Positions 1-64,000 of a DNA stretch of 64,000 nt are shown in pieces (position 1 is the first letter of the stretch; the number at the start of each line of letters is the position of its first letter). Below the pieces are notes generated by a model. That model searched no databases. It was not told the DNA's origin and was given only the letters and a program-made list of their open reading frames with translations. This DNA comes from an uncultured Alphaproteobacteria bacterium (GTDB lineage Bacteria; Pseudomonadota; Alphaproteobacteria; Rhodobacterales; Rhodobacteraceae): the NCBI GenBank assembly GCA_913031285.1, contig CAJWEI010000003.1, positions 1 through 64,000 of the forward strand. Reading direction: 5' to 3'. The position numbers and the translations under genes were made by a program.

Positions 1-1094
1 ACGTTTACTATTGTTATGAAGATACTAGCATGCTTGCTTGACGACCTTCCATTTTTTCAAGCATCGCCATCAGACGTATTTGTAATACCACTATCCTAAA
101 ATCTTTCTAAAGTGCATTGGTCTGTTCTAACAAGTGAGAGTTTCTCTTATGTCCAAATCTCTGCCTTTTGCGCAAATTCTTTCGCGGTTTTAAATAAGCC
201 TAGTTTAAAATCAACCATGCCTTTCATAATTTCAGGTGCAGGATGTGTTTTCTACAACGAACATGACAATTTTTTCAGAAATGCACCATAATCAATAGCT
301 GTTGTCGCCTTCAAACTGATGCAACTGTTTCCCCAGTTTGAGTTACCTCAGTCACCGCATGCATATAGCCAATATTATAGTTGCCAGATAGTTTCCAACC
401 ACTAGTTTGATTGCGTCGCGTAAGCAAAATAGGGTCTGATTTGCTTTCGACTTAAAACTGACTACATTGGCATGAAAAATGGTGCTTCAAAAAGTTTCTC
501 CCTTTACTCGATACGACAAGAACGCGGCGTGGAAACATGCGGGGTCAGAAAAATTGTGTCCTCTCATCTCTTAAATCCTCCATAACATCCAAGAAAGTAA
601 ACGTTAAAAGTATTAGAAGCCTAACCGAACAGAATCAAATTCGTAAAGATAATGATTGTTTGGAATTGCTGACAAAGGTCAGCACTTGCTTGAGTGCCGA
701 GGATAGCGATTAGCGCCCATGCTATCAGGATGTTGCTCAATTAAAATATATCAACCAATAACGGTATATATTTAGGTGTGAGCAGGGGAGATATTATTAT
801 TAAATGTAAAGTGCAGGTAAAAGATTGGAGATAAAGTATGGCACAACTACACCAAAGTTGGCGTTAGGTTCGGCAGCGCCTGCCAATGTGTATGGGGGTA
901 AGCTAAAACAAATCGCAATTTTCTAAGGCTCTTAAAGTTTACCAAATGCTGTTCGCGCCAGTGCCGGAAGAAGATTGAAGGATTTGAAAAGGAGGTAACG
1001 GGAAGCCCGTGGACGAGTCATCGCAGAGGGCCCGGATGAACAATCCCATGGGCTGAGATCTGGAAATCATAAGTATGATGGGCGTCAAGATTAT
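1..1094. other. long stretch without an intact gene; possible decayed coding DNA
   Basis: No convincing open gene is present. Read on the minus strand, about 160-590 gives short protein-like fragments in several frames, for example SGWKLSGNYNIGYMHAV and APEIMKGMVDFKLGLFK, broken by stops. This looks like an eroded gene, but I cannot name its family. From about 600 to 1094 I see nothing coding and no clear terminator. Confidence 0.4.
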
Positions 1095-1553
1095 TTATTT
1101 ATATTTTACAGAGGCAGTGCCTTCCCTTAATCTAAGCATCCAAATAGCTTTAAAATCAGCAGCAAGTTTTTTATCTTGATTAAATATCTCAACCAGTATT
1201 TTAACGATACCTTTTGGGGACTTTTTAGATAAGCGGCTTGACAAAATAGTCACTTTGCAGGTCAAGATATTACTTGGTCGTACGGGTAAATACCAATGAA
1301 CGTCCTCCAATCCCGGTGATCCTAGAGAGCTATCGCTGATCTTTTTCGTATCGAGGATCAAAGCGAATGCAATGAGTAATGTTTGCCATCCGCTTGCAAT
1401 TAAGCCCTTAAAAGGACTTTGCGCTGCGAGTTCCTCGTCCAAATGAAACGGCTGGTAATCCCATTGCCTTGCAAAAGTGATAATATCATCTTTAGTAATT
1501 TTACGGCTGGAAGTTCTAAAGCTGTAACCTTCCTTAAAATCTTCAAAATACAT
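1095..1553 (-). CDS. MaoC-like hotdog dehydratase
   Basis: This is a single hotdog-fold domain of about 152 residues that resembles (R)-specific enoyl-CoA hydratases and other MaoC-like dehydratases. It starts MYFEDFKEGYSFRTSSR, continues with KDDIITFARQWDYQPFHLD, where the Asp/His pair sits in the usual active-site position, and then has the hotdog helix segment around PFKGLIASGWQT. The frame is open 18 bases further upstream (1571), with GTG and ATG alternatives. I prefer the internal ATG at 1553 because family members usually begin MYFED; the choice is not certain. The gene stands alone among non-coding or decayed DNA, so its substrate cannot be inferred. A role in acyl-CoA metabolism is known for the family, but a specific function here is inference. 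Confidence 0.85.
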   Translation of the reverse strand: MYFEDFKEGYSFRTSSRKITKDDIITFARQWDYQPFHLDEELAAQSPFKGLIASGWQTLLIAFALILDTKKISDSSLGSPGLEDVHWYLPVRPSNILTCKVTILSSRLSKKSPKGIVKILVEIFNQDKKLAADFKAIWMLRLREGTASVKYK

Positions 1554-2085
1554 CGACACAGCGGTCATCACCCTTTTTTGCCATAATGCTGTCTACCAAT
1601 CCTCCAATCACGTAGTCTGTTATCAACAACTTTATCAATACTTCCTGGCAATAAATTTGCTACAAAAATCTATTAATATAGATTTGTTAATATTTCTAAT
1701 GGGTAGTATTCTTGAGTGCTAATTTGGCAGGTTTGTAGCCATAAACTGTCGCCAATAACCGAAGAAACTTTGATCAATTTGATTTATTTTTGAACACTGG
1801 TCTTTCTTTATACCGTGGGGTGCCTATCCTCGCTGCATAGGTTAAGCTATTCTATGACATTATCACGCTTGTCACCAAAATTGTGCTTTTTACTTTTTTT
1901 GGCTCCCATTTTCGTACTGAAAGTCATTTTCAAAGCGCAGTGTACCAATTTTCTTTTGTTTTTAACACAACGCATAGCACTTTATAACGAATATTAAGGG
2001 TCATAGTTCAATTTAATTGATGATCAGTAAGTTTGCCATTTTTGAAATTGAAACAGTCTAATGGAAAAATAGCTTGGCTAGAAAA

Positions 2086-2184
2086 ATGAATAAAGATGAA
2101 GACCGCGTCTTTTGGGCAATGTTTGGAAATATGCGATTCCCGTATCTCTATTGGGTCCGTCGCTGGAAATTTTCTCAAAACTGA
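2086..2184 (+). CDS. possible 32-residue small protein
   Basis: A short open frame from ATG reads MNKDEDRVFWAMFGNMRFPY and ends in a basic, aromatic segment (YWVRRWKFSQN). The composition looks protein-like, with many Trp, Phe and Arg, but there is no good Shine-Dalgarno sequence and I recognise no family. It may equally be the surviving 5' end of a decayed gene. Confidence 0.25.
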   Translation: MNKDEDRVFWAMFGNMRFPYLYWVRRWKFSQN

Positions 2185-2546
2185 TTACGCTTTTTAAGAG
2201 CAAAAAACAGGGTGACGTCCTGCAAATAGCAATAAGCGAAGCGGATTTTTTTGGTACTTTCATTTTTTTATAATAAATTCCATTGACTGCCTGAATGACT
2301 TTAAAGTCAACGTCGACGAAATTTATAACGAAGGAGCCGCACCAAATTGTGGTAACAAGTTTCTAAAAGTTTTAATGCAATGGCTTTAACGCAGCTATTG
2401 AAAATCTGATAGGCTTTTCGCTCTGTAGAAAATTGCAAATAAGTCTGGTTTTCATGAACTTACAGAGGCATTTCGTGATAACACCTACCCTTTTAGAAGT
2501 CATTTCTGCGCCCCCTCCGATCGATATGCTATGGAATGCTCTGCTT

Positions 2547-2633
2547 TCAGTCGTTATTTGTTGGCTTTAATGCCCAAACAGCTCCAACAAGAATTACGGC
2601 TAAGATAGCAATCACTGTTCCTGTTATACCCAT
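2547..2633 (-). CDS. 28-residue single-pass membrane peptide
   Basis: An ATG preceded by GAGGAG with 7 bases spacing opens a 28-codon frame. It reads MGITGTVIAILAVILVGAVW and then ALKPTNND before TGA. The first 20 residues form one hydrophobic helix and the tail is short and polar, which suggests an inner-membrane micropeptide with its C-terminus exposed. The ribosome binding site is among the best in this part of the window, which argues that the frame is real although tiny. It stands alone, with nothing coding for several hundred bases on either side. I do not recognise a family; small subunits of membrane complexes often look like this. Confidence 0.55.
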   Translation of the reverse strand: MGITGTVIAILAVILVGAVWALKPTNND

Positions 2634-3259
2634 CTTACTTCTCCTCTATCGGTTAATTATTTTTATAATATTTTAGTCAAACAATCTATAATTAAAGTTA
2701 AGAGCTTGCATAAGCTGAGAAGGCATTTCTCATCAGCATACACCGTAGTGCTAATAACAAAATAATCCTTCACCCAAACCGTGGTGGCCAGGCGTCAATC
2801 AGTATTCGGTTTGCTTCGAACAAACCGTACGGTTTAATTTTATTGGTGTGTGTATACTCCGCTTCGTAAGAGGTGTTTGACTGATCTTGTTTTGTATGAA
2901 CCCATTCTCGTTGAAAAATTCTTAGTTAGTTCAGTCAATTACTAAATAAAACATTTTGTATCATTTATTTGCAGGATTTTTCTGTAGATTTTTGATGCTA
3001 GTTTTCTTTTCAGGCAGTCTTGCAAATGCGCGATGCGCGAGTCCATGCCCATTAAATATGCAAACTCTTTATGTAGTTCCTATACCCATTGTTTGTTCAT
3101 TTTTTTAATCTGCCATCAGCCTAACAATTAAGTAAGGAAAGCAATAAAAAAGCCAAGCGATCTATTTGGGTTTTAGTTCCAAACTTGAAGTTTTTATAAT
3201 TAAGCTACTTTTGAATGATAAATTAATTAAATACCATCACCGAACAGGATTACATTACT
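2634..3259. other. gene-poor stretch
   Basis: This holds the upstream region of the minus-strand micropeptide gene. I see no other supported gene, RNA or clear repeat. Confidence 0.4.
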
Positions 3260-3376
3260 ATGATAGATATGTTTGAATGGCCTCTATTTGCCCAAAGATT
3301 GCGTAGAATATTCTATAGCTCCATATTGTTTTTAGTGGTGTTATTGGTGCTCTCCGCCTGTAACATGACGTACTGA
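3260..3376 (+). CDS. possible 38-residue small lipoprotein
   Basis: The frame reads MIDMFEWPLFAQRLRRIFYS, then a hydrophobic stretch, and ends VLLVLSACNMTY. An Arg-rich n-region, a hydrophobic core and a canonical lipobox (LSAC) make a lipoprotein signal peptide, but only four residues follow the Cys. The upstream AGGA is about 11 bases from the ATG, which is loose. It could be an entericidin-like mini-lipoprotein or the start of a truncated lipoprotein gene. I cannot tell which. Confidence 0.35.
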   Translation: MIDMFEWPLFAQRLRRIFYSSILFLVVLLVLSACNMTY

Positions 3377-3713
3377 AGTACAGCAGACGAGAAATTGTGG
3401 TTGGGGACTGTCACCGATTCAGAAATGTATTAGGTGCCATGAATTTTTTCACGCTGAATGGTAGACTAAGAAATTGATCTTAGAAACCAAACTAAGGAAA
3501 GACTTAACGGCCTTCGACGTACAAGAGGTTCTGGATAAAAATGCTGACTTTTAAATGCTTGGTAAGTTCTTAGAGATTTTTCTTGTTTATTGGGACAACA
3601 TTATATCGTGTTAATTTAGACGCAGTTATAAATAAATTTTACAGAAGCAGCTGAAAATTAGTCAATTTGGTTAGATTCTCCATAGATTAGTTCAAAAATG
3701 AGAGGGAACTTGC

Positions 3714-3911
3714 TTGTCAGCGCTCGATGATTTTAGCTACACGGAAAAATTAATCCGTTATGGCCGACTAAAAACGCACTCTAATATCGATGATGTTGGT
3801 TTGGAATATTGCATATCGTCTGGGTTTATAGATCAACGCGGCCAAGCCACGGAAGCAGGAAAAAACCTGATGCAGTTTATGGACTTTAGCGAAGATCGTA
3901 GGCCATCCTAA
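3714..3911 (+). CDS. small uncharacterised protein, 65 residues
   Basis: The frame starts with TTG, with GAGGG about 8 bases upstream, and reads MSALDDFSYTEKLIRYGRLK. It is a soluble, charged protein with alternating hydrophobic and polar segments, and I recognise no family. The phrase SGFIDQRGQATEAGKNLM looks like a winged-helix or helix-turn-helix wing segment, but this is only a resemblance. There are no neighbours close enough to suggest an operon. Confidence 0.5.
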   Translation: MSALDDFSYTEKLIRYGRLKTHSNIDDVGLEYCISSGFIDQRGQATEAGKNLMQFMDFSEDRRPS

Positions 3912-4361
3912 TTTTACCCGCTGGTTTTGCTCAGCCACTCAGGTCAAAATTGAAGGATTGCTTGTTTATGAATTTACTTAGCTTCTCTATTGAATGCGCA
4001 TAGCATTAATCCCTGGTCAATAGGGGTTGTCTATTTAGCGGTTTTCCAAAAAACCCTATATTTTTTTTTCTGAAGATCAATGAACTAAGTCATAGGCACG
4101 GTATTGTCAAAGCAGCCGCCACCATCTGTCTTACTAGCTGGTTAAAGTGTTATTTTTTTCACTCCAATAAAAACGCTCGCACTATTGTTTTCTTCGATCA
4201 AAGTTAATTCTGGTCATGAAAATATCGGTTGTTTTAGCTTTGAAAAACTTAAATGAATTAAATTACTAATTTTTTTACATGTTTAGTGGACCAAGCCGTC
4301 GTCCATATGCTGAAAAATTAAAACGAGCCAAAGCTACAACAAAAATATCTAACTGCCTTCT
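3912..4361. other. intergenic stretch with a possible terminator-like hairpin
   Basis: No gene is seen. Around 4019-4070 a TAGGG arm and a matching CCCTA arm flank an AT-rich loop and are followed by a run of nine or more T, which could end transcription from the 65-residue gene. The stem is imperfect. The rest shows nothing. Confidence 0.3.
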
Positions 4362-4601
4362 TCACTCAAAAAAATATGCTTTGGGTACCGGAGCGCAGGT
4401 ATAATACAATTGGACCTCCAAATCTGGCGTTGTTTTACTGCCTAGTTTGAAGGTAGATCCCCTATGGGGTGAGTCAGCCTCTTTGCTTAATTGCGCAGAA
4501 ATTGTCTCGCACTCAACCTTCGTTTCATATGTGCCCAATAACTCCGAGCCAGCAGCACCATATGCCTGAGATGCCATAAATAGCATTACTGCCCATTCCA
4601 T
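4362..4601 (-). CDS. small exported protein, 79 residues
   Basis: I chose the ATG at 4601 because GGAAAGGA lies six bases upstream; an in-frame TTG two codons earlier is less likely. The N-terminus MEWAVMLFMASQAYGAAG is a short signal-peptide-like segment with a plausible cut after YGA or GAA. The mature part is hydrophilic with two cysteines (VECETI and YYTCAP), which could form a disulphide in the periplasm. I do not recognise the family. An overlapping frame on the same strand was judged a shadow. Confidence 0.55.
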   Translation of the reverse strand: MEWAVMLFMASQAYGAAGSELLGTYETKVECETISAQLSKEADSPHRGSTFKLGSKTTPDLEVQLYYTCAPVPKAYFFE

Positions 4602-5039
4602 TTGCAATCCTTTCCAACGTCTCTTCCAATAGAAATGTACTATGCGCCTTCAACCTTTGGCCAGCAATAAAGATATTTTCGATCCAGGCATTATGCCGAA
4701 ATTCAAATGAACAGAGCCAGCAGATATGCTTATTCCCCACTTGGGCTTCATTAAAGTGATACCACATTAAAGTGATAGCACATTAAAGTCTGACCTGCGT
4801 GAAGTATCCCTAACACTAGGCTCAAAAGTAATTATACGCTACCGTTCATTGCTAAATAAGCCAAATACTAAAACACTTAAAACAAGTTACCCTGATCGAT
4901 TTTGTTATCAATTTATTTGCCTCAATACAGTGAAAATGAAATATAACGAGCCTAGGATTAACCCTCACTGGCAAAACAGTTTTGTATTTAGATTGTGTCA
5001 ATAAGCGACATTTAATCCGAAGTCGAAAATCAACCAAAT

Positions 5040-6735
5040 CTCTCCTAATTTTGTACCTATGGTTAGGCCTTCTAATATGGCTTCTTCAACTGTCCGCGGA
5101 GTAAGATAGTCTCCAATAACATGATAAGGTAGGTCATTTTGGCACTATAAGTTATCTAGCTCAGCGCTAGATGTATGTCCAAGAGCTGTTAAAAAAGATC
5201 AACCTCGCTCAAAACCACAGAGTGACTGTTAAGCGTATGCTGGAAATAGGCGTCCTCAGCGTCAATTCCTAAGAGCCGGATATGCGAAATGATCTCAACA
5301 CCCAGTTCATGCAAGGTTGCAAGCCAAGCATCAAGGGCATATTGTGGAATAGTCTGACCTGCAGTCATACCATTGACTGCTAAACGAACATGACAGCCAT
5401 TTCGCGCCAATAACTCTGCTATCCCCAAACCAATCCAGTCGCACCGCCAATCAGCTATCACAACGCGACCACCAAAATTCACCTCGCCTTTAGCACCTGC
5501 CGTGCATTTACTACGTGAGCGTCCTCCGCTCCTTGGATCTCAGTGTTATGAGGTACTCCTCCGGTAACAATAACAACGATATCAGGCGCTATTTTTTTTA
5601 CTAAGTTTAAATCGACAGATGCATTAAGGTGCACCGAAACTTGAGCATTTTCCAGTTCACCTTGAAAATTTGTTCTCACGCCGCCAAATTCAGTTCTCCA
5701 AGGAAGTAACAGATCCAGTTTTCTTGACCACCGAGTGCAGTAGATTTTTCGTATAATATTACCTTGTGCCCTCGCTCTGTAGCAATTGATGCAGCTTGCA
5801 TACCAGCGGGCCCACCCCCCACCACTAATACACGCTTTATTGAGCTTGCGCGAATAAGTTTTCCAAACTTTAATTCCCGCCCAGTTTCAGGCTTTTGAAT
5901 ACAAGAAATAGCACAAGCGTTAAGCATGTGACCAATGCACGCTTGTTTACAAGCGACACAAGCTCTAATATTATCTAAATTAACCCGATCAGCCTTATGG
6001 GGCATCTCAGGATCTGAAACAAGGGCTCTTGTCATTCCGCACATATCTGCTTGTCCGCTCCGTAATCTCTCTCTTCTCCTGCCAAACGAACGCCGAGAAC
6101 CATATCCTCATCTGCTCCACGTCTAGCTGCCTTTATGGCTTCATTGAGACACCGCAGCCGTCTAGCGAATGATCCACCATATTTGTCATCTTGACGATTT
6201 ACATTGGGGTTGAGAAACCGACCCAGTAAATAGCCATGTGATGCAACGAGTTCTACACCGTCCAGATCGGCTTATTGTAAATGACCTGCAGATATCTCAA
6301 ACCCTTTTATAATCTCTTCGATAAACTTCACGTGGCATAACGTAGAACCGCTCATTTGGAACCGCTGAGGGAGCGTAAGCTACTGGGTGAGTTCCATCAG
6401 CATTTAGGGTCATTTCCCGACCTGAGTGCGATAGTTGACCAAAAAAAACAACCATAGGGTTAGCAAGCTCTCGCCAAATTTGCATATCCCGGCACACATG
6501 CAGCATCATAGGCTCGGATCGCAGATCCTCCGCTTTCACCAAACACGTGAACGCGCGCTGCCTCAATAATTGTAAGCGCAGCGCCTCCTTGTGCCTTTGC
6601 TCCGCTATAGGCAGACATCTGATTTGTAGCTTTGCTATCGTCAAGCATCACAGCCATATGATCAGTAGAAAGAATTCTATTTTTTAACGTTTTTCCTCGG
6701 AGTTGTAGGGGAGAAAATAGAACGTCTAGCTGTCT
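5040..6735 (-). pseudogene. decayed NADH:flavin oxidoreductase (OYE / 2,4-dienoyl-CoA reductase type)
   Basis: Read on the minus strand, the remnants of one two-domain flavoenzyme appear in order but in different frames. The TIM-barrel start (DVLFSPLQLRGKTLKNRIL) lies near 6730. It is followed by the substrate-side loop FFGQLSHSGRE near 6440, then HGYLLGRFLNPNVN with YGGSFARRLR near 6200, the iron-sulphur motif CVACKQAC with CAISC near 5950, the FAD-binding VVGGGPAGMQAAS near 5800, the NAD-binding half near 5450, and the C-terminal PRTVEEAILEGL near 5080. At least four frame changes, in-frame stops and a missing stretch after the barrel show that it is inactive. Related enzymes reduce enoyl-CoA or demethylate N-methylated amines; the original substrate cannot be decided. 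It lies directly downstream of an intact hydratase-like gene. Confidence 0.85.
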
Positions 6736-6825
6736 AACTATACACTTCGCATAAAATTTTTTTATCTGTAAATGACGAACACAATATCTCTTATAAACAT
6801 AATTCAAATAAAGCTCATACCAAGC

Positions 6826-7620
6826 TTATTCAATCTCTATTGAGATTTCGCCTATTCCCTCAACTTCGTAGATTATTTTGTCTCCTTTGTATGGGAAATA
6901 AGTTGCAAAAGTAGAACCTGTCATGATAATTTGACCCTTGCGCAATTCTTTCCCACGTTCTGATATCGAGTTTGCTATCCACAATACAGAATTAAATGGG
7001 TTCCCAAGTGCTGCACCAGTTACTGACTTTTCTTTGTTTTCGTTCACGGTTTTAGTGACCAAATTATTGCCAAAATCTAAATGTTTGAAGTTAGTTTGAC
7101 TATTTCCTAAAATATTCTTTCTGTTCCATGAATTGTCGGCAGTTGCAGATATTAAATCTACGGTGGAGTAGTCAGCATTTCGATCGTCAATAAGTTCAAA
7201 GGCTGGATATACTGCAGCAACCTTACTGATACAATCTGATACATTTAACTCTTTGCAATTTGCCCCAAAATCTTCTCCAATTTCCACAGCCAACTCGAAT
7301 TCTACTCCTAAATGCACATAATCTTCAATCGCAACTTTTTTGTTACCATACAAAACGGTTTTGGAAAAAATATTACCTCTCATTGGCTTGTCTACACCAA
7401 ATAAAGCCTGAATAGGTTTAGATGTTAGTGCGAGCTTGTAACCTGCTAATTTGCCTTTCCAAGACCAAACCTCCTCCAGAGCGTCTTGCACTTCGTATGC
7501 ATCTTCATGTTTTGATAAACCAAAATTGTTGTTGAAATTTATGAAATTGGCTTTGTTTTGATGCTCCTGATCCAACCATCTTGCCGCCTCGATAAACCTA
7601 GACATAAGTGTATATTCCAT
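6826..7620 (-). CDS. 2-keto-4-pentenoate hydratase-like enzyme
   Basis: The 264-residue protein belongs to the fumarylacetoacetate hydrolase superfamily, MhpD/2-oxopent-4-enoate hydratase branch, whose members add water to 2-oxo-4-enoic acids in aromatic meta-cleavage pathways or decarboxylate related acids. It has the conserved GYKLALTSKPIQALFGVDKP region, the metal-binding acidic residues in GVEFELAVEIG and the following FELIDDR, and the C-terminal GQIIMTGSTFA segment. Length and order are normal, so it appears intact. ATG at 7620 is used; a second ATG lies five codons inside (MSRFIEA). It is upstream of the broken flavin oxidoreductase on the same strand with a gap of about 90 bases, so the two may once have formed an operon. 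Confidence 0.88.
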   Translation of the reverse strand: MEYTLMSRFIEAARWLDQEHQNKANFINFNNNFGLSKHEDAYEVQDALEEVWSWKGKLAGYKLALTSKPIQALFGVDKPMRGNIFSKTVLYGNKKVAIEDYVHLGVEFELAVEIGEDFGANCKELNVSDCISKVAAVYPAFELIDDRNADYSTVDLISATADNSWNRKNILGNSQTNFKHLDFGNNLVTKTVNENKEKSVTGAALGNPFNSVLWIANSISERGKELRKGQIIMTGSTFATYFPYKGDKIIYEVEGIGEISIEIE

Positions 7621-8121
7621 CGATTATTTGAATTTCGTTCAGTACAATGTCGGCTGTTGGCTTTATTTACATAAATTAAACCATTAAGCGCGAAACTCAT
7701 CAAGTACTTTGGAAAGCGTTTCATACAATCTCAGCATTCTTGAAGATACTTTGTGGTCAAAATTTCTTGGCAAGATCAGCCATTTGATGTTGTTGAAAAC
7801 TATCTTCATCAAATAGCTTCAACTGCGCCAGTCGAAGTCTATCAGCACTAGTGATTATTTACTGACAACGTGAATAATTCTCAGAAACTACCAAAGAGCT
7901 TCTCTTAGTTTGTAACTGGATAGCTAGTTGCATTAAGGAACAATACGTCAGACTTGTTTCACTTCAAATTTAAAAATCTAATGAAATTGACGCTCGTTGT
8001 TTGCTGTATGGAACAGTGATTGAACTTTATTGAACCGGATTAACCAAAGTAACTGGGTCATAGATTGGAAATTCTTTTTGCATATTATGAACAGCGCTTT
8101 TGAAATCATTAAGGTCTCGAA

Positions 8122-8232
8122 ATGTATATAAAGATGCCGACCCCTCAAAGAAACCGCATCAAAACTGTTATCAGTTTTATGTGTCTTTGGGTTGTCATCG
8201 CTTGTCTGTCTTCTAGAGAGGCTGACAGGTAA
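8122..8232 (+). CDS. possible 36-residue small lipoprotein
   Basis: ATG is preceded by AAGG with seven bases spacing. The frame reads MYIKMPTPQRNRIKTVISFM, then CLWVVIAC, where VIAC fits a lipobox, and stops after SSREADR. The layout (basic n-region, short hydrophobic core, Cys, tiny tail) matches the other mini-lipoprotein candidate at 3260. No family is recognised, and a chance frame cannot be excluded. Confidence 0.33.
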   Translation: MYIKMPTPQRNRIKTVISFMCLWVVIACLSSREADR

Positions 8233-8363
8233 TATAACGAGGACAACACAGTTGCCTATTGTGAAGAGAGTTGGGCGACTATTTTTTCAAGATGTATGGA
8301 TTAACTGGTTACGTTTCCCATTATACCTAAGATTACAAAATTATGAGACAATGAGCACATGAG

Positions 8364-8534
8364 CTATTTGAATTCGCCGCACCCTTCATCCGCTTCAACT
8401 TTAGGCCAGTGGGTAAGTGGATATCCAGCTCTAGAAAGGGAGACTTGCGGTGGATACCTCAGGCAGGTCCCTTCTTCCTTTACGCGTGGTTTGTAGTAAT
8501 CACACTCGTTGCAGACCCCGGGTAAATTAGGCAT
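8364..8534 (-). CDS. 56-residue Cys-rich protein, probable zinc-binding fold
   Basis: I prefer the ATG at 8534 because GAGGA lies eight bases upstream; the frame opens six codons earlier. The protein has the pattern CNECDYYKP, then GTCLRYPP, then THWPKV and GCGEF. This CxxC ... C.R.PP ... WP.V ... CGEF arrangement is, as far as I recall, that of a small uncharacterised family in proteobacteria and phages. Four cysteines in this spacing suggest a metal site. It has no operon partner. The function is unknown. Confidence 0.7.
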   Translation of the reverse strand: MPNLPGVCNECDYYKPRVKEEGTCLRYPPQVSLSRAGYPLTHWPKVEADEGCGEFK

Positions 8535-8552
8535 AAGTTTGTTCCTCAACAT

Positions 8553-9513
8553 ATTTCATGTCCAGTAATTATATTGAAATATGACAAAAATTGCACCTAA
8601 ATTTTATTCTAATTGACAGAAATACTCACTGCTCACCCGAATTCAACTATCGATCTATATCTCTATTTGGAAGATTCAATGATCAAAAGCACGCCATCCA
8701 GATCTAAGGCAGTATCGAAACCTAATCTAGAAATATTAAAGTTATAATGTGCAAAAGCGAGTGTGGGCCTAAATCTTTTTGCTTACCACTTGTTTTACAT
8801 AACCGCCCTCAAATTTGGTTATTTACGCATGAGACTATATCCTTAACCATTTAAAATGTTCCGAAGCATGCTAAGTGGCAAAGTTTTTAGACAAATAGAC
8901 TAATATTGTCAGCTTAAATATTTATAACCACTTTACTATCTGATGTTGCTTTAAGTGGCAGTATTTTTATTGTCAAAGTGCAGTAGGTGAAAAGAATTAT
9001 ACTTTAATAAGGCATCTGCTGTGGATGGCGGAAAAGGTAGGCATCCGACTTTTGGTCATAGTAGGGATGTTTTGAAAAATGTGCAGCGGAATTTAGCCAA
9101 TCTGTTTGAGATCCCAATTTATTGTATGCGGTCTGTATCTTTATGTATGTAAATGTACCTGTAGACGTATATTTTGCAACTTTGACGCTTTGTTTCTTCT
9201 ATATCAGGTTTACGGATTCAGTTTACCACTTTTTCTTAATTCATTTGGCCTTTAATGGAGTTTTTCTTTACGCGCTTAACGCTGGGTTCCAGCGGCTTCT
9301 AAACCTATTATTGTGTCGTAAAGATTTTTAAGCTTAGTATGAAAGTCTTGTATTATGAGCGCCATTGAAGAGTGTCGTATACTACCCATTGCCCCTTTAG
9401 TTGCCAGGAAAGGCTTAGGTAAGCGTTAAAATGATGGAACCTGCGGATAATTGGAAATCAGTAGATCTTAACTCGATATCAATTTTTCTTACTTTCCCAA
9501 ATGATCTACCTAT
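8553..9513. other. gene-poor stretch
   Basis: Several short frames exist, the longest a hydrophobic 69-residue frame at 9122-9331 on the plus strand. It lacks a ribosome binding site and looks like low-complexity translation of T-rich DNA. I see no RNA gene, repeat or clear promoter here. Confidence 0.4.
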
Positions 9514-10484
9514 GAAAGGGATGCCAGGATGAATATGTTGATGAACGTTTTTCTGATCTGCCAGACTACACACTCAAGTGTACTGCACGGATCTGGGTGG
9601 GCAGAGATATAGCTGCGCTTGATTGGTACTACCATGATGATCTTCTAGTTCGCTTTCCTTCGCGGATAAGCAATGGAAATGAGGCGTGTGAAGCCAATGC
9701 AATGGCAACGCTTGCTGAGTTTCCCGACTGACAACTTCTTAGAGAACATGTTATGTGGCCTCGAGATGAAGAGGCTCGGTTCCGCTCCTGTCATCGGATA
9801 TTATCAACTGTAACGCATCGTGGTGGTGCGTTTGGTCCTGCAACTGGGATAAGGATAGTATTTCGCACGATTGCACACACATACTGCCGAGAGAATCGCG
9901 TTTAGGATAAATGGTCAATACGTGATAATTCCGCTATTGCAAGACAACTGGGCCAAATTCCGCAGGACGCGTCAAAAGCCATCATTGAACGAGGTGACAT
10001 TAGTATGTTGTTGACCCCCTCGAGAAATTTGAAGGGCCCATATAAGGCTTTTGGCAACAGTGACGAGTGGGGTGAAAAGTATGCTTCAATATTGCAAGGC
10101 ATACTGAATTCTGATTTTTCAGTTATAACGGAAGATTATGATATTGCTTGTCATCTGTATCTGCCAGGGGTTTATGATGCCTATAGTCGTTCTGAAGCAG
10201 ATATTTTCTGAAATGGACTTCTCACTGCTTTGCCTTCTGCCCGATTTATTATTGAACATCAAATTGGTTGCGCCGATCCTCTTTTAAGTCCACGCAGCGC
10301 CATAAACTGGTCACTAACCGAGCTCCATGAAGGTTTGGGACGCTATGGGTCACCGACTGGTGCAGAAATTCATGTGACGGGTGTCAGCCACGCAGAATTT
10401 GGGTCACGTGGGTTGCGCAGAGAGATTTCTCTTTTTGATGATATAGCAATCTGGAAACAAATTCTGGTGCAATCTAATGTATAA
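9514..10484 (+). pseudogene. decayed SnoaL-like / ester cyclase family gene
   Basis: One reading frame runs from 9528 to 10484 with family-like sequence throughout but three internal stops. The segments include ARIWVGRDIAALDWYYHDD, RILSTVTHRGGAFGPATG, CHLYLPGVYDAYSRSEAD, and near the end THVSHAEF-like and LFDDIAIWKQI phrases. Two NTF2-like (SnoaL) domains appear to be present in tandem. The internal stops fall where related proteins, as I recall them, have Arg (after EFPD), Trp (after NRV) and Trp (after ADIF), which fits CGA to TGA, TGG to TAG and TGG to TGA. The extreme N-terminus (MKGMPG) is out of frame. The gene directly precedes a broken rraA-like gene. Confidence 0.8.
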
Positions 10485-10519
10485 GATGCTTTCAGAATCT
10501 AAAAATAGGATATTGGAAA

Positions 10520-11182
10520 ATGGGTGATAACTTTATACCCGAAAATCTGCTGGTCATGCTGCGAAAGGTTGATACTCCAACTGTCTGTAAAGCTATTGAG
10601 GTGGCTTAAGGTGAAAGAAAGTTCAACCGCTTTACCCATGGGACTATGCAACATTCCAAACCTGGGAATCCTGCTATTCTGGGCTTTGCGCGTACTGCGA
10701 AAATCTCTGGATCGGCGCCACTCATGGGACCTTATGATGTGACTCACTCCCACCGCTTGGATTATTATCGGTCAATGGCTGGCGGGGTGAGGTGAATGTC
10801 CCTTTGCACAAAAGGCTTGGTTTTAGTGGTGCTCTCACCAGCGGTGTAATGGGCGATCTAGATTTTAGACGACGGTTTTCCAGTTGTAGCTGGTTCAATT
10901 GGCGTGCGTCATGGGTTTGTACATGCGGTCAAAATTGGGACGCCAGTCGATGTCATGGGGGTCAAAGTTACCTAGGGCGATCTAATTCATGCTGACAGGC
11001 TCGGCGCATTGATCATCCCACTAGAGGTTATTTTAGATCTTAAAAAGGCAATCGCAACTTTGATCACTAATGAAAATATTGTTCTTGGGCCAGCGCGAGA
11101 GGCTGACTTCGATATCACAAAGCTGAAGGAAGTCTGGGCGAAATTCGAAGCCCAAAAAATCTTAAAATTACTTAAGCATTAG
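10520..11182 (+). pseudogene. decayed RraA family (demethylmenaquinone methyltransferase-like / HMG aldolase) gene
   Basis: The ATG opens MGDNFIPENLLVMLRKVDTP, then TVCKAIEVA followed by TAA where the family has Gln (CAA to TAA). The same frame continues through FARTAKISGSAPLMG to YYRSMAGG. About 20 residues are then missing, and the protein resumes in another frame at GEVNVPLHKRLGFSGALTSG, shifts again before DDGFPVVAGSIGVRHGF, has a TAG after VMGVKVT, and runs through GDLIHADRLGALIIP to a C-terminal helix. RraA-like proteins include ring-opening aldolases and RNase E regulators. The environmental paralogues probably act on 4-hydroxy-2-oxo acids. It is only 35 bases from the preceding SnoaL-like pseudogene, so an operon appears to have decayed together. 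Confidence 0.85.
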
Positions 11183-11326
11183 AAATTCGTCTAAGGAACT
11201 AGCGCCCAAGGCCCTCTGAAACCTTATTCGGCGTCTCTTGGATGTTATTTTGATCTTTGCAACCTTCCCCTACCACGTGAAGCTAGAAGGCCACATAGCT
11301 AGGTGATTAGCCTTGTATTAGAGCTT

Positions 11327-13567
11327 TTATGAGCTGGTTCGCAAGGTACCTAGAATTTGCTTCATAGTATCAGATGGAACCATTACTTTGCGAGTGATAG
11401 CGACGTCAGTATGGTAATAGCCTCCAAGATGTACGGCTTTGCCGCGACCCTCATGCATTTCACTGATTATAAGCTCTTCGTTGTTTGAAAGGGCTTGGGC
11501 GATCGGGCCAAAGTGTCTGGAAATTTCGCTATTGTCTGTTTGAGCCGCAAGGGCTTGCGCCCAATATAGCGCAAAGTAAAAGTGACTATCACGATTATCT
11601 GGTTGCCCTACTTTACGCCCCGGCGATTTATTTTGGTCAAGTATACCTTGCGTCGCGGTATCAACTGCTTTCCCTAAAATAGCTGCTTTTGTATTGCTGT
11701 TTACTTTCCCGAAATGCTTTAGGCTCTCTCCCAAGGCGCAAAATTCACCAAGAGAATCCCAGCGAAGATGATTTTGTTCGGTCAGTTGCTCCACATGCTT
11801 GGGGGCCGATCCTCCAGCACCGGTCTCAAAGAGGCCGCCGCCATTCATTAGTTTGACGATTGACAACATTTTGGCAGATGTACCTAATTCTAGAATTGGG
11901 AAGAGGTCCGTCAGGTAGTCGCGTAACACGTTGCCTGTGATTGCAATTGTATTCTCGCCTTGCGCGATGGTCTCAAAAGACGCGCGCGTCGCTTCCCGAG
12001 GAGCCATTACTTGGAATTTTCCAGCAGTATCAGGGGAGTTCAAAAGTGGAGCGACCATTTTCAGTAGCTCTGCGTCGTGTGCTCTAGTTTTATCAAGCCA
12101 GAAAATCGCTGAACAACCTTCTGCATTTTGGCGCTCAATGGCCAACTCAATCCAGTTTTCGATCGGTGCTCGGCGTGTGCTGGCTGAGCGCCAGATATCG
12201 CCTTTTTCGACACTGTGAGTATGAAGAATATCTCCATTGGCAGCTATCATTTGTACAGTTCCGTTGGAGGGAATTTCAAATGTTGTCGGGTGAGATCCGT
12301 ATTCTTCAGCTTTTTGTGCCATAAGGCCAACGTTCTGCACGGTGCCTGCACTTGTTGGGTCTAATGCACCATTTTCTTTGCAGTAAGTGATAGCTTCATC
12401 ATAGACTGCCGCATAGGAGCTATCTGGAATGACGCAATTAGAATCGCTTTCCTCACCATTTGGTCCCCATCCTTTACCCCCCGCCCGGATAAGAGCTGGC
12501 ATTGATGCATCGATGATTACATCTGACGGTACGTGCAAATTTGATATACCCTTGTCTGAGTTCACCATATAAAGCGCTGGGCGATTGGCTAACAATTCAT
12601 CAATCTCAGATTTAATTGTTGCACCTTGTGACATCCCGTCAATAAGTTCAAACATCTCGCCAAGGCCAGAATTCGGATTGACACCTGCAACCCGTAACGC
12701 TTCGCCGTGAGAGTCAAAAATAGGTTTAAGATAACTTTTGACCGCGTGACCAAACAAAATTGGATCTGACACCTTCATCATGGTCGCTTTGAGATGCAGA
12801 GAAAATAGTATTCCCTCTGCCTCTGTGGTGGCGATTTGTTCCATTAGGAAGGTTTCAAGTGCTTTGACTGACATGAAGGTGGCATCAACGACAGTGCCAG
12901 CTAGAAAGGAGAGACCATCTTTTAATACAGAAGTTTTGCCATCATCGGCCACAAGTTTGATACTTGCAGGGCCGGCCTGAGCTTCCGTAATTGTAACTGA
13001 AGTTTCGTTGGACCGGAAGTCTCCTGACGTCATGCTCGAAACACGCGTTTTACTGTCACTATTCCAAGCGCCCATAATATGGGGATTGGCCTTTGCATAT
13101 TTTTTGACAGCCAATGCCGCTCGCCGGTCCGAGTTGCCTTCGCGCAGTACCGGGTTAACCGCTGAGCCTTTGATTGCATCATAACGGGCGCGAGTGGTCT
13201 GTTCGGTTTGCGAAACCGGATTTTCTGGGTAGTTTGGCAGATTGTAACCTTGCGACTGAAGTTCTTTGATTGCAGCGATGAGTTGTGGCGCAGAGGCCGA
13301 AATATTGGGCAGTTTTATAACATTAGCATCAGGCTTTTTGACCAGATCACCAAGCTCGGCTAAATCATCAGGTTGTCGTTGGGCGTTGCTAAGGTACTCT
13401 GGAAAGGCTGCAATAATGCGTCCAGCAAGTGAAATATCTTTTACACCAAATGTAATCCCTGCCACATCTGCAAAACTTTGAATGATAGGCAATAATGACG
13501 CCGAAGCAAGCTGAGGGGCCTCGTCGACTTTAGTGTAAATGATATCGGGTGACTTACTGCCGGCCAT
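11327..13567 (-). CDS. icd: monomeric NADP-dependent isocitrate dehydrogenase
   Basis: At 746 residues this matches the monomeric IDH-II type, which catalyses oxidative decarboxylation of isocitrate to 2-oxoglutarate in the TCA cycle and makes NADPH. The N-terminal [19 protein letters not shown], the substrate-binding stretch [20 protein letters not shown], and the long [20 protein letters not shown] and [19 protein letters not shown] segments are characteristic of this class and unlike the homodimeric enzyme. The start ATG has AAAGG upstream. It is transcribed alone; no partner lies close on the same strand. The product is cytoplasmic. No damage is visible. Confidence 0.96.
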
Positions 13568-14504
13568 GTTTGTTTACCTTTCCATGATTGCCTGCGTCCT
13601 AAACGCTCACTGGCCTGGAGTCAAACTTCTAGCGTAATGCCTAAGATCAAAATTCATGATATTAAAAAAAATTTAGATGGGTTGTATCACTAGCGGGTAA
13701 AATGGTATTTGGAATCGGGTAAAGCTTTCTAATAGACTGATTTAAAATACTATAACTTTTATACTTTACTATAATTTTCAATTTCTTCACTCCAGTAGGC
13801 TTTATGGAATAAATACGAAATATTCTATTTATTGCCCTGGATATTTGTGATGATTGCATTCCATTTTACTGCGCCCGTCTGTCTTATACTGAAATGGTTT
13901 TTTCGGCTAATACTAGTATTAATTTGCAGTCTCAAGAGTTCCGTTTGGAATGGCTTCACCAAATTTCACCAAGCCAATGGGCCGGTGGTTAGAGGTAAAC
14001 TGACTGCCATACCTAGTTTGATCTTCACTACATCATCAAAATGTCAGATTCCACAGAGTGCAAATTTCTGTTTGCAATATTGAGCCGCGCGCTTGTGTCC
14101 AAGAGGTTGATCCGTTCAGTTCTGCAACGATTTTTCAAATACACGCCTGGCATTTGAAAAATAAGAGATATTGACTACCTTAACATTTTATTTTCAAAAC
14201 ATTGTTTACCGACATTTAAGAGTTTTTTGCGAATTCTACCTGATGGTGTGAAAAGAAAAACCGTACCTAAAAGCCGGATGGCTGCGTACTCTCTAATCTT
14301 GGGAGCCGATGTGTAATCCGTGCATTTCTTTTTCCTATTTTAAACATATCAAATAAAAATTGTCTGAACGTGAAACCATGACTTCTTTTGGAACGCACAA
14401 CAAATTAAATATGTCATATTTTTCTTTGTCCGCATGACTGAAGGAAACTAGTGTTGCCAGAAATCCAACTAAAGGTATTTCCAACGGAGAAGTTACAAAG
14501 CATA
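13568..14504. other. gene-free stretch upstream of icd
   Basis: The icd promoter should lie in the first 200 bases, but I could not pick out a convincing box pair. Short frames here (13662-13859 minus, 13832-14083 plus) have no ribosome binding sites and look random. Nothing else is seen. Confidence 0.4.
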
Positions 14505-14780
14505 TTAGTCAAACAGATTAAATTTTTTGAGTGTTTCCTCATCTGTTGGTGCAACTCTTTTTCTCAGAGAGATAAGTTCATGTTTTATCCCTGAAACTTC
14601 GCTATTTATGTCTTTTTGACCGATAGAAATGCGCCTAATAAATTCTCTGATCCAATTTAGTTCACCCGAAACCCAAATGAATATAGCTACAAAGATAATT
14701 CCCCACCAATTTTTTACAAATTCGTTTGCGAAACTTATCCATACGATAAAGAAAGTTAACCATTCATTTAAAACTTCCAC
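14505..14780 (-). CDS. small membrane protein with coiled-coil tail, 91 residues
   Basis: The GTG at 14780 lies seven bases after AAGGAG and is the preferred start; an in-frame TTG lies two codons upstream. The protein has a hydrophobic N-terminal half with two likely membrane segments (EWLTFFIVWISFANEF and NWWGIIFVAIFIWVSG). A charged C-terminal half (DINSEVSGIKHELISLRKRV) could form a short coiled coil in the cytoplasm. No family is recognised. It is monocistronic as far as can be seen, and lies in otherwise non-coding DNA between icd and uxaC. Confidence 0.6.
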   Translation of the reverse strand: MEVLNEWLTFFIVWISFANEFVKNWWGIIFVAIFIWVSGELNWIREFIRRISIGQKDINSEVSGIKHELISLRKRVAPTDEETLKKFNLFD

Positions 14781-15242
14781 AATCAAACTCCTTCAAGCTT
14801 TAAAACTGGATCAATGTTGGAATATATTTTTAGACACGTCTATAAAATAAGAGAATTATCACGATAGGTGTTATGTCGAATTTAATGGGTCATTATATCA
14901 ATGCCAGTTAAAACTACATTTAGACTTTTATGGCCCATTCACAATCAAAGGCTATTCGAAATAGAGACGACAACCCAAACGGGCTTCTGTCCAAATTACA
15001 TGCTATTCAAGAACTTTAAATTTAAACATCGTTTGCACTCTTGTGTTGAGGATCATGCCTTTTCTACGCTATGAGTAAACATTCATCTTTTTGAGAAAAG
15101 ACTGGATCGAGTAGACTTAAAAATTATTTATTTTAATGTTAACCAGAACAATATTTAAACTGCAGCCCGCTTAAAGGTCAGTAAATGCGATCAGGCGCAG
15201 AAAGTCACCTGAAACATGAAACCTATTGAAGGTCGTTATATA
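14781..15242. other. intergenic region before uxaC
   Basis: This AT-rich gap should contain the divergent promoters of the small membrane protein gene and uxaC. I see no clear operator dyad; the sequence just before uxaC has a moderately good GAAGG ribosome binding site. Confidence 0.35.
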
Positions 15243-16652
15243 ATGGCACTATTGCACAAAGACCGGTTGTTCCCCATTGATGGACCAACGAAGGAGGTCG
15301 CCCGTGACCTCTATGACGGAATAAAAGATCTCCCGATTATCTCCCCACATGGTCACTGTGACCCAAGTTGGTTCGCATTCAACAATAGCTTTTCGGATCC
15401 GGTGAGTCTGTTTGTTATTCCGGATCATTATGTATTTCGCATGTTATGTTCCCAAGGTATTGGACTGGATCAATTGGGTGTTCCATGCGCTGACGGTTCA
15501 AAGGTAGAGGAGGATCCACGCAAAATTTGGCGCCTTTTTGCCGAAAATTTTTTCCTCTTGCGCGCCACCCCATCAGCGATGTGGTTAGAGCATGCATTTC
15601 AAGAGGTTTTTGGGATTGATGATCCGCTTTCAAAAAACAATGCCGATGAAATTTATAATCATATTGATGCCTGTCTAAAGCGTGACGAATTTCGTCCAAG
15701 AGCCCTTTTTGATCAATTTAATATAGAAACTTTGGCGACAACTGAAATGGCGCTGGATGATCTTCGCCACCATAAAACGATTGAGCAAAGTGATTGGTGT
15801 GGAAAAGTAATAACAACATATCGCCCTGACAATGTTGTTGATCCTGATTTCGATAACTTTGCCGATAACGTAATGAACTTTGGAGAGTTGACTGGCGAAG
15901 ATACTGCAAATTGGATTGGATATCTCAATGCACATCGAATTCGTCGCATGTATTTCAAGCAAGTTGGTGGTGCTACCGCGTCTGATCATGGACATCCATC
16001 AGCACGTACGGAAAATTTATCAACACAAGTGGCAAGTCAGCTTTTTCAAAAGGCGCTAAAAGGTACCTGCACACCCAAGGAGGCAGATGCATTTCGAGGT
16101 CAAATGCTAACCGAAATGGCCCGGATGTCTATCGATGACGGTTTGACATTGCAAATACATGCAGGTTCGCACCGTAACCACTCAAAAGCGATTTTGAATA
16201 AATTTGGTCGTGATAAAGGTTTTGACGTGCCTGGAAAAATAGAATTTGTAGAAAGTTTGAAACCTTTGCTAGATGCATTTGGGTTAGAGAAAGATTTGCG
16301 TATAATCTTGTTTATGCTTGATGAAACGACGCAAAGTAAAGAGCTCGCACCTCTTGCTGGGGTCTATCCTGCTTTACGCATAGGTCCGCCTTGGTGGTTT
16401 TATGACAGCTACGAGGGTATGATGCGGTTCCGAGAAAATATCACGGAAACTGCAGGCTTTTATAATACGGTTGGTTTTAATGATGATACCCGCGCCTTCT
16501 GTTCCATTCCCGCCCGTCATGATGTAGCCCGTCGGGTAGATGCTGGGTACTTAGCAAAGTTGGTTGCGATGGGGCGGCTTAGATTGTCTGAGGCTCATGA
16601 GGTTGCGCGCGATCTCAGCTACGAGCTCGTCAAAGCGGCGTATTCGTTTTGA
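15243..16652 (+). CDS. uxaC: glucuronate isomerase
   Basis: UxaC interconverts D-glucuronate and D-fructuronate (or galacturonate and tagaturonate), the entry step of hexuronate breakdown in the cytoplasm. I start at the ATG giving MALLHKDRLFPIDGP, with GAAGG seven bases upstream; the frame is open for nine more codons but family members begin at this point. The metal-binding SPHGHCDPSWFA lies at the N-terminus, LQIHAGSHRNHS in the second half, and GFNDDTRAFCSIPARHDVAR near the C-terminus. Length (469 residues) is normal. No other uronate genes (uxuA, uxuB, kduI) are adjacent, so the pathway must be completed elsewhere. Confidence 0.95.
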   Translation: MALLHKDRLFPIDGPTKEVARDLYDGIKDLPIISPHGHCDPSWFAFNNSFSDPVSLFVIPDHYVFRMLCSQGIGLDQLGVPCADGSKVEEDPRKIWRLFAENFFLLRATPSAMWLEHAFQEVFGIDDPLSKNNADEIYNHIDACLKRDEFRPRALFDQFNIETLATTEMALDDLRHHKTIEQSDWCGKVITTYRPDNVVDPDFDNFADNVMNFGELTGEDTANWIGYLNAHRIRRMYFKQVGGATASDHGHPSARTENLSTQVASQLFQKALKGTCTPKEADAFRGQMLTEMARMSIDDGLTLQIHAGSHRNHSKAILNKFGRDKGFDVPGKIEFVESLKPLLDAFGLEKDLRIILFMLDETTQSKELAPLAGVYPALRIGPPWWFYDSYEGMMRFRENITETAGFYNTVGFNDDTRAFCSIPARHDVARRVDAGYLAKLVAMGRLRLSEAHEVARDLSYELVKAAYSF

Positions 16653-16689
16653 CAAAAAAATTCAGTTCATTTCGTTTAGCTCCGCTATG

Positions 16690-16788
16690 CAACAAAGCAT
16701 TCCTGTTCGAAAACTTGGCAATAGCGGTCACAAAAGTATGATACATGCGCCGGAGCAGTTCAAAAAGAGACCGCGCATAAATGCATAG
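16690..16788 (+). pseudogene. possible remnant of an aldo/keto reductase N-terminus
   Basis: In the gap between uxaC and the amidase gene, an ATG opens MQQSIPVRKLGNSGHKSM, which recalls the RKLGNSG start of aldo/keto reductases. The similarity ends there and the frame runs into the start of the amidase gene. This may be a deletion remnant or chance. Confidence 0.2.
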
Positions 16789-18052
16789 CGTTACTTTCAA
16801 ATATCTTCGATCATACTTAAATGAAGGCGTCAGCTGCGAAGCGCTTATTTCGCAAATTCTAAAAAATATAGATGAGCAGGACGCTCGTTTGGGTTTGTTT
16901 GAGTATATTGCGCATCACGAAGCCCTAAGTGCTGCGATATCACTAGATAAAGCACCTAACTTGCGCAATGAACTTCCTCTTTATGGGATGCCATTTGCCG
17001 CAAAAGATATTATCGATGTTGCTCACATGCCGACCAATTTTGGCAGTAAAGCCCCAATTGGTTATATGGCGCGATCAGATGCGGCCGTGGTTAGAAAGCT
17101 CAGAAGCCTTGGCGCTATCATAATAGGTAAAACTGTGACAACTGAGTTGGCTTTTTTAGAACCATCGCGAACCCTAAATCCTCGTGGAACAGCCTACACA
17201 CCGGGCGGCTCGTCGTCGGGCTCCGCAGCGGTCGTATCTGCGGATCTTTTGCCTTTGGCTATTGGGACACAAACTGGCGGATCGATTATAAGACCGGCCT
17301 CTTATTGCGGTGTTTTCGCAATTAAACCGAGCTTTTCCTTAATAGATCGTTTTGGAGTTTTGAGCCAGTCGCCATCTTTGGACACTGTTGGTTTAATAGC
17401 AAATTCTTTAGACGATCTGTCAGAAGTTATAGACGTATTCTGTCCTTTAAGTCTGTCAAGTCCAAGAAATGAAACCTTGAAAATTGGAATGTTACAATCT
17501 GACTTGATTTTGCATGCCGACGAATATGTTCTTGATATGTTGAATACTATACAGACCAAAAATTCGGATATGATTACCCCAGTCAAAGAAAATTTGGGAC
17601 TGGAGGACTGTGTTTCCTTGCGAAATGACATAAACAATTTTGAGTTAAATGAAAAATTTTTTGATTTATTGAATGAACATCCAGAAGATATCAGTTCTCA
17701 AATACACCAAGCTGCAAAAGCAGGGCGGGCGATCTCAAATCAAGACTACTTTGGCGCGCTTAAAACAGTTGTTTCTATGCGTGATGGATTTATGCGTTTG
17801 TTTGAGAAATATGATTATCTGGTGATGCCCTCGACCATTGGAGAAGCGCTACTTGGCTTATCTAGTACAGGCTCTTCCATTTTTAACGGACCCTGGACAT
17901 TGATGGGATTTCCAGTGGTAAATTTACCAATTTCGAAGGGGCCAAACGAAATGCCTGTTGGCATTCAGCTGATAGGTCCGACAATGTGCGATCAGCAACT
18001 TCTGTTTGATGCAAAAAGGTTTTGGGAGAAACTATCTCAAGATAGCAGATAG
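16781..18052 (+). CDS. amidase signature family hydrolase
   Basis: The 423-residue protein carries the complete Ser-cisSer-Lys triad of the amidase signature family: Lys75 in PFAAKDIIDV, Ser144 in PGGSSSGSAAVV and Ser168 in GTQTGGSII. The 69- and 24-residue spacings match, as I recall them, malonamidase-type enzymes. The C-terminal NLPISKGPNEMPVGIQLIG region is also typical. It is shorter than GatA and lies away from gatBC, so it is not the tRNA amidotransferase; it probably hydrolyses a small amide or acts like allophanate hydrolase, but the substrate is unknown. The ribosome binding site is weak. It follows uxaC on the same strand by about 130 bases. Confidence 0.88.
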   Translation: MHSVTFKYLRSYLNEGVSCEALISQILKNIDEQDARLGLFEYIAHHEALSAAISLDKAPNLRNELPLYGMPFAAKDIIDVAHMPTNFGSKAPIGYMARSDAAVVRKLRSLGAIIIGKTVTTELAFLEPSRTLNPRGTAYTPGGSSSGSAAVVSADLLPLAIGTQTGGSIIRPASYCGVFAIKPSFSLIDRFGVLSQSPSLDTVGLIANSLDDLSEVIDVFCPLSLSSPRNETLKIGMLQSDLILHADEYVLDMLNTIQTKNSDMITPVKENLGLEDCVSLRNDINNFELNEKFFDLLNEHPEDISSQIHQAAKAGRAISNQDYFGALKTVVSMRDGFMRLFEKYDYLVMPSTIGEALLGLSSTGSSIFNGPWTLMGFPVVNLPISKGPNEMPVGIQLIGPTMCDQQLLFDAKRFWEKLSQDSR

Positions 18053-18169
18053 GCTTCAACTGTTAAGTTTGTGGGATTGATCTACGTTTTTACTATTAGA
18101 ATGAGATTTCAAAATTTGTTTTCTTTGTCGCAAATTTGTGTTTGCGCTAATTGCACATTTCGACCGAAA

Positions 18170-18448
18170 CTAATCTTTGGTAGACCGTTGTTTCTTTTTC
18201 TGTTTCTTTTTAGCGCTTTTTTTACGTTGCTTTTTATGACCATTCTCAGCTACTCGTTGTTTTGCTTCCATGCTCAGCATTACCATAACTGCTTTATTTT
18301 CTGGGGTGTCAGTACGTGATTGTGCCTGTATTTCGGTGGTTTGTGCTCCAGCTAAAGCTGCTTTCTTGCCTTTAGATGGATTTAGAAGAGTAATGTCCTT
18401 AAAAGCTTTCAGGAGCATCTGCTTGTTATTTAAAACACCTGGATCCAA
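18170..18448 (-). CDS. small lysine-rich protein, 92 residues
   Basis: The frame starts with TTG, preceded by GGAGG at seven bases, and reads MDPGVLNNKQMLLKAFKDIT. The middle is Ala/Gln/Thr rich, and the last 30 residues are almost all Lys, Arg, Gln and Ser (KKQRKKSAKKKQ). Such a basic tail suggests nucleic acid or ribosome binding, but this is inference and I recognise no family. It is convergent with the amidase gene. Real coding is supported by the ribosome binding site more than by the composition. Confidence 0.5.
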   Translation of the reverse strand: MDPGVLNNKQMLLKAFKDITLLNPSKGKKAALAGAQTTEIQAQSRTDTPENKAVMVMLSMEAKQRVAENGHKKQRKKSAKKKQKKKQRSTKD

Positions 18449-18580
18449 AGTTCCGCCTCCATACTCTTAAATATAGCAAAAATAACCGCTAAGCGCTATA
18501 AATAATTGAGGATCAATCGAAAATTTGGGCGTACGCTTCAATTAAAGCTTTGGAAATTATATTGTATTAAAGTTCCAGAA

Positions 18581-18922
18581 TTAAACCTCGGCCCGTGGAT
18601 ATTTTAGTCCCCATTCTCCCAGGGCCTTTAAGACGGGTTCGAGATCACGCGCTTTTTGCGTTGGAAGATATACCTTTTGGCGCCGGTTTGTTGGATCTAT
18701 ATTTGAAGATAATAGGCCTTCTTGTTCCAACATTCGAAGACGACTGGCCAAAATATTGGTAGAAATTCCTTCTTTAGCATGAAGAAACTCGTTGTAGTGT
18801 CGCTTTTTATTCAACAAGACATCGCGAATAATGATCAGCGACCATCTATCGCCTAAACGGCTTACTGCATCAGCCAACGGGCAAGCACAAATTTTAGGCA
18901 TATTTTCATTACGTTGGGTCAT
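18581..18922 (-). CDS. HxlR family transcriptional regulator
   Basis: The 113-residue protein is a single winged helix-turn-helix of the HxlR type. It has the N-terminal Cys (CACPLADAVSRLGDRWSL), which in some family members senses electrophiles or oxidants, followed by IIIRDVLLNKKRHYNEFLHA, the recognition helix region ISTNILASRLRMLEQEGLL and a wing. It is divergent from the MMPL/LolA-like/barrel operon with a 136-base shared upstream region that holds two direct repeats, so control of that operon is the natural inference. The ligand is unknown. Confidence 0.88.
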   Translation of the reverse strand: MTQRNENMPKICACPLADAVSRLGDRWSLIIIRDVLLNKKRHYNEFLHAKEGISTNILASRLRMLEQEGLLSSNIDPTNRRQKVYLPTQKARDLEPVLKALGEWGLKYPRAEV

Positions 18923-18944
18923 AATACATTTTTTATAAAATTTT

Positions 18945-18987
18945 GACTTGTCTTTTGCAACTTAATTAAATAACTGGCTTTTTGCAA
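18945..18987. promoter_or_regulatory. pair of direct repeats between hxlR-like gene and RND operon
   Basis: Two 16-base elements, GACTTGTCTTTTGCAA at 18945-18960 and AACTGGCTTTTTGCAA at 18972-18987, agree at 12 of 16 positions and are spaced 27 bases apart start to start. They sit between the divergent regulator and transporter genes, where an HxlR operator would be expected. Binding is inferred from position only. Confidence 0.4.
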
Positions 18988-19058
18988 GTAATGGGAATGT
19001 TGATTGGCAGGTTTTCGACAGAAAATTCAGTAAGCAATTTATTAAAAGGTAAAAATTA

Positions 19059-21410
19059 GTGAAAGAAAAAAATGTATTTGGTGAGTTTCTATTAAATAAT
19101 AGAGTTGTGTGCCTTATTGGGTTGTTGATTTTTACTTTATTGGGCGCATCGGGAGGACAATTTCTATATTTTGATAATGATTACAGAGCTTTTTTTGGCA
19201 AAGAAAACCCTCAGTTAAATGCATTCGAGAAGCTTCAACAGACTTATACCCAAGTTGATAATGTTAATTTTGCCTTTGAACCATTAAAGGGCTTGAAGGC
19301 AAACGCACCTGAGGTTTTGGCTGCTGTTGAAGAACTAACTGAAATGGGCTGGCAGTTGCCTTACTCGATAAGAGTAGACAGTCTTTCAAACTATCAACAT
19401 ACAGAAGTAGACGAAGATGACCTTATTGTTCGCGACCTATATTTTGACGCGTTGAATATGGGAGAAGAAGAAAAGAAATTAGTTGAAAATGTGAGTATCT
19501 CTGAACCTTCTTTAGCGGGGCGCGTGCACGATACCGCTCACCGTAGCACTTCGGTCAGCGTAACGGTCCAAATGCCGGGAAAAGATCCACAAGAACTTGT
19601 CGATATCGCGACTGCTGCTAGAAAGATGGTAACAAATATTGAGGAAAAATACCCCGTAAAAATAAGAATGGGCGGAGTTGTCTTCTTGAATAATGCTTTC
19701 CTTGAAGCATCAATGTCTGATTCTGCGACACTGATACCAATGGCCTTTCTTGTCATTTTGCTTATTTCGTATGTTCTTCTAAGGTCCGTTGTGGGCGTTA
19801 TAAATGTCTTCATAGTTTGTATATTGAGCATAATATTTGCTATGGGCTGTGGTGGGTGGATGGGTGTAGGGCTGACTCCTCCGTCGGCATCGGCACCTAT
19901 TATTATTGTAACCTTAGCAGTAGCAGACTCAATTCATTTGTTGGTTTCTGCGCTTAATCGCATGCGGAATGGCTTTACTCAAAGAGACAGTATACTTTAC
20001 AGTATGAGAGTAAATTTTAAGCCGGTTTTCTTGACCAGCGTTACAACAGCAGTCGGATTCCTGTCGTTGAACTTCTCAGATTCACCACCATTTCATGATC
20101 TCGGTAATATATCGGCAGTAGGCGTCATGGCTGCATGGCTTTATTCCGTAACATTACTCCCGATCCTTGTTAGTTTTTTACCACTTGGGAGACCAAAAAA
20201 TACTATAAAAACCTTAGACGCCGTAATGAACCGTTTCGGTACTTTTATTGCTGACCATCATAAGGCAGTTCTGGCTATAGGTGTTGTTTCATCGATCGGG
20301 ATAGTTTCATTAATTCCATTGAATGAAGTAAATGATGATTTTGTTAAATATTTCGATGAGTCCACAGAATACCGCCAAGATGTGGACTGGATTAGTGATA
20401 ATTTGACTGGTGTAAACATTGTCCAATTTAGTTTCCCGTCGGGTGAACCTAACGGCGTAAGTGAGCCTGCATTTTTAAAAAAGGTATCAAGCTTTACCGA
20501 CTGGGCTCGTGCGGAAGATGAAGTTACAAATGTGCTGGCAATTTCAGATATTTTCAAGAGACTTAATCGTGATTTGAATTTAGGAAACCAAGATTTTTAT
20601 ACTGTTCCTGAAAACCGGGAGTTAGCTGCCCAGTACTTACTTCTTTATGAGCTGTCGCTGCCTTTTGGTCTAGATTTGAATAATCAGCTCGATATAAACA
20701 AGTCGTCAACTCAAGTACTGGTGACATTGGAGGATATGACAACCAATGAAATGCAAGCATGGATCAAGAAAGCTGAAAATTTCATATTTGATGACGCAGA
20801 AATAAAGCTGAAGGCCGTTGGTCCAACGGTAATGTTCGCATACATATCTGAGCGCAATATTGAGAGTATGCTGACGGGAACAATAGTTGCTATATTCATA
20901 ATCAGTGGTCTCATTCTGATAGCGCTACGAGACGTTCGACTTGGTTTGATTAGTCTGGTCCCTAATCTTTTGCCGATTGCTTTAGCTTTTGGAATTTGGG
21001 GGCTGTTAGTAGGCCAAGTCAACCTGGCGGTTTCAGTTGTAACAGGATTAGCGCTTGGAATAGTCGTTGACGATAGTGTTCACTTTCTATCCAAATACCA
21101 ACTGGCTCGCAAAGAATTGGGTTTGAACGCTCGAGAAGCGGTTATCTCAGCGTTCACCGCAGTTGGCACTGCGCTTGTGGTGACCACCATTATACTTGTT
21201 GCTGGGTTTTCAGTATTGGCACAATCAACGTTTGGCCTGAATAGTATAACAGCAACTTTGACAGGAATTGCCATTTCCATTGCACTCATTGCAGATTTGA
21301 GCCTTTTACCCGCATTGTTAATTCGATTAGACAAAGACAATGGAGGTTTAGACTCAATTGAACCTGATGCCGAATTACGTTCAGCTGTTCAACCTAACGT
21401 CGCTACTTGA
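19059..21410 (+). CDS. MMPL/RND superfamily transporter
   Basis: The 783-residue inner-membrane protein has two similar halves. Each starts with one membrane helix, has a large periplasmic loop and then a cluster of about five helices, as in MMPL and HpnN-like RND permeases that move lipids or other hydrophobic molecules to the outer membrane. The membrane Asp motifs are present in both halves: LAVADSIHLLVSALNRM near residue 288 and GIVVDDSVHFLSKYQ near residue 669. The start codon is GTG with AAAGG upstream. Its stop overlaps the ribosome binding site of the LolA-like gene, so the three genes form one operon. No membrane-fusion (HlyD) partner is seen, which also fits the MMPL type. Confidence 0.88.
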   Translation: MKEKNVFGEFLLNNRVVCLIGLLIFTLLGASGGQFLYFDNDYRAFFGKENPQLNAFEKLQQTYTQVDNVNFAFEPLKGLKANAPEVLAAVEELTEMGWQLPYSIRVDSLSNYQHTEVDEDDLIVRDLYFDALNMGEEEKKLVENVSISEPSLAGRVHDTAHRSTSVSVTVQMPGKDPQELVDIATAARKMVTNIEEKYPVKIRMGGVVFLNNAFLEASMSDSATLIPMAFLVILLISYVLLRSVVGVINVFIVCILSIIFAMGCGGWMGVGLTPPSASAPIIIVTLAVADSIHLLVSALNRMRNGFTQRDSILYSMRVNFKPVFLTSVTTAVGFLSLNFSDSPPFHDLGNISAVGVMAAWLYSVTLLPILVSFLPLGRPKNTIKTLDAVMNRFGTFIADHHKAVLAIGVVSSIGIVSLIPLNEVNDDFVKYFDESTEYRQDVDWISDNLTGVNIVQFSFPSGEPNGVSEPAFLKKVSSFTDWARAEDEVTNVLAISDIFKRLNRDLNLGNQDFYTVPENRELAAQYLLLYELSLPFGLDLNNQLDINKSSTQVLVTLEDMTTNEMQAWIKKAENFIFDDAEIKLKAVGPTVMFAYISERNIESMLTGTIVAIFIISGLILIALRDVRLGLISLVPNLLPIALAFGIWGLLVGQVNLAVSVVTGLALGIVVDDSVHFLSKYQLARKELGLNAREAVISAFTAVGTALVVTTIILVAGFSVLAQSTFGLNSITATLTGIAISIALIADLSLLPALLIRLDKDNGGLDSIEPDAELRSAVQPNVAT

Positions 21411-21420
21411 GGAGAAAAAC

Positions 21421-22203
21421 ATGAGATTACTTATTGCAGCAGCGATCGCCGTATTATCGAGCTTTTTACTAGTCAGTTCGCATGCTCTTGCAGATAAAGG
21501 CATGGAAATAGCATTGGAAGTTATAAAGCGAGATCAAGGATGGGGTGATACTTCTTCCAAAATGACGATGGTCCTGAAAGATAAATATGGGCAGTCTACC
21601 CAGCGTTCGCTGCGTAATTCGAGTTTGGAAGGATCAAGTGAGGGAGATAAGTCTCTCGTCATTTTTGACACGCCCGGTGACGTTCGCGGCACTGCATTTT
21701 TATCACATACCAAGAAAACAGATACAGATGACCAATGGCTATATCTACCAGCTTTGAAACGGGTCAAAAGAATTGCATCTTCCAACAAAGCGGGCCCTTT
21801 TATGGGAAGTGAATTTTCATTTGAAGATATAGCAAGTCAGGAGATTGAAAAATACACGTACAAATATTTACGTGATGAAAAATATAGTGGTGTAGATTGT
21901 TTTGTAGTGCAGTATGATCCAGTTGACCGAAAAAGTGGTTACTCGTTTCAGGATACTTGGATAGATAAATCCAACTATATAGTGCTTAAAACAGAATATT
22001 ACGATCGAAAAAAATCTCTCTTGAAAACTCTGACTTTCGATGGTTATAAAAAATATAAGGATAAATTTTGGCGCGCAGACACATTTCTCATGGTCAACCA
22101 CCAAACTGGTAAAGAAACTGAATTGAAGTATGAAAATTGGGTTTTTGACACTGGGCTGTCAGAGAAGGACTTCAATAAAAATATGTTAAAGCGGGTCAAA
22201 TGA
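21421..22203 (+). CDS. outer-membrane lipoprotein-sorting (LolA-like) periplasmic protein
   Basis: This 260-residue protein starts at an ATG seven bases after GAGGAG; the frame is open upstream, inside the permease gene, but that part lacks a signal. The signal peptide MRLLIAAAIAVLSSFLLVSS ends in ALA before DKGMEIALEV. The mature part has the LolA/LolB-type open beta-barrel pattern seen in DUF1329-related and sorting proteins: SLVIFDTPGDVRGTAFLS, DDQWLYLPALKRVKRI, SEFSFEDIAS and FWRADTFLMVN. It lacks a lipobox, so it is probably soluble and carries a hydrophobic substrate across the periplasm for the adjacent MMPL permease. The last codons overlap the next gene by four bases (ATGA). Confidence 0.85.
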   Translation: MRLLIAAAIAVLSSFLLVSSHALADKGMEIALEVIKRDQGWGDTSSKMTMVLKDKYGQSTQRSLRNSSLEGSSEGDKSLVIFDTPGDVRGTAFLSHTKKTDTDDQWLYLPALKRVKRIASSNKAGPFMGSEFSFEDIASQEIEKYTYKYLRDEKYSGVDCFVVQYDPVDRKSGYSFQDTWIDKSNYIVLKTEYYDRKKSLLKTLTFDGYKKYKDKFWRADTFLMVNHQTGKETELKYENWVFDTGLSEKDFNKNMLKRVK

Positions 22204-23357
22204 AGGCAGATTTTCTGATATTAATACTTACTGGGGTGATTGCTGCCCAAACTGCAACTGCGGATGGTGAAGTGAATGCTAAGTTGATTGCAGACTTCAG
22301 GTCGTATCCCAACAGCAATGCTGGAACGATAGATAGCGGTCAGTCTCTCGAGCTAAATATTGAAGCATACCAAGATTTCGGTACTGCACGTGGTGTGCTT
22401 GAGCTTGTTGCGCGCATTGACGATCAAGATACCGGCCGACGTATCCTTGATGCGCGTCAGGCTTATGTAAGTACTGAGCTAGGCGGGGTGCAGGTTTATG
22501 TTGGAAATCGACAGGAATTTTGGGGCAAAGCCGAAAGTACAAATATAGTTGACGTCGTTAATCAGAAGGATGCCGCTGCGGATCAAGGTGGCGCTGGAAA
22601 ACTAGGGGCGCCTTCGGTGTCGATTGAAAAATATATGGACTACGGCGATCTTCAGTTTTGGTTCATGCCCAATTTCCGAGAATTGACATTTAATGATGCG
22701 GATGCGCATCCAAGTGGAGAATTACCTGTAAAAGCTGCGCGGTATCAGCGGGCGGAGGGGAAAAATGCAGACGATTTTGCCTTCAGGTTTTCAACTGTTG
22801 TCGATGATTGGGATTTGGCTGGAAGCTTGTTCTATGGAACGGCACGGACCCCAATAATGTCAGTCGTTGATGCGGGAAAGGCTCTGGAGCCATATTACCC
22901 TGAACAAAAATCTGTTGGTCTAGAGGTGCAATATACCGGCGACGCAACTCTTTTGAAATGGGAAAGCTTGCATGGAAAGCAAGATAGCAAAGACTTTTTT
23001 GCAGCTGTGGCTGGCCTGGAATACACCCTTTACGGTGTCTTGAATCAAGTTTGGGATTTAGGGTTGATTGCTGAGGCACAATATGATGAGCGTCCACAAG
23101 CTGCCGCGAAACGTTTCCATGTGGGCGGTTTGCGGGTTACTTTGAATGATGCCGAGGATACCACCCTATTGCTTTTAACCTCACAGGACGAGGCAAAAGA
23201 TCAGTCTCTTATTTCATTTGAAGCATCGCGACGGTTAAATTCATGGTCGAGCATTGATGTTGGTGCAAAGTTTTTTGATGCAAAAACTCCCACTTCGGTA
23301 TTTGGCGTTCTCAATGATGATGATGCGATCAGCGTAAAGCTAAACATGTTTTTCTAG
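22200..23357 (+). CDS. outer-membrane beta-barrel protein of the MMPL/LolA-like operon
   Basis: The start overlaps the previous stop (ATGA), which implies translational coupling. A signal peptide, MKADFLILILTGVIAAQT, ends near ATA before DGEVNAKLI. The mature 365 residues alternate hydrophobic and polar residues in a beta-barrel manner with many Gly, Asp and Tyr turns, and end in KLNMFF, a typical aromatic C-terminus for the BAM insertion machinery. It most resembles DUF1302-type or porin-like barrels found beside MMPL and sorting proteins, but I cannot assign it firmly. Its role as the outer-membrane receiver or exit for the operon's substrate is inferred from context. It overlaps the convergent pepT gene by 18 bases. 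Confidence 0.75.
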   Translation: MKADFLILILTGVIAAQTATADGEVNAKLIADFRSYPNSNAGTIDSGQSLELNIEAYQDFGTARGVLELVARIDDQDTGRRILDARQAYVSTELGGVQVYVGNRQEFWGKAESTNIVDVVNQKDAAADQGGAGKLGAPSVSIEKYMDYGDLQFWFMPNFRELTFNDADAHPSGELPVKAARYQRAEGKNADDFAFRFSTVVDDWDLAGSLFYGTARTPIMSVVDAGKALEPYYPEQKSVGLEVQYTGDATLLKWESLHGKQDSKDFFAAVAGLEYTLYGVLNQVWDLGLIAEAQYDERPQAAAKRFHVGGLRVTLNDAEDTTLLLLTSQDEAKDQSLISFEASRRLNSWSSIDVGAKFFDAKTPTSVFGVLNDDDAISVKLNMFF

Positions 23358-24602
23358 AACATCTATTTCTTTTGCTGCCTCGCTTAAAAGTTCCAAACAA
23401 AACTTGGTCGCAACTGCCATGTCCTGAACTGAGATCCACTCTAGAGGACCGTGAATATTCTGCATGCCTGTAAATAGGTTTGGCGTGGAAATCCCCATTT
23501 CGGTGAGGCGAGATCCATCTGTACCACCCCGAATCGGAATTGCTGTCGGTTGAATTTTTAGATTGAGCGCAGCTTTATTTGCGATACTGACAGGGGTCAT
23601 GTCAGATTGTAGCCAGTAATGCATGTTTCTGTATTGGGCGCTAATGTGGCAAGAGATGCTGGCTCGGGGTTCCGATAGCTGGACGGCCTCACAGACCTGG
23701 AGCAATAATTTACCTTTTGCTTTTAGACCCTCAAGCTCAAAATCGCGAATTATGAATTTTAGTTTCATCTCTGCGGCGCTCCCATTCATTTCAGTCACAT
23801 GAATAAAACCCTCGCGTTGATGCGTGGTTTCTGGTGTCAATGTGGCCTGTGGGAGAGTCGAAACTATTTTTGAGGCAAGGTGAATAGCATTGACCAGTTT
23901 ATCTTTGGCCAACCCCGGGTGAATTGAGACACCTGATATCTTTACTTCTGCGCCGTCAGCTGAAAACGTTTCGGACTCTATCTGTCCGACCTCGCCCCCA
24001 TCGAAGGTATAAGCGAAATCAGCATTCAGATCTTTTGGCAGTCTTGGATCAACACCATAGCCAATTTCCTCATCTGGTGTAAACGCAATTCGGATCGGAC
24101 CATGTTGAATTTGGGGATTTCTTAGCATGTGGCGAGCAGCTGTCATTATAATGGCAATACCTGCCTTGTCGTCGGCACCGAGAAGAGTTGTTCCCGATGC
24201 AGTTATAATATCATGCCCTCGTTTTTCCTCCAAATAAGGAAATTCGGTAGGGGATAGAACGAGTGTCTCATCGTCAGGGAAAGTAATGTCTCCTCCGTTA
24301 TAACCTTTGATTACTCTAGGTTTTACATCTGAGGCATTAAACTGTGGCGCAGTATCCACATGGGCCAAAAGGCCAATTGTTGGAGCTTGGACGTTCCCGG
24401 GTATTGTGGCTAAAACTACACCGTAATCTGTGAGTTGTACGTCTTGTGCTCCAATATCTTCAAGCTCTCGCTTTAAAAGATTCAGCATGCTAAATTGGAT
24501 CGCAGTACTAGGTGCAGTTGGTGCATCACTATCGCTCTGACTGTCAATAGCCGCATATCGCATAAGTCTATCTTCCAGCTCTTTATCGAATTGATTTTTC
24601 AT
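23340..24602 (-). CDS. pepT: peptidase T (tripeptide aminopeptidase)
   Basis: The 420-residue M20B metallopeptidase removes N-terminal residues from tripeptides in the cytoplasm. The zinc site residues can be seen in LLAHVDTAP, TLLGADDKAGIAI, FTPDEEIGYG and AYTFDGGEVG, and the C-terminal IRGGTDGSRLTEMGISTPNLF is a PepT signature. The dimerisation domain (VKISGVSIHPGLAKDKLVNA) is complete. The start MKNQFDKELEDRLMRYAAID matches PepT layout. It is convergent with the barrel gene and not obviously in an operon. Confidence 0.95.
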   Translation of the reverse strand: MKNQFDKELEDRLMRYAAIDSQSDSDAPTAPSTAIQFSMLNLLKRELEDIGAQDVQLTDYGVVLATIPGNVQAPTIGLLAHVDTAPQFNASDVKPRVIKGYNGGDITFPDDETLVLSPTEFPYLEEKRGHDIITASGTTLLGADDKAGIAIIMTAARHMLRNPQIQHGPIRIAFTPDEEIGYGVDPRLPKDLNADFAYTFDGGEVGQIESETFSADGAEVKISGVSIHPGLAKDKLVNAIHLASKIVSTLPQATLTPETTHQREGFIHVTEMNGSAAEMKLKFIIRDFELEGLKAKGKLLLQVCEAVQLSEPRASISCHISAQYRNMHYWLQSDMTPVSIANKAALNLKIQPTAIPIRGGTDGSRLTEMGISTPNLFTGMQNIHGPLEWISVQDMAVATKFCLELLSEAAKEIDVLEKHV

Positions 24603-25008
24603 ATATATTTACTCTTTTTTGTTGCTCTGCGGCAGTTGTAAACTGGTCAATGAAATTACATAATTGTACCAATTTCTTGTTCCAGTCTATGTTACCCCTA
24701 AATGAGCTCTCATTGAAGATGTTGTAAGGCTCTCGTAGACCCCAAGGTCTGCCTTTTATAGAAGCAAGCGTCGCTCTTAATATATGGCAATGCTTCAAGA
24801 TAAAGTTAGCTCAAATGCAAAAACTCTTTAATATTTTGAAGACTTGACAAAACACTAACTTTGAACTTTTTCCAATTTTTTGCACTGTAAGTAGTTCTCC
24901 CAAACTTAAAAAACATAGTAAAAGATGTATTTGTAGTTCTTCATATTTATTTCTCTATTGGCGAGTATTTTGTTCAGTAGCTTTTAGTTATTCAGCGAGT
25001 TTTATTAA
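24603..25008. other. intergenic region upstream of pepT
   Basis: This AT-rich gap should contain the pepT promoter. A 71-codon frame on the minus strand that overlaps the pepT start is taken as chance. I saw no clear repeat or RNA. Confidence 0.35.
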
Positions 25009-25062
25009 ATGGCTGAGTGTGAAAAATGTGGTGAAATCATTAAATTGACGAAGCAAATATGA
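25009..25062 (+). CDS. possible 17-residue leader peptide with CxxC
   Basis: ATG opens MAECEKCGEIIKLTKQI and the TGA overlaps the ATG of the next gene (ATGA). The next gene has only a weak ribosome binding site of its own, so coupling through this short frame is plausible. CEKCGE looks like the start of a zinc ribbon, so a truncated gene is the alternative. The upstream ribosome binding site is also weak. Confidence 0.25.
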   Translation: MAECEKCGEIIKLTKQI

Positions 25063-25379
25063 AGTTTATTAAATTTTTAGATGTAACAGAAGACTGGGGA
25101 GTCCTGTCTATGTTGGATGAACTGTTTTATTGGGATTACATGTATCTTAGGGAAACTGAGATGCTTTTAAGAGAGGAGTTTATTACTCATATCCAAAAAG
25201 ATTTTTTGGATGGCGAGCCTAATTCAACTAACTGTAAAATTCTCTATGAAGATAAGAAAGTGCTTTCTTGGGAATATGATTTTGAAAGTCCTCTGGGACT
25301 ACGGCGTGTGACTTTAACGTGTCTTAAAAAAGATGGGAAATTGTGGTGTCAAATTATGGCGTTTGAAGAACTTAACTAA
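25059..25379 (+). CDS. uncharacterised 106-residue protein
   Basis: The protein begins MKFIKFLDVTEDWGVLSMLD and is acidic and aromatic-rich, with a helical first half (ELFYWDYMYLRETEMLL) and a beta-rich second half (VLSWEYDFESPLGLRRVTLT). The pattern of two helices followed by strands is reminiscent of NTF2/SnoaL-like folds, but I cannot identify the family. It appears intact and is followed by a good hairpin terminator. Its only partner is the 17-codon frame it overlaps. Confidence 0.6.
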   Translation: MKFIKFLDVTEDWGVLSMLDELFYWDYMYLRETEMLLREEFITHIQKDFLDGEPNSTNCKILYEDKKVLSWEYDFESPLGLRRVTLTCLKKDGKLWCQIMAFEELN

Positions 25380-25404
25380 ATTCTTTTAAAATGCACATAT
25401 AAAA

Positions 25405-25440
25405 GACCTCTAAGACTGATAGGCATTAATCTTAAAGGTC
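25405..25440. terminator. hairpin terminator between convergent genes
   Basis: An 11-base arm, GACCTCTAAGA, pairs with TCTTAAAGGTC with one mismatch across a 14-base loop. AAAA precedes the left arm, giving a T-tract on the minus strand. It lies between the plus-strand 106-residue gene and the minus-strand DUF3764-like gene, so it can serve both, most clearly the minus strand. Confidence 0.6.
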
Positions 25441-25498
25441 CTGAAATAAGTCGTCACGCGTTATTGTTTGTTCTGACAAAAAAGCCTAGTTTGATACC

Positions 25499-25783
25499 TT
25501 AGCCTAACCAGTAATCGCCGATTGGTGTTATTACGGTAGTGGATGAAACGTCCGCGCCAGCTTCTTCACGTGCCTTAACCACGTCTGAGCGCAGCCCAAA
25601 TGTTTGCATAAACTCTGGGTTTGGAACGTCCATCATAACGTAGACAGATGTCTCGTCTGGATTTGCAGCAGCCCAAACTATCTTTGCTCCTTGCGCACCA
25701 GCTTCGTCTTGCATCGATTTTGCCATTTCTGTCCAAGTCTCAAAACCTTTTGAAATCTTTACTGTAATTAACATGCTAGGCAT
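25499..25783 (-). CDS. DUF3764-like small protein
   Basis: I start at the ATG giving MPSMLITVKISKGFETWTEM, with GGAGAG ten bases upstream; the frame is open 12 codons further. The 94-residue protein is a ferredoxin-like alpha/beta domain with the phrases EAGAQGAKIVWAA, DETSVYVMMDVPNPE and STTVITPIGDYWLG. These resemble small antibiotic-monooxygenase-like or DUF3764 proteins, for which no reaction is established to my knowledge. It is a single gene with a terminator after it. Confidence 0.65.
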   Translation of the reverse strand: MPSMLITVKISKGFETWTEMAKSMQDEAGAQGAKIVWAAANPDETSVYVMMDVPNPEFMQTFGLRSDVVKAREEAGADVSSTTVITPIGDYWLG

Positions 25784-26374
25784 CTGTATTTCGCTCTCCG
25801 TTAAAAATATTTCACTCAATCCAGTGTAATGATGGACTTATAAAATGGAAGAGTTACGCCACGACTTTAAATGAATGTTTTTACTTATGGGTTTTTGCTT
25901 AATAAGGACAGTCAAGTAAAAGCTGTGACAGCAAAAGGAGAACTCTCTCCTGCTTTCTTTAATACCTAAAACTATACTGTTCTTATTTGTAGGTTTGAAT
26001 ACGTGCGAACTGTGGCCGCTGCAGCCTTGATTGAAATATATACGATGAGAGCGTAAATGTTGAGGCGGTTAAGATGGCTGCACGTCCAGTAATTGAATGA
26101 CTAAATGGCTCTCAAAATATATATATTGGTAGCGGTGATAATGCGTTACGCAATCCAAATCGTAGGCTTAAGGACAGATACTAAAACCAAACTGATTTCT
26201 TTATATTGTGGATGTGGGCGAAACAGTGCGAGTGCGTATATTCGCTCTGTTATTGTTGGAGGGTCCCACCAGCATCTATGATACTCCAAGAACCATTAGT
26301 TAGGTGGACTACATTGTACGTCAATTGGTCAAGGTATAACACAATAGAGTAATAACATTATGGAACACTTATAA
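25784..26374. other. intergenic stretch of about 590 bases
   Basis: I see no gene with a start and ribosome binding site. An ATATATATAT run occurs near 26120. The region may hold the promoters for the flanking divergent genes; nothing else is supported. Confidence 0.35.
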
Positions 26375-26788
26375 ATGAAGTATCTGGCTATTTTGCGGGA
26401 GAATGATTTACCAACGATCAGTAGGGTTGGTGGTGCTTCGACAACTCAAGTCGTGACGCCAAAATGTGGTGCAAAATCGTTTTTAAATGGGTTTACTGAA
26501 CTTCCTCCTAAAGCGAGTATTCCTTTGCATTATCATAATTGCGAAGAAAGCGTTTTAATTGTCCGAGGGGATGCAACAGTTGAAGTCGATGGTGAGCAAT
26601 TTGTCGCAAGAGTCGGTGATGTGACATGGCTACCCGAAAAAGTACCTCATCGTTTTATAAATTCATCAAAGACGGAAATTCTTCGAATATTCTGGACATA
26701 TGCTTGTCCATCCCCCACTAGAACGCTCGTTTGCAGCGGCGAAACTAGCTCTATTTTATCTGAACAAATTAGCATGCCTGATGCCTAA
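26375..26788 (+). CDS. cupin-domain protein
   Basis: The 137-residue protein is a single cupin barrel. The first metal-binding motif is PLHYHNCEESV (His52, His54, Glu58) and the second is PHRFINSS (His92), so the metal site is complete. Such small cupins bind Mn, Fe or Ni and act as dioxygenases, isomerases or ligand sensors. The reaction here cannot be told. No operon partner lies nearby. Confidence 0.85.
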   Translation: MKYLAILRENDLPTISRVGGASTTQVVTPKCGAKSFLNGFTELPPKASIPLHYHNCEESVLIVRGDATVEVDGEQFVARVGDVTWLPEKVPHRFINSSKTEILRIFWTYACPSPTRTLVCSGETSSILSEQISMPDA

Positions 26789-26873
26789 GCACAATTAATC
26801 CAATCAAGGGTATCAGAAAGGTAAAGTTTTTTCATGGCTTAGAACAAAAGATCCCTAAAAATCTAATGAGATT

Positions 26874-27170
26874 TCAGTTGATTTTCTTGGTAAAGCTGAA
26901 GCTAAAACCAGTACTAGATGGCATATTTTTTCCCAAATTTGTTGCATTTGACACATTTTGAGAATTGCGCTCTTTCTGTGCAAGTATTTCTTTTTGGATA
27001 CAAGTTGCCATTTCTGGACTTTTATTTTTAAAACCATAGTCAGAGCAAATATTAAGGTAGTGTAAGTTTACCTCGTTAGTTGGGGTTTGCTTAAACCAAT
27101 TATCAGAACCAACCTTGGGCTGGCATCCTGACAATGTAAAAATAATAACCATTCCAAGAAAAGATCGCAT
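26874..27170 (-). CDS. small predicted lipoprotein, 98 residues
   Basis: The N-terminus MRSFLGMVIIFTLSGCQPKV is a clear lipoprotein signal with the lipobox LSGC, so the mature protein would be lipidated at Cys16. The mature part is hydrophilic, with two further cysteines (NICSDYG and ATCIQKE) that may form a disulphide. No family is recognised. It is divergent from the next small gene. Confidence 0.65.
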   Translation of the reverse strand: MRSFLGMVIIFTLSGCQPKVGSDNWFKQTPTNEVNLHYLNICSDYGFKNKSPEMATCIQKEILAQKERNSQNVSNATNLGKNMPSSTGFSFSFTKKIN

Positions 27171-27269
27171 AATCTCTCATTCATTTAAGTATAATTTTTT
27201 GGTACTTCTAAGATCTAAAAAGGAAAAAGTCAAAGCTATGGCTAAAGATAATTATTGAAGGATTTCGTA

Positions 27270-27458
27270 ATGGACTTAGCAACGAAAGTAGATTTCCTGT
27301 GTGAAGCTATAATAAGGCTTGAAAATAAGTTGGATGAGATAATTGAAAAGAAAAATCTTATCCCTCGGCCTACAAGTTCTGAACAACCAACGCTTGGAAA
27401 CAGACAAAAAGAGGTTTGGCTTGAAGAGCGTTTGACGGAGATGGAAAAAAATCGTTAA
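27270..27458 (+). CDS. small coiled-coil protein, 62 residues
   Basis: I start at the ATG seven bases after AAGGA (MDLATKVDFLCEAIIRLENK); the frame opens at a TTG five codons earlier. The first 30 residues form an amphipathic heptad pattern (KVDFLCEAIIRLENKLDEII), then a Pro-rich linker, then a charged helix ending LTEMEKNR. This resembles small oligomerising proteins. The family is unknown. Confidence 0.5.
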   Translation: MDLATKVDFLCEAIIRLENKLDEIIEKKNLIPRPTSSEQPTLGNRQKEVWLEERLTEMEKNR

Positions 27459-27619
27459 AATTGAGACAGGTTTATGAGCATGTAAAATTAGCCTTTCAAA
27501 GCATAAAAAGTGAGGACAAAAAAGTGAACATTATTCTACTTTCGTCAATAGCCAAAAACATATTGTTGGTAATTGTCTCTGCGGATCCGTGGGAATGATA
27601 GCTGTTTAACCGTTGATAG

Positions 27620-27763
27620 ATGTCTATTGTAGTCACATTGATGTTGATGTTGTTGATAGTGCTGTACGCTTCCGTAAGTTTTAAAGTAACGGCGGCACTT
27701 GCACCCAATTTATCTATTTTGGTGTCAGCAATAAAGCGCTATGGAGAGTCGATAATAGTCTAA
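27620..27763 (+). CDS. possible 47-residue membrane peptide
   Basis: The frame reads MSIVVTLMLMLLIVLYASVS and then a polar stretch with IKRYGESIIV at the end. One hydrophobic helix and a basic tail are plausible, but I see no ribosome binding site. It may be a chance frame. Confidence 0.25.
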   Translation: MSIVVTLMLMLLIVLYASVSFKVTAALAPNLSILVSAIKRYGESIIV

Positions 27764-27879
27764 AAGTTTTGGTAAATGGAACTAGCAAAAATATAAAACT
27801 GCTCCATAATTAGAGTATTAACTTTACTAGATTAGGTTTTATTTCGATGGTTATAATGAGTGCGATGTTCAGAATAAAG

Positions 27880-29070
27880 CTACCTGATATCTATAGTCGC
27901 TTTCCATAGCGACATTATTAAAAAAATATTTAAGACAGAAAAAGCCGCAACGCATCTTAGGGAAGTTTGTGGTCCCATCCAGATTATCAGTAAAATCCCA
28001 AGAATTGGAGCGCAGGATTGCGCCATTAGCCAAGGCCGGGCAAGTCCACCTATGATAGAGGGATATCTCTCCTCTCCGTAGAGCGCCAATGGAAGTGATC
28101 CTCTTGAAATGGAAAACAACCCGTTCCCAATGCCAAAAAGGATGATGGCCAATGCCGCAAATCCATTATCAAGTGCAAGCAAAACTAGGCCTGCTGTGAC
28201 CATTGTCACTGATATGGAAAGGGTCCACATAGGGTGGTGACGCTCTTTATTTGCAAGCTCAACCAGACGTGCGGCAACTTGAGCAGGTCCCATCAAAGCA
28301 CCGATTGCGACGGCAGCTGCCAACGTTAGACCTTGAGCTAGAAGATATGTAAATATCAGGGCAGAAATGTTTACGATTATCAGTCCATGTATAATTTGGA
28401 TAAAGGCAAAGGTCAAAAAGCTCTTGGTTTCATCCGCTGTGAAACTAGTTACCTTCAGAGCTTTTTGATGATTGTTTTGATTAGTGTCATCAAATGGTGT
28501 GGGTATCAGAAACAGGATAATTGGAAAGCAAATAAAAGCATGAATAGCAGCATACGCAAAAACAGTACCCCGCCAGCCCCAAACTTCCAGCATTAATGCT
28601 GAAAGTGGCCAGCAAGCGGTTGATGCAAAGCCACCAATAAGCGTTACGAGACCAATCGCACGTCTAGCTTCTTTTCCATAAAGCCGCCCCAGCGTTGCGA
28701 ATGCAGGATCGTAAAGTCCAGCAGCCATGCCGAACCCAAGTACAACCCATCCAAACCAGAAAACCCAAATATTTTGTGCTGTCCCAAGAATACATAATCC
28801 GATGCAAATCAAGAAACAGCCAATGGACAAAATCAAGCGGCCGCTTCCATTTTGAATCTTGCGGCCGATCAGGGGCGACGTGATACCTGCTGTAAACAAT
28901 CCGATTGACAAGGCCCCAGTCACCGACTTGATGCTCCACGATGTATCTGACGCAATTGGGTCCGCCAGAATAGCCAAGAGATAATAAGTGCTGCCCCAAG
29001 TAAATACCATCACCAGACCAAGAGCCGAGACTATTAACCATTGGGGTAGTCGATATAAGGGCACCGTCAT
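27880..29070 (-). CDS. major facilitator superfamily transporter
   Basis: The 396-residue protein has the 12-helix MFS layout, with a first helix at LIVSALGLVMVFTWGSTYYL, the loop SPLIGRKIQNGSGR between helices 2 and 3 in the conserved motif position, and GLYDPAFATLGRLYG in helix 4/5. It resembles oxalate/formate-antiporter-like or NNP-like anion carriers, but the substrate cannot be read from sequence. It follows a rhodanese gene on the same strand by 112 bases, so the two may be co-transcribed. Confidence 0.85.
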   Translation of the reverse strand: MTVPLYRLPQWLIVSALGLVMVFTWGSTYYLLAILADPIASDTSWSIKSVTGALSIGLFTAGITSPLIGRKIQNGSGRLILSIGCFLICIGLCILGTAQNIWVFWFGWVVLGFGMAAGLYDPAFATLGRLYGKEARRAIGLVTLIGGFASTACWPLSALMLEVWGWRGTVFAYAAIHAFICFPIILFLIPTPFDDTNQNNHQKALKVTSFTADETKSFLTFAFIQIIHGLIIVNISALIFTYLLAQGLTLAAAVAIGALMGPAQVAARLVELANKERHHPMWTLSISVTMVTAGLVLLALDNGFAALAIILFGIGNGLFSISRGSLPLALYGEERYPSIIGGLARPWLMAQSCAPILGILLIIWMGPQTSLRCVAAFSVLNIFLIMSLWKATIDIR

Positions 29071-29182
29071 TTTAGTTTTCCCTTAAGCCCATTTCTTGCC
29101 TGAACATCGCTGATATTGAATGTTTGATAAGACTAGGGGGTTCGCGCGCTCCCGTTATCAAAGCCTCTCATTAGTATATTCA

Positions 29183-29554
29183 CTATTCTACATTGCCTCC
29201 AGCGGCTTGCCATTGTTTAAATCCACCAATGTTAAATACATTTGAATACCCCATTTCCTGCAGAGTTTTACCTGCAAGAGCTGCCCGACCGCCTGCTGCG
29301 CATAGTACACAGATACGTCTGGCTTTTTTGAGTTCTTCCTTGAAATAGGGTGTTTTTTCATCAGCCGCAAATTCTAGGATACCACGGTTAACACAAAGCG
29401 CACCTTTGATTGTACCTGATTCTGCAATTTCACTACTGTCTCGGACATCCAGAAAAAGTGTAGAACTATCTCCATGATATTTTACAGCATCTTCTGCCGA
29501 TATACGTTGGACGACGGAATTTGCTTCGACTACATAATCTTTTGATGTTTTCAT
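29183..29554 (-). CDS. single-domain rhodanese
   Basis: The 123-residue protein has the rhodanese pattern TLFLDVRDSSEIAESGTIKG and the active-site loop VLCAAGGRAALAG with the persulphide-forming Cys85. The following QEMGYSNVFNIGGFKQWQAA is the typical C-terminus. Family members transfer sulphane sulphur, for example to thiols or cyanide. The ribosome binding site GAGG lies close before ATG. It lies upstream of an MFS gene, which hints at handling of a sulphur compound, but this is speculative. Confidence 0.9.
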   Translation of the reverse strand: MKTSKDYVVEANSVVQRISAEDAVKYHGDSSTLFLDVRDSSEIAESGTIKGALCVNRGILEFAADEKTPYFKEELKKARRICVLCAAGGRAALAGKTLQEMGYSNVFNIGGFKQWQAAGGNVE

Positions 29555-29806
29555 TTTAGCCTCGGAGTTTTAATCTTAACTAAGGACAAATAGTATCTTT
29601 TCCTGATAACAGAGTAAATGCTACAGAAAATTAAGTCGCTGACACGTATAGACATCTTAGCTATTTTTCCATTAGTGACGTTTTACGCAATGGTTTTGGC
29701 TCTATGAGCCTTTAGTCGATCCTTTGTGTTTGAAGAGCAATCTGTCGGAACATATTAAACCAGAAAATTGCGGGTCTCCTAATCCTGTCCAAAAGGTCAA
29801 ATCTTA

Positions 29807-30970
29807 ATGAACATTACGACTGATCAATTGTACAATAGCTCCCCGGTTTATATTGCATTTTTCGTATATGCATTTGCGCTGGGCACTTTATTTCCTAGGA
29901 TTGGCGATCTGCAAATACAATTAGGCGTGCAGGAGGGAACCCTTGGCCTCGCTTTGATTGGGTTACCTTTAGGTGTTCAAGTGTCTTTATTATTGGCTGA
30001 CAAAATCTTGAAGTATTTGAATACACGCCATGTAATGTTGATCGGTATCCCGGTCGTTGGCTTGGCATTTTATTTTGCCGCCTTAGCCGACCATTGGATC
30101 ATTTTTTGCGGCTTTTTATTCTTATCTGGACTGTGTGTTGGGACGCTGGAAGTCGCAATAAATTTAGAGGCCGATAGGATCGAATTCTTGGTTGAGCGTC
30201 GCATAATGAATCGCTCTCACAGTTTTTGGAGTTTGGGCTTTTTTGCAACCGGTATTTTAGGCGCAGGAGTGGCCCAACTAAATATTACGCCAGCACTGCA
30301 TTTTCTCGCTTCGGCTTTCGTAAGCACTTTGGCCACCATCGTATATTTTCGAAACTATTCACCGGCTCCAGCAAGGCCTGGCTCAGATACAAAGGTCCCC
30401 CATTTTGTTGTACCGTCTAAAAGCATCTTATTTTTAGTCATGCTAACACTTTCAGCGATGCTTGTAGAAGGCTCTGGCATAGACTGGTCCGTTATTTACA
30501 TGCGCGACGTGCATCAAACGCTGCCAATCATAAGCGGTTTAGCATTCGCAGTTGGTGCCTTTTCGCAATTTGTGGCCCGATTTTTTGCTGATCAATATGT
30601 TGATAAGTTTGGTGCAGAACCCGTAGCCAAATATAGTATTTTTTTAATGTTGATTGGTGTTACTTGCGTAACATTCTCTCAATCTCCGCTTGCAGCCTTG
30701 ATTGGGTTTGCTTTTATGGGGGCAGGGAACGCAGTTATTTTTCCTCTTGCTATATCTGCCGCAGCTCAAAAAACTGATAGGCCAGCAGCGGTCAATGTTG
30801 CTTCTCTGGTACAAATATCTTTTGTTGTGTTTTTACTTGCGCCACCACTATTGGGATTTATCGCTGAAATTTTTGGTATCAGAGTTTCATTTGGTCTTAG
30901 CATACCGTTCATCTTTATCAGCTGGCTTACTATTAGAGCTTTGGCGCAAATAGAAGAGAGTACTAGATAA
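29807..30970 (+). CDS. major facilitator superfamily transporter
   Basis: The 387-residue protein has 12 hydrophobic segments with typical features such as FALGTLFPRIGDLQIQLG in the first part and MNRSHSFWSLGFFATGILGA in the middle. The motif MLVEGSGIDWSVIYMRD is like that of the YbjJ/MFS group with unknown substrates. AAGGT lies before the ATG. It is divergent from the rhodanese gene and transcribed towards the acetamidase gene, with a 180-base gap. Confidence 0.85.
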   Translation: MNITTDQLYNSSPVYIAFFVYAFALGTLFPRIGDLQIQLGVQEGTLGLALIGLPLGVQVSLLLADKILKYLNTRHVMLIGIPVVGLAFYFAALADHWIIFCGFLFLSGLCVGTLEVAINLEADRIEFLVERRIMNRSHSFWSLGFFATGILGAGVAQLNITPALHFLASAFVSTLATIVYFRNYSPAPARPGSDTKVPHFVVPSKSILFLVMLTLSAMLVEGSGIDWSVIYMRDVHQTLPIISGLAFAVGAFSQFVARFFADQYVDKFGAEPVAKYSIFLMLIGVTCVTFSQSPLAALIGFAFMGAGNAVIFPLAISAAAQKTDRPAAVNVASLVQISFVVFLLAPPLLGFIAEIFGIRVSFGLSIPFIFISWLTIRALAQIEESTR

Positions 30971-31153
30971 AATTGTTGACAGCTTAAGGTCTCAGTCAAA
31001 TTATGTAATTGGCTGCACTGTGCTACGTTGAATAGGGTAAAATCCAAGAGATTATAGATCGCCGGCAGATAGGGAAGTTAACATGGGTAAATCCAATTTA
31101 AAGCGTAGTTTGCGATCTAGAGCATCCATAATGTCATACCTGGAATTTGCGTT

Positions 31154-32089
31154 ATGAGTGCATTTCTAAAAACTAACCGTGAGACTGCCCATTGGGGCTA
31201 TTTCGATGCAGCGCGCGATCCTGTCTTGACGATTGAAAGTGGATCTGAAATCACCATTCAAACTGTTTCAGGGGGACCGGATATGCTCCCTGGCGACGGG
31301 TTTTATGTTCCGGAGGAACTTTTTGATCTGCATAACGATGGCGTTCCTACAATGCCTGGTCACATACTTACTGGTCCCGTAGCAGTCAAAGGTGCGGGTC
31401 CCGGCAATGTGCTTCAAGTCGATATTCTGGATGTAAAACTGAGGCAGGATTGGGGGTATAATATGATCCGCCCTCTCGTCGGTACTTTGCCGCAAGATTT
31501 TCCTGAACGTCATAAAACTATTATTCCTCTGAATATTGACCGCGCAGTGGCCATACTGCCTTGGGGTTTGGAGCTGCCACTCACACCATTTTTTGGGGTT
31601 ATGGGTGTTGCACCGCCCGCTGAATGGGGCCGCATTTCAACCATAGAGCCGCGCGTGCATGGCGGTAATATTGACAACAAAGAGCTGGTCGCTGGCACAA
31701 CACTTTATTTGCCTGTTTTTGTTGATGGAGCGTTGTTTTCTTGTGGGGATGGACATGGAGCGCAAGGTGATGGTGAAGTCTGTGTGACAGCCATTGAGAC
31801 GGCTCTTGAGGGTAGGTTCCGTCTAACGGTGCGGCGTGATTTAAAGTTCAATTATCCACAAGCGGAAACGCCTGACCATATTATAACGATGGGCATGGAT
31901 GCAGATTTGGATCGCTGTGTTGAGATCGCATTGCGCTATATGATCAACTTCGTTTCAGACCGTTTGGATATTACCAAGGCTGAAGCCTATATGCTGTGCA
32001 GTCTGTCAGGGGATCTGCGTATTACTCAGACTGTAAATCGTGAAAAGGGCGTCCACATGATGATGAAAAAAACACTTCTGGGTTTATAA
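31154..32089 (+). CDS. acetamidase/formamidase family protein
   Basis: The 311-residue protein has the FmdA/AmdA beta-sandwich pattern: HWGYFDAARDPVLTIESG at the start, GHILTGPVAVKGAGPGNVLQ, RVHGGNIDNKELVAGTTLYL, and SCGDGHGAQGDGEVCVTAIE, where the conserved acidic and His residues bind metal. Family members hydrolyse short-chain amides to ammonia and the acid in the cytoplasm. It lies between an MFS carrier and a PLP enzyme on the same strand, which suggests uptake and catabolism of an amide or amino compound, although gaps exceed 100 bases. Confidence 0.9.
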   Translation: MSAFLKTNRETAHWGYFDAARDPVLTIESGSEITIQTVSGGPDMLPGDGFYVPEELFDLHNDGVPTMPGHILTGPVAVKGAGPGNVLQVDILDVKLRQDWGYNMIRPLVGTLPQDFPERHKTIIPLNIDRAVAILPWGLELPLTPFFGVMGVAPPAEWGRISTIEPRVHGGNIDNKELVAGTTLYLPVFVDGALFSCGDGHGAQGDGEVCVTAIETALEGRFRLTVRRDLKFNYPQAETPDHIITMGMDADLDRCVEIALRYMINFVSDRLDITKAEAYMLCSLSGDLRITQTVNREKGVHMMMKKTLLGL

Positions 32090-32211
32090 GACCGGCAAAT
32101 TTTTTTCTATCGTAACGGGAGCGAATTTTAGTATGAGTATCGGCATCGCTTCAGCGCGCCAAGCTTTTCTTTCATGAAGAGTATTATCCAATTTAAGTCA
32201 AAGCCAATCAT

Positions 32212-33354
32212 ATGGAGTTTGATGTGATACAATCAATTTCGAGCCGCCTAGATTATCCTTGTTTGAGAACTATAAGCTATCTTAATCAGGCGTCTTTGGG
32301 GTTGATGGGTGAGCCGGCTGTAACCGCGATGCATCACTTTCTTGATGAAACAGCTCGCCATGGGAATTTGAAAATGTCGGATGCTGAGGAATCTGTATTT
32401 TTACAGCCTCTGAGGTCCCGTTTTGCGCAGCTCATTGGCTCTGAGAAAAACAATGTCGCGATTGTAGCAAGCGCAAGTGAGATTTTGAGCCAGCTACCAG
32501 CATTGCTATCTCCTACAGAGGAGAGCAAGATTATTTTGGTTGCCACTGACTTTCCTGCAATAACGCGTCCTTGGATAGCTTATTGCCAGGCAAACCCATG
32601 TAGAATTTGTTTTGTTGAGGAAGAACCTGATCAAAGTTTAACCGACCAGATAATTCAAAACCTAGACGCACAAACTGTGGCAGTCTGCATAAGCTTCGTT
32701 CAGTTTGCTTCTGGAAGACGGCTCAATATTTCTCGCTTGCGCGCTGCATCTCAAGCAGTTGGGGCAAAATTGGTGGTTGACGTGACGCAGGCGGCTGGGG
32801 CTGTCCCGGTAAGCGTGCAAGAGTGGGATGCAGATGTTGTAGTTTGCAGTGGATACAAATGGCTTGGTGGGCATGGTGGTATAGCGTTTGCGCGTTTCTC
32901 AGATGCGCTATTGGAAAAACAACCGCCATTCATTGGCTGGTTTGGAGGGGACGATCCCTTTAACATGGATGCAAAACAGTTGTTACTGTCCAAAACAGCT
33001 GCCAGATATACTCAGGCCACCCTGTCTTATATTTCAGTTGTCGGTTTAAATGCAGCATTGGACGAATTACTGAAAACTAGTGTAGAGCGGATACATAATC
33101 ACTCCAGTCAACTTGCAGAGGTTTTATTAACGGGTCTTACCAATCTTGAATGGGAAGCTTTTATCGAGGCGGATGCAGATGAATTTTCGCCGCACATTAT
33201 AACTCTGCAAACCGCACGCCATAATGTGCAGTCGGCCTTACAAAAATTGGAGAAAAATGGTGTAATTTGTGGAAATCGAAATGGACGTATCCGCGTCTCA
33301 CTCGCGCATTATAACAATGAAGACGATATTCAGTCCCTATTAAAAGTACTCTGA
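32212..33354 (+). CDS. class-V aminotransferase-fold PLP enzyme (kynureninase/desulfurase-like)
   Basis: The 380-residue fold-type I enzyme has the Schiff-base Lys216 in CSGYKWLGGHGGIAF and the preceding Asp in VVDVTQAAGAVPV, as in class-V aminotransferases, isopenicillin-N epimerase-like proteins and kynureninases. The N-terminus SYLNQASLGLMGEPAV matches the YLNxAxxG pattern of this group. Which reaction it does is open. The ribosome binding site is weak. It follows the acetamidase-like gene by about 120 bases and is convergent with the ArgE-like gene. Confidence 0.82.
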   Translation: MEFDVIQSISSRLDYPCLRTISYLNQASLGLMGEPAVTAMHHFLDETARHGNLKMSDAEESVFLQPLRSRFAQLIGSEKNNVAIVASASEILSQLPALLSPTEESKIILVATDFPAITRPWIAYCQANPCRICFVEEEPDQSLTDQIIQNLDAQTVAVCISFVQFASGRRLNISRLRAASQAVGAKLVVDVTQAAGAVPVSVQEWDADVVVCSGYKWLGGHGGIAFARFSDALLEKQPPFIGWFGGDDPFNMDAKQLLLSKTAARYTQATLSYISVVGLNAALDELLKTSVERIHNHSSQLAEVLLTGLTNLEWEAFIEADADEFSPHIITLQTARHNVQSALQKLEKNGVICGNRNGRIRVSLAHYNNEDDIQSLLKVL

Positions 33355-33471
33355 GTTATCCTAGGGGCGAGCGCGCTATGGTCAAATTTTTGATATTATG
33401 AATTTTTTCGTCTGAACTCATTTTTACATTATAAGCTTATGCAAACTTAAGTCATGCGTTTATGGTGTTTC

Positions 33472-34632
33472 TTATAGTGCTAGCCGATCAGCAATTTTTT
33501 CAAGGAATGCCAATCCTTGGACTAATTCTTGGACTGTGATGTACTCATCAGGCTTGTGGGCACGCGTGATACTTCCTGGACCAAAGACAACGGTTGAAAA
33601 GCCCTCCGCACTGAAATACCCCCCATCAGTTCCAAAAGACACGACACCTTGGCTATTGATGCCGGTGATTTCGCTAACAAAAGCAGCAGCAGCGTGCGCA
33701 TTTTTGTTATCCATACCGGGTGCTGGAACTTCTGTGATAATACGGATATCACAGTTTGGGTTGATCGCTTTCATTGCAGGAATAAGCTCTGCTGCATATG
33801 CTTCTATTTTGGCGATTGTCTCACTGCCATCCTCGTTTGGCATTTGCCGGTACTGCCAGTCAAAATTGCACCAACCTGCTGTTGCGTTGCGTGCTGTACC
33901 TCCCTCAATTATACCTACATTAAAAGTTCCATATGGTAAATCAAACGGTGACCCTAGGATTGGATGGTTGGCTTTTTCAACACCGATCTCATCGATTTTA
34001 GCAATGAGCTTGCTTGCGATTGAAATAGCACTCACGCCTTTTGTCGGATCACTTGAATGGGTTTCATGGCCCACAATCTCTGTACGCATTTCGTAACTGC
34101 CTTTGTGCCCCGTGATAATTTGCATCTCGGTTGGCTCACCGATAATTACAATATGCGGTTTGTATGGCAGGCGATTGATGCTTTCGAGCAAAACTGGCAT
34201 TCCAAATCCTCCAGTTTCTTCATCATATGAAAAGGCTATATGTATTGGTTCTTTCAACCCCACTGCTTTAAAATAAGGGACTGACGCGAGGACGCAAGCC
34301 AGAAACCCTTTCATATCTACCGAGCCACGCCCATAGAGACGGTCGTCCTTGCGGGTCAATATGAAAGGGTCCGTACTCCAGTTTTGTCCAATGACGGGCA
34401 CAACATCTGTGTGTCCGTTCAATAAAACGCCACCATCTATTTCTGGTCCTATAGTTGCAAAGACATTGGCGCGTTGATTGTCTTGGTCGATACTCAGAGA
34501 CGCTGTAATATCATATGCTGAAAAGTAGTCTTGGATGTAGCTGACGATCTCTTCCGTTGGGCGGCCAGAAATACTTTCAAAACTGACAAGATGTTCTAGA
34601 ATTGAAATTGTATTTTCCAAAGTAACAGTCAT
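33472..34632 (-). CDS. argE: acetylornithine deacetylase (ArgE-like M20 family)
   Basis: The M20 amidohydrolase removes the acetyl group from N-acetylornithine in ArgE proteins, a step of arginine synthesis. I chose the ATG at 34632 because GAGGAG lies six bases upstream; the frame opens nine codons earlier. Metal ligands are visible in LLNGHTDVVPV, GRGSVDMKGFLAC and SYDEETGGFG, and the C-terminal FGTDGGYFSAEGFSTVVFGPG is typical of ArgE. Other arginine genes are not adjacent, and proteobacteria with ArgJ often use ArgE-like proteins for other acyl amino acids, so the symbol is tentative. Confidence 0.85.
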   Translation of the reverse strand: MTVTLENTISILEHLVSFESISGRPTEEIVSYIQDYFSAYDITASLSIDQDNQRANVFATIGPEIDGGVLLNGHTDVVPVIGQNWSTDPFILTRKDDRLYGRGSVDMKGFLACVLASVPYFKAVGLKEPIHIAFSYDEETGGFGMPVLLESINRLPYKPHIVIIGEPTEMQIITGHKGSYEMRTEIVGHETHSSDPTKGVSAISIASKLIAKIDEIGVEKANHPILGSPFDLPYGTFNVGIIEGGTARNATAGWCNFDWQYRQMPNEDGSETIAKIEAYAAELIPAMKAINPNCDIRIITEVPAPGMDNKNAHAAAAFVSEITGINSQGVVSFGTDGGYFSAEGFSTVVFGPGSITRAHKPDEYITVQELVQGLAFLEKIADRLAL

Positions 34633-34852
34633 TCCTGTCTCCTCAAATTTAAAAGCCATTCGAATGATCTTTAGTCTAAATGATTAATCGTTTGCTTCAT
34701 GAGCACAACCGAACGGTACTCTACAGAATTTAACAAAATATGAAGTATAAAGAATATGGCCACAAGGACTCTTTAAAGTTCCACTATTTAAGGGAGACAG
34801 ACAGCGATCTGCTCTTGGCCCTTCTTATGTGTTAGGACTGAAATGCCGTTCC

Positions 34853-37132
34853 TTATTTTTGCTTTGGCCTGCGCGGGACGGCGTTTGGTCCTTTGGAAAC
34901 TTTGGGTTTTCTGGCACTGGTTGCTGCGTTGTCACTTTTGCCTTGCGCCGCGGATTTGCGGCGCTTTGGTATTTTGTTGCCGCCTGGGGGCACAAACCGT
35001 TTTGATGTATCGTTGGCTGGTGCGCGATAACGGTTTTCGTCGCCTGTACTAATATTAGAGGACGATTCTTTTGGCTTTCTGGTACTACCTTTAACCTTTC
35101 CGCTAAAAGGCTTTTTAGACTTTGAAAAACCTGACTCTTTGCCTTTAAACAAGGGCGCTGGCTCGGCCTTCTTGGTCTCTACGGGTTTGCCTTTATAACC
35201 ATCTGCCTTTGACGTTTTGCCAGAAATTGTTTTTAGATTGCCCTTGGCCTCGGATTTTTTCTTATATTCTTGCGACAATTTATTATTGTTAGTTTTCGAG
35301 CTTTTGATTAGCGTCACGACGCTATCCGGCCGCGAACGTTCCGGGCGTGGATCAGGCAGACTTCGTTCTGTTTGGACGTCACGCGGGTTTCGATTTTCGG
35401 TGAAATTAGGTTTGGCTTTGCGCTCCCCGTGATTGGATTTTGCTTTTTCACCAGAATGCTTGCGACCATCACTTGGACTTTTCGATGGTACTTTGTTACC
35501 AAGATAGTCCGGACGTGTTGGGTGTTGGATTTTATCCATATCAGGGGCTTTGTCTAACTTGCGCAAACGAATGTTGTCTTCCAGCTTACCTTCTGGCCCA
35601 ACAGCATTTTGAAATTCTTCCACAATGGCCTGGCGAATTTCGATATAGCTTTCTTTGGCTTGAACTCGGATTGCGCCAATATCGTCTTTTGTGATTTTGC
35701 CCGCGTTACACACCATGGGCAAAAGTCTTCGAGGTTCTGCACCTTGGTCATGCCCTTGGGAGACAGTGAACCAGACGGATGGACCAAATTCGACTTTAGG
35801 CTTTCGGGCATTTTTGGCTGGGGCAGCATCCAGCTCTTCTGGGGCAGATTTACGGTCTAAATAAAGTCTCATATAGGCAGCTGCAATTTGCTCAGACGAA
35901 TACAATTCGGTCAATTTTTTGATGAATCCAAGTTCGTGATCAGCGACGGGTTCTGACCATGTTCGATCGTTTAACAATCTGATTTGGTCGCGCTCCGTGA
36001 CGTTTTCTGCGGAGGGAGCATCTGCCCATTCTGCAGTTAGTTTTGCCATTTTAAGCAAACGCTGGGCTTTGCTGCGGCTTTTCGGTGTGACAATCATCGT
36101 ACTGACACCCTTGCGACCTGCGCGACCTGTACGGCCCGATCGGTGCAAAAGGATCTCGAAGTTTGATGGAAGTTCTGCATGCACCACTAACTCAAGATTG
36201 GGCAGATCAATTCCGCGTGCCGCAACATCGGTTGCGATACAAACTCTTGCACGACCATCCCGCATGGCCTGGAGTGCATGTGTGCGTTCGGTTTGGGTTA
36301 ATTCTCCGGATAAAGCGACAACAGAAAATCCTCGATTGGAAAACCGTGTTGTCAACCGATTAACCATAGCTCGGGTATTACAAAAAACGATCGCATTGGG
36401 AGCCTCGTAATAACGCAGTACATTGATAATTGCATTTTCACTGTCACGGGGGGCTACACTCAGCGCACGATATTCAATATCGCTATGCTGCGAGGTTTCG
36501 CTGGTAGTTGCTATTCGAACAGCATCTTTTTGATACTGTTTTGCCAAGGCTGCAATTGCGCGCGGCACGGTTGCCGAAAATAAAAGTGTGCGACGATCCT
36601 TGGGAGCTTCACCCAAAATAAATTCTAAATCTTCGCGAAATCCCAAATCCAACATTTCATCGGCTTCGTCCAGAATGACGGCACGTAGCGCGCCCATGTC
36701 AATCGACCCCCGCTGAATATGATCCCGCAGTCGTCCTGGCGTTGCCACAACAATATGTGCGCCGCGAGCCAGTGTACGCCTTTCATCGCGGGAATCCATA
36801 CCTCCCACGCAAGAGGCAAGTACTGCGCCGGCCTTTGCAAACAGCCAAGTCAATTCTCGTTTGACTTGGAGGGCAAGTTCGCGCGTTGGCGCAATAACCA
36901 GAGCCAAAGGTGCGCTAGCAGCCTCGAATACTGTCTCATCGCCTAAAAGGTTGGGTGCAATAGCCAGCCCAAAGCCAACCGTTTTGCCAGACCCGGTTTG
37001 GGCTGATACCAAAAGGTCGGACTGTTCAAGCTCTGTTTCTGACACTGCAATCTGTACAGGAGTGAGTGTTTCGTACCCCTGTTGTGCAAGAGCATCTGAT
37101 ATTGTTATGATCACTGTCGATGTGTCCGTCAT
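34853..37132 (-). CDS. DEAD-box RNA helicase with DbpA-like domain and long basic tail
   Basis: The 759-residue protein has all helicase motifs in order: Q motif GYETLTPVQIAV, AQTGSGKT, PTRELALQV, DEADEMLDLGF, SAT, VAARGID and HRSGRTGRAGRKG within the first 380 residues. A DbpA/CsdA-like RNA-binding domain appears near residues 475-550. The last 200 residues are a low-complexity Lys/Ser/Pro/Asn-rich tail, likely disordered and RNA-binding. It is similar to DeaD/CsdA helicases that unwind RNA in ribosome assembly and mRNA decay, often at low temperature. It is transcribed alone with a 420-base upstream gap. Confidence 0.93.
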   Translation of the reverse strand: MTDTSTVIITISDALAQQGYETLTPVQIAVSETELEQSDLLVSAQTGSGKTVGFGLAIAPNLLGDETVFEAASAPLALVIAPTRELALQVKRELTWLFAKAGAVLASCVGGMDSRDERRTLARGAHIVVATPGRLRDHIQRGSIDMGALRAVILDEADEMLDLGFREDLEFILGEAPKDRRTLLFSATVPRAIAALAKQYQKDAVRIATTSETSQHSDIEYRALSVAPRDSENAIINVLRYYEAPNAIVFCNTRAMVNRLTTRFSNRGFSVVALSGELTQTERTHALQAMRDGRARVCIATDVAARGIDLPNLELVVHAELPSNFEILLHRSGRTGRAGRKGVSTMIVTPKSRSKAQRLLKMAKLTAEWADAPSAENVTERDQIRLLNDRTWSEPVADHELGFIKKLTELYSSEQIAAAYMRLYLDRKSAPEELDAAPAKNARKPKVEFGPSVWFTVSQGHDQGAEPRRLLPMVCNAGKITKDDIGAIRVQAKESYIEIRQAIVEEFQNAVGPEGKLEDNIRLRKLDKAPDMDKIQHPTRPDYLGNKVPSKSPSDGRKHSGEKAKSNHGERKAKPNFTENRNPRDVQTERSLPDPRPERSRPDSVVTLIKSSKTNNNKLSQEYKKKSEAKGNLKTISGKTSKADGYKGKPVETKKAEPAPLFKGKESGFSKSKKPFSGKVKGSTRKPKESSSNISTGDENRYRAPANDTSKRFVPPGGNKIPKRRKSAAQGKSDNAATSARKPKVSKGPNAVPRRPKQK

Positions 37133-37555
37133 TAGGGCTTTGTGTGGCCGGGTTTATGCGTCAATCCCAATTAGGCGCCCCGGGTTTGCCGATAAGATTT
37201 CCCATTACAATCCGACGGCTATATCGTCCCCGTAAGACCAAATTCACCCAATGTATAGATCTTTCTTTTATCGTTTTTTTCGTATCTGATTTTTTTTGGC
37301 ATTTGCGTGCTTTGTCTAAAATGAATATTCCACCACACAGACCGCGCTGGTAAGGGAGCGAAGCCACATAAGACTAATGCAAAAAATATAAAATATGTCT
37401 GATGTGCTTGGCTCCATGGGCTTTGGACATCCTTCGCTTTAAATATCATGAGGTATGACCAAAGGTTTTCATTGTTACTCTACTCTTTTCTGTTGCAAGG
37501 TAAGGATGAGCTATCGAATTTACATTTTAATTTTGCTGCATGAAAGTAGTGGGAC
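37133..37555. other. divergent upstream region of helicase and desaturase-like gene
   Basis: No gene is supported; two minus-strand frames here lack ribosome binding sites. For a DEAD-box gene a long 5' leader is common in cold-shock mRNAs, but I could not identify a specific structure. Confidence 0.35.
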
Positions 37556-38557
37556 ATGGATGAAACGAAATTTGGACATCGGGATCGTCGCGAACACTAT
37601 ATTCCCAATAAAAGGGTAGGATATCCACCAGTATTTGTATGGCCAGTCCAGCCAATTAACGCTTTGAAGTGGGTATTTTCAATTCCTGGCTATTTTATGC
37701 CTTGGAATGTGTTTTATGTGATTTTAGGTCTTGTTGCTTGGTTTTGGTTTTCACCAGCATTAGAAAATTTTTCCAGTCCTTCGTTTGAAACAGTTAGCCT
37801 GGTATTTCTTAGGAATGCGGGACTGGTCGGAGCCTATTTTGGAGCTTTTCATTTGCGTTTGTACATTCAGCGCAGGCAAGACATAAACTTCAAATTCAAT
37901 CCAGCTTGGCCTCAAAAGGATGCAAATAAATTTATGTTTGGAAGCCAGACTGTCGATAATATCATTCTGACCTTTGGCAGTGGCGTGACGATTTGGACGG
38001 GAGTGGAAATTGGTATTCTGTATCTCGCAGCGAATGGTTTTCTGATTTTGGTCTCCCCAATTGATCAGCCTATTTACTTTTTTGTGATGATTTTTACAGT
38101 CCACTTGTGGCGGGATCTGCACTTCTATCTGGTCCATCGGTTAATACATTGTGATCCACTTTATCGTCTGGCGCATAATGTACATCACAAGAATACCAAT
38201 CCAGGCCCGTGGTCGGGACTTGCAATGCATCCAGTTGAACATCTTCTATATTTTTCATGTGCTTTTATTTACCTTCTTTTTCCATTCCATCCCGCATTTA
38301 TTGTGATCGCTTTAGTCCATGCGGGACTTAGCCCTGCGCCAGGCCATGCGGGGTTTGAAAGGGTGGTATTACAGGATGGTCGTGCCGTAGACCTTGATTG
38401 CTATGCGCATTATCTGCATCATAAATATTTCGAGTGTAACTATGCAGATGGAATTTTACCTTTGGATAAGTGGTTTGGTACCTTTCATGATGGAAGTGCC
38501 GACTCTCATAAAAAAATGTTGGACAGGCTTAAAGGAAATAGGATTAAGAAAACATAA
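37556..38557 (+). CDS. sterol desaturase / fatty acid hydroxylase superfamily protein
   Basis: The 333-residue integral membrane protein has four or five hydrophobic segments and the di-iron His boxes of this superfamily: HRLIH, HNVHH and, near the C-terminus, HYLHH with an additional HPVEH. Members hydroxylate or desaturate lipid chains, sterols or carotenoids using oxygen. The substrate is unknown. It is followed 150 bases later by an acyl-CoA synthetase gene on the same strand, so a lipid-modification role is reasonable. Confidence 0.88.
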   Translation: MDETKFGHRDRREHYIPNKRVGYPPVFVWPVQPINALKWVFSIPGYFMPWNVFYVILGLVAWFWFSPALENFSSPSFETVSLVFLRNAGLVGAYFGAFHLRLYIQRRQDINFKFNPAWPQKDANKFMFGSQTVDNIILTFGSGVTIWTGVEIGILYLAANGFLILVSPIDQPIYFFVMIFTVHLWRDLHFYLVHRLIHCDPLYRLAHNVHHKNTNPGPWSGLAMHPVEHLLYFSCAFIYLLFPFHPAFIVIALVHAGLSPAPGHAGFERVVLQDGRAVDLDCYAHYLHHKYFECNYADGILPLDKWFGTFHDGSADSHKKMLDRLKGNRIKKT

Positions 38558-38708
38558 CAGAAATAGGTATTATGAGGTTATGCCCTTCACGTACTCGATT
38601 TTTTGAAATTGCTGAGAGAAGAAAAATGGTGCATCATTTTGTACTTATTATAAAGTTTGAGAATAGTACTTCCCGTGCAATTATAGCCTGAAATCAGGAG
38701 TTATAAGA

Positions 38709-40349
38709 TTGACTGATCCTAGACCGCGATTTGATTACATAAAAGCAGCAGCTGATTTTTCACTTGAGGTGCCTGAAGATTTTAATTTTGCCTTTGATAT
38801 TTTGTCTAAACAGGCCGCCCAAAATGATAAAACCGCTCTGATTTCTATAGATCGAAGTGGGCACCATATCGAAAATTTAAGTTATGGAGATTTGGATCGT
38901 GCCTCTGGTCGTTTTGCCAATGCCTTACTGACCTTGGGTGTATGCAAAACAGAAACAGTTCTCGTCGTTTTGCCTCGTATCCCTGAGTGGTATCACGTGC
39001 TGTTTGGATGTGCCAAAATGGGCGCTGTGGCGATGCCTGGGACAAATCTTTTAACTGGCAACGATCTTGAATACCGCATTAATAAAGCAAGTGCCAAAGT
39101 AGCGGTTGTATCCGAGGCTCACGCAGATGCGGTTAAAGCTATAAAAGCCAATTGTCCAAGTCTTGAACATCTCATTATTGTACGCGGCACGCGAAAAGGC
39201 TGGCATAGTTTTGAAACGATCTGTGCGCAATCGTCTGACCGTATTGACAGGTCTATGGTCCCTGCGACAAGTCGGGACGATTTATTACTGATATATTTTA
39301 CGTCTGGAACGACGGCTATGCCTAAAATGGTTGGACGGGATCACGCGTATTCTCTTGCCCATGAAATTACCAAAACCTATTGGCAGGATCTTCGCAGCGA
39401 AGATGTGCATTGGACGCTGACAGACACAGGCTGGGCCAAAGCCGCATGGGGGCTATTATACCCACAAATTTTAGCTGGCTGCGCCATCCTGCTTTATGAT
39501 GGGGAAGGTTTTGATCTGGAGATGCATTTGCGGATCATCAAAGAACATAAGGTTACAACATTTTGCGCTCCCCCAACCATTTACCGGCTGATGGCTCAGG
39601 CAGATCTTTCGAAAGCTGACTTTAGCTCACTTAGACATTGTTTTGGGGCTGGAGAACCTTTGAACCCAGAAGCTATGCGGGTTTGGAAAACTGCGACGGG
39701 CTGTGATATCTATGATGGGTATGGGCAAACTGAAACTATCAACATTGTCGCAAATTTTCCCGGCATGGATATTCGACCTGGGTCCATGGGGCGACCATGC
39801 CCGGGGTTTGAAGTCGACATAATTGATGATCAGGGCAACGTTCTTGCCGACGGGGAGATTGGGCATATTGCCATAAAAATAACAGATCCCTATCCACCAG
39901 GCTTGTTCAAGGGATATTATCGCGATGAAAAAAAGACGGCTGAGGTATTTCGCAACGGATGGTATTATAGTGGGGATACTGCCACGCGAGACGAAGATGG
40001 ATATATTTGGTTTGTAGGGCGTTCGGATGATATCATTTCCTCCTCAGGCTATCGTATAAGTCCGTTTGAAGTTGAAAGTGCTTTGGTCGAGCATCCAAGT
40101 GTCGTTGAGTCAGCCGTTGTTGCAAAACCTGATCCAATAAGGGGTGAGATTGTCAAAGCCTATATAGTCTTGGCAAAGGACTATCAGGCATCTGATGCGC
40201 TTGCTGTTGAAATTCAGGATTTTGTTAAACAACATTCTGCCCCTTACAAATATCCAAGAGAGATAGAGTTCAAAACATCTCTTCCAAAAACGATCTCGGG
40301 TAAGATCAGGCGAGTAGAGTTGCGCGGCGATACATCTGCAAAAACCTAG
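38709..40349 (+). CDS. acyl-CoA synthetase (AMP-forming, medium-chain/ACSM-like)
   Basis: The 546-residue enzyme starts at TTG, with AGGAG eight bases upstream. The ATP-binding P-loop LLIYFTSGTTAMPKMV, the acyl-AMP motif GYGQTE, the hinge region YSGDTATRDEDGYIWFVGRS and the catalytic Lys segment PKTISGKIRR are all present. The overall order and the TDTGWAKAAWG segment resemble medium-chain ACSM-type ligases that activate carboxylic acids to CoA thioesters. No other beta-oxidation gene is adjacent. It is convergent with the enolase-superfamily gene, only about 50 bases apart. Confidence 0.92.
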   Translation: MTDPRPRFDYIKAAADFSLEVPEDFNFAFDILSKQAAQNDKTALISIDRSGHHIENLSYGDLDRASGRFANALLTLGVCKTETVLVVLPRIPEWYHVLFGCAKMGAVAMPGTNLLTGNDLEYRINKASAKVAVVSEAHADAVKAIKANCPSLEHLIIVRGTRKGWHSFETICAQSSDRIDRSMVPATSRDDLLLIYFTSGTTAMPKMVGRDHAYSLAHEITKTYWQDLRSEDVHWTLTDTGWAKAAWGLLYPQILAGCAILLYDGEGFDLEMHLRIIKEHKVTTFCAPPTIYRLMAQADLSKADFSSLRHCFGAGEPLNPEAMRVWKTATGCDIYDGYGQTETINIVANFPGMDIRPGSMGRPCPGFEVDIIDDQGNVLADGEIGHIAIKITDPYPPGLFKGYYRDEKKTAEVFRNGWYYSGDTATRDEDGYIWFVGRSDDIISSSGYRISPFEVESALVEHPSVVESAVVAKPDPIRGEIVKAYIVLAKDYQASDALAVEIQDFVKQHSAPYKYPREIEFKTSLPKTISGKIRRVELRGDTSAKT

Positions 40350-40397
40350 AAAAGCGGTGCACAAGTAAATCTACCTCGACAACGCATAATGTCGGGT

Positions 40398-41513
40398 TCA
40401 CCAAAGGTTAGCAGTCGTCGTACTTTGATAGTTCGACTTTGCAAGCCAATCTGGATTGATCTCGCAGCCCCAACCGGGAGCCTCAGAAATGGTAACGTGA
40501 CCATTGTCGACATCAAATGGGCTTTTTGTAAAAATACTTTGCTGCCAAGGGTAATAATCTTCACCTTCGATTGAAAATTCGAGATATTTGCCAGCATTGG
40601 GGATTGCTTTTAGCAAATGCATCGTGAATAGAGTAACCATTGATAGGTTAGCACAATGCGGCGTGACGGAAAGCTTGGCTTTTTTTGCCATTTCTACAAC
40701 GCGCATAGTGCGACTGATCCCGCCTAGATATAAAATATCTGGCTGCACAATATCTACAGCGCGCATATCAATCATACGCTGCCATGTTGGTAAATCGCAG
40801 TCCTGTTCGCCCCCAGTGACATCAATTTCTAATGCCTCAGTGACTTGTTTGGTTTGTTCCAGTTCCCAATAGGGACAGGGTTCTTCGTAGTGAGAAAACC
40901 CGTACTCTTGTAAGAGCTGTCCAACCTCAATGGCCCGTTTAGGGGAATAGCAACTATTGGCATCTATTAGCAGTGCGACATCGTCTCCCATCGTTTTGCG
41001 CATGGTGGCGATGATCTCTTCTGTGCGCCCCGGCCATTCGTCCTTATTGCGTCCGACCTCGGCACCGGCGCGTACTTTGAATGCATCAAATCCTACTTCG
41101 TTGCGCAGTCGCATCAGGCGGTAAGCTTCGTCCTTGGGCGCGATATCGCGTTTCATCGATGAGGCATAAGCCCGTAGCTTTCCCGGAGTACCACCCAAAA
41201 GTTCTACTACTGGTTTGTCTTGTTGCTTGCCCCACATATCCCATACGGCCGTATCGAACCCGCCCAACGCGCGACGCAGATATGAGCCGGGAAATTTATG
41301 CTCGCGTTCAGTTACGAGGTCTAACAGATCATCAAAATCTTCAGTCTCCACTCCAAGAACCCAAGGCGCCACCTGACGATGCAATACCTGACAAGTTATA
41401 TCCGAATGATATGTGGAAACTTGGCCCCAGCCCCGTGCACCAGTTTCGTCAGTGACGCAAACAAAACCAATAAATTCGTTACAAAAACTTTCAATGTGCG
41501 TAATCTTAACCAT
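40398..41513 (-). CDS. mandelate racemase/muconate lactonizing family enzyme (sugar acid dehydratase-like)
   Basis: The 371-residue enolase-superfamily protein starts at ATG 41513 (MVKITHIESFCNEFIGFVCV); the frame extends back into the upstream gene but family alignment begins here. The barrel contains FKVRAGAEVG, the metal ligands in LLIDANSCYS, YEEPCPYWE and GGEQDCDL, and a C-terminal His in TPHCANLS, so the active site seems complete. Such enzymes dehydrate aldonic acids or racemise/lactonise acids. It is the last gene of a four-gene operon, 16 bases after a GMC oxidoreductase, which suggests that the oxidised product of that enzyme is its substrate. Confidence 0.88.
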   Translation of the reverse strand: MVKITHIESFCNEFIGFVCVTDETGARGWGQVSTYHSDITCQVLHRQVAPWVLGVETEDFDDLLDLVTEREHKFPGSYLRRALGGFDTAVWDMWGKQQDKPVVELLGGTPGKLRAYASSMKRDIAPKDEAYRLMRLRNEVGFDAFKVRAGAEVGRNKDEWPGRTEEIIATMRKTMGDDVALLIDANSCYSPKRAIEVGQLLQEYGFSHYEEPCPYWELEQTKQVTEALEIDVTGGEQDCDLPTWQRMIDMRAVDIVQPDILYLGGISRTMRVVEMAKKAKLSVTPHCANLSMVTLFTMHLLKAIPNAGKYLEFSIEGEDYYPWQQSIFTKSPFDVDNGHVTISEAPGWGCEINPDWLAKSNYQSTTTANLW

Positions 41514-41529
41514 AGTTTTTGACCTGTGA

Positions 41530-43182
41530 TCAGGCCTCCTCTTGCAAAATTGCAGCAGCTTTTTCACCCACAAGGATAGCAGCTGCGTTGATATTACCCG
41601 AAGGTATCGTAGGGAAGACAGAAGCGTCTGCAACCCTTAGCGCTTTTACTCCATGTACTCTGAGCTTCTGATCAACAACACTACTAGATGGGTCTGTTCC
41701 CATTCTGCACGTACCACATTGATGAAAGACCGTGCCTGCATTCTGACGTGCAAAGTCTATCATTTCAGCGTCGCTTTGGACGTTTTGTCCAGGGGAAAAT
41801 TCTTTGGTCACGATCTCTTTTAACGCTGGAGTTTCGGTGAATTTGCGCATAAGGCGCATGCCTTTTACCATCATTTGTAGGTCATAATCCGTAGACAGGT
41901 AATTACCGTAAAACTTTGGAGCGACAAATGCATTGTTCGAATTTATTTCTACACGGCCCTCGCTTGTTGATTTACATGGGCTAAATCCAATGCGCACAGC
42001 GGCAAACGGATCTGGGCTCATCATGGGGCGTGTCCCATTTGGCGCGACTGTATAGCTGAGCGGAGAGAAATACAGTTGAAGGTCAGGGACCTGTAGGGAT
42101 GGATCCGATTTAATGAAGCCTCCGCCTTGATTAACGCTCATCGAAAGAGGGCCAGTTTGTTTAAAGATATATTCAAGCCCGACCTTTATTTTCCCCCATA
42201 TGGGGCGTAGGACTTGATTGAGCGAGGGTTGATTGACTAGCAAAGTATGGTCGATGCTCAAATGGTCTTTCAAATGTTGACCGACATCTGGCAAATTATG
42301 CAGCACTGCTATTTTATGGCGTTGCAATAAGGGCGCTGAGCCAATCCCTGAAAGTTGCAATAGGTGAGGCGAGAGTAAAGCCCCGGCGCTGAGGATAACT
42401 TCACGGTTGACCTGAGCAAACTTTGTTTTTCCTTTGTGGAAATATTCTATCCCAATAGCTTTTTTGCCTTCAAAGATGATTTTTTTAGCGTGTGCTTTTA
42501 TCAGCACTTGGATATTCTTTTGATTTTTTACTGGCCGTAGATAGGCGGTATATGCAGAGGCGCGAAAACCTTTATCCGTCGTCGTCTGGTATATGGTAGC
42601 CCCTTCCATATCAGTACCATTATAGTCTGTATTAATGGGAAACCCGAGCTGACTGGCCGCTTTGAGATAGGCATTTGTTAAAGGATGGACTTTTTCAGAT
42701 ACATCTGTGACGGATAACGGTCCACTACCTCCACGCGTCTGATCGGGACTACCTTTCCAATTTTCCATTTTGCGGAAATAAGGCTCTAGGTCTTCCCACG
42801 ACCAACCTGGTGCAACAGCTCCCCATTCATTGAAATCATTGGGATGTCCGCGTACATAAACCATTGCATTGATTGAGCTTGATCCTCCAAGAACCTTTCC
42901 CCGTGGCCAATACATCGGTGTTCCTGTCAGGGCTGGTTCTGGCTCGGTCTGGAATTTCCAGTTGACTTTGGGATCGTAAAATAGTTTTCCGTATCCTATA
43001 GGCATATGGATCATTGGGTGTAAATTTGAGCCGCCCGCCTCAATGACTAAGACCTTCAGCCGCGGGTTTTCTGCCAGTCGACCAGCAAGGGTCGATCCTG
43101 TCGATCCAGCGCCCACAATCACATAATCAAATATCCCATGGGGATCGCGATCTGCGTCTTTATTGAATGATTTATCTGGCAT
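41530..43182 (-). CDS. GMC-family FAD oxidoreductase (choline/alcohol dehydrogenase type)
   Basis: The 550-residue flavoprotein has the Rossmann motif VIVGAGSTGSTLAGRLAENP near the start, the GMC signature [17 protein letters not shown], and the C-terminal active-site HQCGTCRMG (His) with NINAAAILVGEKAA (Asn). These are the marks of choline, glucose or other alcohol dehydrogenases. Neither this protein nor the other GMC gene in the window lies near betaine genes, so choline is not a good guess. It follows a cupin gene (95-base gap) and precedes the enolase-superfamily gene, in an operon read from the quinone oxidoreductase. Confidence 0.93.
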   Translation of the reverse strand: MPDKSFNKDADRDPHGIFDYVIVGAGSTGSTLAGRLAENPRLKVLVIEAGGSNLHPMIHMPIGYGKLFYDPKVNWKFQTEPEPALTGTPMYWPRGKVLGGSSSINAMVYVRGHPNDFNEWGAVAPGWSWEDLEPYFRKMENWKGSPDQTRGGSGPLSVTDVSEKVHPLTNAYLKAASQLGFPINTDYNGTDMEGATIYQTTTDKGFRASAYTAYLRPVKNQKNIQVLIKAHAKKIIFEGKKAIGIEYFHKGKTKFAQVNREVILSAGALLSPHLLQLSGIGSAPLLQRHKIAVLHNLPDVGQHLKDHLSIDHTLLVNQPSLNQVLRPIWGKIKVGLEYIFKQTGPLSMSVNQGGGFIKSDPSLQVPDLQLYFSPLSYTVAPNGTRPMMSPDPFAAVRIGFSPCKSTSEGRVEINSNNAFVAPKFYGNYLSTDYDLQMMVKGMRLMRKFTETPALKEIVTKEFSPGQNVQSDAEMIDFARQNAGTVFHQCGTCRMGTDPSSSVVDQKLRVHGVKALRVADASVFPTIPSGNINAAAILVGEKAAAILQEEA

Positions 43183-43276
43183 TCAGTTCTTTCAAAACCT
43201 GTCATTCGCACAGATTTTTATAATTTAGCTTCCAAAAGAAAAGTTGTATATTTATGAGGTAAGTCTTCCATTAATT

Positions 43277-43696
43277 TTAAGTCTTTGGAGCCTCGACGCT
43301 TTCAGTTTTAAATTCTGCGGGTGATGTAATCTCAATCAATTCTAGATCGTCGCTATGGTGTATCTCGCGATGGCGGATACCGGCGGGTTGCAGAGCTGCG
43401 GACCCTCGGCGGAATGTGATTTCCCCTTGGCCCTCATATTCAAAAGTGACCCACCCTTGGAGGATGTAGATCATCTGAAAATCTAGATCATGGACGTGCC
43501 AATTGGGTTCAGCGTGCCGCCCGGGTACTGCGCGAATGACGTTGGCAGAGTATTTTCCGCCAGAGGCGGTATTTATTCCTAGATCACGATATTCAAAAAA
43601 TGCTCTTAATCCACCGGAAAAACCACCACTTAATGTCCCACTTCCGTCCGCGTGGCTGACAGAAAAAGATTGTCCATTCCATATCTTAGAAGTCAT
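43277..43696 (-). CDS. cupin-domain protein in the GMC operon
   Basis: The 139-residue protein has a cupin core with PNWHVHDLDFQ (His67, His69, Gln73) and the second motif around GIRHREIHHS (His109). Gln replaces the usual Glu at the third ligand position. Its ATG shares one base with the stop of the upstream quinone oxidoreductase (TGATG), so translation is coupled. A role as sugar-acid isomerase or sensor within the operon is likely but not shown. Confidence 0.85.
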   Translation of the reverse strand: MTSKIWNGQSFSVSHADGSGTLSGGFSGGLRAFFEYRDLGINTASGGKYSANVIRAVPGRHAEPNWHVHDLDFQMIYILQGWVTFEYEGQGEITFRRGSAALQPAGIRHREIHHSDDLELIEITSPAEFKTESVEAPKT

Positions 43697-44682
43697 CAGT
43701 CTCTCCCAATATCAAAGACTGTCGCGCCTGTTGTTTTACGTTCCAGTAAGGCTCGAAATGCTATTGGGACATCTTTTAAAGGATAACGTTGATTTATATC
43801 CATCGTTAAATGTCCATCGGCGATCATTTGAAACATATTGCCTGATACTTCACTCAGACTTTCCCATGTATCGATAAAGTTAAAAAGCGTTGGTCTTTGC
43901 GCATATAGAGAGCCATTATTTGCCAGATCAGACATAGCAATATTTTTTATTACGCCACTGGATTGACCAAATGAAACAAATAAGCCAAACCTTTTGAGAC
44001 ATGATAGAGTATGGGGATAGGTGGCTTGCCCAACGCTGTCATATGCCACATCAACTCCATATCCATTTGTTATGTCTTGGACTTCATCAACAAAGTTTGC
44101 GTTATTGTAATTTATTACATGCGTGAAGCCTGCCGCCTTCGCTAAAGAAATTTTGTCATCGCTTCCCACGGTTCCAATAGACTCTGCACCAAGATATTTT
44201 AGCCACTGGCCGGCAATAAGGCCGACGCCACCTGCCGCTGCATGAAAGAGAACTTTGTGATTGTGGTTAACTTTGAAAGATCGGTTCAGCAGATACTCGA
44301 CTGTCATGCCTTTAAGCATGGCCGCCGCTGCAACTTCATCTGAGACGCCTGCTGGAAGTTTGACAAGCTTATCTGCCGCAAGAACGCGTTCTTCGCGGTA
44401 AGCGCCATTCGGCGTCGAATATGCAACCCGGTCTCCTACAGCAAAAAAATCAACGCCTTCGCCAATTTGTGCGATAATACCAGCTGCTTCACCTCCCGGT
44501 ATCTGTGGCCCGTCTTCGGGAAAAGGATAAGTCCCACTCGTCATGTAAACATCGATAAAATTCAAACCCACTTTTGTCTGATGGATCAAAACCTCCCCCG
44601 GAGAGAGTTGCGGTGTCGGAATATCGCGCCATTCGAGAACCTCGAAACCGCCCGGTTTATCTGCACAGATTGCCTTTGCCAT
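43696..44682 (-). CDS. zinc-less quinone oxidoreductase (MDR superfamily)
   Basis: The 328-residue medium-chain reductase has the quinone oxidoreductase pattern: N-terminal VLEWRDIPTPQLSPGEVLI, the region GLNFIDVYMTSGTYP, and the NADPH-binding VLFHAAAGGVGLIAGQW. It lacks the catalytic-zinc Cys/His set. This is the first gene of the minus-strand operon with the cupin, GMC and enolase-superfamily genes. It could use NADPH to reduce a quinone or an enone intermediate; the substrate is unknown. Confidence 0.9.
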   Translation of the reverse strand: MAKAICADKPGGFEVLEWRDIPTPQLSPGEVLIHQTKVGLNFIDVYMTSGTYPFPEDGPQIPGGEAAGIIAQIGEGVDFFAVGDRVAYSTPNGAYREERVLAADKLVKLPAGVSDEVAAAAMLKGMTVEYLLNRSFKVNHNHKVLFHAAAGGVGLIAGQWLKYLGAESIGTVGSDDKISLAKAAGFTHVINYNNANFVDEVQDITNGYGVDVAYDSVGQATYPHTLSCLKRFGLFVSFGQSSGVIKNIAMSDLANNGSLYAQRPTLFNFIDTWESLSEVSGNMFQMIADGHLTMDINQRYPLKDVPIAFRALLERKTTGATVFDIGRD

Positions 44683-45051
44683 TTTGTTTTCTCCATTTGC
44701 TTAGTGTGACGGTATTGTGAGTACCCTAGGCTGGTCAATTAAAGAACTTCGCTTTTCCAGGTGTTTCTTAAAGAATTAAAAAGTTTTTCTTGGGTGGAAT
44801 TAATTTGGTTCAATCAGTTATTTAAAGCATAAAAAATTTTCTTCAAAAATGATAGATGAATTGGCGAACTGTAGCTTCTACAGGTCACAAATTTTATTTT
44901 TAAATGGGCTATACCTTAGAGTACAAAGTTATGTAAGCCCATGGAGGGATGGCAGTCTCAATCAAGCTTGTGGTAGATAAACTTGGACCGCGCGATCTGC
45001 TTGCGTGCAGTTTAGTGATTATAAAACTACGATGACTTTAGGAGAGCTGCC
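44683..45051. other. divergent promoter region
   Basis: This 369-base gap lies between the four-gene minus-strand operon and the plus-strand AhpD-like gene and should contain both promoters. I saw no clear dyad or terminator; AGGAG sits before the AhpD-like start. Confidence 0.4.
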
Positions 45052-45660
45052 ATGTCTTGGATTAAAACAATTGCTTACAATGAGACGTCTGGTCGTCTTA
45101 GAAAGTTATACGACCGGGTCAAAGGGCCGGATAATAACGTCGATAACATTATGATGTTGCACTCATTGCGCCCTCACACAATGGAGGGGCATATGGCCAT
45201 TTATAAATATGTGCTTCATCATTCCTCAAACACTTTGCCAAAATGGTTCCTAGAGACCCTTGGCATATGGGTCAGCGCATTGAACAGGTGTGTCTACTGT
45301 GTGGATCATCATTTTGCAGGGCTGCAACGGTTGCTGGGGGATGATGTGAAAGCAGGTCAAATAAAGGCAGCGATTAGCGCGCAGAATTTTGATATGGCAC
45401 CATTGGATGGAGCACAAAAAAGTGCAATGATTTATGCACAGAAATTAACGCAAGCGCCGGCTGACATCAGTGAGAATGATATTATTGCGATGAGAGACGC
45501 TGGATTTAACGATGGCGAGATATTAGAAATCAATCAAGTTTCGGCCTATTTTTGCTACGCAAATCGAACAGTGCTTGGTCTTGGTTGTCACACTAAGGGC
45601 GATATTATAGGTCTGTCGCCGAATAATTCGGATGATCCAAATGATTGGGGACACAAATAA
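45052..45660 (+). CDS. AhpD-like / peroxidase-related (carboxymuconolactone decarboxylase family) protein
   Basis: The 202-residue protein has the CMD helical fold with the redox motif NRCVYCVDHHFAG (CxxC followed by His), which in AhpD-like enzymes gives peroxidase or disulphide reductase activity. The N-terminal MSWIKTIAYNETSGRLRKLYD is typical of uncharacterised peroxidase-related enzymes of 180-200 residues. A good AGGAG precedes the ATG. It is divergent from the GMC operon. The partner reductase is not in the window. Confidence 0.85.
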   Translation: MSWIKTIAYNETSGRLRKLYDRVKGPDNNVDNIMMLHSLRPHTMEGHMAIYKYVLHHSSNTLPKWFLETLGIWVSALNRCVYCVDHHFAGLQRLLGDDVKAGQIKAAISAQNFDMAPLDGAQKSAMIYAQKLTQAPADISENDIIAMRDAGFNDGEILEINQVSAYFCYANRTVLGLGCHTKGDIIGLSPNNSDDPNDWGHK

Positions 45661-45709
45661 GGTCAGTTTCGCGTATAAACTTTCCAGAGGATTGCTTCTT
45701 AATGTGTTC

Positions 45710-46552
45710 TTAATCAATTAACTTGAGCATCCACTCATGCAACTGAAGACCGTCAGGAGTATCAGAATTACATAGTTTGTCGACCAGATCAAAGTGATTG
45801 GCAGCCTGAACAACTCGAAATTTTAAATGCTCCCCGCGTTTACTGAGCGCGTCGGCTAATTGCCATGATTGATCGATCCATCCCGAAGGTTCATCACCGC
45901 CAACGGCAATATAATATTGTGGCCCAACTAAGGGTAAATTCGTAATTACGCACCAGCGTTTTGCCTCTTTTTGCGTCATTCCAATGTCGCCATTGACTGT
46001 AATATGGCGCACGACTTCCGTTTCGTAAATTCCCGTCAAAGCCACAACACCGACTAATCGGTTTTGAAGGCTAGGGTGGTGCGAAAGATGTGCAGCCAGA
46101 TTCGCGCCTGCGGAATGTCCAAATAAGATAAACTTTGGATCAGGTGTATCACACCTTACAAGCTCAATGAGCTCTGACACAGCGCGTTCCAGACTCTTAA
46201 CAATATCAGTCAATGAAATTTCTGGGCATAGAGGATAGTTAAGATTTGCAGTATTAAACCCTGAGCGTGATAAATCCGCCATGTGATGATGCATCGCAGA
46301 TTTGTCTAAAGAACGCCAATAGCCGCCGTGAATATTGATTATTACAGGAGCATCGCTGGCGCTTGGATGATAATCAAAGCGCATGAGTGGGTGATCACCA
46401 TATGCTATATCAAATTGTCCTGGCAAGTGGCTGCGCGCGCCTTGAGATTTGGCCTCCCAAATCGCCAAAATATCGTCAGTTTTTGCGCCAAGTGCCACGC
46501 GCGGATTGAATTGCCGTTCTAAAGTATGTGCTTTCCAGTCCTGCCAGCTCAT
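45710..46552 (-). CDS. alpha/beta hydrolase (esterase / arylformamidase-like)
   Basis: The 280-residue protein has the oxyanion motif INIHGGYWRS, the nucleophile elbow FGHSAGANLAAH, and a C-terminal His in AANHFDLVD. The arrangement and the WRSLDKS phrase resemble the kynurenine formamidase/carboxylesterase group of the alpha/beta hydrolases. Whether it acts on N-formylkynurenine cannot be told. The class-V PLP gene (kynureninase-like) lies 12 kb away, so a pathway link is weak. It is convergent with the AhpD-like gene. Confidence 0.85.
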   Translation of the reverse strand: MSWQDWKAHTLERQFNPRVALGAKTDDILAIWEAKSQGARSHLPGQFDIAYGDHPLMRFDYHPSASDAPVIINIHGGYWRSLDKSAMHHHMADLSRSGFNTANLNYPLCPEISLTDIVKSLERAVSELIELVRCDTPDPKFILFGHSAGANLAAHLSHHPSLQNRLVGVVALTGIYETEVVRHITVNGDIGMTQKEAKRWCVITNLPLVGPQYYIAVGGDEPSGWIDQSWQLADALSKRGEHLKFRVVQAANHFDLVDKLCNSDTPDGLQLHEWMLKLID

Positions 46553-46784
46553 CTTCTCGCTTCTCGAAGGATTTATTTATAAGCCATACTAGTATCACCC
46601 AAATCGAGTAATCAATCAAAATGAAACAATTTGATGTGCATTTATGGGTATAAACCATTGTGTATGTCCTCACGTTACGTTCCTTTGGGTCCAAATTATT
46701 ACAGGCATTAAGTGACAGAGAATTTGTAGCGCACTAGTATCGGACCAACGTTGCAATTCGCTAAATATCTAATTAGGAGAAGAT

Positions 46785-47477
46785 ATGGGAAATTCTGTTT
46801 TAATCGTTGGTGCTGGTTTCGGCCTGAGTGCTTCTCTTGCACGATTGTTTTCTCGCGAAGGAATGTCCGTTGTTTTAGCGTCGCGCAATATTGCAAAACT
46901 GGAGCATATCGCGGCTGAAACTGGCGCTAATCTTCATAAATGTGACGCAAGCGACATAAATGATGTGAACCTATTGTTTACAGCACTTGATGAGAACCTA
47001 GGCACGCCCGATCTTGTGATTTATAATCCGTCAGCCACCGTGAGGGGACCGATCCAAAACCTTGACCCAGAGAAGGCCAAAGAAGCCATAAATATCACAT
47101 GCTTTGGTGCATTTCTCGTGGCGCAACAAGCCTCAAAAAGGATGTTGGAACGTGGTCATGGAAGCATTTTTTTTACAGGAGCGACTGCTGGCGTGAAGGG
47201 GTTCCCCAATTCTTCTGTCTTTGCCATGGGTAAATTTGCACTTCGCGGTCTTGCACAATCCTTAGCCCGCGAATTACACCCGAAAAACGTCCATGTTGGG
47301 CATTTTGTAATTGATGGCGGAATTCGCTCGATCCACCGGCCTGAGCGACATGATAATGGTAACGATAATATGTTGGATCCAGATGCGCTGGCCCAAACAT
47401 ATTTACAATTTTATCACCAGCACCGGAGTGCCTGGGCATGGGAAGTAGAATTGCGCCCTTGGGTTGAGAGTTTCTAA
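46785..47477 (+). CDS. short-chain dehydrogenase/reductase with altered active site
   Basis: The 230-residue protein has the nucleotide-binding glycine motif VLIVGAGFGLSASLARLF and the usual Asn region VIYNPSATVRG. At the catalytic site it reads SSVFAMGKFALRGLAQ, so the Tyr of the YxxxK motif is Phe while the Lys is kept. This altered site is, as far as I recall, shared by a subgroup of SDRs, so it is not a random mutation. Function could be binding or an atypical reduction. AGGAG lies before the ATG. It is followed, 180 bases later, by the D-threonine aldolase-like gene on the same strand. Confidence 0.85.
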   Translation: MGNSVLIVGAGFGLSASLARLFSREGMSVVLASRNIAKLEHIAAETGANLHKCDASDINDVNLLFTALDENLGTPDLVIYNPSATVRGPIQNLDPEKAKEAINITCFGAFLVAQQASKRMLERGHGSIFFTGATAGVKGFPNSSVFAMGKFALRGLAQSLARELHPKNVHVGHFVIDGGIRSIHRPERHDNGNDNMLDPDALAQTYLQFYHQHRSAWAWEVELRPWVESF

Positions 47478-47655
47478 GCTAGTTTATCAAATGCAGTTAG
47501 CTCGAGGTTACCCTAAATAGATGGATTGAGATATATGAAACCTCGACAATTCTGTCTGAGCAAGCTTTAAACTCAAGTTTGAATTTCAGTATTGGGTAGA
47601 CAAAAGTGTAAACATTTTCCTTACTGTTTGAGAATGCCGGCAAAGGAGGCTAGCT

Positions 47656-48741
47656 ATGTCCGGAATTGAAAAGCTAAAGCAGAGTATTATTGAAAATTTT
47701 GGAACTCCATGTCCGGTGATTGATCTTGATATTGTTGAAAAGAATATCAGCCGTGCTCAAAAACTATGTGATGAAAAGGGACTTTTGAATAGACCACACA
47801 TAAAAACTCATAAATCACCTGTCTTGGCAAAAATGCAAATTGCTTCTGGAGCAAAGGGTATAACATGTCAAAAGCTGGGAGAGGCAGAAGTGATGGTCGA
47901 TGCGGGTATAACTGATATAGTCATTGCTACTAACCTTTTGGGTGCTTCAAGGTCGGGTCGTCTAGCTGCATTGCAAAAGCGTGTAGGTCTAAAAGTTTGT
48001 GCTGATAACCCGATCTCGATCGGGGCCTACTCAGATGCGGCGCATGCGGCAGAGCGCAGCCTCGATGTAATGATCGAATGTGATACTGGACAAAAACGTG
48101 CTGGTGTAGAATCGCCTGCCGAGGTGATGACGCTTGCGCAAATCATAAAAGATGATCCTATGCTAAATTTTGTAGGTTTATTGTTCTACCCTCCGCAAGA
48201 TGGCTGGGTTCGAACTCAAGAATTCTGGAACCAAACCAAAGCAGGACTAGCAAGGTTAGGGTTGTCGGCTAAGATTGTTTCGACAGGGGGTACTCCAAAC
48301 TTTCGAAATATTGGTCAATTGGATGGAGCAACGGAACATCGGGCGGGAACATGCATTTTTAATGATCTGATGACGATTAATGCTGGAGTAGCCGGTCTCG
48401 AAGACTGTGCTTTTCAAGTGTTTACAAGCGTTGTGAGCCGCGGGGGGGCGGGCCGTGGTATCCTTGATGCAGGTTCCAAAACATTGACTTCTGATCAATT
48501 TGGATTGGAAGGGTTTGGGAGGCTTGTAGAACATCCAGATGCAGTCATTGAAAAATTTGCTGAAGAGCACGGATTTTTAAACCTTTCAAGATGTAAAAAT
48601 GCGCTTCAGGTAGGTGATATCGTAAGGGTTATTCCAAACCATGTGTGCGTCGCAGTTAATATGGTAGATCAGTTAGTCGCAGTGCGTGGTAATGAAATTG
48701 TTGATGTCATTCCCGTTGCCGCACGCGGAAAGCTTGTTTGA
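47656..48741 (+). CDS. D-threonine aldolase / D-serine dehydratase-like PLP enzyme
   Basis: The 361-residue protein combines an alanine racemase-like N-terminal barrel, with the PLP Lys50 in NRPHIKTHKSPVLA, and a beta-rich C-terminal domain carrying the metal-binding NHVC (His329, Cys331). This is the layout of metal-activated D-threonine aldolases and D-serine dehydratases (fold type III), which cleave or dehydrate D-hydroxy amino acids. The choice between these reactions is open. A strong AAGGAGG precedes the ATG. Confidence 0.88.
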   Translation: MSGIEKLKQSIIENFGTPCPVIDLDIVEKNISRAQKLCDEKGLLNRPHIKTHKSPVLAKMQIASGAKGITCQKLGEAEVMVDAGITDIVIATNLLGASRSGRLAALQKRVGLKVCADNPISIGAYSDAAHAAERSLDVMIECDTGQKRAGVESPAEVMTLAQIIKDDPMLNFVGLLFYPPQDGWVRTQEFWNQTKAGLARLGLSAKIVSTGGTPNFRNIGQLDGATEHRAGTCIFNDLMTINAGVAGLEDCAFQVFTSVVSRGGAGRGILDAGSKTLTSDQFGLEGFGRLVEHPDAVIEKFAEEHGFLNLSRCKNALQVGDIVRVIPNHVCVAVNMVDQLVAVRGNEIVDVIPVAARGKLV

Positions 48742-49154
48742 TCATGGTTCAATTGTGATTTAGCTTAGTAAAAGAAAACTTGATTTTACCTAGAATTACG
48801 CATCGCCTCTTATACGCAAATCAGCTTTTGACGCAAGAGCACGAATATGAAAGTTATCCCCAAAGTGCTTTATTTAAATAAATAATGTTGGAGCATGCTC
48901 TCCCGATAAAGCGGCAGTTTTGGCTCTGGCATTGCCACTGCAAACCACAGACCAAAAGTTCGAATCGTCTACTGAAGCTTACCGCGTCGTCAAATTTTAT
49001 ACTTTGTGGCGTAAGCTGGGGCCTTACTTTAAGTGCCCCAATCAGAAACATTTGGAGGAACCCGTTCAAGTGCTTTACTTCAAGGCGATTTGAGTTGTTT
49101 AAGTTTAAAGAGACGTTTCATCTACGGCTTTGTAAAATAAACCGCTTGCGCAAC
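48742..49154. other. gap between D-threonine aldolase-like gene and DUF2652 pseudogene
   Basis: A plus-strand stretch near 48905-49095 reads as protein-like (TTDQKFESSTEAYRVVKFYT) but has no ATG or GTG start and ends in a stop. It may be a remnant of a gene that I cannot name. No terminator is clear. Confidence 0.3.
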
Positions 49155-49821
49155 TCAACTGTACATCCTTGAGCGGTTTTCAATAACAGAATTTTCTGGC
49201 TGGGGTGAAGAAAATTCCACGTAATTAAGCGGCATTTTGCCAAAGCTCCCAACACCTTCGATTATTAGCAAAAAATCAGTCAGATATTTTGCGTTTACAT
49301 CTTGCACAAAGTCGTCTGTTAACAGCCAGTATTTATTGCTTTTTATGCTGTTCTTTAAAAGTCGATAAACCAATATAACGTCTTCACCGGCAATTTCTTC
49401 AAATTGACGGATTTTTTTGATCTCAAACTCGCCTTTGTGCGCGACAATCTTTAATCTTAAATTCTCTGATTGAAAGCATGGATCGCATCCGCATGCTTGC
49501 ACAAACATAAGCTCGGAGGTTTTTTTTGAAGGCTTGGTTTGCAAGCTCCATGGCACCAATAATATCGTTTGCTTTAGATCCCTTACCGTCATCCTGACAA
49601 AAGAAAAATGCAGCATCCCCTTCAAGTTTATTCAGGTTCATGACGGGCTCTATTTTTTCGATCACTGCTTCGAGTAAATCAGAAATTATTGTCTCGGCAT
49701 GGGCTTCAAACATATCGGCCATTTTGCCGCCAACGACTGGCTTCTTTCGAAGTTTGTGTAATTTAATAAAATCTGTTTATCCACTAATGTCGGTGATCAG
49801 CAGGTAACCTCCATAAGACAT
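49155..49821 (-). pseudogene. broken DUF2652 (cyclase-like) gene
   Basis: From an ATG at 49821 the frame reads MSYGGYLLITDISG and then meets TAA (plus-strand 49777-49779) where the family has Tyr (ISGYTxFL). It continues in the same frame through AETIISDLLEAVIEKIEP and LNKLEGDAAFFF to AFKK. At a run of eight A (plus-strand T at 49520-49527) the reading must shift by one base to give SELMFVQACGCDPC, NLRLKIVAHKGEF and IRQFEEIAGEDVILVYRLLK. The total length of 667 bases is one more than 222 codons, which fits a single inserted base in the A run. DUF2652 proteins resemble class III adenylate cyclase domains. Two independent defects make loss of function likely. Confidence 0.85.
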
Positions 49822-50113
49822 ATTTCAACTTTCTTAAATAAAACTTTTATCCATGATTTGGATAAAAACACTATTAAACATCTTCTCAAATATTTGATAT
49901 ATACGAGTGCAATTTTGAATAAATTGATCACTTAAAAAAATTTACTCAATAAATTTGAAATTGAAGATAGTTATGCTTGTTACCGATACTTTGGTTAACC
50001 ATTTTACTGTCTAAACTAGATTTCATTAATTGTTGCTTTAGCACTTCTACCTCGTGTTTAAGCAGGGAGTCTTGTAAGTTCTATGTTAAAGCCAAATGTA
50101 AAAGGGGCCAAAT

Positions 50114-51058
50114 ATGCCTGACTATAACCAACCTCTAAGTGGGAATGAAATGATCCGTACGGGTGGGACTGCAACATTTATGAGGTTGCCTTCACAAGAT
50201 ACAGCAAAAGGTTTAGATGCATGTTTTGTGGGAATACCAATGGATATTGGGACATCCAATCGCCCAGGAACAAGGTTAGGCCCACGTCAAATTCGAGATG
50301 AAAGCCGGATGCTGCGACCCTTTAATATGGCAACTGGTGCCGCACCGTTTGCTAAAATGCAAGTGGCTGATATTGGGGACGTTCCAATAAATACTTTTGA
50401 TTTGAAAAAATCGGTAGATATCATCACTAACCATTATGACGAATTGTTATCTTATGGGGCAATTCCATTGACCCTTGGGGGGGATCATACGCTGACTTGG
50501 CCGATTTTGCGTGCAATGCGCAATAAATATGGACCGGTAGCTTTGATACATGTAGATGCACATGCTGATATCAATGATGAAATGTTTGGCGAAAAGATTG
50601 CGCACGGCTGTCCTTTTCGTCGCGCATGGGACGATGAATGTCTCAATAATGAAAAAGTATTCCAAATTGGCCTTCGAGGAACTGGTTATAGCGCTAAAGA
50701 TTTTGATTGGGCACGACAGCAAGGTTGGACTGTCATTCCTGCAGAAGAATGTTGGTACAAGTCGCTTAGGCCTTTAATGCGTGACATAAGAACTAAGATT
50801 GGAAATATTCCGGTTTATTTAACTTATGACATTGATAGCCTCGATCCAGCTTATGCACCTGGGACAGGAACTGTCGAGGTAGGCGGGCTTACCTCAATAC
50901 AGGGGCTTGAGATTATTCGTGGCATGTCTGGCCTGAATATAGTTGGATGCGATCTTGTCGAAGTATCCCCGCCTTACGATCCTTTTGGAAATACAGCGCT
51001 AACAGGAGCAAATTTTCTGTATGAGATGTTATGCACCCTGCCAAAGTGCCTGGCCTAG
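50114..51058 (+). CDS. speB: agmatinase-family ureohydrolase
   Basis: The 314-residue enzyme hydrolyses a guanidino compound to urea and an amine or amino acid. All metal ligands of the ureohydrolase family are visible: His125 in LGGDHTLTWP, Asp148, His150 and Asp152 in HVDAHADIND, and Asp239 and Asp241 in TYDIDSLDP. The substrate loop reads HGCPFRRAWDD, which is closer to guanidinobutyrase/guanidinopropionase-like enzymes (HGTPFRRA) than to the agmatinase HGTxFHH, so the symbol is tentative. AAGGGG lies before the ATG. It is convergent with an IclR-type regulator gene only 15 bases away. Confidence 0.88.
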   Translation: MPDYNQPLSGNEMIRTGGTATFMRLPSQDTAKGLDACFVGIPMDIGTSNRPGTRLGPRQIRDESRMLRPFNMATGAAPFAKMQVADIGDVPINTFDLKKSVDIITNHYDELLSYGAIPLTLGGDHTLTWPILRAMRNKYGPVALIHVDAHADINDEMFGEKIAHGCPFRRAWDDECLNNEKVFQIGLRGTGYSAKDFDWARQQGWTVIPAEECWYKSLRPLMRDIRTKIGNIPVYLTYDIDSLDPAYAPGTGTVEVGGLTSIQGLEIIRGMSGLNIVGCDLVEVSPPYDPFGNTALTGANFLYEMLCTLPKCLA

Positions 51059-51073
51059 CTTCCTGATATGTGG

Positions 51074-51835
51074 CTAATTGAACAGGGCTCTTTGTAAAAG
51101 ATTTGCTCCTTTTTGCAAACTAGGTAGTCTTTCTTTTGCTTGTTCAGTTGACATCCTTTGAGATGGTCCATGTGTGGCAAGGGCCCCTATAAAATTGCCT
51201 TGGACGTCCAATACTGGCACTGCTATGGCGATCATCCCGACCATAAACTCTTCGCCATCTAGTGCATATCCAAGTTTCTGACATTGCTTAATATCAGTCA
51301 TTAATTCCTCTGGTGTGGTCCTAGTTTGATCAGTATATTTGTCCAAAATCATACTATTTACCAATGTTTGACAGTCTTTCTTTCGCAAGCTGGATAAAAA
51401 AACCTTCCCACTTGCTGTGCAATGGAAGGGTACAGAAGACCCGATAGGCAATTGAATGCGAAATGCCCAATTGGTTTCGACGCGATCCAGATAGTTCATT
51501 CCAGTCATTTCGGAAACAACAAAGTTAACCGTTTCTTCTGTTTCTTTGGCTACCCGCTCCAGTATTTTATGGCGAATGATATGGTTTTGAGATGTGTTCA
51601 AAAGACCTGAAGCTATATTCCTAAGACGACGACTTGGCCTTAGCTTTTTACCACCGGGGTCTCGGATTAAAAACCCTTGGCTTTCAAGAGTGGAAACAAG
51701 CCTGTGAATTGTCTGTTTGGGTAAGCCAATATTTTGGTTTAATTCCGTTGCACTCAACGCTTTATTCGCACTCGAGAGTGTTTCCAGGATAAGCAAAGTT
51801 CTTAGATTGGTGGGAATACGACTTTCTTCTGCCAT
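51074..51835 (-). CDS. IclR family transcriptional regulator
   Basis: The 253-residue protein has an N-terminal winged helix-turn-helix (LSATELNQNIGLPKQTIHRL) and the C-terminal IclR ligand-binding GAF-like domain (GSSVPFHCTASGKVFLSSL and YALDGEEFMVGMIAIAVPV). I start at the ATG giving MAEESRIPTNLRTLLILE; the frame opens nine codons earlier. It lies between the ureohydrolase gene (convergent) and the GMC/TerC/TRAP genes (divergent, 92-base gap). IclR proteins often control the neighbouring catabolic and uptake operon, so this is probably the regulator of the GMC/TRAP group. The inducer is unknown. Confidence 0.92.
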   Translation of the reverse strand: MAEESRIPTNLRTLLILETLSSANKALSATELNQNIGLPKQTIHRLVSTLESQGFLIRDPGGKKLRPSRRLRNIASGLLNTSQNHIIRHKILERVAKETEETVNFVVSEMTGMNYLDRVETNWAFRIQLPIGSSVPFHCTASGKVFLSSLRKKDCQTLVNSMILDKYTDQTRTTPEELMTDIKQCQKLGYALDGEEFMVGMIAIAVPVLDVQGNFIGALATHGPSQRMSTEQAKERLPSLQKGANLLQRALFN

Positions 51836-51927
51836 TTTAACTTGTACTCTTGTAGGAATCACTTTCTAGTTTAATATAACAATAAACGAGAAAAAAAGTC
51901 TCATTTTTTGATTTTCGGGGGATATTT

Positions 51928-53529
51928 TTGGAATTTGACTTCGTAGTAGTTGGCGCAGGGTCAGCAGGTTGTGCGATAGCCAGTCGTCTTTCTGAGAATG
52001 GTCGCTTTACTGTTGCGTTGTTGGAGGCAGGCGGGAAAGACATGAATCCCTGGATTCATATACCGGTTGGTTACTTCAAAACTATGGGGAATAAGTCGAC
52101 CGATTGGTGCTATAAAACCGAACCTGACAGTGGCTTAAATGGACGTTCGCTGTCTTGGCCTCGCGGCCGAGTTTTGGGAGGCTCAAGTTCTATAAATGGT
52201 TTGTTATATGTCCGTGGTCAGGCACAAGACTTCGATCATTGGCGTCAACTCGGCAATACTGGCTGGTCATGGGATGATGTCTTGCCTTATTTTAAGCGCG
52301 CAGAGAGCTGGCAAGGGGAACCTCCTATCGATTCTGCGAGAGGTACAGATGGGCCTCTAAAAGTTTCTCCCACCAGGCTTAGCCGCGAAGTTGTTGATAA
52401 ATGGGTGGAGTCGGCTGTTGCTGCTGGCTACCGACGTTGTGCGGATTACAACGGATCTGATCAAGAAGGTGTTGGTTATTTTCAGCTTACATCCCATCAA
52501 GGTCGAAGGTGGTCAAGTGCAGTAGCATATCTTAATCCTGCTAGGAACCGGCAAAATCTAAAGATTATCACGCACGCTCAAGCCGAGCGATTGATTGTAG
52601 AAGAGGGCCGGATCGTTGCTGTTCGCGCTAATATCAGAGGGAAATCCACAGATGTCTATGCAAAATGTGAGGTAGTTTTGTCCTGTGGAGCGATTGGCTC
52701 ACCCCAAATTTTAATGTTGTCTGGCATAGGGTGCGCCTCTGAAATCAGCGATCTCGGAATAAACCCAATTCTTGATCTACCAGGCGTGGGTAAAAATTTA
52801 CAAGATCATTTGCAGGCGCGTCCAATCTTCAAGACTAATCTTCCAACAATAAATATCGAAACAAACAATATATTTAAGCAGGCTCTGATTGCTTTAGAGT
52901 ATTTGGCCAAGCGAACTGGCCCGATGACTATGGCGGCCAGTTTGGGCACAGCCTTTTTGAAAACGAATGCTGCTTTGGAAACTCCTGACATTCAATTTCA
53001 TATACAGCCCTTCAGTGCTACGGTTCCAAGTGATGGTCCACATAAGTTTTCAGCCTTTACGGCGTCTGTTTTGCAACTCCGTCCCGAAAGTACTGGAGAA
53101 ATAAACTTAAAAACGAATAATTGGAGAGACGCACCTGCTATTCATCCCAACTACCTAGCAACAACCCTTGATCAAAGTACACTTGTAAAAGGCATTCAGG
53201 TTGCTCGTAAGATCGCTAAATTTGAACCTTTAAAATCTTATATTGTAGAAGAATTTGCCCCTGGGAGTGAAATCTCAGTTAATGACGAAATTGGCATTTT
53301 AGAATGGGCTCGTAACACAAGCGTTACGATCTATCATCCTACAGGTACATGTAAAATGGGATCTGATAAAATGGCGGTTGTTGATGAACGGCTGCGGGTA
53401 CATGGGGTGCGTGGATTGCGCGTGGCGGACTGCTCCATCATGCCTAAGATTACTTCGGGCAATACCAATGCCCCAGCGATCATGATTGGCGAAAAAGTGT
53501 CTGAAATGATAATAGAGGATGCTGCTTGA
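51928..53529 (+). CDS. GMC-family FAD oxidoreductase (second copy)
   Basis: The 533-residue flavoprotein starts at TTG after a G-rich ribosome binding region. It has the Rossmann motif [20 protein letters not shown], the GMC signature [17 protein letters not shown], and the C-terminal active-site [10 protein letters not shown] (His) with [14 protein letters not shown] (Asn). It is only moderately similar to the GMC protein at 41.5-43.2 kb, so the two probably have different substrates. It is 25 bases upstream of the TerC gene and likely in the same transcript. The IclR gene is divergent. Confidence 0.93.
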
Positions 53530-53554
53530 TGATTAAAAATATTGAGGAATACAG

Positions 53555-54223
53555 ATGATAGAAACAGCCGTTGATTTTGGCCAGATTATTATAGCAGATC
53601 TTATTTTGTCTGGTGACAACGCTCTTATTATCGGTATGGCCGCTGCTGGCCTAGCGCCTGAATTACGTAAAAAAGCGATTGTTTACGGTATGGTTATTGC
53701 CGCCGTGCTGCGTATTGTGTTTGCGGTTGTGGCGACCAAGCTACTAGGCGTACCTGGGCTTTTATTTATTGGGTCATTACTTTTATTTTGGGTGTGTTGG
53801 CGACTTTTTGAAGAAATCCGAGAAGGTCAGCACGTGCAAAATGAGCAATTTGAAAGCACGGATGGGTACTACGAGGGTCACGAGACGGAAAATTCTAAGC
53901 GGACACTTGGGGCTGCTTTAATCTCTATCACGATTGCCGATGTTTCGATGTCGCTTGATAATGTTCTGGCAGTGGCAGCAATTGCGGACGGCAATACTCA
54001 AATGTTGGTTTTTGGACTGGCTTTAGCTATCTTGCTTATGGCTTTTGCAGCGACTTTCATAATGAAATTGCTGACCCATTATCCTTGGATTTCTTGGCTG
54101 GGTCTAATTGTATTGATCTATGTTGCATCTGAGATGCTGTATAGGGGAGTTTTTGACATCAGTTATGGCATAGGCCCTATGCTGGGAATAGTAGAGGGTT
54201 GGCATATTGGTAAGGGTCATTAA
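53555..54223 (+). CDS. TerC family integral membrane protein
   Basis: The 222-residue protein has about seven hydrophobic segments and the two acidic motifs of the TerC/YjbE family: [18 protein letters not shown] in the first helix and [19 protein letters not shown] in the middle. Family members are thought to export or handle metal ions such as Mn or to aid secretion-related metalation. A good GAGGAAT precedes the ATG. It follows the GMC gene closely, then ends in a hairpin terminator before the TRAP binding protein gene. Confidence 0.92.
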
Positions 54224-54264
54224 AATTAATGGAATTTGGCCCGTTTAATTGGGTCAAAAAAGAG

Positions 54265-54301
54265 AAAATCCAACGGTTGTGCCTTCAGCGTCGGATTTTT
54301 T
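54265..54301 (+). terminator. terminator after TerC gene
   Basis: The arms AAAATCC and ACG pair with CGT and GGATTTT around a 13-base loop with one internal mismatch, and a run of T follows. It separates the GMC-TerC transcript from the TRAP operon. A weaker hairpin lies about 25 bases upstream. Confidence 0.6.
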
Positions 54302-54339
54302 AATAACCAAGAAGGCATAATCTAAGGGAGGAGACTTTA

Positions 54340-55446
54340 ATGTTTGACCTTAAAAAATTGAAGATTGGTGCTGCTGCAATAAGCGTCAGCGCCGCAATGA
54401 TTGCCTCGGTTACTACGGCCGAAACGGTTATTCGCATACAATCTGTTCTAGGCAATTCAACAGACGAAGTACGTATGGTTGAAAGTTTTGCCACAGATGT
54501 TGCTGCATTAACTGGCGGGTCTGTGAAGATTGAAATTTTGCCTGCCGGAGCTGTTGTTGGCCCACGAGATATTATGGATGCGGTTGACGCTGGACTAGTT
54601 GAAGCTGGATTTGCTTGGACACACTACTGGGGTGGAAAGCACCCAGCAGCTAACCTCTTTGGCGCTCCGATTGCGGGTGCTGGTGTAGGTCTAGATGCCA
54701 TGGCGTTCCTATCTTGGTTTCAATACGGCGGTGGTAAAGAACTTTACGACCGGCTCTGGGATGAGATGGGTGTAAACGTTAAAGGCTTTATGTTGCAGCC
54801 AGTTGGGCCAGAAGCATTGGGTTGGTTCCCAGAGCCTATTAATTCTATGGATGATTTCCGTAAACTACGCTTCCGTGCCCCTCCCGGTATGGTTGGCGCT
54901 GCTTACAATGAAATTGGTGTTGCCGCCGTCGCTATGGGTGGTGGTGATATTTTACCTGCACTGGAAAAAGGTGCGATCGACGCTGCTGAGTGGTGCTGTC
55001 CGAAGCCAGACTCAGTATTTGGTTTCCAAAAAGTTCTGAAGCACTATTACCTACAAGGTCTGCATCAAGTTGTTGTAAACGCAGACCTTTACATAAACGG
55101 TGATGTATATAACAGTTTATCAGCAACTGAACAGAAAGCCATTGAGGTCGCTGCAAATGCATCTCTATCCAAATCAATGTCGTATCGTATTTACGAAAAC
55201 GGTAAAGCGCTTAAAGATTTGACAGAGAATCACGGTGTTATCTTGGAAGATACGCCCTCAGATTACTTCACAGAATATATGGCTGCTGCGAAAAAACTCC
55301 TAGAGGCTGCAGCTGAGGAAAATGAATTCTTTGCAGAAGTATGGCAGTCACAAAAAGATTTTGCTGACATTGCGGTTCCTTTCTGGGCTGGTGCACAGGC
55401 TTCAAACGCTGGTTTGGGGAAAGCACACGCTGACACGTTAAAATAA
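54340..55446 (+). CDS. TRAP transporter solute-binding protein
   Basis: The 368-residue periplasmic receptor has a signal peptide (LKIGAAAISVSAAMIASVTT, cut near TTA) and the DctP-family core: QSVLGNSTDEVRMVESFA, then SVKIEILPAGAVVGPRDIMDAV. The motif GAIDAAEWCCPKPDSVFGF with the following HYYLQGLHQ matches the TakP/FcbT1 group that binds keto acids, carboxylates or lactate-like acids, so a small carboxylate is the best guess. GGGAGGAG precedes the ATG. The fused permease follows after a strong hairpin. Confidence 0.94.
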   Translation: MFDLKKLKIGAAAISVSAAMIASVTTAETVIRIQSVLGNSTDEVRMVESFATDVAALTGGSVKIEILPAGAVVGPRDIMDAVDAGLVEAGFAWTHYWGGKHPAANLFGAPIAGAGVGLDAMAFLSWFQYGGGKELYDRLWDEMGVNVKGFMLQPVGPEALGWFPEPINSMDDFRKLRFRAPPGMVGAAYNEIGVAAVAMGGGDILPALEKGAIDAAEWCCPKPDSVFGFQKVLKHYYLQGLHQVVVNADLYINGDVYNSLSATEQKAIEVAANASLSKSMSYRIYENGKALKDLTENHGVILEDTPSDYFTEYMAAAKKLLEAAAEENEFFAEVWQSQKDFADIAVPFWAGAQASNAGLGKAHADTLK

Positions 55447-55459
55447 TGATTTGATGACA

Positions 55460-55500
55460 ATGTTTGGGGCCCAAATGGGCCCCAAACATCATCTTTTTTT
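55460..55500 (+). terminator. strong hairpin between TRAP receptor and permease genes
   Basis: Thirteen perfect base pairs (ATGTTTGGGGCCC with GGGCCCCAAACAT) enclose a four-base loop, and six bases later a run of seven T follows. This is a typical intrinsic terminator. It probably works as a partial terminator that gives more receptor than permease, because the permease gene follows directly without an obvious promoter. Confidence 0.85.
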
Positions 55501-55576
55501 GGAAAAAGAATCAGGTTTTTTCCTGAAAAAGAACGCACCTGCTCAATAAAGAGAGCATATGAAGGGAGAACGGGGC

Positions 55577-58039
55577 ATGGCTGAAGAGGTTGTACCCGAC
55601 GATTTGGAAATCGCGGACGAGTTGATCGCAGAACGGCGGACAGAAAAGCCCGGTGAAACACCCAAAGACATGACCCCATGGCAGCGTCCTATTACTGGGG
55701 GTATTGATTTAATCAACGACTGGGCTGGTAAAATCTTGTGCCTGTTGATGGTTCCTTTGATTGGAGTTGTCGTGATTGAAGTCTTTTCCAGGAACGCCTT
55801 TGGTATCATGGCCAGTTACGATTGGGATGATACGGCCCGGGCATTGGGCCTCGGACCGACAATGTTCGCCTATGATATCAGTCGTATGATTGCGGGTGTT
55901 TTGTTTATGGGAGCTGCAGGTTATGGTCTCATGCGTGGCGTGCATATTCGGGCTGATTTCTTATATCGCAATTGGTCTGACAAGACACAGTCAACTGTCG
56001 ATGCGTTGCTTTATATGGCCTTCTTTATACCTTCAATGTTGTTTTTTACACTGATTGCGGCCCAGTATTGGGAAGTTGCATATCGTACAGGAGAGACTGC
56101 TTTTGATAGCCCGTGGGAACCTCTATTGTGGCCGGCGCGCTTGGCAATGCCAATTGGTGGTTTGCTGCTCTTTTTGCAAGGTTTCCCAGAACTTTTTCGT
56201 GCCTTTCATAAAATGGGTAAAGAACGTGAACGTTATTTCGTTATGGCGATGCCTGCTTATTTGATAGCCTTGGCATGGCTGGTAATGGCCGTCTTTTACC
56301 CGGATGCCACACCACGTGGTGAATGGTTTAATGACATTATGTCTGCGCGCCCGGGGTTATCCAAACCGATGATTGGCTTGATCATGTTGGGAGCGATGAT
56401 CTTTGTAATTTTTATTGGATTTCCAATTTCGTTTACATTAATTTTCTTGGCCTTTGTCTTTGGTATTTGGGGATCTAATTTCAAACTCACAACGCTGTTG
56501 ATGACACTTAACACAAACTCAACTATGCTTAATGACCAGCTCATGGCGGTTCCTCTTTTCATATTGATGGGTATAGTCATGGAGGCTGCAGGTCTCATGG
56601 AACGTTTGTTTTCCTCAATTCAGATGATTATGTCTCGTGTGCGAGGGTCACTGTATATTGCTGTTCTGATAGTTGCTACAATCTTTGCGGCCGCCACGGG
56701 TATCGTGGGCGCCTCTGTAACACTGTTGGGCATTATGGCTGGTGCAACTATGAACAGGTCGGGCTATAATGTTCAACTTGCAGCTGGAACGATTACAGCT
56801 GGTGGTACGCTGGGCATTTTAATACCACCATCAATTATGTTGATTGTGATGGGCCCTGTCCTGGAAGTGTCCACGCTGGATCTGTTCCGTGGCGCGTTTA
56901 TTCCGGGTGCTTTATTGGCTACCTTATACCTTATCTATACTTTGGGTCGTTGCTGGCTTAACCCCGAGCTGGGTCCAGTTCTATCAGATGCAGATCAGCC
57001 AAAAACCTCGGATTTCTATGGTTCTGAAGTTGCGCTAATATCGTTAGCTGTTCTAACTATTTGCCGCGTCTTTGGTCTTGGAATTGGTGGAGCCTTTGGT
57101 GGAGTTATTCCATTCGGTGGACTGATTGCTTTATGTGCAGTTTTGTTATTAGCGTATCTTGCTTATCGCAAACTAACGGCTCTGCGAATTGCGCTTCCTA
57201 TCGCAGTTTTGTTTCATGGCTACATTGTCGTAGTGAACTGGTCTGAAGGCTTCCCAATTGTATCCGCCGTTTTATTTGTTTTTACAATGTTGCTTGGAAT
57301 CTTGGCGTCGCCCATTTATCGAGCAGACGCAGGTGATCGTTTTGAATTCTCTGACCTTTGGGATGAATTTTTTGCCGGCCTTATGCCGCCCACAATTTTG
57401 ATCTCATTTGCCTTGGGTTCTATACTTTTGGGCTTTGCAACGCCTGCAGAAGCCGCGGCAATGGGTGCATTCGGTTCGATCCTGCTATCGATTGTATACC
57501 GAAAATTTACGTTTTCCGGATTTTTTGACAGCCTGATTAAAGCCTTAGAAATCACCGTGTTAATAATGTTCCTTGTTGCAGCTTCAAACTTTTTTGGGGC
57601 TGAATTCTCAAACCTTGGAACCCCTAAGATGATGACGGAGTTGCTTTTAGGGTTGGACATGTCGCCCTACTTTGTTCTTTTGATGGTGATGGCGCTGATA
57701 TTTGTTCTGGGTTGGCCGCTAGAATGGGTACCTATCGTCTTAATCGTTGTGCCGGTCATACTGCCGACTGTGTTAGCATTGGATGTACATGGCTTAAATG
57801 GTTACGACCTTATGGTTTGGTTTGGTATTCTTGTAGCAGTAAATCTGCAAACAGCTTGGCTGTCACCGCCCGTAGCCTTGTCGGCTTACTTTCTTAAAGG
57901 CGTTGTACCCAGCTGGGACCTGAAAGATATTTACTTGGGTATGATGCAGTTCATGCTGATCCAGTTAATCGGATTAACACTGATTTTTATCTTTCCGCAG
58001 ATTGTTCTTTGGTTGCCAAATCAAGTCTTTGGCCAATAG
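55577..58039 (+). CDS. fused TRAP permease (DctQ-DctM), with extra helices
   Basis: One 820-residue membrane protein joins the small DctQ-like domain (residues about 40-220, four helices) with the large DctM domain. I start at the ATG giving MAEEVVPDDLEIADELIAE, with GGGAG eight bases upstream; an in-frame ATG lies six codons before. The DctM part has the usual ATGIVGASVTLLGIMAG and ITAGGTLGILIPPSIMLIV motifs and AAVNLQTAW-like C-terminal helices. Between its two halves there is an insertion of roughly 100 residues with about four hydrophobic segments. It works with the receptor gene upstream as a sodium-driven uptake system. Confidence 0.92.
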   Translation: MAEEVVPDDLEIADELIAERRTEKPGETPKDMTPWQRPITGGIDLINDWAGKILCLLMVPLIGVVVIEVFSRNAFGIMASYDWDDTARALGLGPTMFAYDISRMIAGVLFMGAAGYGLMRGVHIRADFLYRNWSDKTQSTVDALLYMAFFIPSMLFFTLIAAQYWEVAYRTGETAFDSPWEPLLWPARLAMPIGGLLLFLQGFPELFRAFHKMGKERERYFVMAMPAYLIALAWLVMAVFYPDATPRGEWFNDIMSARPGLSKPMIGLIMLGAMIFVIFIGFPISFTLIFLAFVFGIWGSNFKLTTLLMTLNTNSTMLNDQLMAVPLFILMGIVMEAAGLMERLFSSIQMIMSRVRGSLYIAVLIVATIFAAATGIVGASVTLLGIMAGATMNRSGYNVQLAAGTITAGGTLGILIPPSIMLIVMGPVLEVSTLDLFRGAFIPGALLATLYLIYTLGRCWLNPELGPVLSDADQPKTSDFYGSEVALISLAVLTICRVFGLGIGGAFGGVIPFGGLIALCAVLLLAYLAYRKLTALRIALPIAVLFHGYIVVVNWSEGFPIVSAVLFVFTMLLGILASPIYRADAGDRFEFSDLWDEFFAGLMPPTILISFALGSILLGFATPAEAAAMGAFGSILLSIVYRKFTFSGFFDSLIKALEITVLIMFLVAASNFFGAEFSNLGTPKMMTELLLGLDMSPYFVLLMVMALIFVLGWPLEWVPIVLIVVPVILPTVLALDVHGLNGYDLMVWFGILVAVNLQTAWLSPPVALSAYFLKGVVPSWDLKDIYLGMMQFMLIQLIGLTLIFIFPQIVLWLPNQVFGQ

Positions 58040-58192
58040 GAAAGAATAATGCCGAGATCGGTTTGATAACATCAAATGACCTATGACTATCAATTTTGTT
58101 GTTCTGGGTTGCTTAAACCATCTTGAATGGAGCTGCACCGATTGAGAACTATCTAAATTTTGGAGCCAAACTACTTTAAATATAGGTAGCAG

Positions 58193-58224
58193 AAATTATT
58201 CTTGATTTTAACCAAGAATAATTT
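58193..58224. terminator. bidirectional hairpin between TRAP permease and fabI
   Basis: Twelve perfect base pairs (AAATTATTCTTG with CAAGAATAATTT) enclose an eight-base loop. It lies between the convergent TRAP and fabI genes. T tracts on both sides are short, so termination strength is uncertain. Confidence 0.5.
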
Positions 58225-58231
58225 TGGATAT

Positions 58232-59020
58232 TTATATATTCTCCATGCGCGGCATGCCCATAACATGGAAACCACCGTCAACATGAATTATTTCGCCTGT
58301 CGTACAGGCCCCAGAATCGCCAATAAGATAAACTGCAGTACCTCCAACGGCCTCTAACGTTGCATTAGATTGTAATGGGGCGTTCTGACCTGTGAATTTA
58401 TATGTCTTACGTGCCCCCCCAATAGCAGCCCCTGCAAGAGTTTTCATTGGTCCAGGCGAGATTGCATTGACGCGAATTCCTTCCGGCCCAAGATCGCTGG
58501 CAAGGTAACGCACTGTAGATTCCAAGGCGGCTTTAGCGACACCCATCACATTATAAAATGGAGTCACTTTGTTTGAACCTTGATAGGTCAAAGTGATGAG
58601 AGAGCCACCATTCTCAACCATCATAGGGTGCGCTCTGCGGGCGACTTCGATAAACGAATATGCTGAAATATCTAAGGAGTTTTTAAAGTTTTCTCTGCCA
58701 GTGTGTAAAAACCGACCAGTCAATTCATTCTTGTCGGAAAACGCAATTGCATGTACCAGAAAATCTATTTGAGGCCAGCGCTCTTTTAATTGCCCAAAGG
58801 CAGCGTCCAGCGAGGCGTCGTCCGTCACATCGACATCGATCATAAAGTTTGAGCCGATCGAAGCTGCCAAGGGTTCTAGCCTTTTACCAAAAGCGTCGCC
58901 TTGATGTGTAAAAGCGAGCTCTGCACCGGCTCCATGCAGTGCCTTAGCAATTCCCCAAGCGATCGAGCGTTCGTTTGCCACGCCCATAACCAAACCACGT
59001 TTGTTGGTAAGTAAGCCCAT
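58232..59020 (-). CDS. fabI: enoyl-[acyl-carrier-protein] reductase (NADH)
   Basis: The 262-residue enzyme reduces enoyl-ACP in fatty acid elongation. The cofactor loop GVANERSIAWGIAKAL and the catalytic Tyr156 and Lys163 (in FYNVMGVAKAAL), with Tyr146, lie at the same positions as in E. coli FabI. The substrate loop around GAAIGGARKTY is complete. It is the last gene of the fabA-fabB-fabI series on the minus strand, 13 bases after fabB. Confidence 0.96.
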   Translation of the reverse strand: MGLLTNKRGLVMGVANERSIAWGIAKALHGAGAELAFTHQGDAFGKRLEPLAASIGSNFMIDVDVTDDASLDAAFGQLKERWPQIDFLVHAIAFSDKNELTGRFLHTGRENFKNSLDISAYSFIEVARRAHPMMVENGGSLITLTYQGSNKVTPFYNVMGVAKAALESTVRYLASDLGPEGIRVNAISPGPMKTLAGAAIGGARKTYKFTGQNAPLQSNATLEAVGGTAVYLIGDSGACTTGEIIHVDGGFHVMGMPRMENI

Positions 59021-59033
59021 TTTTAAACCCTTT

Positions 59034-60266
59034 TTAGGTATTGCGGTATTTTGATAAAATCATAGATCCGTTAGTTCCGCCAAAGCCAAAGCTATTTGTC
59101 ATGACGCTGTCTAAACCGGCATTCTCGACCAATTCTGTTGCAATTTCATCCGGATTTAAGGCTGGGTCCAATGCCTGAACATTGATCGAGGGACAAATGA
59201 AATCATGCTCTAGCATCAAAAGACAGTAAATAGCCTCTAATGCTCCTGCTGCGCCCTGGCTATGCCCTGTCATAGACTTTGTTGAGCTAACTGGCGGTGT
59301 TTTACCTTTACCAAACACGCGTCTAACTGCTTCGATCTCGCCGATATCCCCAACGGGTGTGGATGTACCATGGGCGTTGATGTAATTTACACTCCGGTCT
59401 TTTGGTAACGTACTCAGAGCAAGGCGCATAGCGCGCTCTCCACCCTCACCTGAGGGGGCAACCATGTCGTGCCCGTCAGATGTTGCGCCATAGCCTGTAA
59501 CCTCGCCATATATTTTAGCGCCGCGAGCTTTGGCATGGTCTAGTTCTTCTAAAACCAGAATTCCGCCACCGCCGCTGATTACGAACCCGTCCCGATTTGC
59601 ATCAAACGCCCGTGACGCAGTTGCAGGTCTGTCATTATATTTGCTCGACATTGCACCCATCGCGTCGAACAGACACGAGAGTGTCCAATCCAGTTCCTCT
59701 CCTCCACCTGCAAACATTATGTCTTGCTTACCAAGCATAATTTGCTCTGACGCATTCCCAATGCAATGCAAAGACGTTGAACAAGCAGAAGTAATGGAAT
59801 AGTTTACTCCTTTAATCTTAAAGGCTGTCGACAAATTTGCTGAGATAGTTGAAGACATGCACTTAGGCACTGCAAAAGGGCCAATTTTTTTTGGAGAACC
59901 GGACTTAAGAACTATTTGGTGAGCGGCCAGCATAGCACTTGTTGAAGGTCCTCCCGACCCCGCCACTAATCCGGTGCGCGGATGCGACACGTCTGCTTGA
60001 TTGAGGCCGGCATCGGCAATGGCCTGTTCCATGGCTATAAATGCATAAGCCGCACCTGGGCCCATGAATCGTAAAGTGCGTTTGTCGATTTCATCAGCAA
60101 GATTTAATTGGATTGCTCCCGCAATTTGGCTTCTGAAGCCGTGTTCCCTCATGTTTGCATTGCTTGCAATCCCAGATTTACCATTTTTTAGATTTTCAAG
60201 AACTTGAACCGCATTATTTCCTATTGAGGAAACGACACCGAGACCTGTGACCACAACCCTGCGCAT
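59034..60266 (-). CDS. fabB: 3-oxoacyl-[acyl-carrier-protein] synthase I
   Basis: The 410-residue condensing enzyme has the catalytic Cys162 in SITSACSTSLHCIG and the two His at 299 (NAHGTSTPVGD) and 335 (SMTGHSQGAAGALE), with Lys330. With FabA it makes unsaturated fatty acids anaerobically. It lies 29 bases after fabA and 13 bases before fabI, so the three genes form one transcript. The product is cytoplasmic and appears intact. Confidence 0.96.
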   Translation of the reverse strand: MRRVVVTGLGVVSSIGNNAVQVLENLKNGKSGIASNANMREHGFRSQIAGAIQLNLADEIDKRTLRFMGPGAAYAFIAMEQAIADAGLNQADVSHPRTGLVAGSGGPSTSAMLAAHQIVLKSGSPKKIGPFAVPKCMSSTISANLSTAFKIKGVNYSITSACSTSLHCIGNASEQIMLGKQDIMFAGGGEELDWTLSCLFDAMGAMSSKYNDRPATASRAFDANRDGFVISGGGGILVLEELDHAKARGAKIYGEVTGYGATSDGHDMVAPSGEGGERAMRLALSTLPKDRSVNYINAHGTSTPVGDIGEIEAVRRVFGKGKTPPVSSTKSMTGHSQGAAGALEAIYCLLMLEHDFICPSINVQALDPALNPDEIATELVENAGLDSVMTNSFGFGGTNGSMILSKYRNT

Positions 60267-60295
60267 TGGGTAATCCTTTTTGTTCAGCCTTTGTC

Positions 60296-60805
60296 CTAGC
60301 TTTCTGACAAGGCTACCTTCATATCTTTGACTTGATAAATCACTTCACCATCGGCTTCAACCCAACCGTCAGCCACACCCATAGTCAAACGACGTGTTTG
60401 CAGGGCCTTTGTGAAGTGTATGTGATATTTCAGCATTTCCCTGTCAGGCCGAACCATACCGGTCAACTTTACTTCACCGACGCCAAGTGCGTAACCGCGC
60501 CCTTGCCATCCCCGCCATCCCAAATTGAAACCGGTGAGTTGCCAAAGGCCATCTAGGCCTAGGCAACCTGGCATAATTGGATTATTTGGAAAATGGCAAT
60601 CAAAAAACCAAAGATCTGGTGAAATATTGAATTCTGCAATTATATGCCCTTTGCTATGTTCACCGCCGTCTGAACTCACTTCAGTGACGCGGTCTACCAT
60701 AAGCATTGGTGGTTCTGGCAATTGGGCATTCCCAGGGCCGAACAACTCGCCGCGTGCACATTTTAAAAGTTCGTCTTTGTCAAAACTGCTCGGGAAACTG
60801 ATCAT
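60296..60805 (-). CDS. fabA: 3-hydroxydecanoyl-ACP dehydratase/isomerase
   Basis: The 169-residue hotdog enzyme dehydrates 3-hydroxyacyl-ACP and isomerises trans-2-decenoyl-ACP, the branch point for unsaturated fatty acids. The catalytic His71 in [14 protein letters not shown] and Asp85 in [10 protein letters not shown] are present. It is the first gene of the fabA-fabB-fabI operon and is divergent from irr. The shared 188-base upstream region contains a dyad. Confidence 0.96.
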
Positions 60806-60872
60806 TTATCGATGAGCCTTTTTCTTAATAGGTCTTTTTTCTGAGCTATTCCTTATCACCCAACTCTTGCTA

Positions 60873-60886
60873 GTGGCAAGTGCCAC
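60873..60886. promoter_or_regulatory. palindrome between fabA and irr
   Basis: GTGGCA and TGCCAC form a perfect six-base inverted repeat with a two-base spacer, flanked by CTTG and CAAG arms a few bases out. It sits between the divergent fabA and irr genes. It could be an operator for a fatty-acid or iron regulator; binding is not shown. Confidence 0.4.
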
Positions 60887-60993
60887 AAGTCATTGGCAAT
60901 CTTCTCTAAGTAGACGAAAAGTAGCAGTTTTATAAAATGTTTGGGTTTGAATGATCTTGCACCATGTGATAGGCGTTTAAAAAAAGAGGAGTC

Positions 60994-61413
60994 GTGACTT
61001 CAGTGACATCAAAACGCGCAAACCAGTGGCTGGCCTCTGCCGATCTGAGACCAACGCGTCAGCGAGTGGCTCTTGCAGAGGTCCTTATAGGCGATGGTAA
61101 ACACCGCCACGTGACTGCTGAAACTCTTTTTGAGCAGGTTAAACTGGGCGGTGAGAAAGTATCTTTAGCAACTGTTTACAATACTTTGCGCGCTTTTTGT
61201 GATGCTGGCCTGACTCAGGAAGTCACTGTCGACGGTTCGAAAAGTTATTTTGACACCAACACGTATGATCACCCTCATTTTTATTGGGACGATACGCAAA
61301 CGCTAACTGATGCGCCGGCAGACCAGATGAAAATTACTCAATTACCGGATGCTCCAGAGGGTATGGAAATTGGGTCTGTCGACGTTGTTATACGTCTTCG
61401 CAAGAAGAATTAG
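60994..61413 (+). CDS. irr: Irr-type Fur family regulator
   Basis: The 139-residue protein is a Fur-family winged-helix regulator. It has RPTRQRVALAEVLIGDGKHRH, HVTAETLFEQV, the recognition helix SLATVYNTLRAFCDAG, and the haem/metal segment YDHPHFYWDD. Irr proteins in alphaproteobacteria repress or activate iron and haem genes in response to haem. The CxxC motifs of Fur are absent, which fits Irr. The start is GTG with GAGG close upstream. Its place divergent from fabA is, as I recall, a common arrangement in Rhodobacterales. Confidence 0.92.
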   Translation: MTSVTSKRANQWLASADLRPTRQRVALAEVLIGDGKHRHVTAETLFEQVKLGGEKVSLATVYNTLRAFCDAGLTQEVTVDGSKSYFDTNTYDHPHFYWDDTQTLTDAPADQMKITQLPDAPEGMEIGSVDVVIRLRKKN

Positions 61414-61419
61414 TGTTTC

Positions 61420-62403
61420 TTGCGTGCGATTGGTTATGATAAATTCGGAACTGCAGTTCAGGTTTTGAAGATAACGGAGTTGCCGAGCCCAACGCCAGGG
61501 GACGGCGAACTTATTGTCAAACTTGCCTATTCTGGCGTGAATCCCTCTGATGTTAAATCACGTGTTGGTAGTAGACCCGGTATCACTAAACCTGCTTTTG
61601 ACTTTATTGTACCTCATTCTGATGGCTCTGGTATAGTGACTGAGGTTGGCGCTGGGGTTGACCCTGCGAGGGTAGGACAAAGGGTTTGGATTTGGAATGG
61701 ACAATGGGGCCGAGCATTAGGTACAATGGCGGAGTATATTACTATTCCAGATGCTCAGGCAGTTGAATTACCAGACAAGATTAGTCTAGAAGCAGGAGCG
61801 ACTTTTGGGATCCCGGGGCTAACAGCAGCGCAATGCGTTTTGGGCGGAGATGACATAAAAGACAAAACAGTCTTGGTTTCAGGCGGAGCAGGTGCAGTGG
61901 GACATTTTGCGGTTCAAATTGCAAAATGGGCTGGTGCTGAGGTGATCGCGACTGCATCGCCAAAAAACTGGGATCATGTGCGAGCCGCAGGGGCAGATCA
62001 TGTGCTTGATTACAATTCACCTGAGCTTAGTGAACAAATTAAGGCTCTCTGTCCAAATGGGGTAGATCGATCGGTAGAGCTAGAATTTGGTTCTAATATA
62101 TCGCTTCTAGCAAAAATTATGCGCCCGTTAGGAACTATTGCTGCCTACGGCTCAGCAATAGACTTAAACCCAAAAATTCCTTTTGGGCCTCTCTTATTTA
62201 AAGCGCTTAAGGTTGATATCACACTCATCTATATTTTAGATGAATTAGCGCGAAAAAACGCTATAAATAGCTTGCACCAAGCGTTTGCAGACAATGCTCT
62301 AGTACCATCAATAGATGAGATTTATGACTTTGAAGCCTGTGTCCAAGCACACGAGAAAGTTGAGCAATCTGGACGCCGTGGGGCAAGCCTAATTAGGTTG
62401 TAG
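61420..62403 (+). CDS. zinc-less NADPH:quinone reductase (MDR superfamily)
   Basis: The 327-residue enzyme begins at TTG seven bases after the irr stop, so it is likely co-transcribed and possibly translationally coupled. The MDR pattern is complete: VLKITELPSPTPGDGELIVK, YSGVNPSDVKSRVG, and the NADPH site VLVSGGAGAVGHFAVQIAKW. No zinc-binding Cys/His set is present. It probably reduces quinones or enones. The link to irr is operon position only. Confidence 0.88.
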   Translation: MRAIGYDKFGTAVQVLKITELPSPTPGDGELIVKLAYSGVNPSDVKSRVGSRPGITKPAFDFIVPHSDGSGIVTEVGAGVDPARVGQRVWIWNGQWGRALGTMAEYITIPDAQAVELPDKISLEAGATFGIPGLTAAQCVLGGDDIKDKTVLVSGGAGAVGHFAVQIAKWAGAEVIATASPKNWDHVRAAGADHVLDYNSPELSEQIKALCPNGVDRSVELEFGSNISLLAKIMRPLGTIAAYGSAIDLNPKIPFGPLLFKALKVDITLIYILDELARKNAINSLHQAFADNALVPSIDEIYDFEACVQAHEKVEQSGRRGASLIRL

Positions 62404-62631
62404 AATTTTTAAATTTGATCTTAACGTTCTTTGAAACGCAGACTGGATAGCTGTTACTTAAATAATTCCTTTTGATTGGCGGTTACATTAACAATTATCA
62501 ATTCTTAATCAGAACCATATCCCTATGCTGTGCGTTAATAAAATTCAATAAGTAGCTGAAATTAATATGAACCGAGTTATTTAATTTTTAATGCCTTTTG
62601 CGCAAATATTTTTCACTAAGGTAGCGCAATT

Positions 62632-63375
62632 TTACAATGGCGCGTCAGGCTTATCTAAAACAAATGTATGGATCGTAAAAACCACTGCATCGCTTTTCGG
62701 CAGGCGCATTAATGTTTGTTTTTCGCATCTTATATACTTACCTTCATTCCGCCTCAATATCTTGCGCGGATTTAAAAACGTGCGCGGCTGGTGTAAGTCG
62801 GGAGCCTGATAATAGAGTTTATTGAACCGCCAAAGTGGGCGTTCCACTTTGATCCCATCAAAAAGACGCTGGACGCGACGTGTGATATTCTCATCATATT
62901 CGGCAACAGGTTTGTGGATCACCGTCAGTGGGTGCATGAATTTTTCGGACAATGACCAACTGGCCGGAAAGCATAAAACTGCGCCGGTTAAAATATGCTC
63001 ATCACCACGTTTTTGCATGATGCAAAAATCGTTCTGAACTAGACGTCCCAGCGTAGCCATCGGGTCTGATAGATCTATTTTGACAGATCTTCCATCCGGG
63101 CAACGGACTTTTTCTGCATTCTGCTCAAAATCACGAAGGTGTGGTAGGAATTCCAGTGTTTTTTTGAGTAGCTCTAACGCAGCATTAACTGCCATATTAT
63201 CTAGTGCGATAACTGCATTGCGATTATCGGTTATCAGCCGCTCTCGCTCTTCCATTTGTCCAGCGTAAGCCTCATCCATGATCAGCCATTCTCGTGGATC
63301 CAGAGGGGAAATCCCAGGCAATAGTGTGTCCCTCTTTGTTTCAAAGGGGAGCTCTCTTTGAAAAACCGCTTTCAT
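62632..63375 (-). CDS. DUF3445 / haem-dependent oxidative N-demethylase-like protein
   Basis: The 247-residue protein has the DUF3445 pattern: LPGISPLDPREWLIMDEAYAG at the start, DLSDPMATLGRLVQNDFCIM, and LCFPASWSLSEKFMHPLTVIHKPVAEY, followed by RVQRLFDGIKVERPLWRFN. Related HODM proteins bind haem and remove methyl groups from methylamines such as dimethylamine, though most members are uncharacterised. It is divergent from the broken dddP gene 100 bases away. No partner subunit is visible. It appears intact. Confidence 0.85.
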   Translation of the reverse strand: MKAVFQRELPFETKRDTLLPGISPLDPREWLIMDEAYAGQMEERERLITDNRNAVIALDNMAVNAALELLKKTLEFLPHLRDFEQNAEKVRCPDGRSVKIDLSDPMATLGRLVQNDFCIMQKRGDEHILTGAVLCFPASWSLSEKFMHPLTVIHKPVAEYDENITRRVQRLFDGIKVERPLWRFNKLYYQAPDLHQPRTFLNPRKILRRNEGKYIRCEKQTLMRLPKSDAVVFTIHTFVLDKPDAPL

Positions 63376-63478
63376 TAGAATGTAGAGTTACAGAAAACGG
63401 CAGAATTGCAAGTAGGTAACGGGCTCCACGCTTCTAAGTATTCTTGTTTGGTGTTGTGGAAATTGGGGAGAAGGTTCT

Positions 63479-64000
63479 GTGGTAATAAACTATAAAGACC
63501 CACGAAAAATTGACCCTACTGTGGTGGATAGAACCCGAGATAGTACATTCAACGATCAAAACCGTGTTGAAATTGGGTCGACGCGTTTAGCCTTCGATGA
63601 ATGGCAGGCTTAGGACTTTACCCTTCCAGATTTACAAATGATGCGCCGCTTTCGTTGGGAGCTGTTGACCCAGCATATAGTTGACCGTGATTATGGCGGT
63701 CTTTTGATTTTTGACCCTCTCAAAATATGCTAGGCGATAGACAGTACGAATATGCAGCTGTGGAATACACACGACCCGTTTCGGGCAGTGCTTTTACGTC
63801 CCGACGGCCATATGGTCATGTGGGACAACAAGAATTCTCCTTTTCTGTCCAAGTTTAATCCACTGGTCAGAGAACAAAGATCAGGTACAGACTTTTTCTA
63901 CTTTGATCGTGGTAATAAAGTGGATATGGCAGCGCAAGTTTTTGCAAATCAACTGAGCGGTTGGTCGAAGAACACGGAGATGATAATAAGTTCCTTGCAG
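63479..64000 (+). pseudogene. dddP: broken DMSP lyase gene, partial at the window edge
   Basis: A GTG after GGAGAAGG opens a frame that follows the N-terminal part of DddP: YKDPRKIDPT, then RVEIGSTRLAFDEW, PDLQMMRRFRWELL, VDRDYGGLLIFDPL, then DSTNMQLWNTHDPFRAVLL, MVMWDNKNSPFLSKFNPLV and FYFDRGNKVDMAAQVFAN. TAG stops at 63611-63613 and at 63731-63733, and near 63960 the frame shifts so that LVEEHGDDNKFLA is read out of frame. DddP is an M24-like enzyme that cleaves dimethylsulphoniopropionate to DMS and acrylate. The metal-binding residues lie beyond the window. The visible defects make the product non-functional. Confidence 0.9.

Follow-up and report, generated by a model that had tools for sequence, protein, structure and literature searches.

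The window, a stretch of 64,000 nucleotides, is part of contig C3 of a Planktomarina-like Rhodobacteraceae genome of 3.57 Mb. Its region 18581-23357 encodes an HxlR-family regulator and, divergent from the regulator gene, an MMPL permease, a LolA-like carrier and a beta-barrel protein (Table 1). The positions and identities of all four genes had been given in an initial annotation, with which the gene calls agreed. The coupling of the plus-strand genes that it described was also seen: the stop codon of the MMPL gene is buried within the ribosome binding site of the next gene (CTACTTGAGGAGAAAAACATG) and the LolA-like and barrel genes overlap in an ATGA (AAATGAAG). The barrel gene is followed by a convergent peptidase T gene with an overlap of 18 bases, and an amidase gene and a UxaC-family gene, both on the plus strand, are located upstream of the HxlR gene. 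Because the three genes are enclosed by the peptidase T gene on one side and by the HxlR, amidase and UxaC-family genes on the other, the transcription unit comprises these three genes only. A scan for consensus promoters gave matches no better than those in shuffled sequences. Elsewhere in the window, the first 11 kb contain few long ORFs, and three short minus-strand ORFs at 5676-6807 look, by eye, like pieces of one flavin oxidoreductase of the old-yellow-enzyme type; they are probably the remains of a decayed gene.

Table 1 Genes and operator-like sites of the permease-carrier-barrel locus (positions in the window)
Feature	Position	Strand	Evidence and remarks
HxlR-family regulator, 113 aa	18581..18922	-	PF01638, E 1.6e-16; Cys12 and Cys14 near the N-terminus
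Putative operator-like site A, CTTGTCTTTTGCAAC	18947..18961		3 mismatches to CTTGCA-N3-TGCAAG
Putative operator-like site B, CTGGCTTTTTGCAAG	18974..18988		2 mismatches to CTTGCA-N3-TGCAAG
MMPL/RND permease (HAE3-like), 783 aa, GTG start	19059..21410	+	PF03176, E 4e-29
LolA-like periplasmic carrier, 260 aa	21421..22203	+	PF17131, E 1e-65; Sec-type signal, without lipobox
Outer-membrane beta-barrel, 385 aa	22200..23357	+	AF2 model, pLDDT 92; ~18 strands, C-terminal Phe

The permease matched PF03176 with 102 bits (curated cut-off 20.5). Its best match in NCBIfam was the HAE3 model TIGR00921 with 137 bits, which is below the cut-off of 351.9, and membership in the HpnN family was rejected with 109 bits versus a cut-off of 752 (TIGR03480/NF052374). 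An AF2 model (pLDDT 85.5) strongly predicts 12 transmembrane helices and two periplasmic domains, formed by large loops after TM1 and TM7. The solved structures closest to this model in Foldseek were MmpL4, MmpL5, MmpL3, NPC1, NPC1L1 and HpnN, all of which are transporters of lipids or other hydrophobic molecules; AcrB-type pumps gave a weak sequence match. As judged from the model, the permease thus resembles the lipid and hydrophobe transporters (MmpL3/4/5, NPC1, HpnN) and not AcrB. Acidic residues are conserved in TM4 and TM10 (D290, D671 and D672); D671 is, like H675, invariant in all 32 sequences compared, and D290 is kept in 27 of the 32. D290, D671, D672 and H675 are therefore candidates for a proton relay.

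The carrier belongs to PF17131 (221 bits, curated cut-off 30). DUF1329 (PF07044) was also matched above its cut-off (32.4 versus 23.1 bits, E 7.8e-8), over residues 65-150 only, and PF17131 fits better. Solved relatives in PF17131 are 3bk5 from Vibrio (E 1.5e-90) and 9tp6 from Porphyromonas gingivalis. A match to PF03548, the family of canonical LolA, was not found in the carrier, nor was a LolB-type lipobox, and a lipobox-like motif was seen in one of 36 relatives. The genome contains one PF17131 gene and, on contig C20, a separate gene for a canonical LolA (PF03548), which speaks against a housekeeping LolA role of the carrier.

The barrel was modelled together with 55 relatives, and its fold and compartment are strongly predicted: 54 of the 55 end in Phe or Tyr, like a beta-signal, and the Foldseek neighbours (OmpM1, AlgE, porins, Wzi) are outer-membrane barrels of a general kind. 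Assignment to a sequence family was less direct. No Pfam model reached its cut-off with the barrel, which speaks against a plain DUF1302 or Wzi protein; DUF1302 (PF06980) gave no match at E 0.1 and was matched weakly by two of the 55 relatives. A profile search of the PDB sequences found nothing, and direct alignment of the barrel family with canonical DUF1302 by hhalign was weak (probability 17%). However, a set of intermediate sequences (L113-L125), most of which also adjoin an MMPL gene, aligned to the barrel family over 384 columns with an hhalign E-value of 6e-19, and all three intermediates tested from this set passed the DUF1302 cut-off. Since this alignment is full-length, the barrel is a distant relative of DUF1302 and not a member by the rule of Pfam. 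Of the DUF1302 assignment suggested at the outset, kinship therefore stands and membership does not; a match to a family unrelated to lipid export, which would have spoken against the proposed function, was not found.

To see how the genes are arranged in relatives, the LolA-like protein was searched against one genome per species, and the 80 best matches, a sample biased by this choice, were taken as loci. Among the 61 loci with enough flanking sequence, permease, LolA-like and barrel genes stand together on one strand in 51, and one further locus (L066) has all three in a changed order. Most gene boundaries overlap or abut in the 62 complete loci, although the choice of the longest ORF makes the numbers of overlaps upper estimates. 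The grouping is not due to chance, and separation of the three genes in relatives, which would have argued against a module, is not what was found. Hosts are Pseudomonadota, Desulfobacterota, Bacteroidota, Nitrospirota, Planctomycetota and other phyla. Some relatives have permease and LolA-like genes without a nearby barrel gene, or LolA-like and barrel genes without a nearby permease gene, and in one well-supported clade (L150, L153, L158) MMPL and LolA are fused to single proteins of 1061-1103 aa, followed by the barrel. On a Pseudoalteromonas plasmid (L136:3562-12108), a permease-LolA pair adjoins genes for gamma-mobile-trio recombinases, hinting at mobile spread of the pair. The barrel profile matched 19 of 298 genomes drawn evenly from the same family and 84 of 299 drawn evenly from the phylum, about one third of the latter strongly and the rest mostly as DUF1302-like relatives; within the genus the module was present in four of seven genomes, most of them incomplete. 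Its distribution within the family is patchy. Literature searches of partial coverage retrieved no description of a whole module of the window type. The three-gene system is widespread and little studied, and the copy in the window represents a variant of one lineage rather than a new kind.

The regulator is the part that varies. The window protein matched PF01638 with 60.4 bits (cut-off 20.8) and its gene is directly adjacent to the module, but among 49 scanned neighbours on the upstream side, counting the HxlR of the window, TetR regulators prevail (21), with HxlR (5), LysR (3), MarR (2) and AraC (1) being less frequent. In the permease tree, the window groups with four further Rhodobacteraceae sequences in a clade of full support, and four of these five have an HxlR gene. 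This clade is nested in a group of nine (support 100/99), in which the other four comprise three TetR-linked loci and one with a regulator that was not classified. The HxlR gene of the window clade thus reads as a regulator swap within a TetR-associated clade; L151 is another HxlR case, separate from this one. Within the window clade, the HxlR proteins (L010, L012, L013, L015) keep a CxC or CC pair, and Cys14 of the window protein is as far from the following Gly as the electrophile-sensing Cys11 is in Bacillus HxlR (PMC7835342). The intergenic region contains the repeat CTTGCA-N3-TGCAAG: L013 and L015 have it as a perfect palindrome, and the window has two degenerate copies. A scan of the window's own genome gave eight near-matches elsewhere versus two for a control; the consensus was read off the same sequences that were scored, which makes the p-values optimistic. 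The repeat may be the HxlR operator, and thiol-based control of the operon by HxlR would be consistent with these sequence features. The module had been credited with its own one-component regulator: the adjacency is there, but in this lineage only, most relatives having TetR instead. HxlR control, expected to be informative, is so for the regulator swap more than for the substrate.

Clues to the substrate came from cousins. The module in the window has neither a biosynthetic nor a catabolic gene next to it, and most loci share no neighbour besides the regulator. On a Sulfitobacter plasmid (L141), a complete module is located downstream of a type I PKS with KS, AT, DH, ER, KR and ACP domains, and the annotated genes of L142 are in the same order. 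A reducing PKS gene also precedes the permease-LolA-barrel module in L145:2-9671 (Rhodobacteraceae), and in L143:1-12241 and L147:2-13753 genes for a condensation-type (PapA-like) acyltransferase and a sulfotransferase stand between the reducing PKS and the module. In L155:7082-14204, genes for LolA-like protein, barrel, squalene/phytoene synthase, MPAB oxygenase and MMPL permease follow each other. Apart from complete modules, a 1136 aa fusion of squalene epoxidase and squalene/oxidosqualene cyclase is encoded near a lone barrel of the window-type family (L156:2512-8855), suggesting a sterol or triterpenoid link there. These lipid and terpenoid genes support lipids and hydrophobes as the exported class. 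The permeases linked to a PKS belong to one clade, which is separate from that of the window, and therefore their substrate cannot be transferred to the window copy. Further, neither a squalene-hopene cyclase nor a PKS dehydratase was found in this genome, which makes hopanoids and polyketides unlikely substrates of the window module.

Taken together, we consider it probable, with all steps and the HxlR switch included, that the locus encodes an inducible three-part trans-envelope exporter of a small hydrophobic or lipid-like molecule. The permease would be driven by the proton gradient, as its fold and the acidic residues in TM4 and TM10 suggest, and would extract the substrate from the inner membrane or its periplasmic leaflet. 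The LolA-like protein, whose fold class is given by homology to 3bk5, may then hold the substrate in its hydrophobic groove on the way through the periplasm, and the DUF1302-like barrel would receive it and either insert it into the outer membrane or let it through. The divergent HxlR protein would act at the inverted repeat between its own gene and the operon, probably as a repressor until Cys14 meets an electrophile or oxidant. The conserved gene order, the permease fold, the DUF1302-related barrel, the PF17131/DUF1329-like carrier and the lipid and terpenoid neighbours bear out the earlier view of one trans-envelope module for a lipid or hydrophobe. Of the "complete export route" the three-part module holds, whereas "complete" and "export" are what we infer, so that the interpretation given in the initial annotation is supported in part and, on the whole, mostly correct.

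The same parts could also work inward and move hydrophobes such as alkanes, fatty acids or sterols from the outer to the inner membrane, as NPC1 does with cholesterol in eukaryotes. NPC1 and NPC1L1 are, after all, among the structural neighbours of the permease, and the barrel is as similar to AlgE, Occ-type and Wzi barrels as to any exporter. TOL_3187 of Thalassolituus oleivorans, a protein with MMPL and LolA domains, is up 42-fold in growth on n-C28 alkane and has been discussed as uptake-related (PMC6304351). We nevertheless regard uptake as improbable: the top structural matches are MmpL exporters, and deletion of AmeABCD, a monoterpene efflux system of Castellaniella defragrans, led to lower monoterpene tolerance and higher Nile Red accumulation (PMC6394551), a phenotype that indicates export. 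The links to PKS and terpenoid biosynthesis in cousins fit export as well.

A narrower form of the exporter, overlapping with it, is a pump that serves to detoxify hydrophobes or solvents in general, has no endogenous substrate and is induced by the toxin via TetR, HxlR or MarR. Swappable one-component regulators, the conserved HxlR cysteines, the precedent of AmeABCD and the fact that most loci are without conserved biosynthetic neighbours are in line with this idea, which we regard as possible without preferring it. In several cousins among the Rhodobacteraceae, the neighbouring PKS, sulfotransferase and terpenoid genes point to dedicated endogenous products, and a LolA-like shuttle is, to our knowledge, atypical of drug pumps. 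Very improbable, in contrast, is a paralogous Lol-type route in which the LolA-like protein carries lipoproteins and the MMPL protein or the barrel takes part in their sorting. The LolA-type fold and the database name "outer membrane lipoprotein-sorting protein" would suggest it, but in place of LolCDE the carrier has an RND permease and a barrel as partners, a canonical LolA is encoded elsewhere, and the carrier is without a LolB-type lipobox. P. gingivalis LolA3 interacts with its cognate LolB only very weakly (PMC13103446), and therefore the family name is not evidence of function.

If the exporter is accepted as the preferred reading, one may speculate, with considerable doubt, that it is part of a widespread Gram-negative outer-membrane lipid export, a counterpart of mycobacterial MmpL export, with an RND permease that passes lipids of polyketide, terpenoid or fatty-acid origin on to a shuttle of the LolA type and a DUF1302-like barrel. 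One Rhodobacteraceae clade, with PKS, PapA-like acyltransferase and sulfotransferase, would then export a sulfated polyketide lipid, and the window's clade another envelope lipid under a thiol-sensing HxlR. How hydrophobic products and lipids other than LPS reach the outer membrane of Gram-negatives is largely open, and here the question becomes testable with one operon. The operon is conserved in several phyla; its barrel family lies outside Pfam, and in its carrier family the proteins with solved structures are without a known function. Candidate substrates come from the biosynthetic genes next to the module in cousins, and the larger interest lies in the system and its PKS-linked cousins.

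Compared with known systems, the carrier shares its PF17131 family with LolA3 (9tp6) and Vibrio 3bk5, for which, in the portions of the sources available, no RND or barrel partner is described. The permease has the fold of mycobacterial MmpL3/4/5, but the mycobacterial systems have accessory proteins in place of the Gram-negative LolA-like and barrel partners. PKS, PapA, MmpL8 and a sulfotransferase make up the logic of sulfolipid-1. The cousins L143 and L147, with PKS, condensation acyltransferase, sulfotransferase and MMPL genes in a row, are similar to the sulfolipid-1 locus, unlike the window genome with its missing PKS dehydratase. HpnN has the RND fold, is an HAE3 relative and has a lipid substrate, but the window permease is far below the HpnN cut-offs, its genome is without squalene-hopene cyclase, and HpnN reportedly works with no partner dedicated to it in the periplasm or the outer membrane (PMC6394551). 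In TOL_3187, likened to the window family by its kinds of domains, MMPL and LolA-like domains work together, as is proposed for those of the window; it is a fused, alkane-induced protein, as are, with respect to fusion, those of L150, L153 and L158, whereas the window proteins are separate. The sole characterised analogue is AmeABCD. It differs in its order of four genes (barrel-LolA-AmeC-RND versus permease-LolA-barrel without AmeC), in its full-length DUF1329 carrier versus PF17131 and in its barrel, that of the window being 385 aa long and below the DUF1302 cut-off; the window module, in turn, has an HxlR regulator and is without adjacent monoterpene genes. Like the window, however, AmeABCD encodes an HAE3-type RND permease, a LolA-superfamily periplasmic protein and a DUF1302-type barrel together. 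Its substrate is hydrophobic, as is predicted for the window module, which is a relative of AmeABCD.
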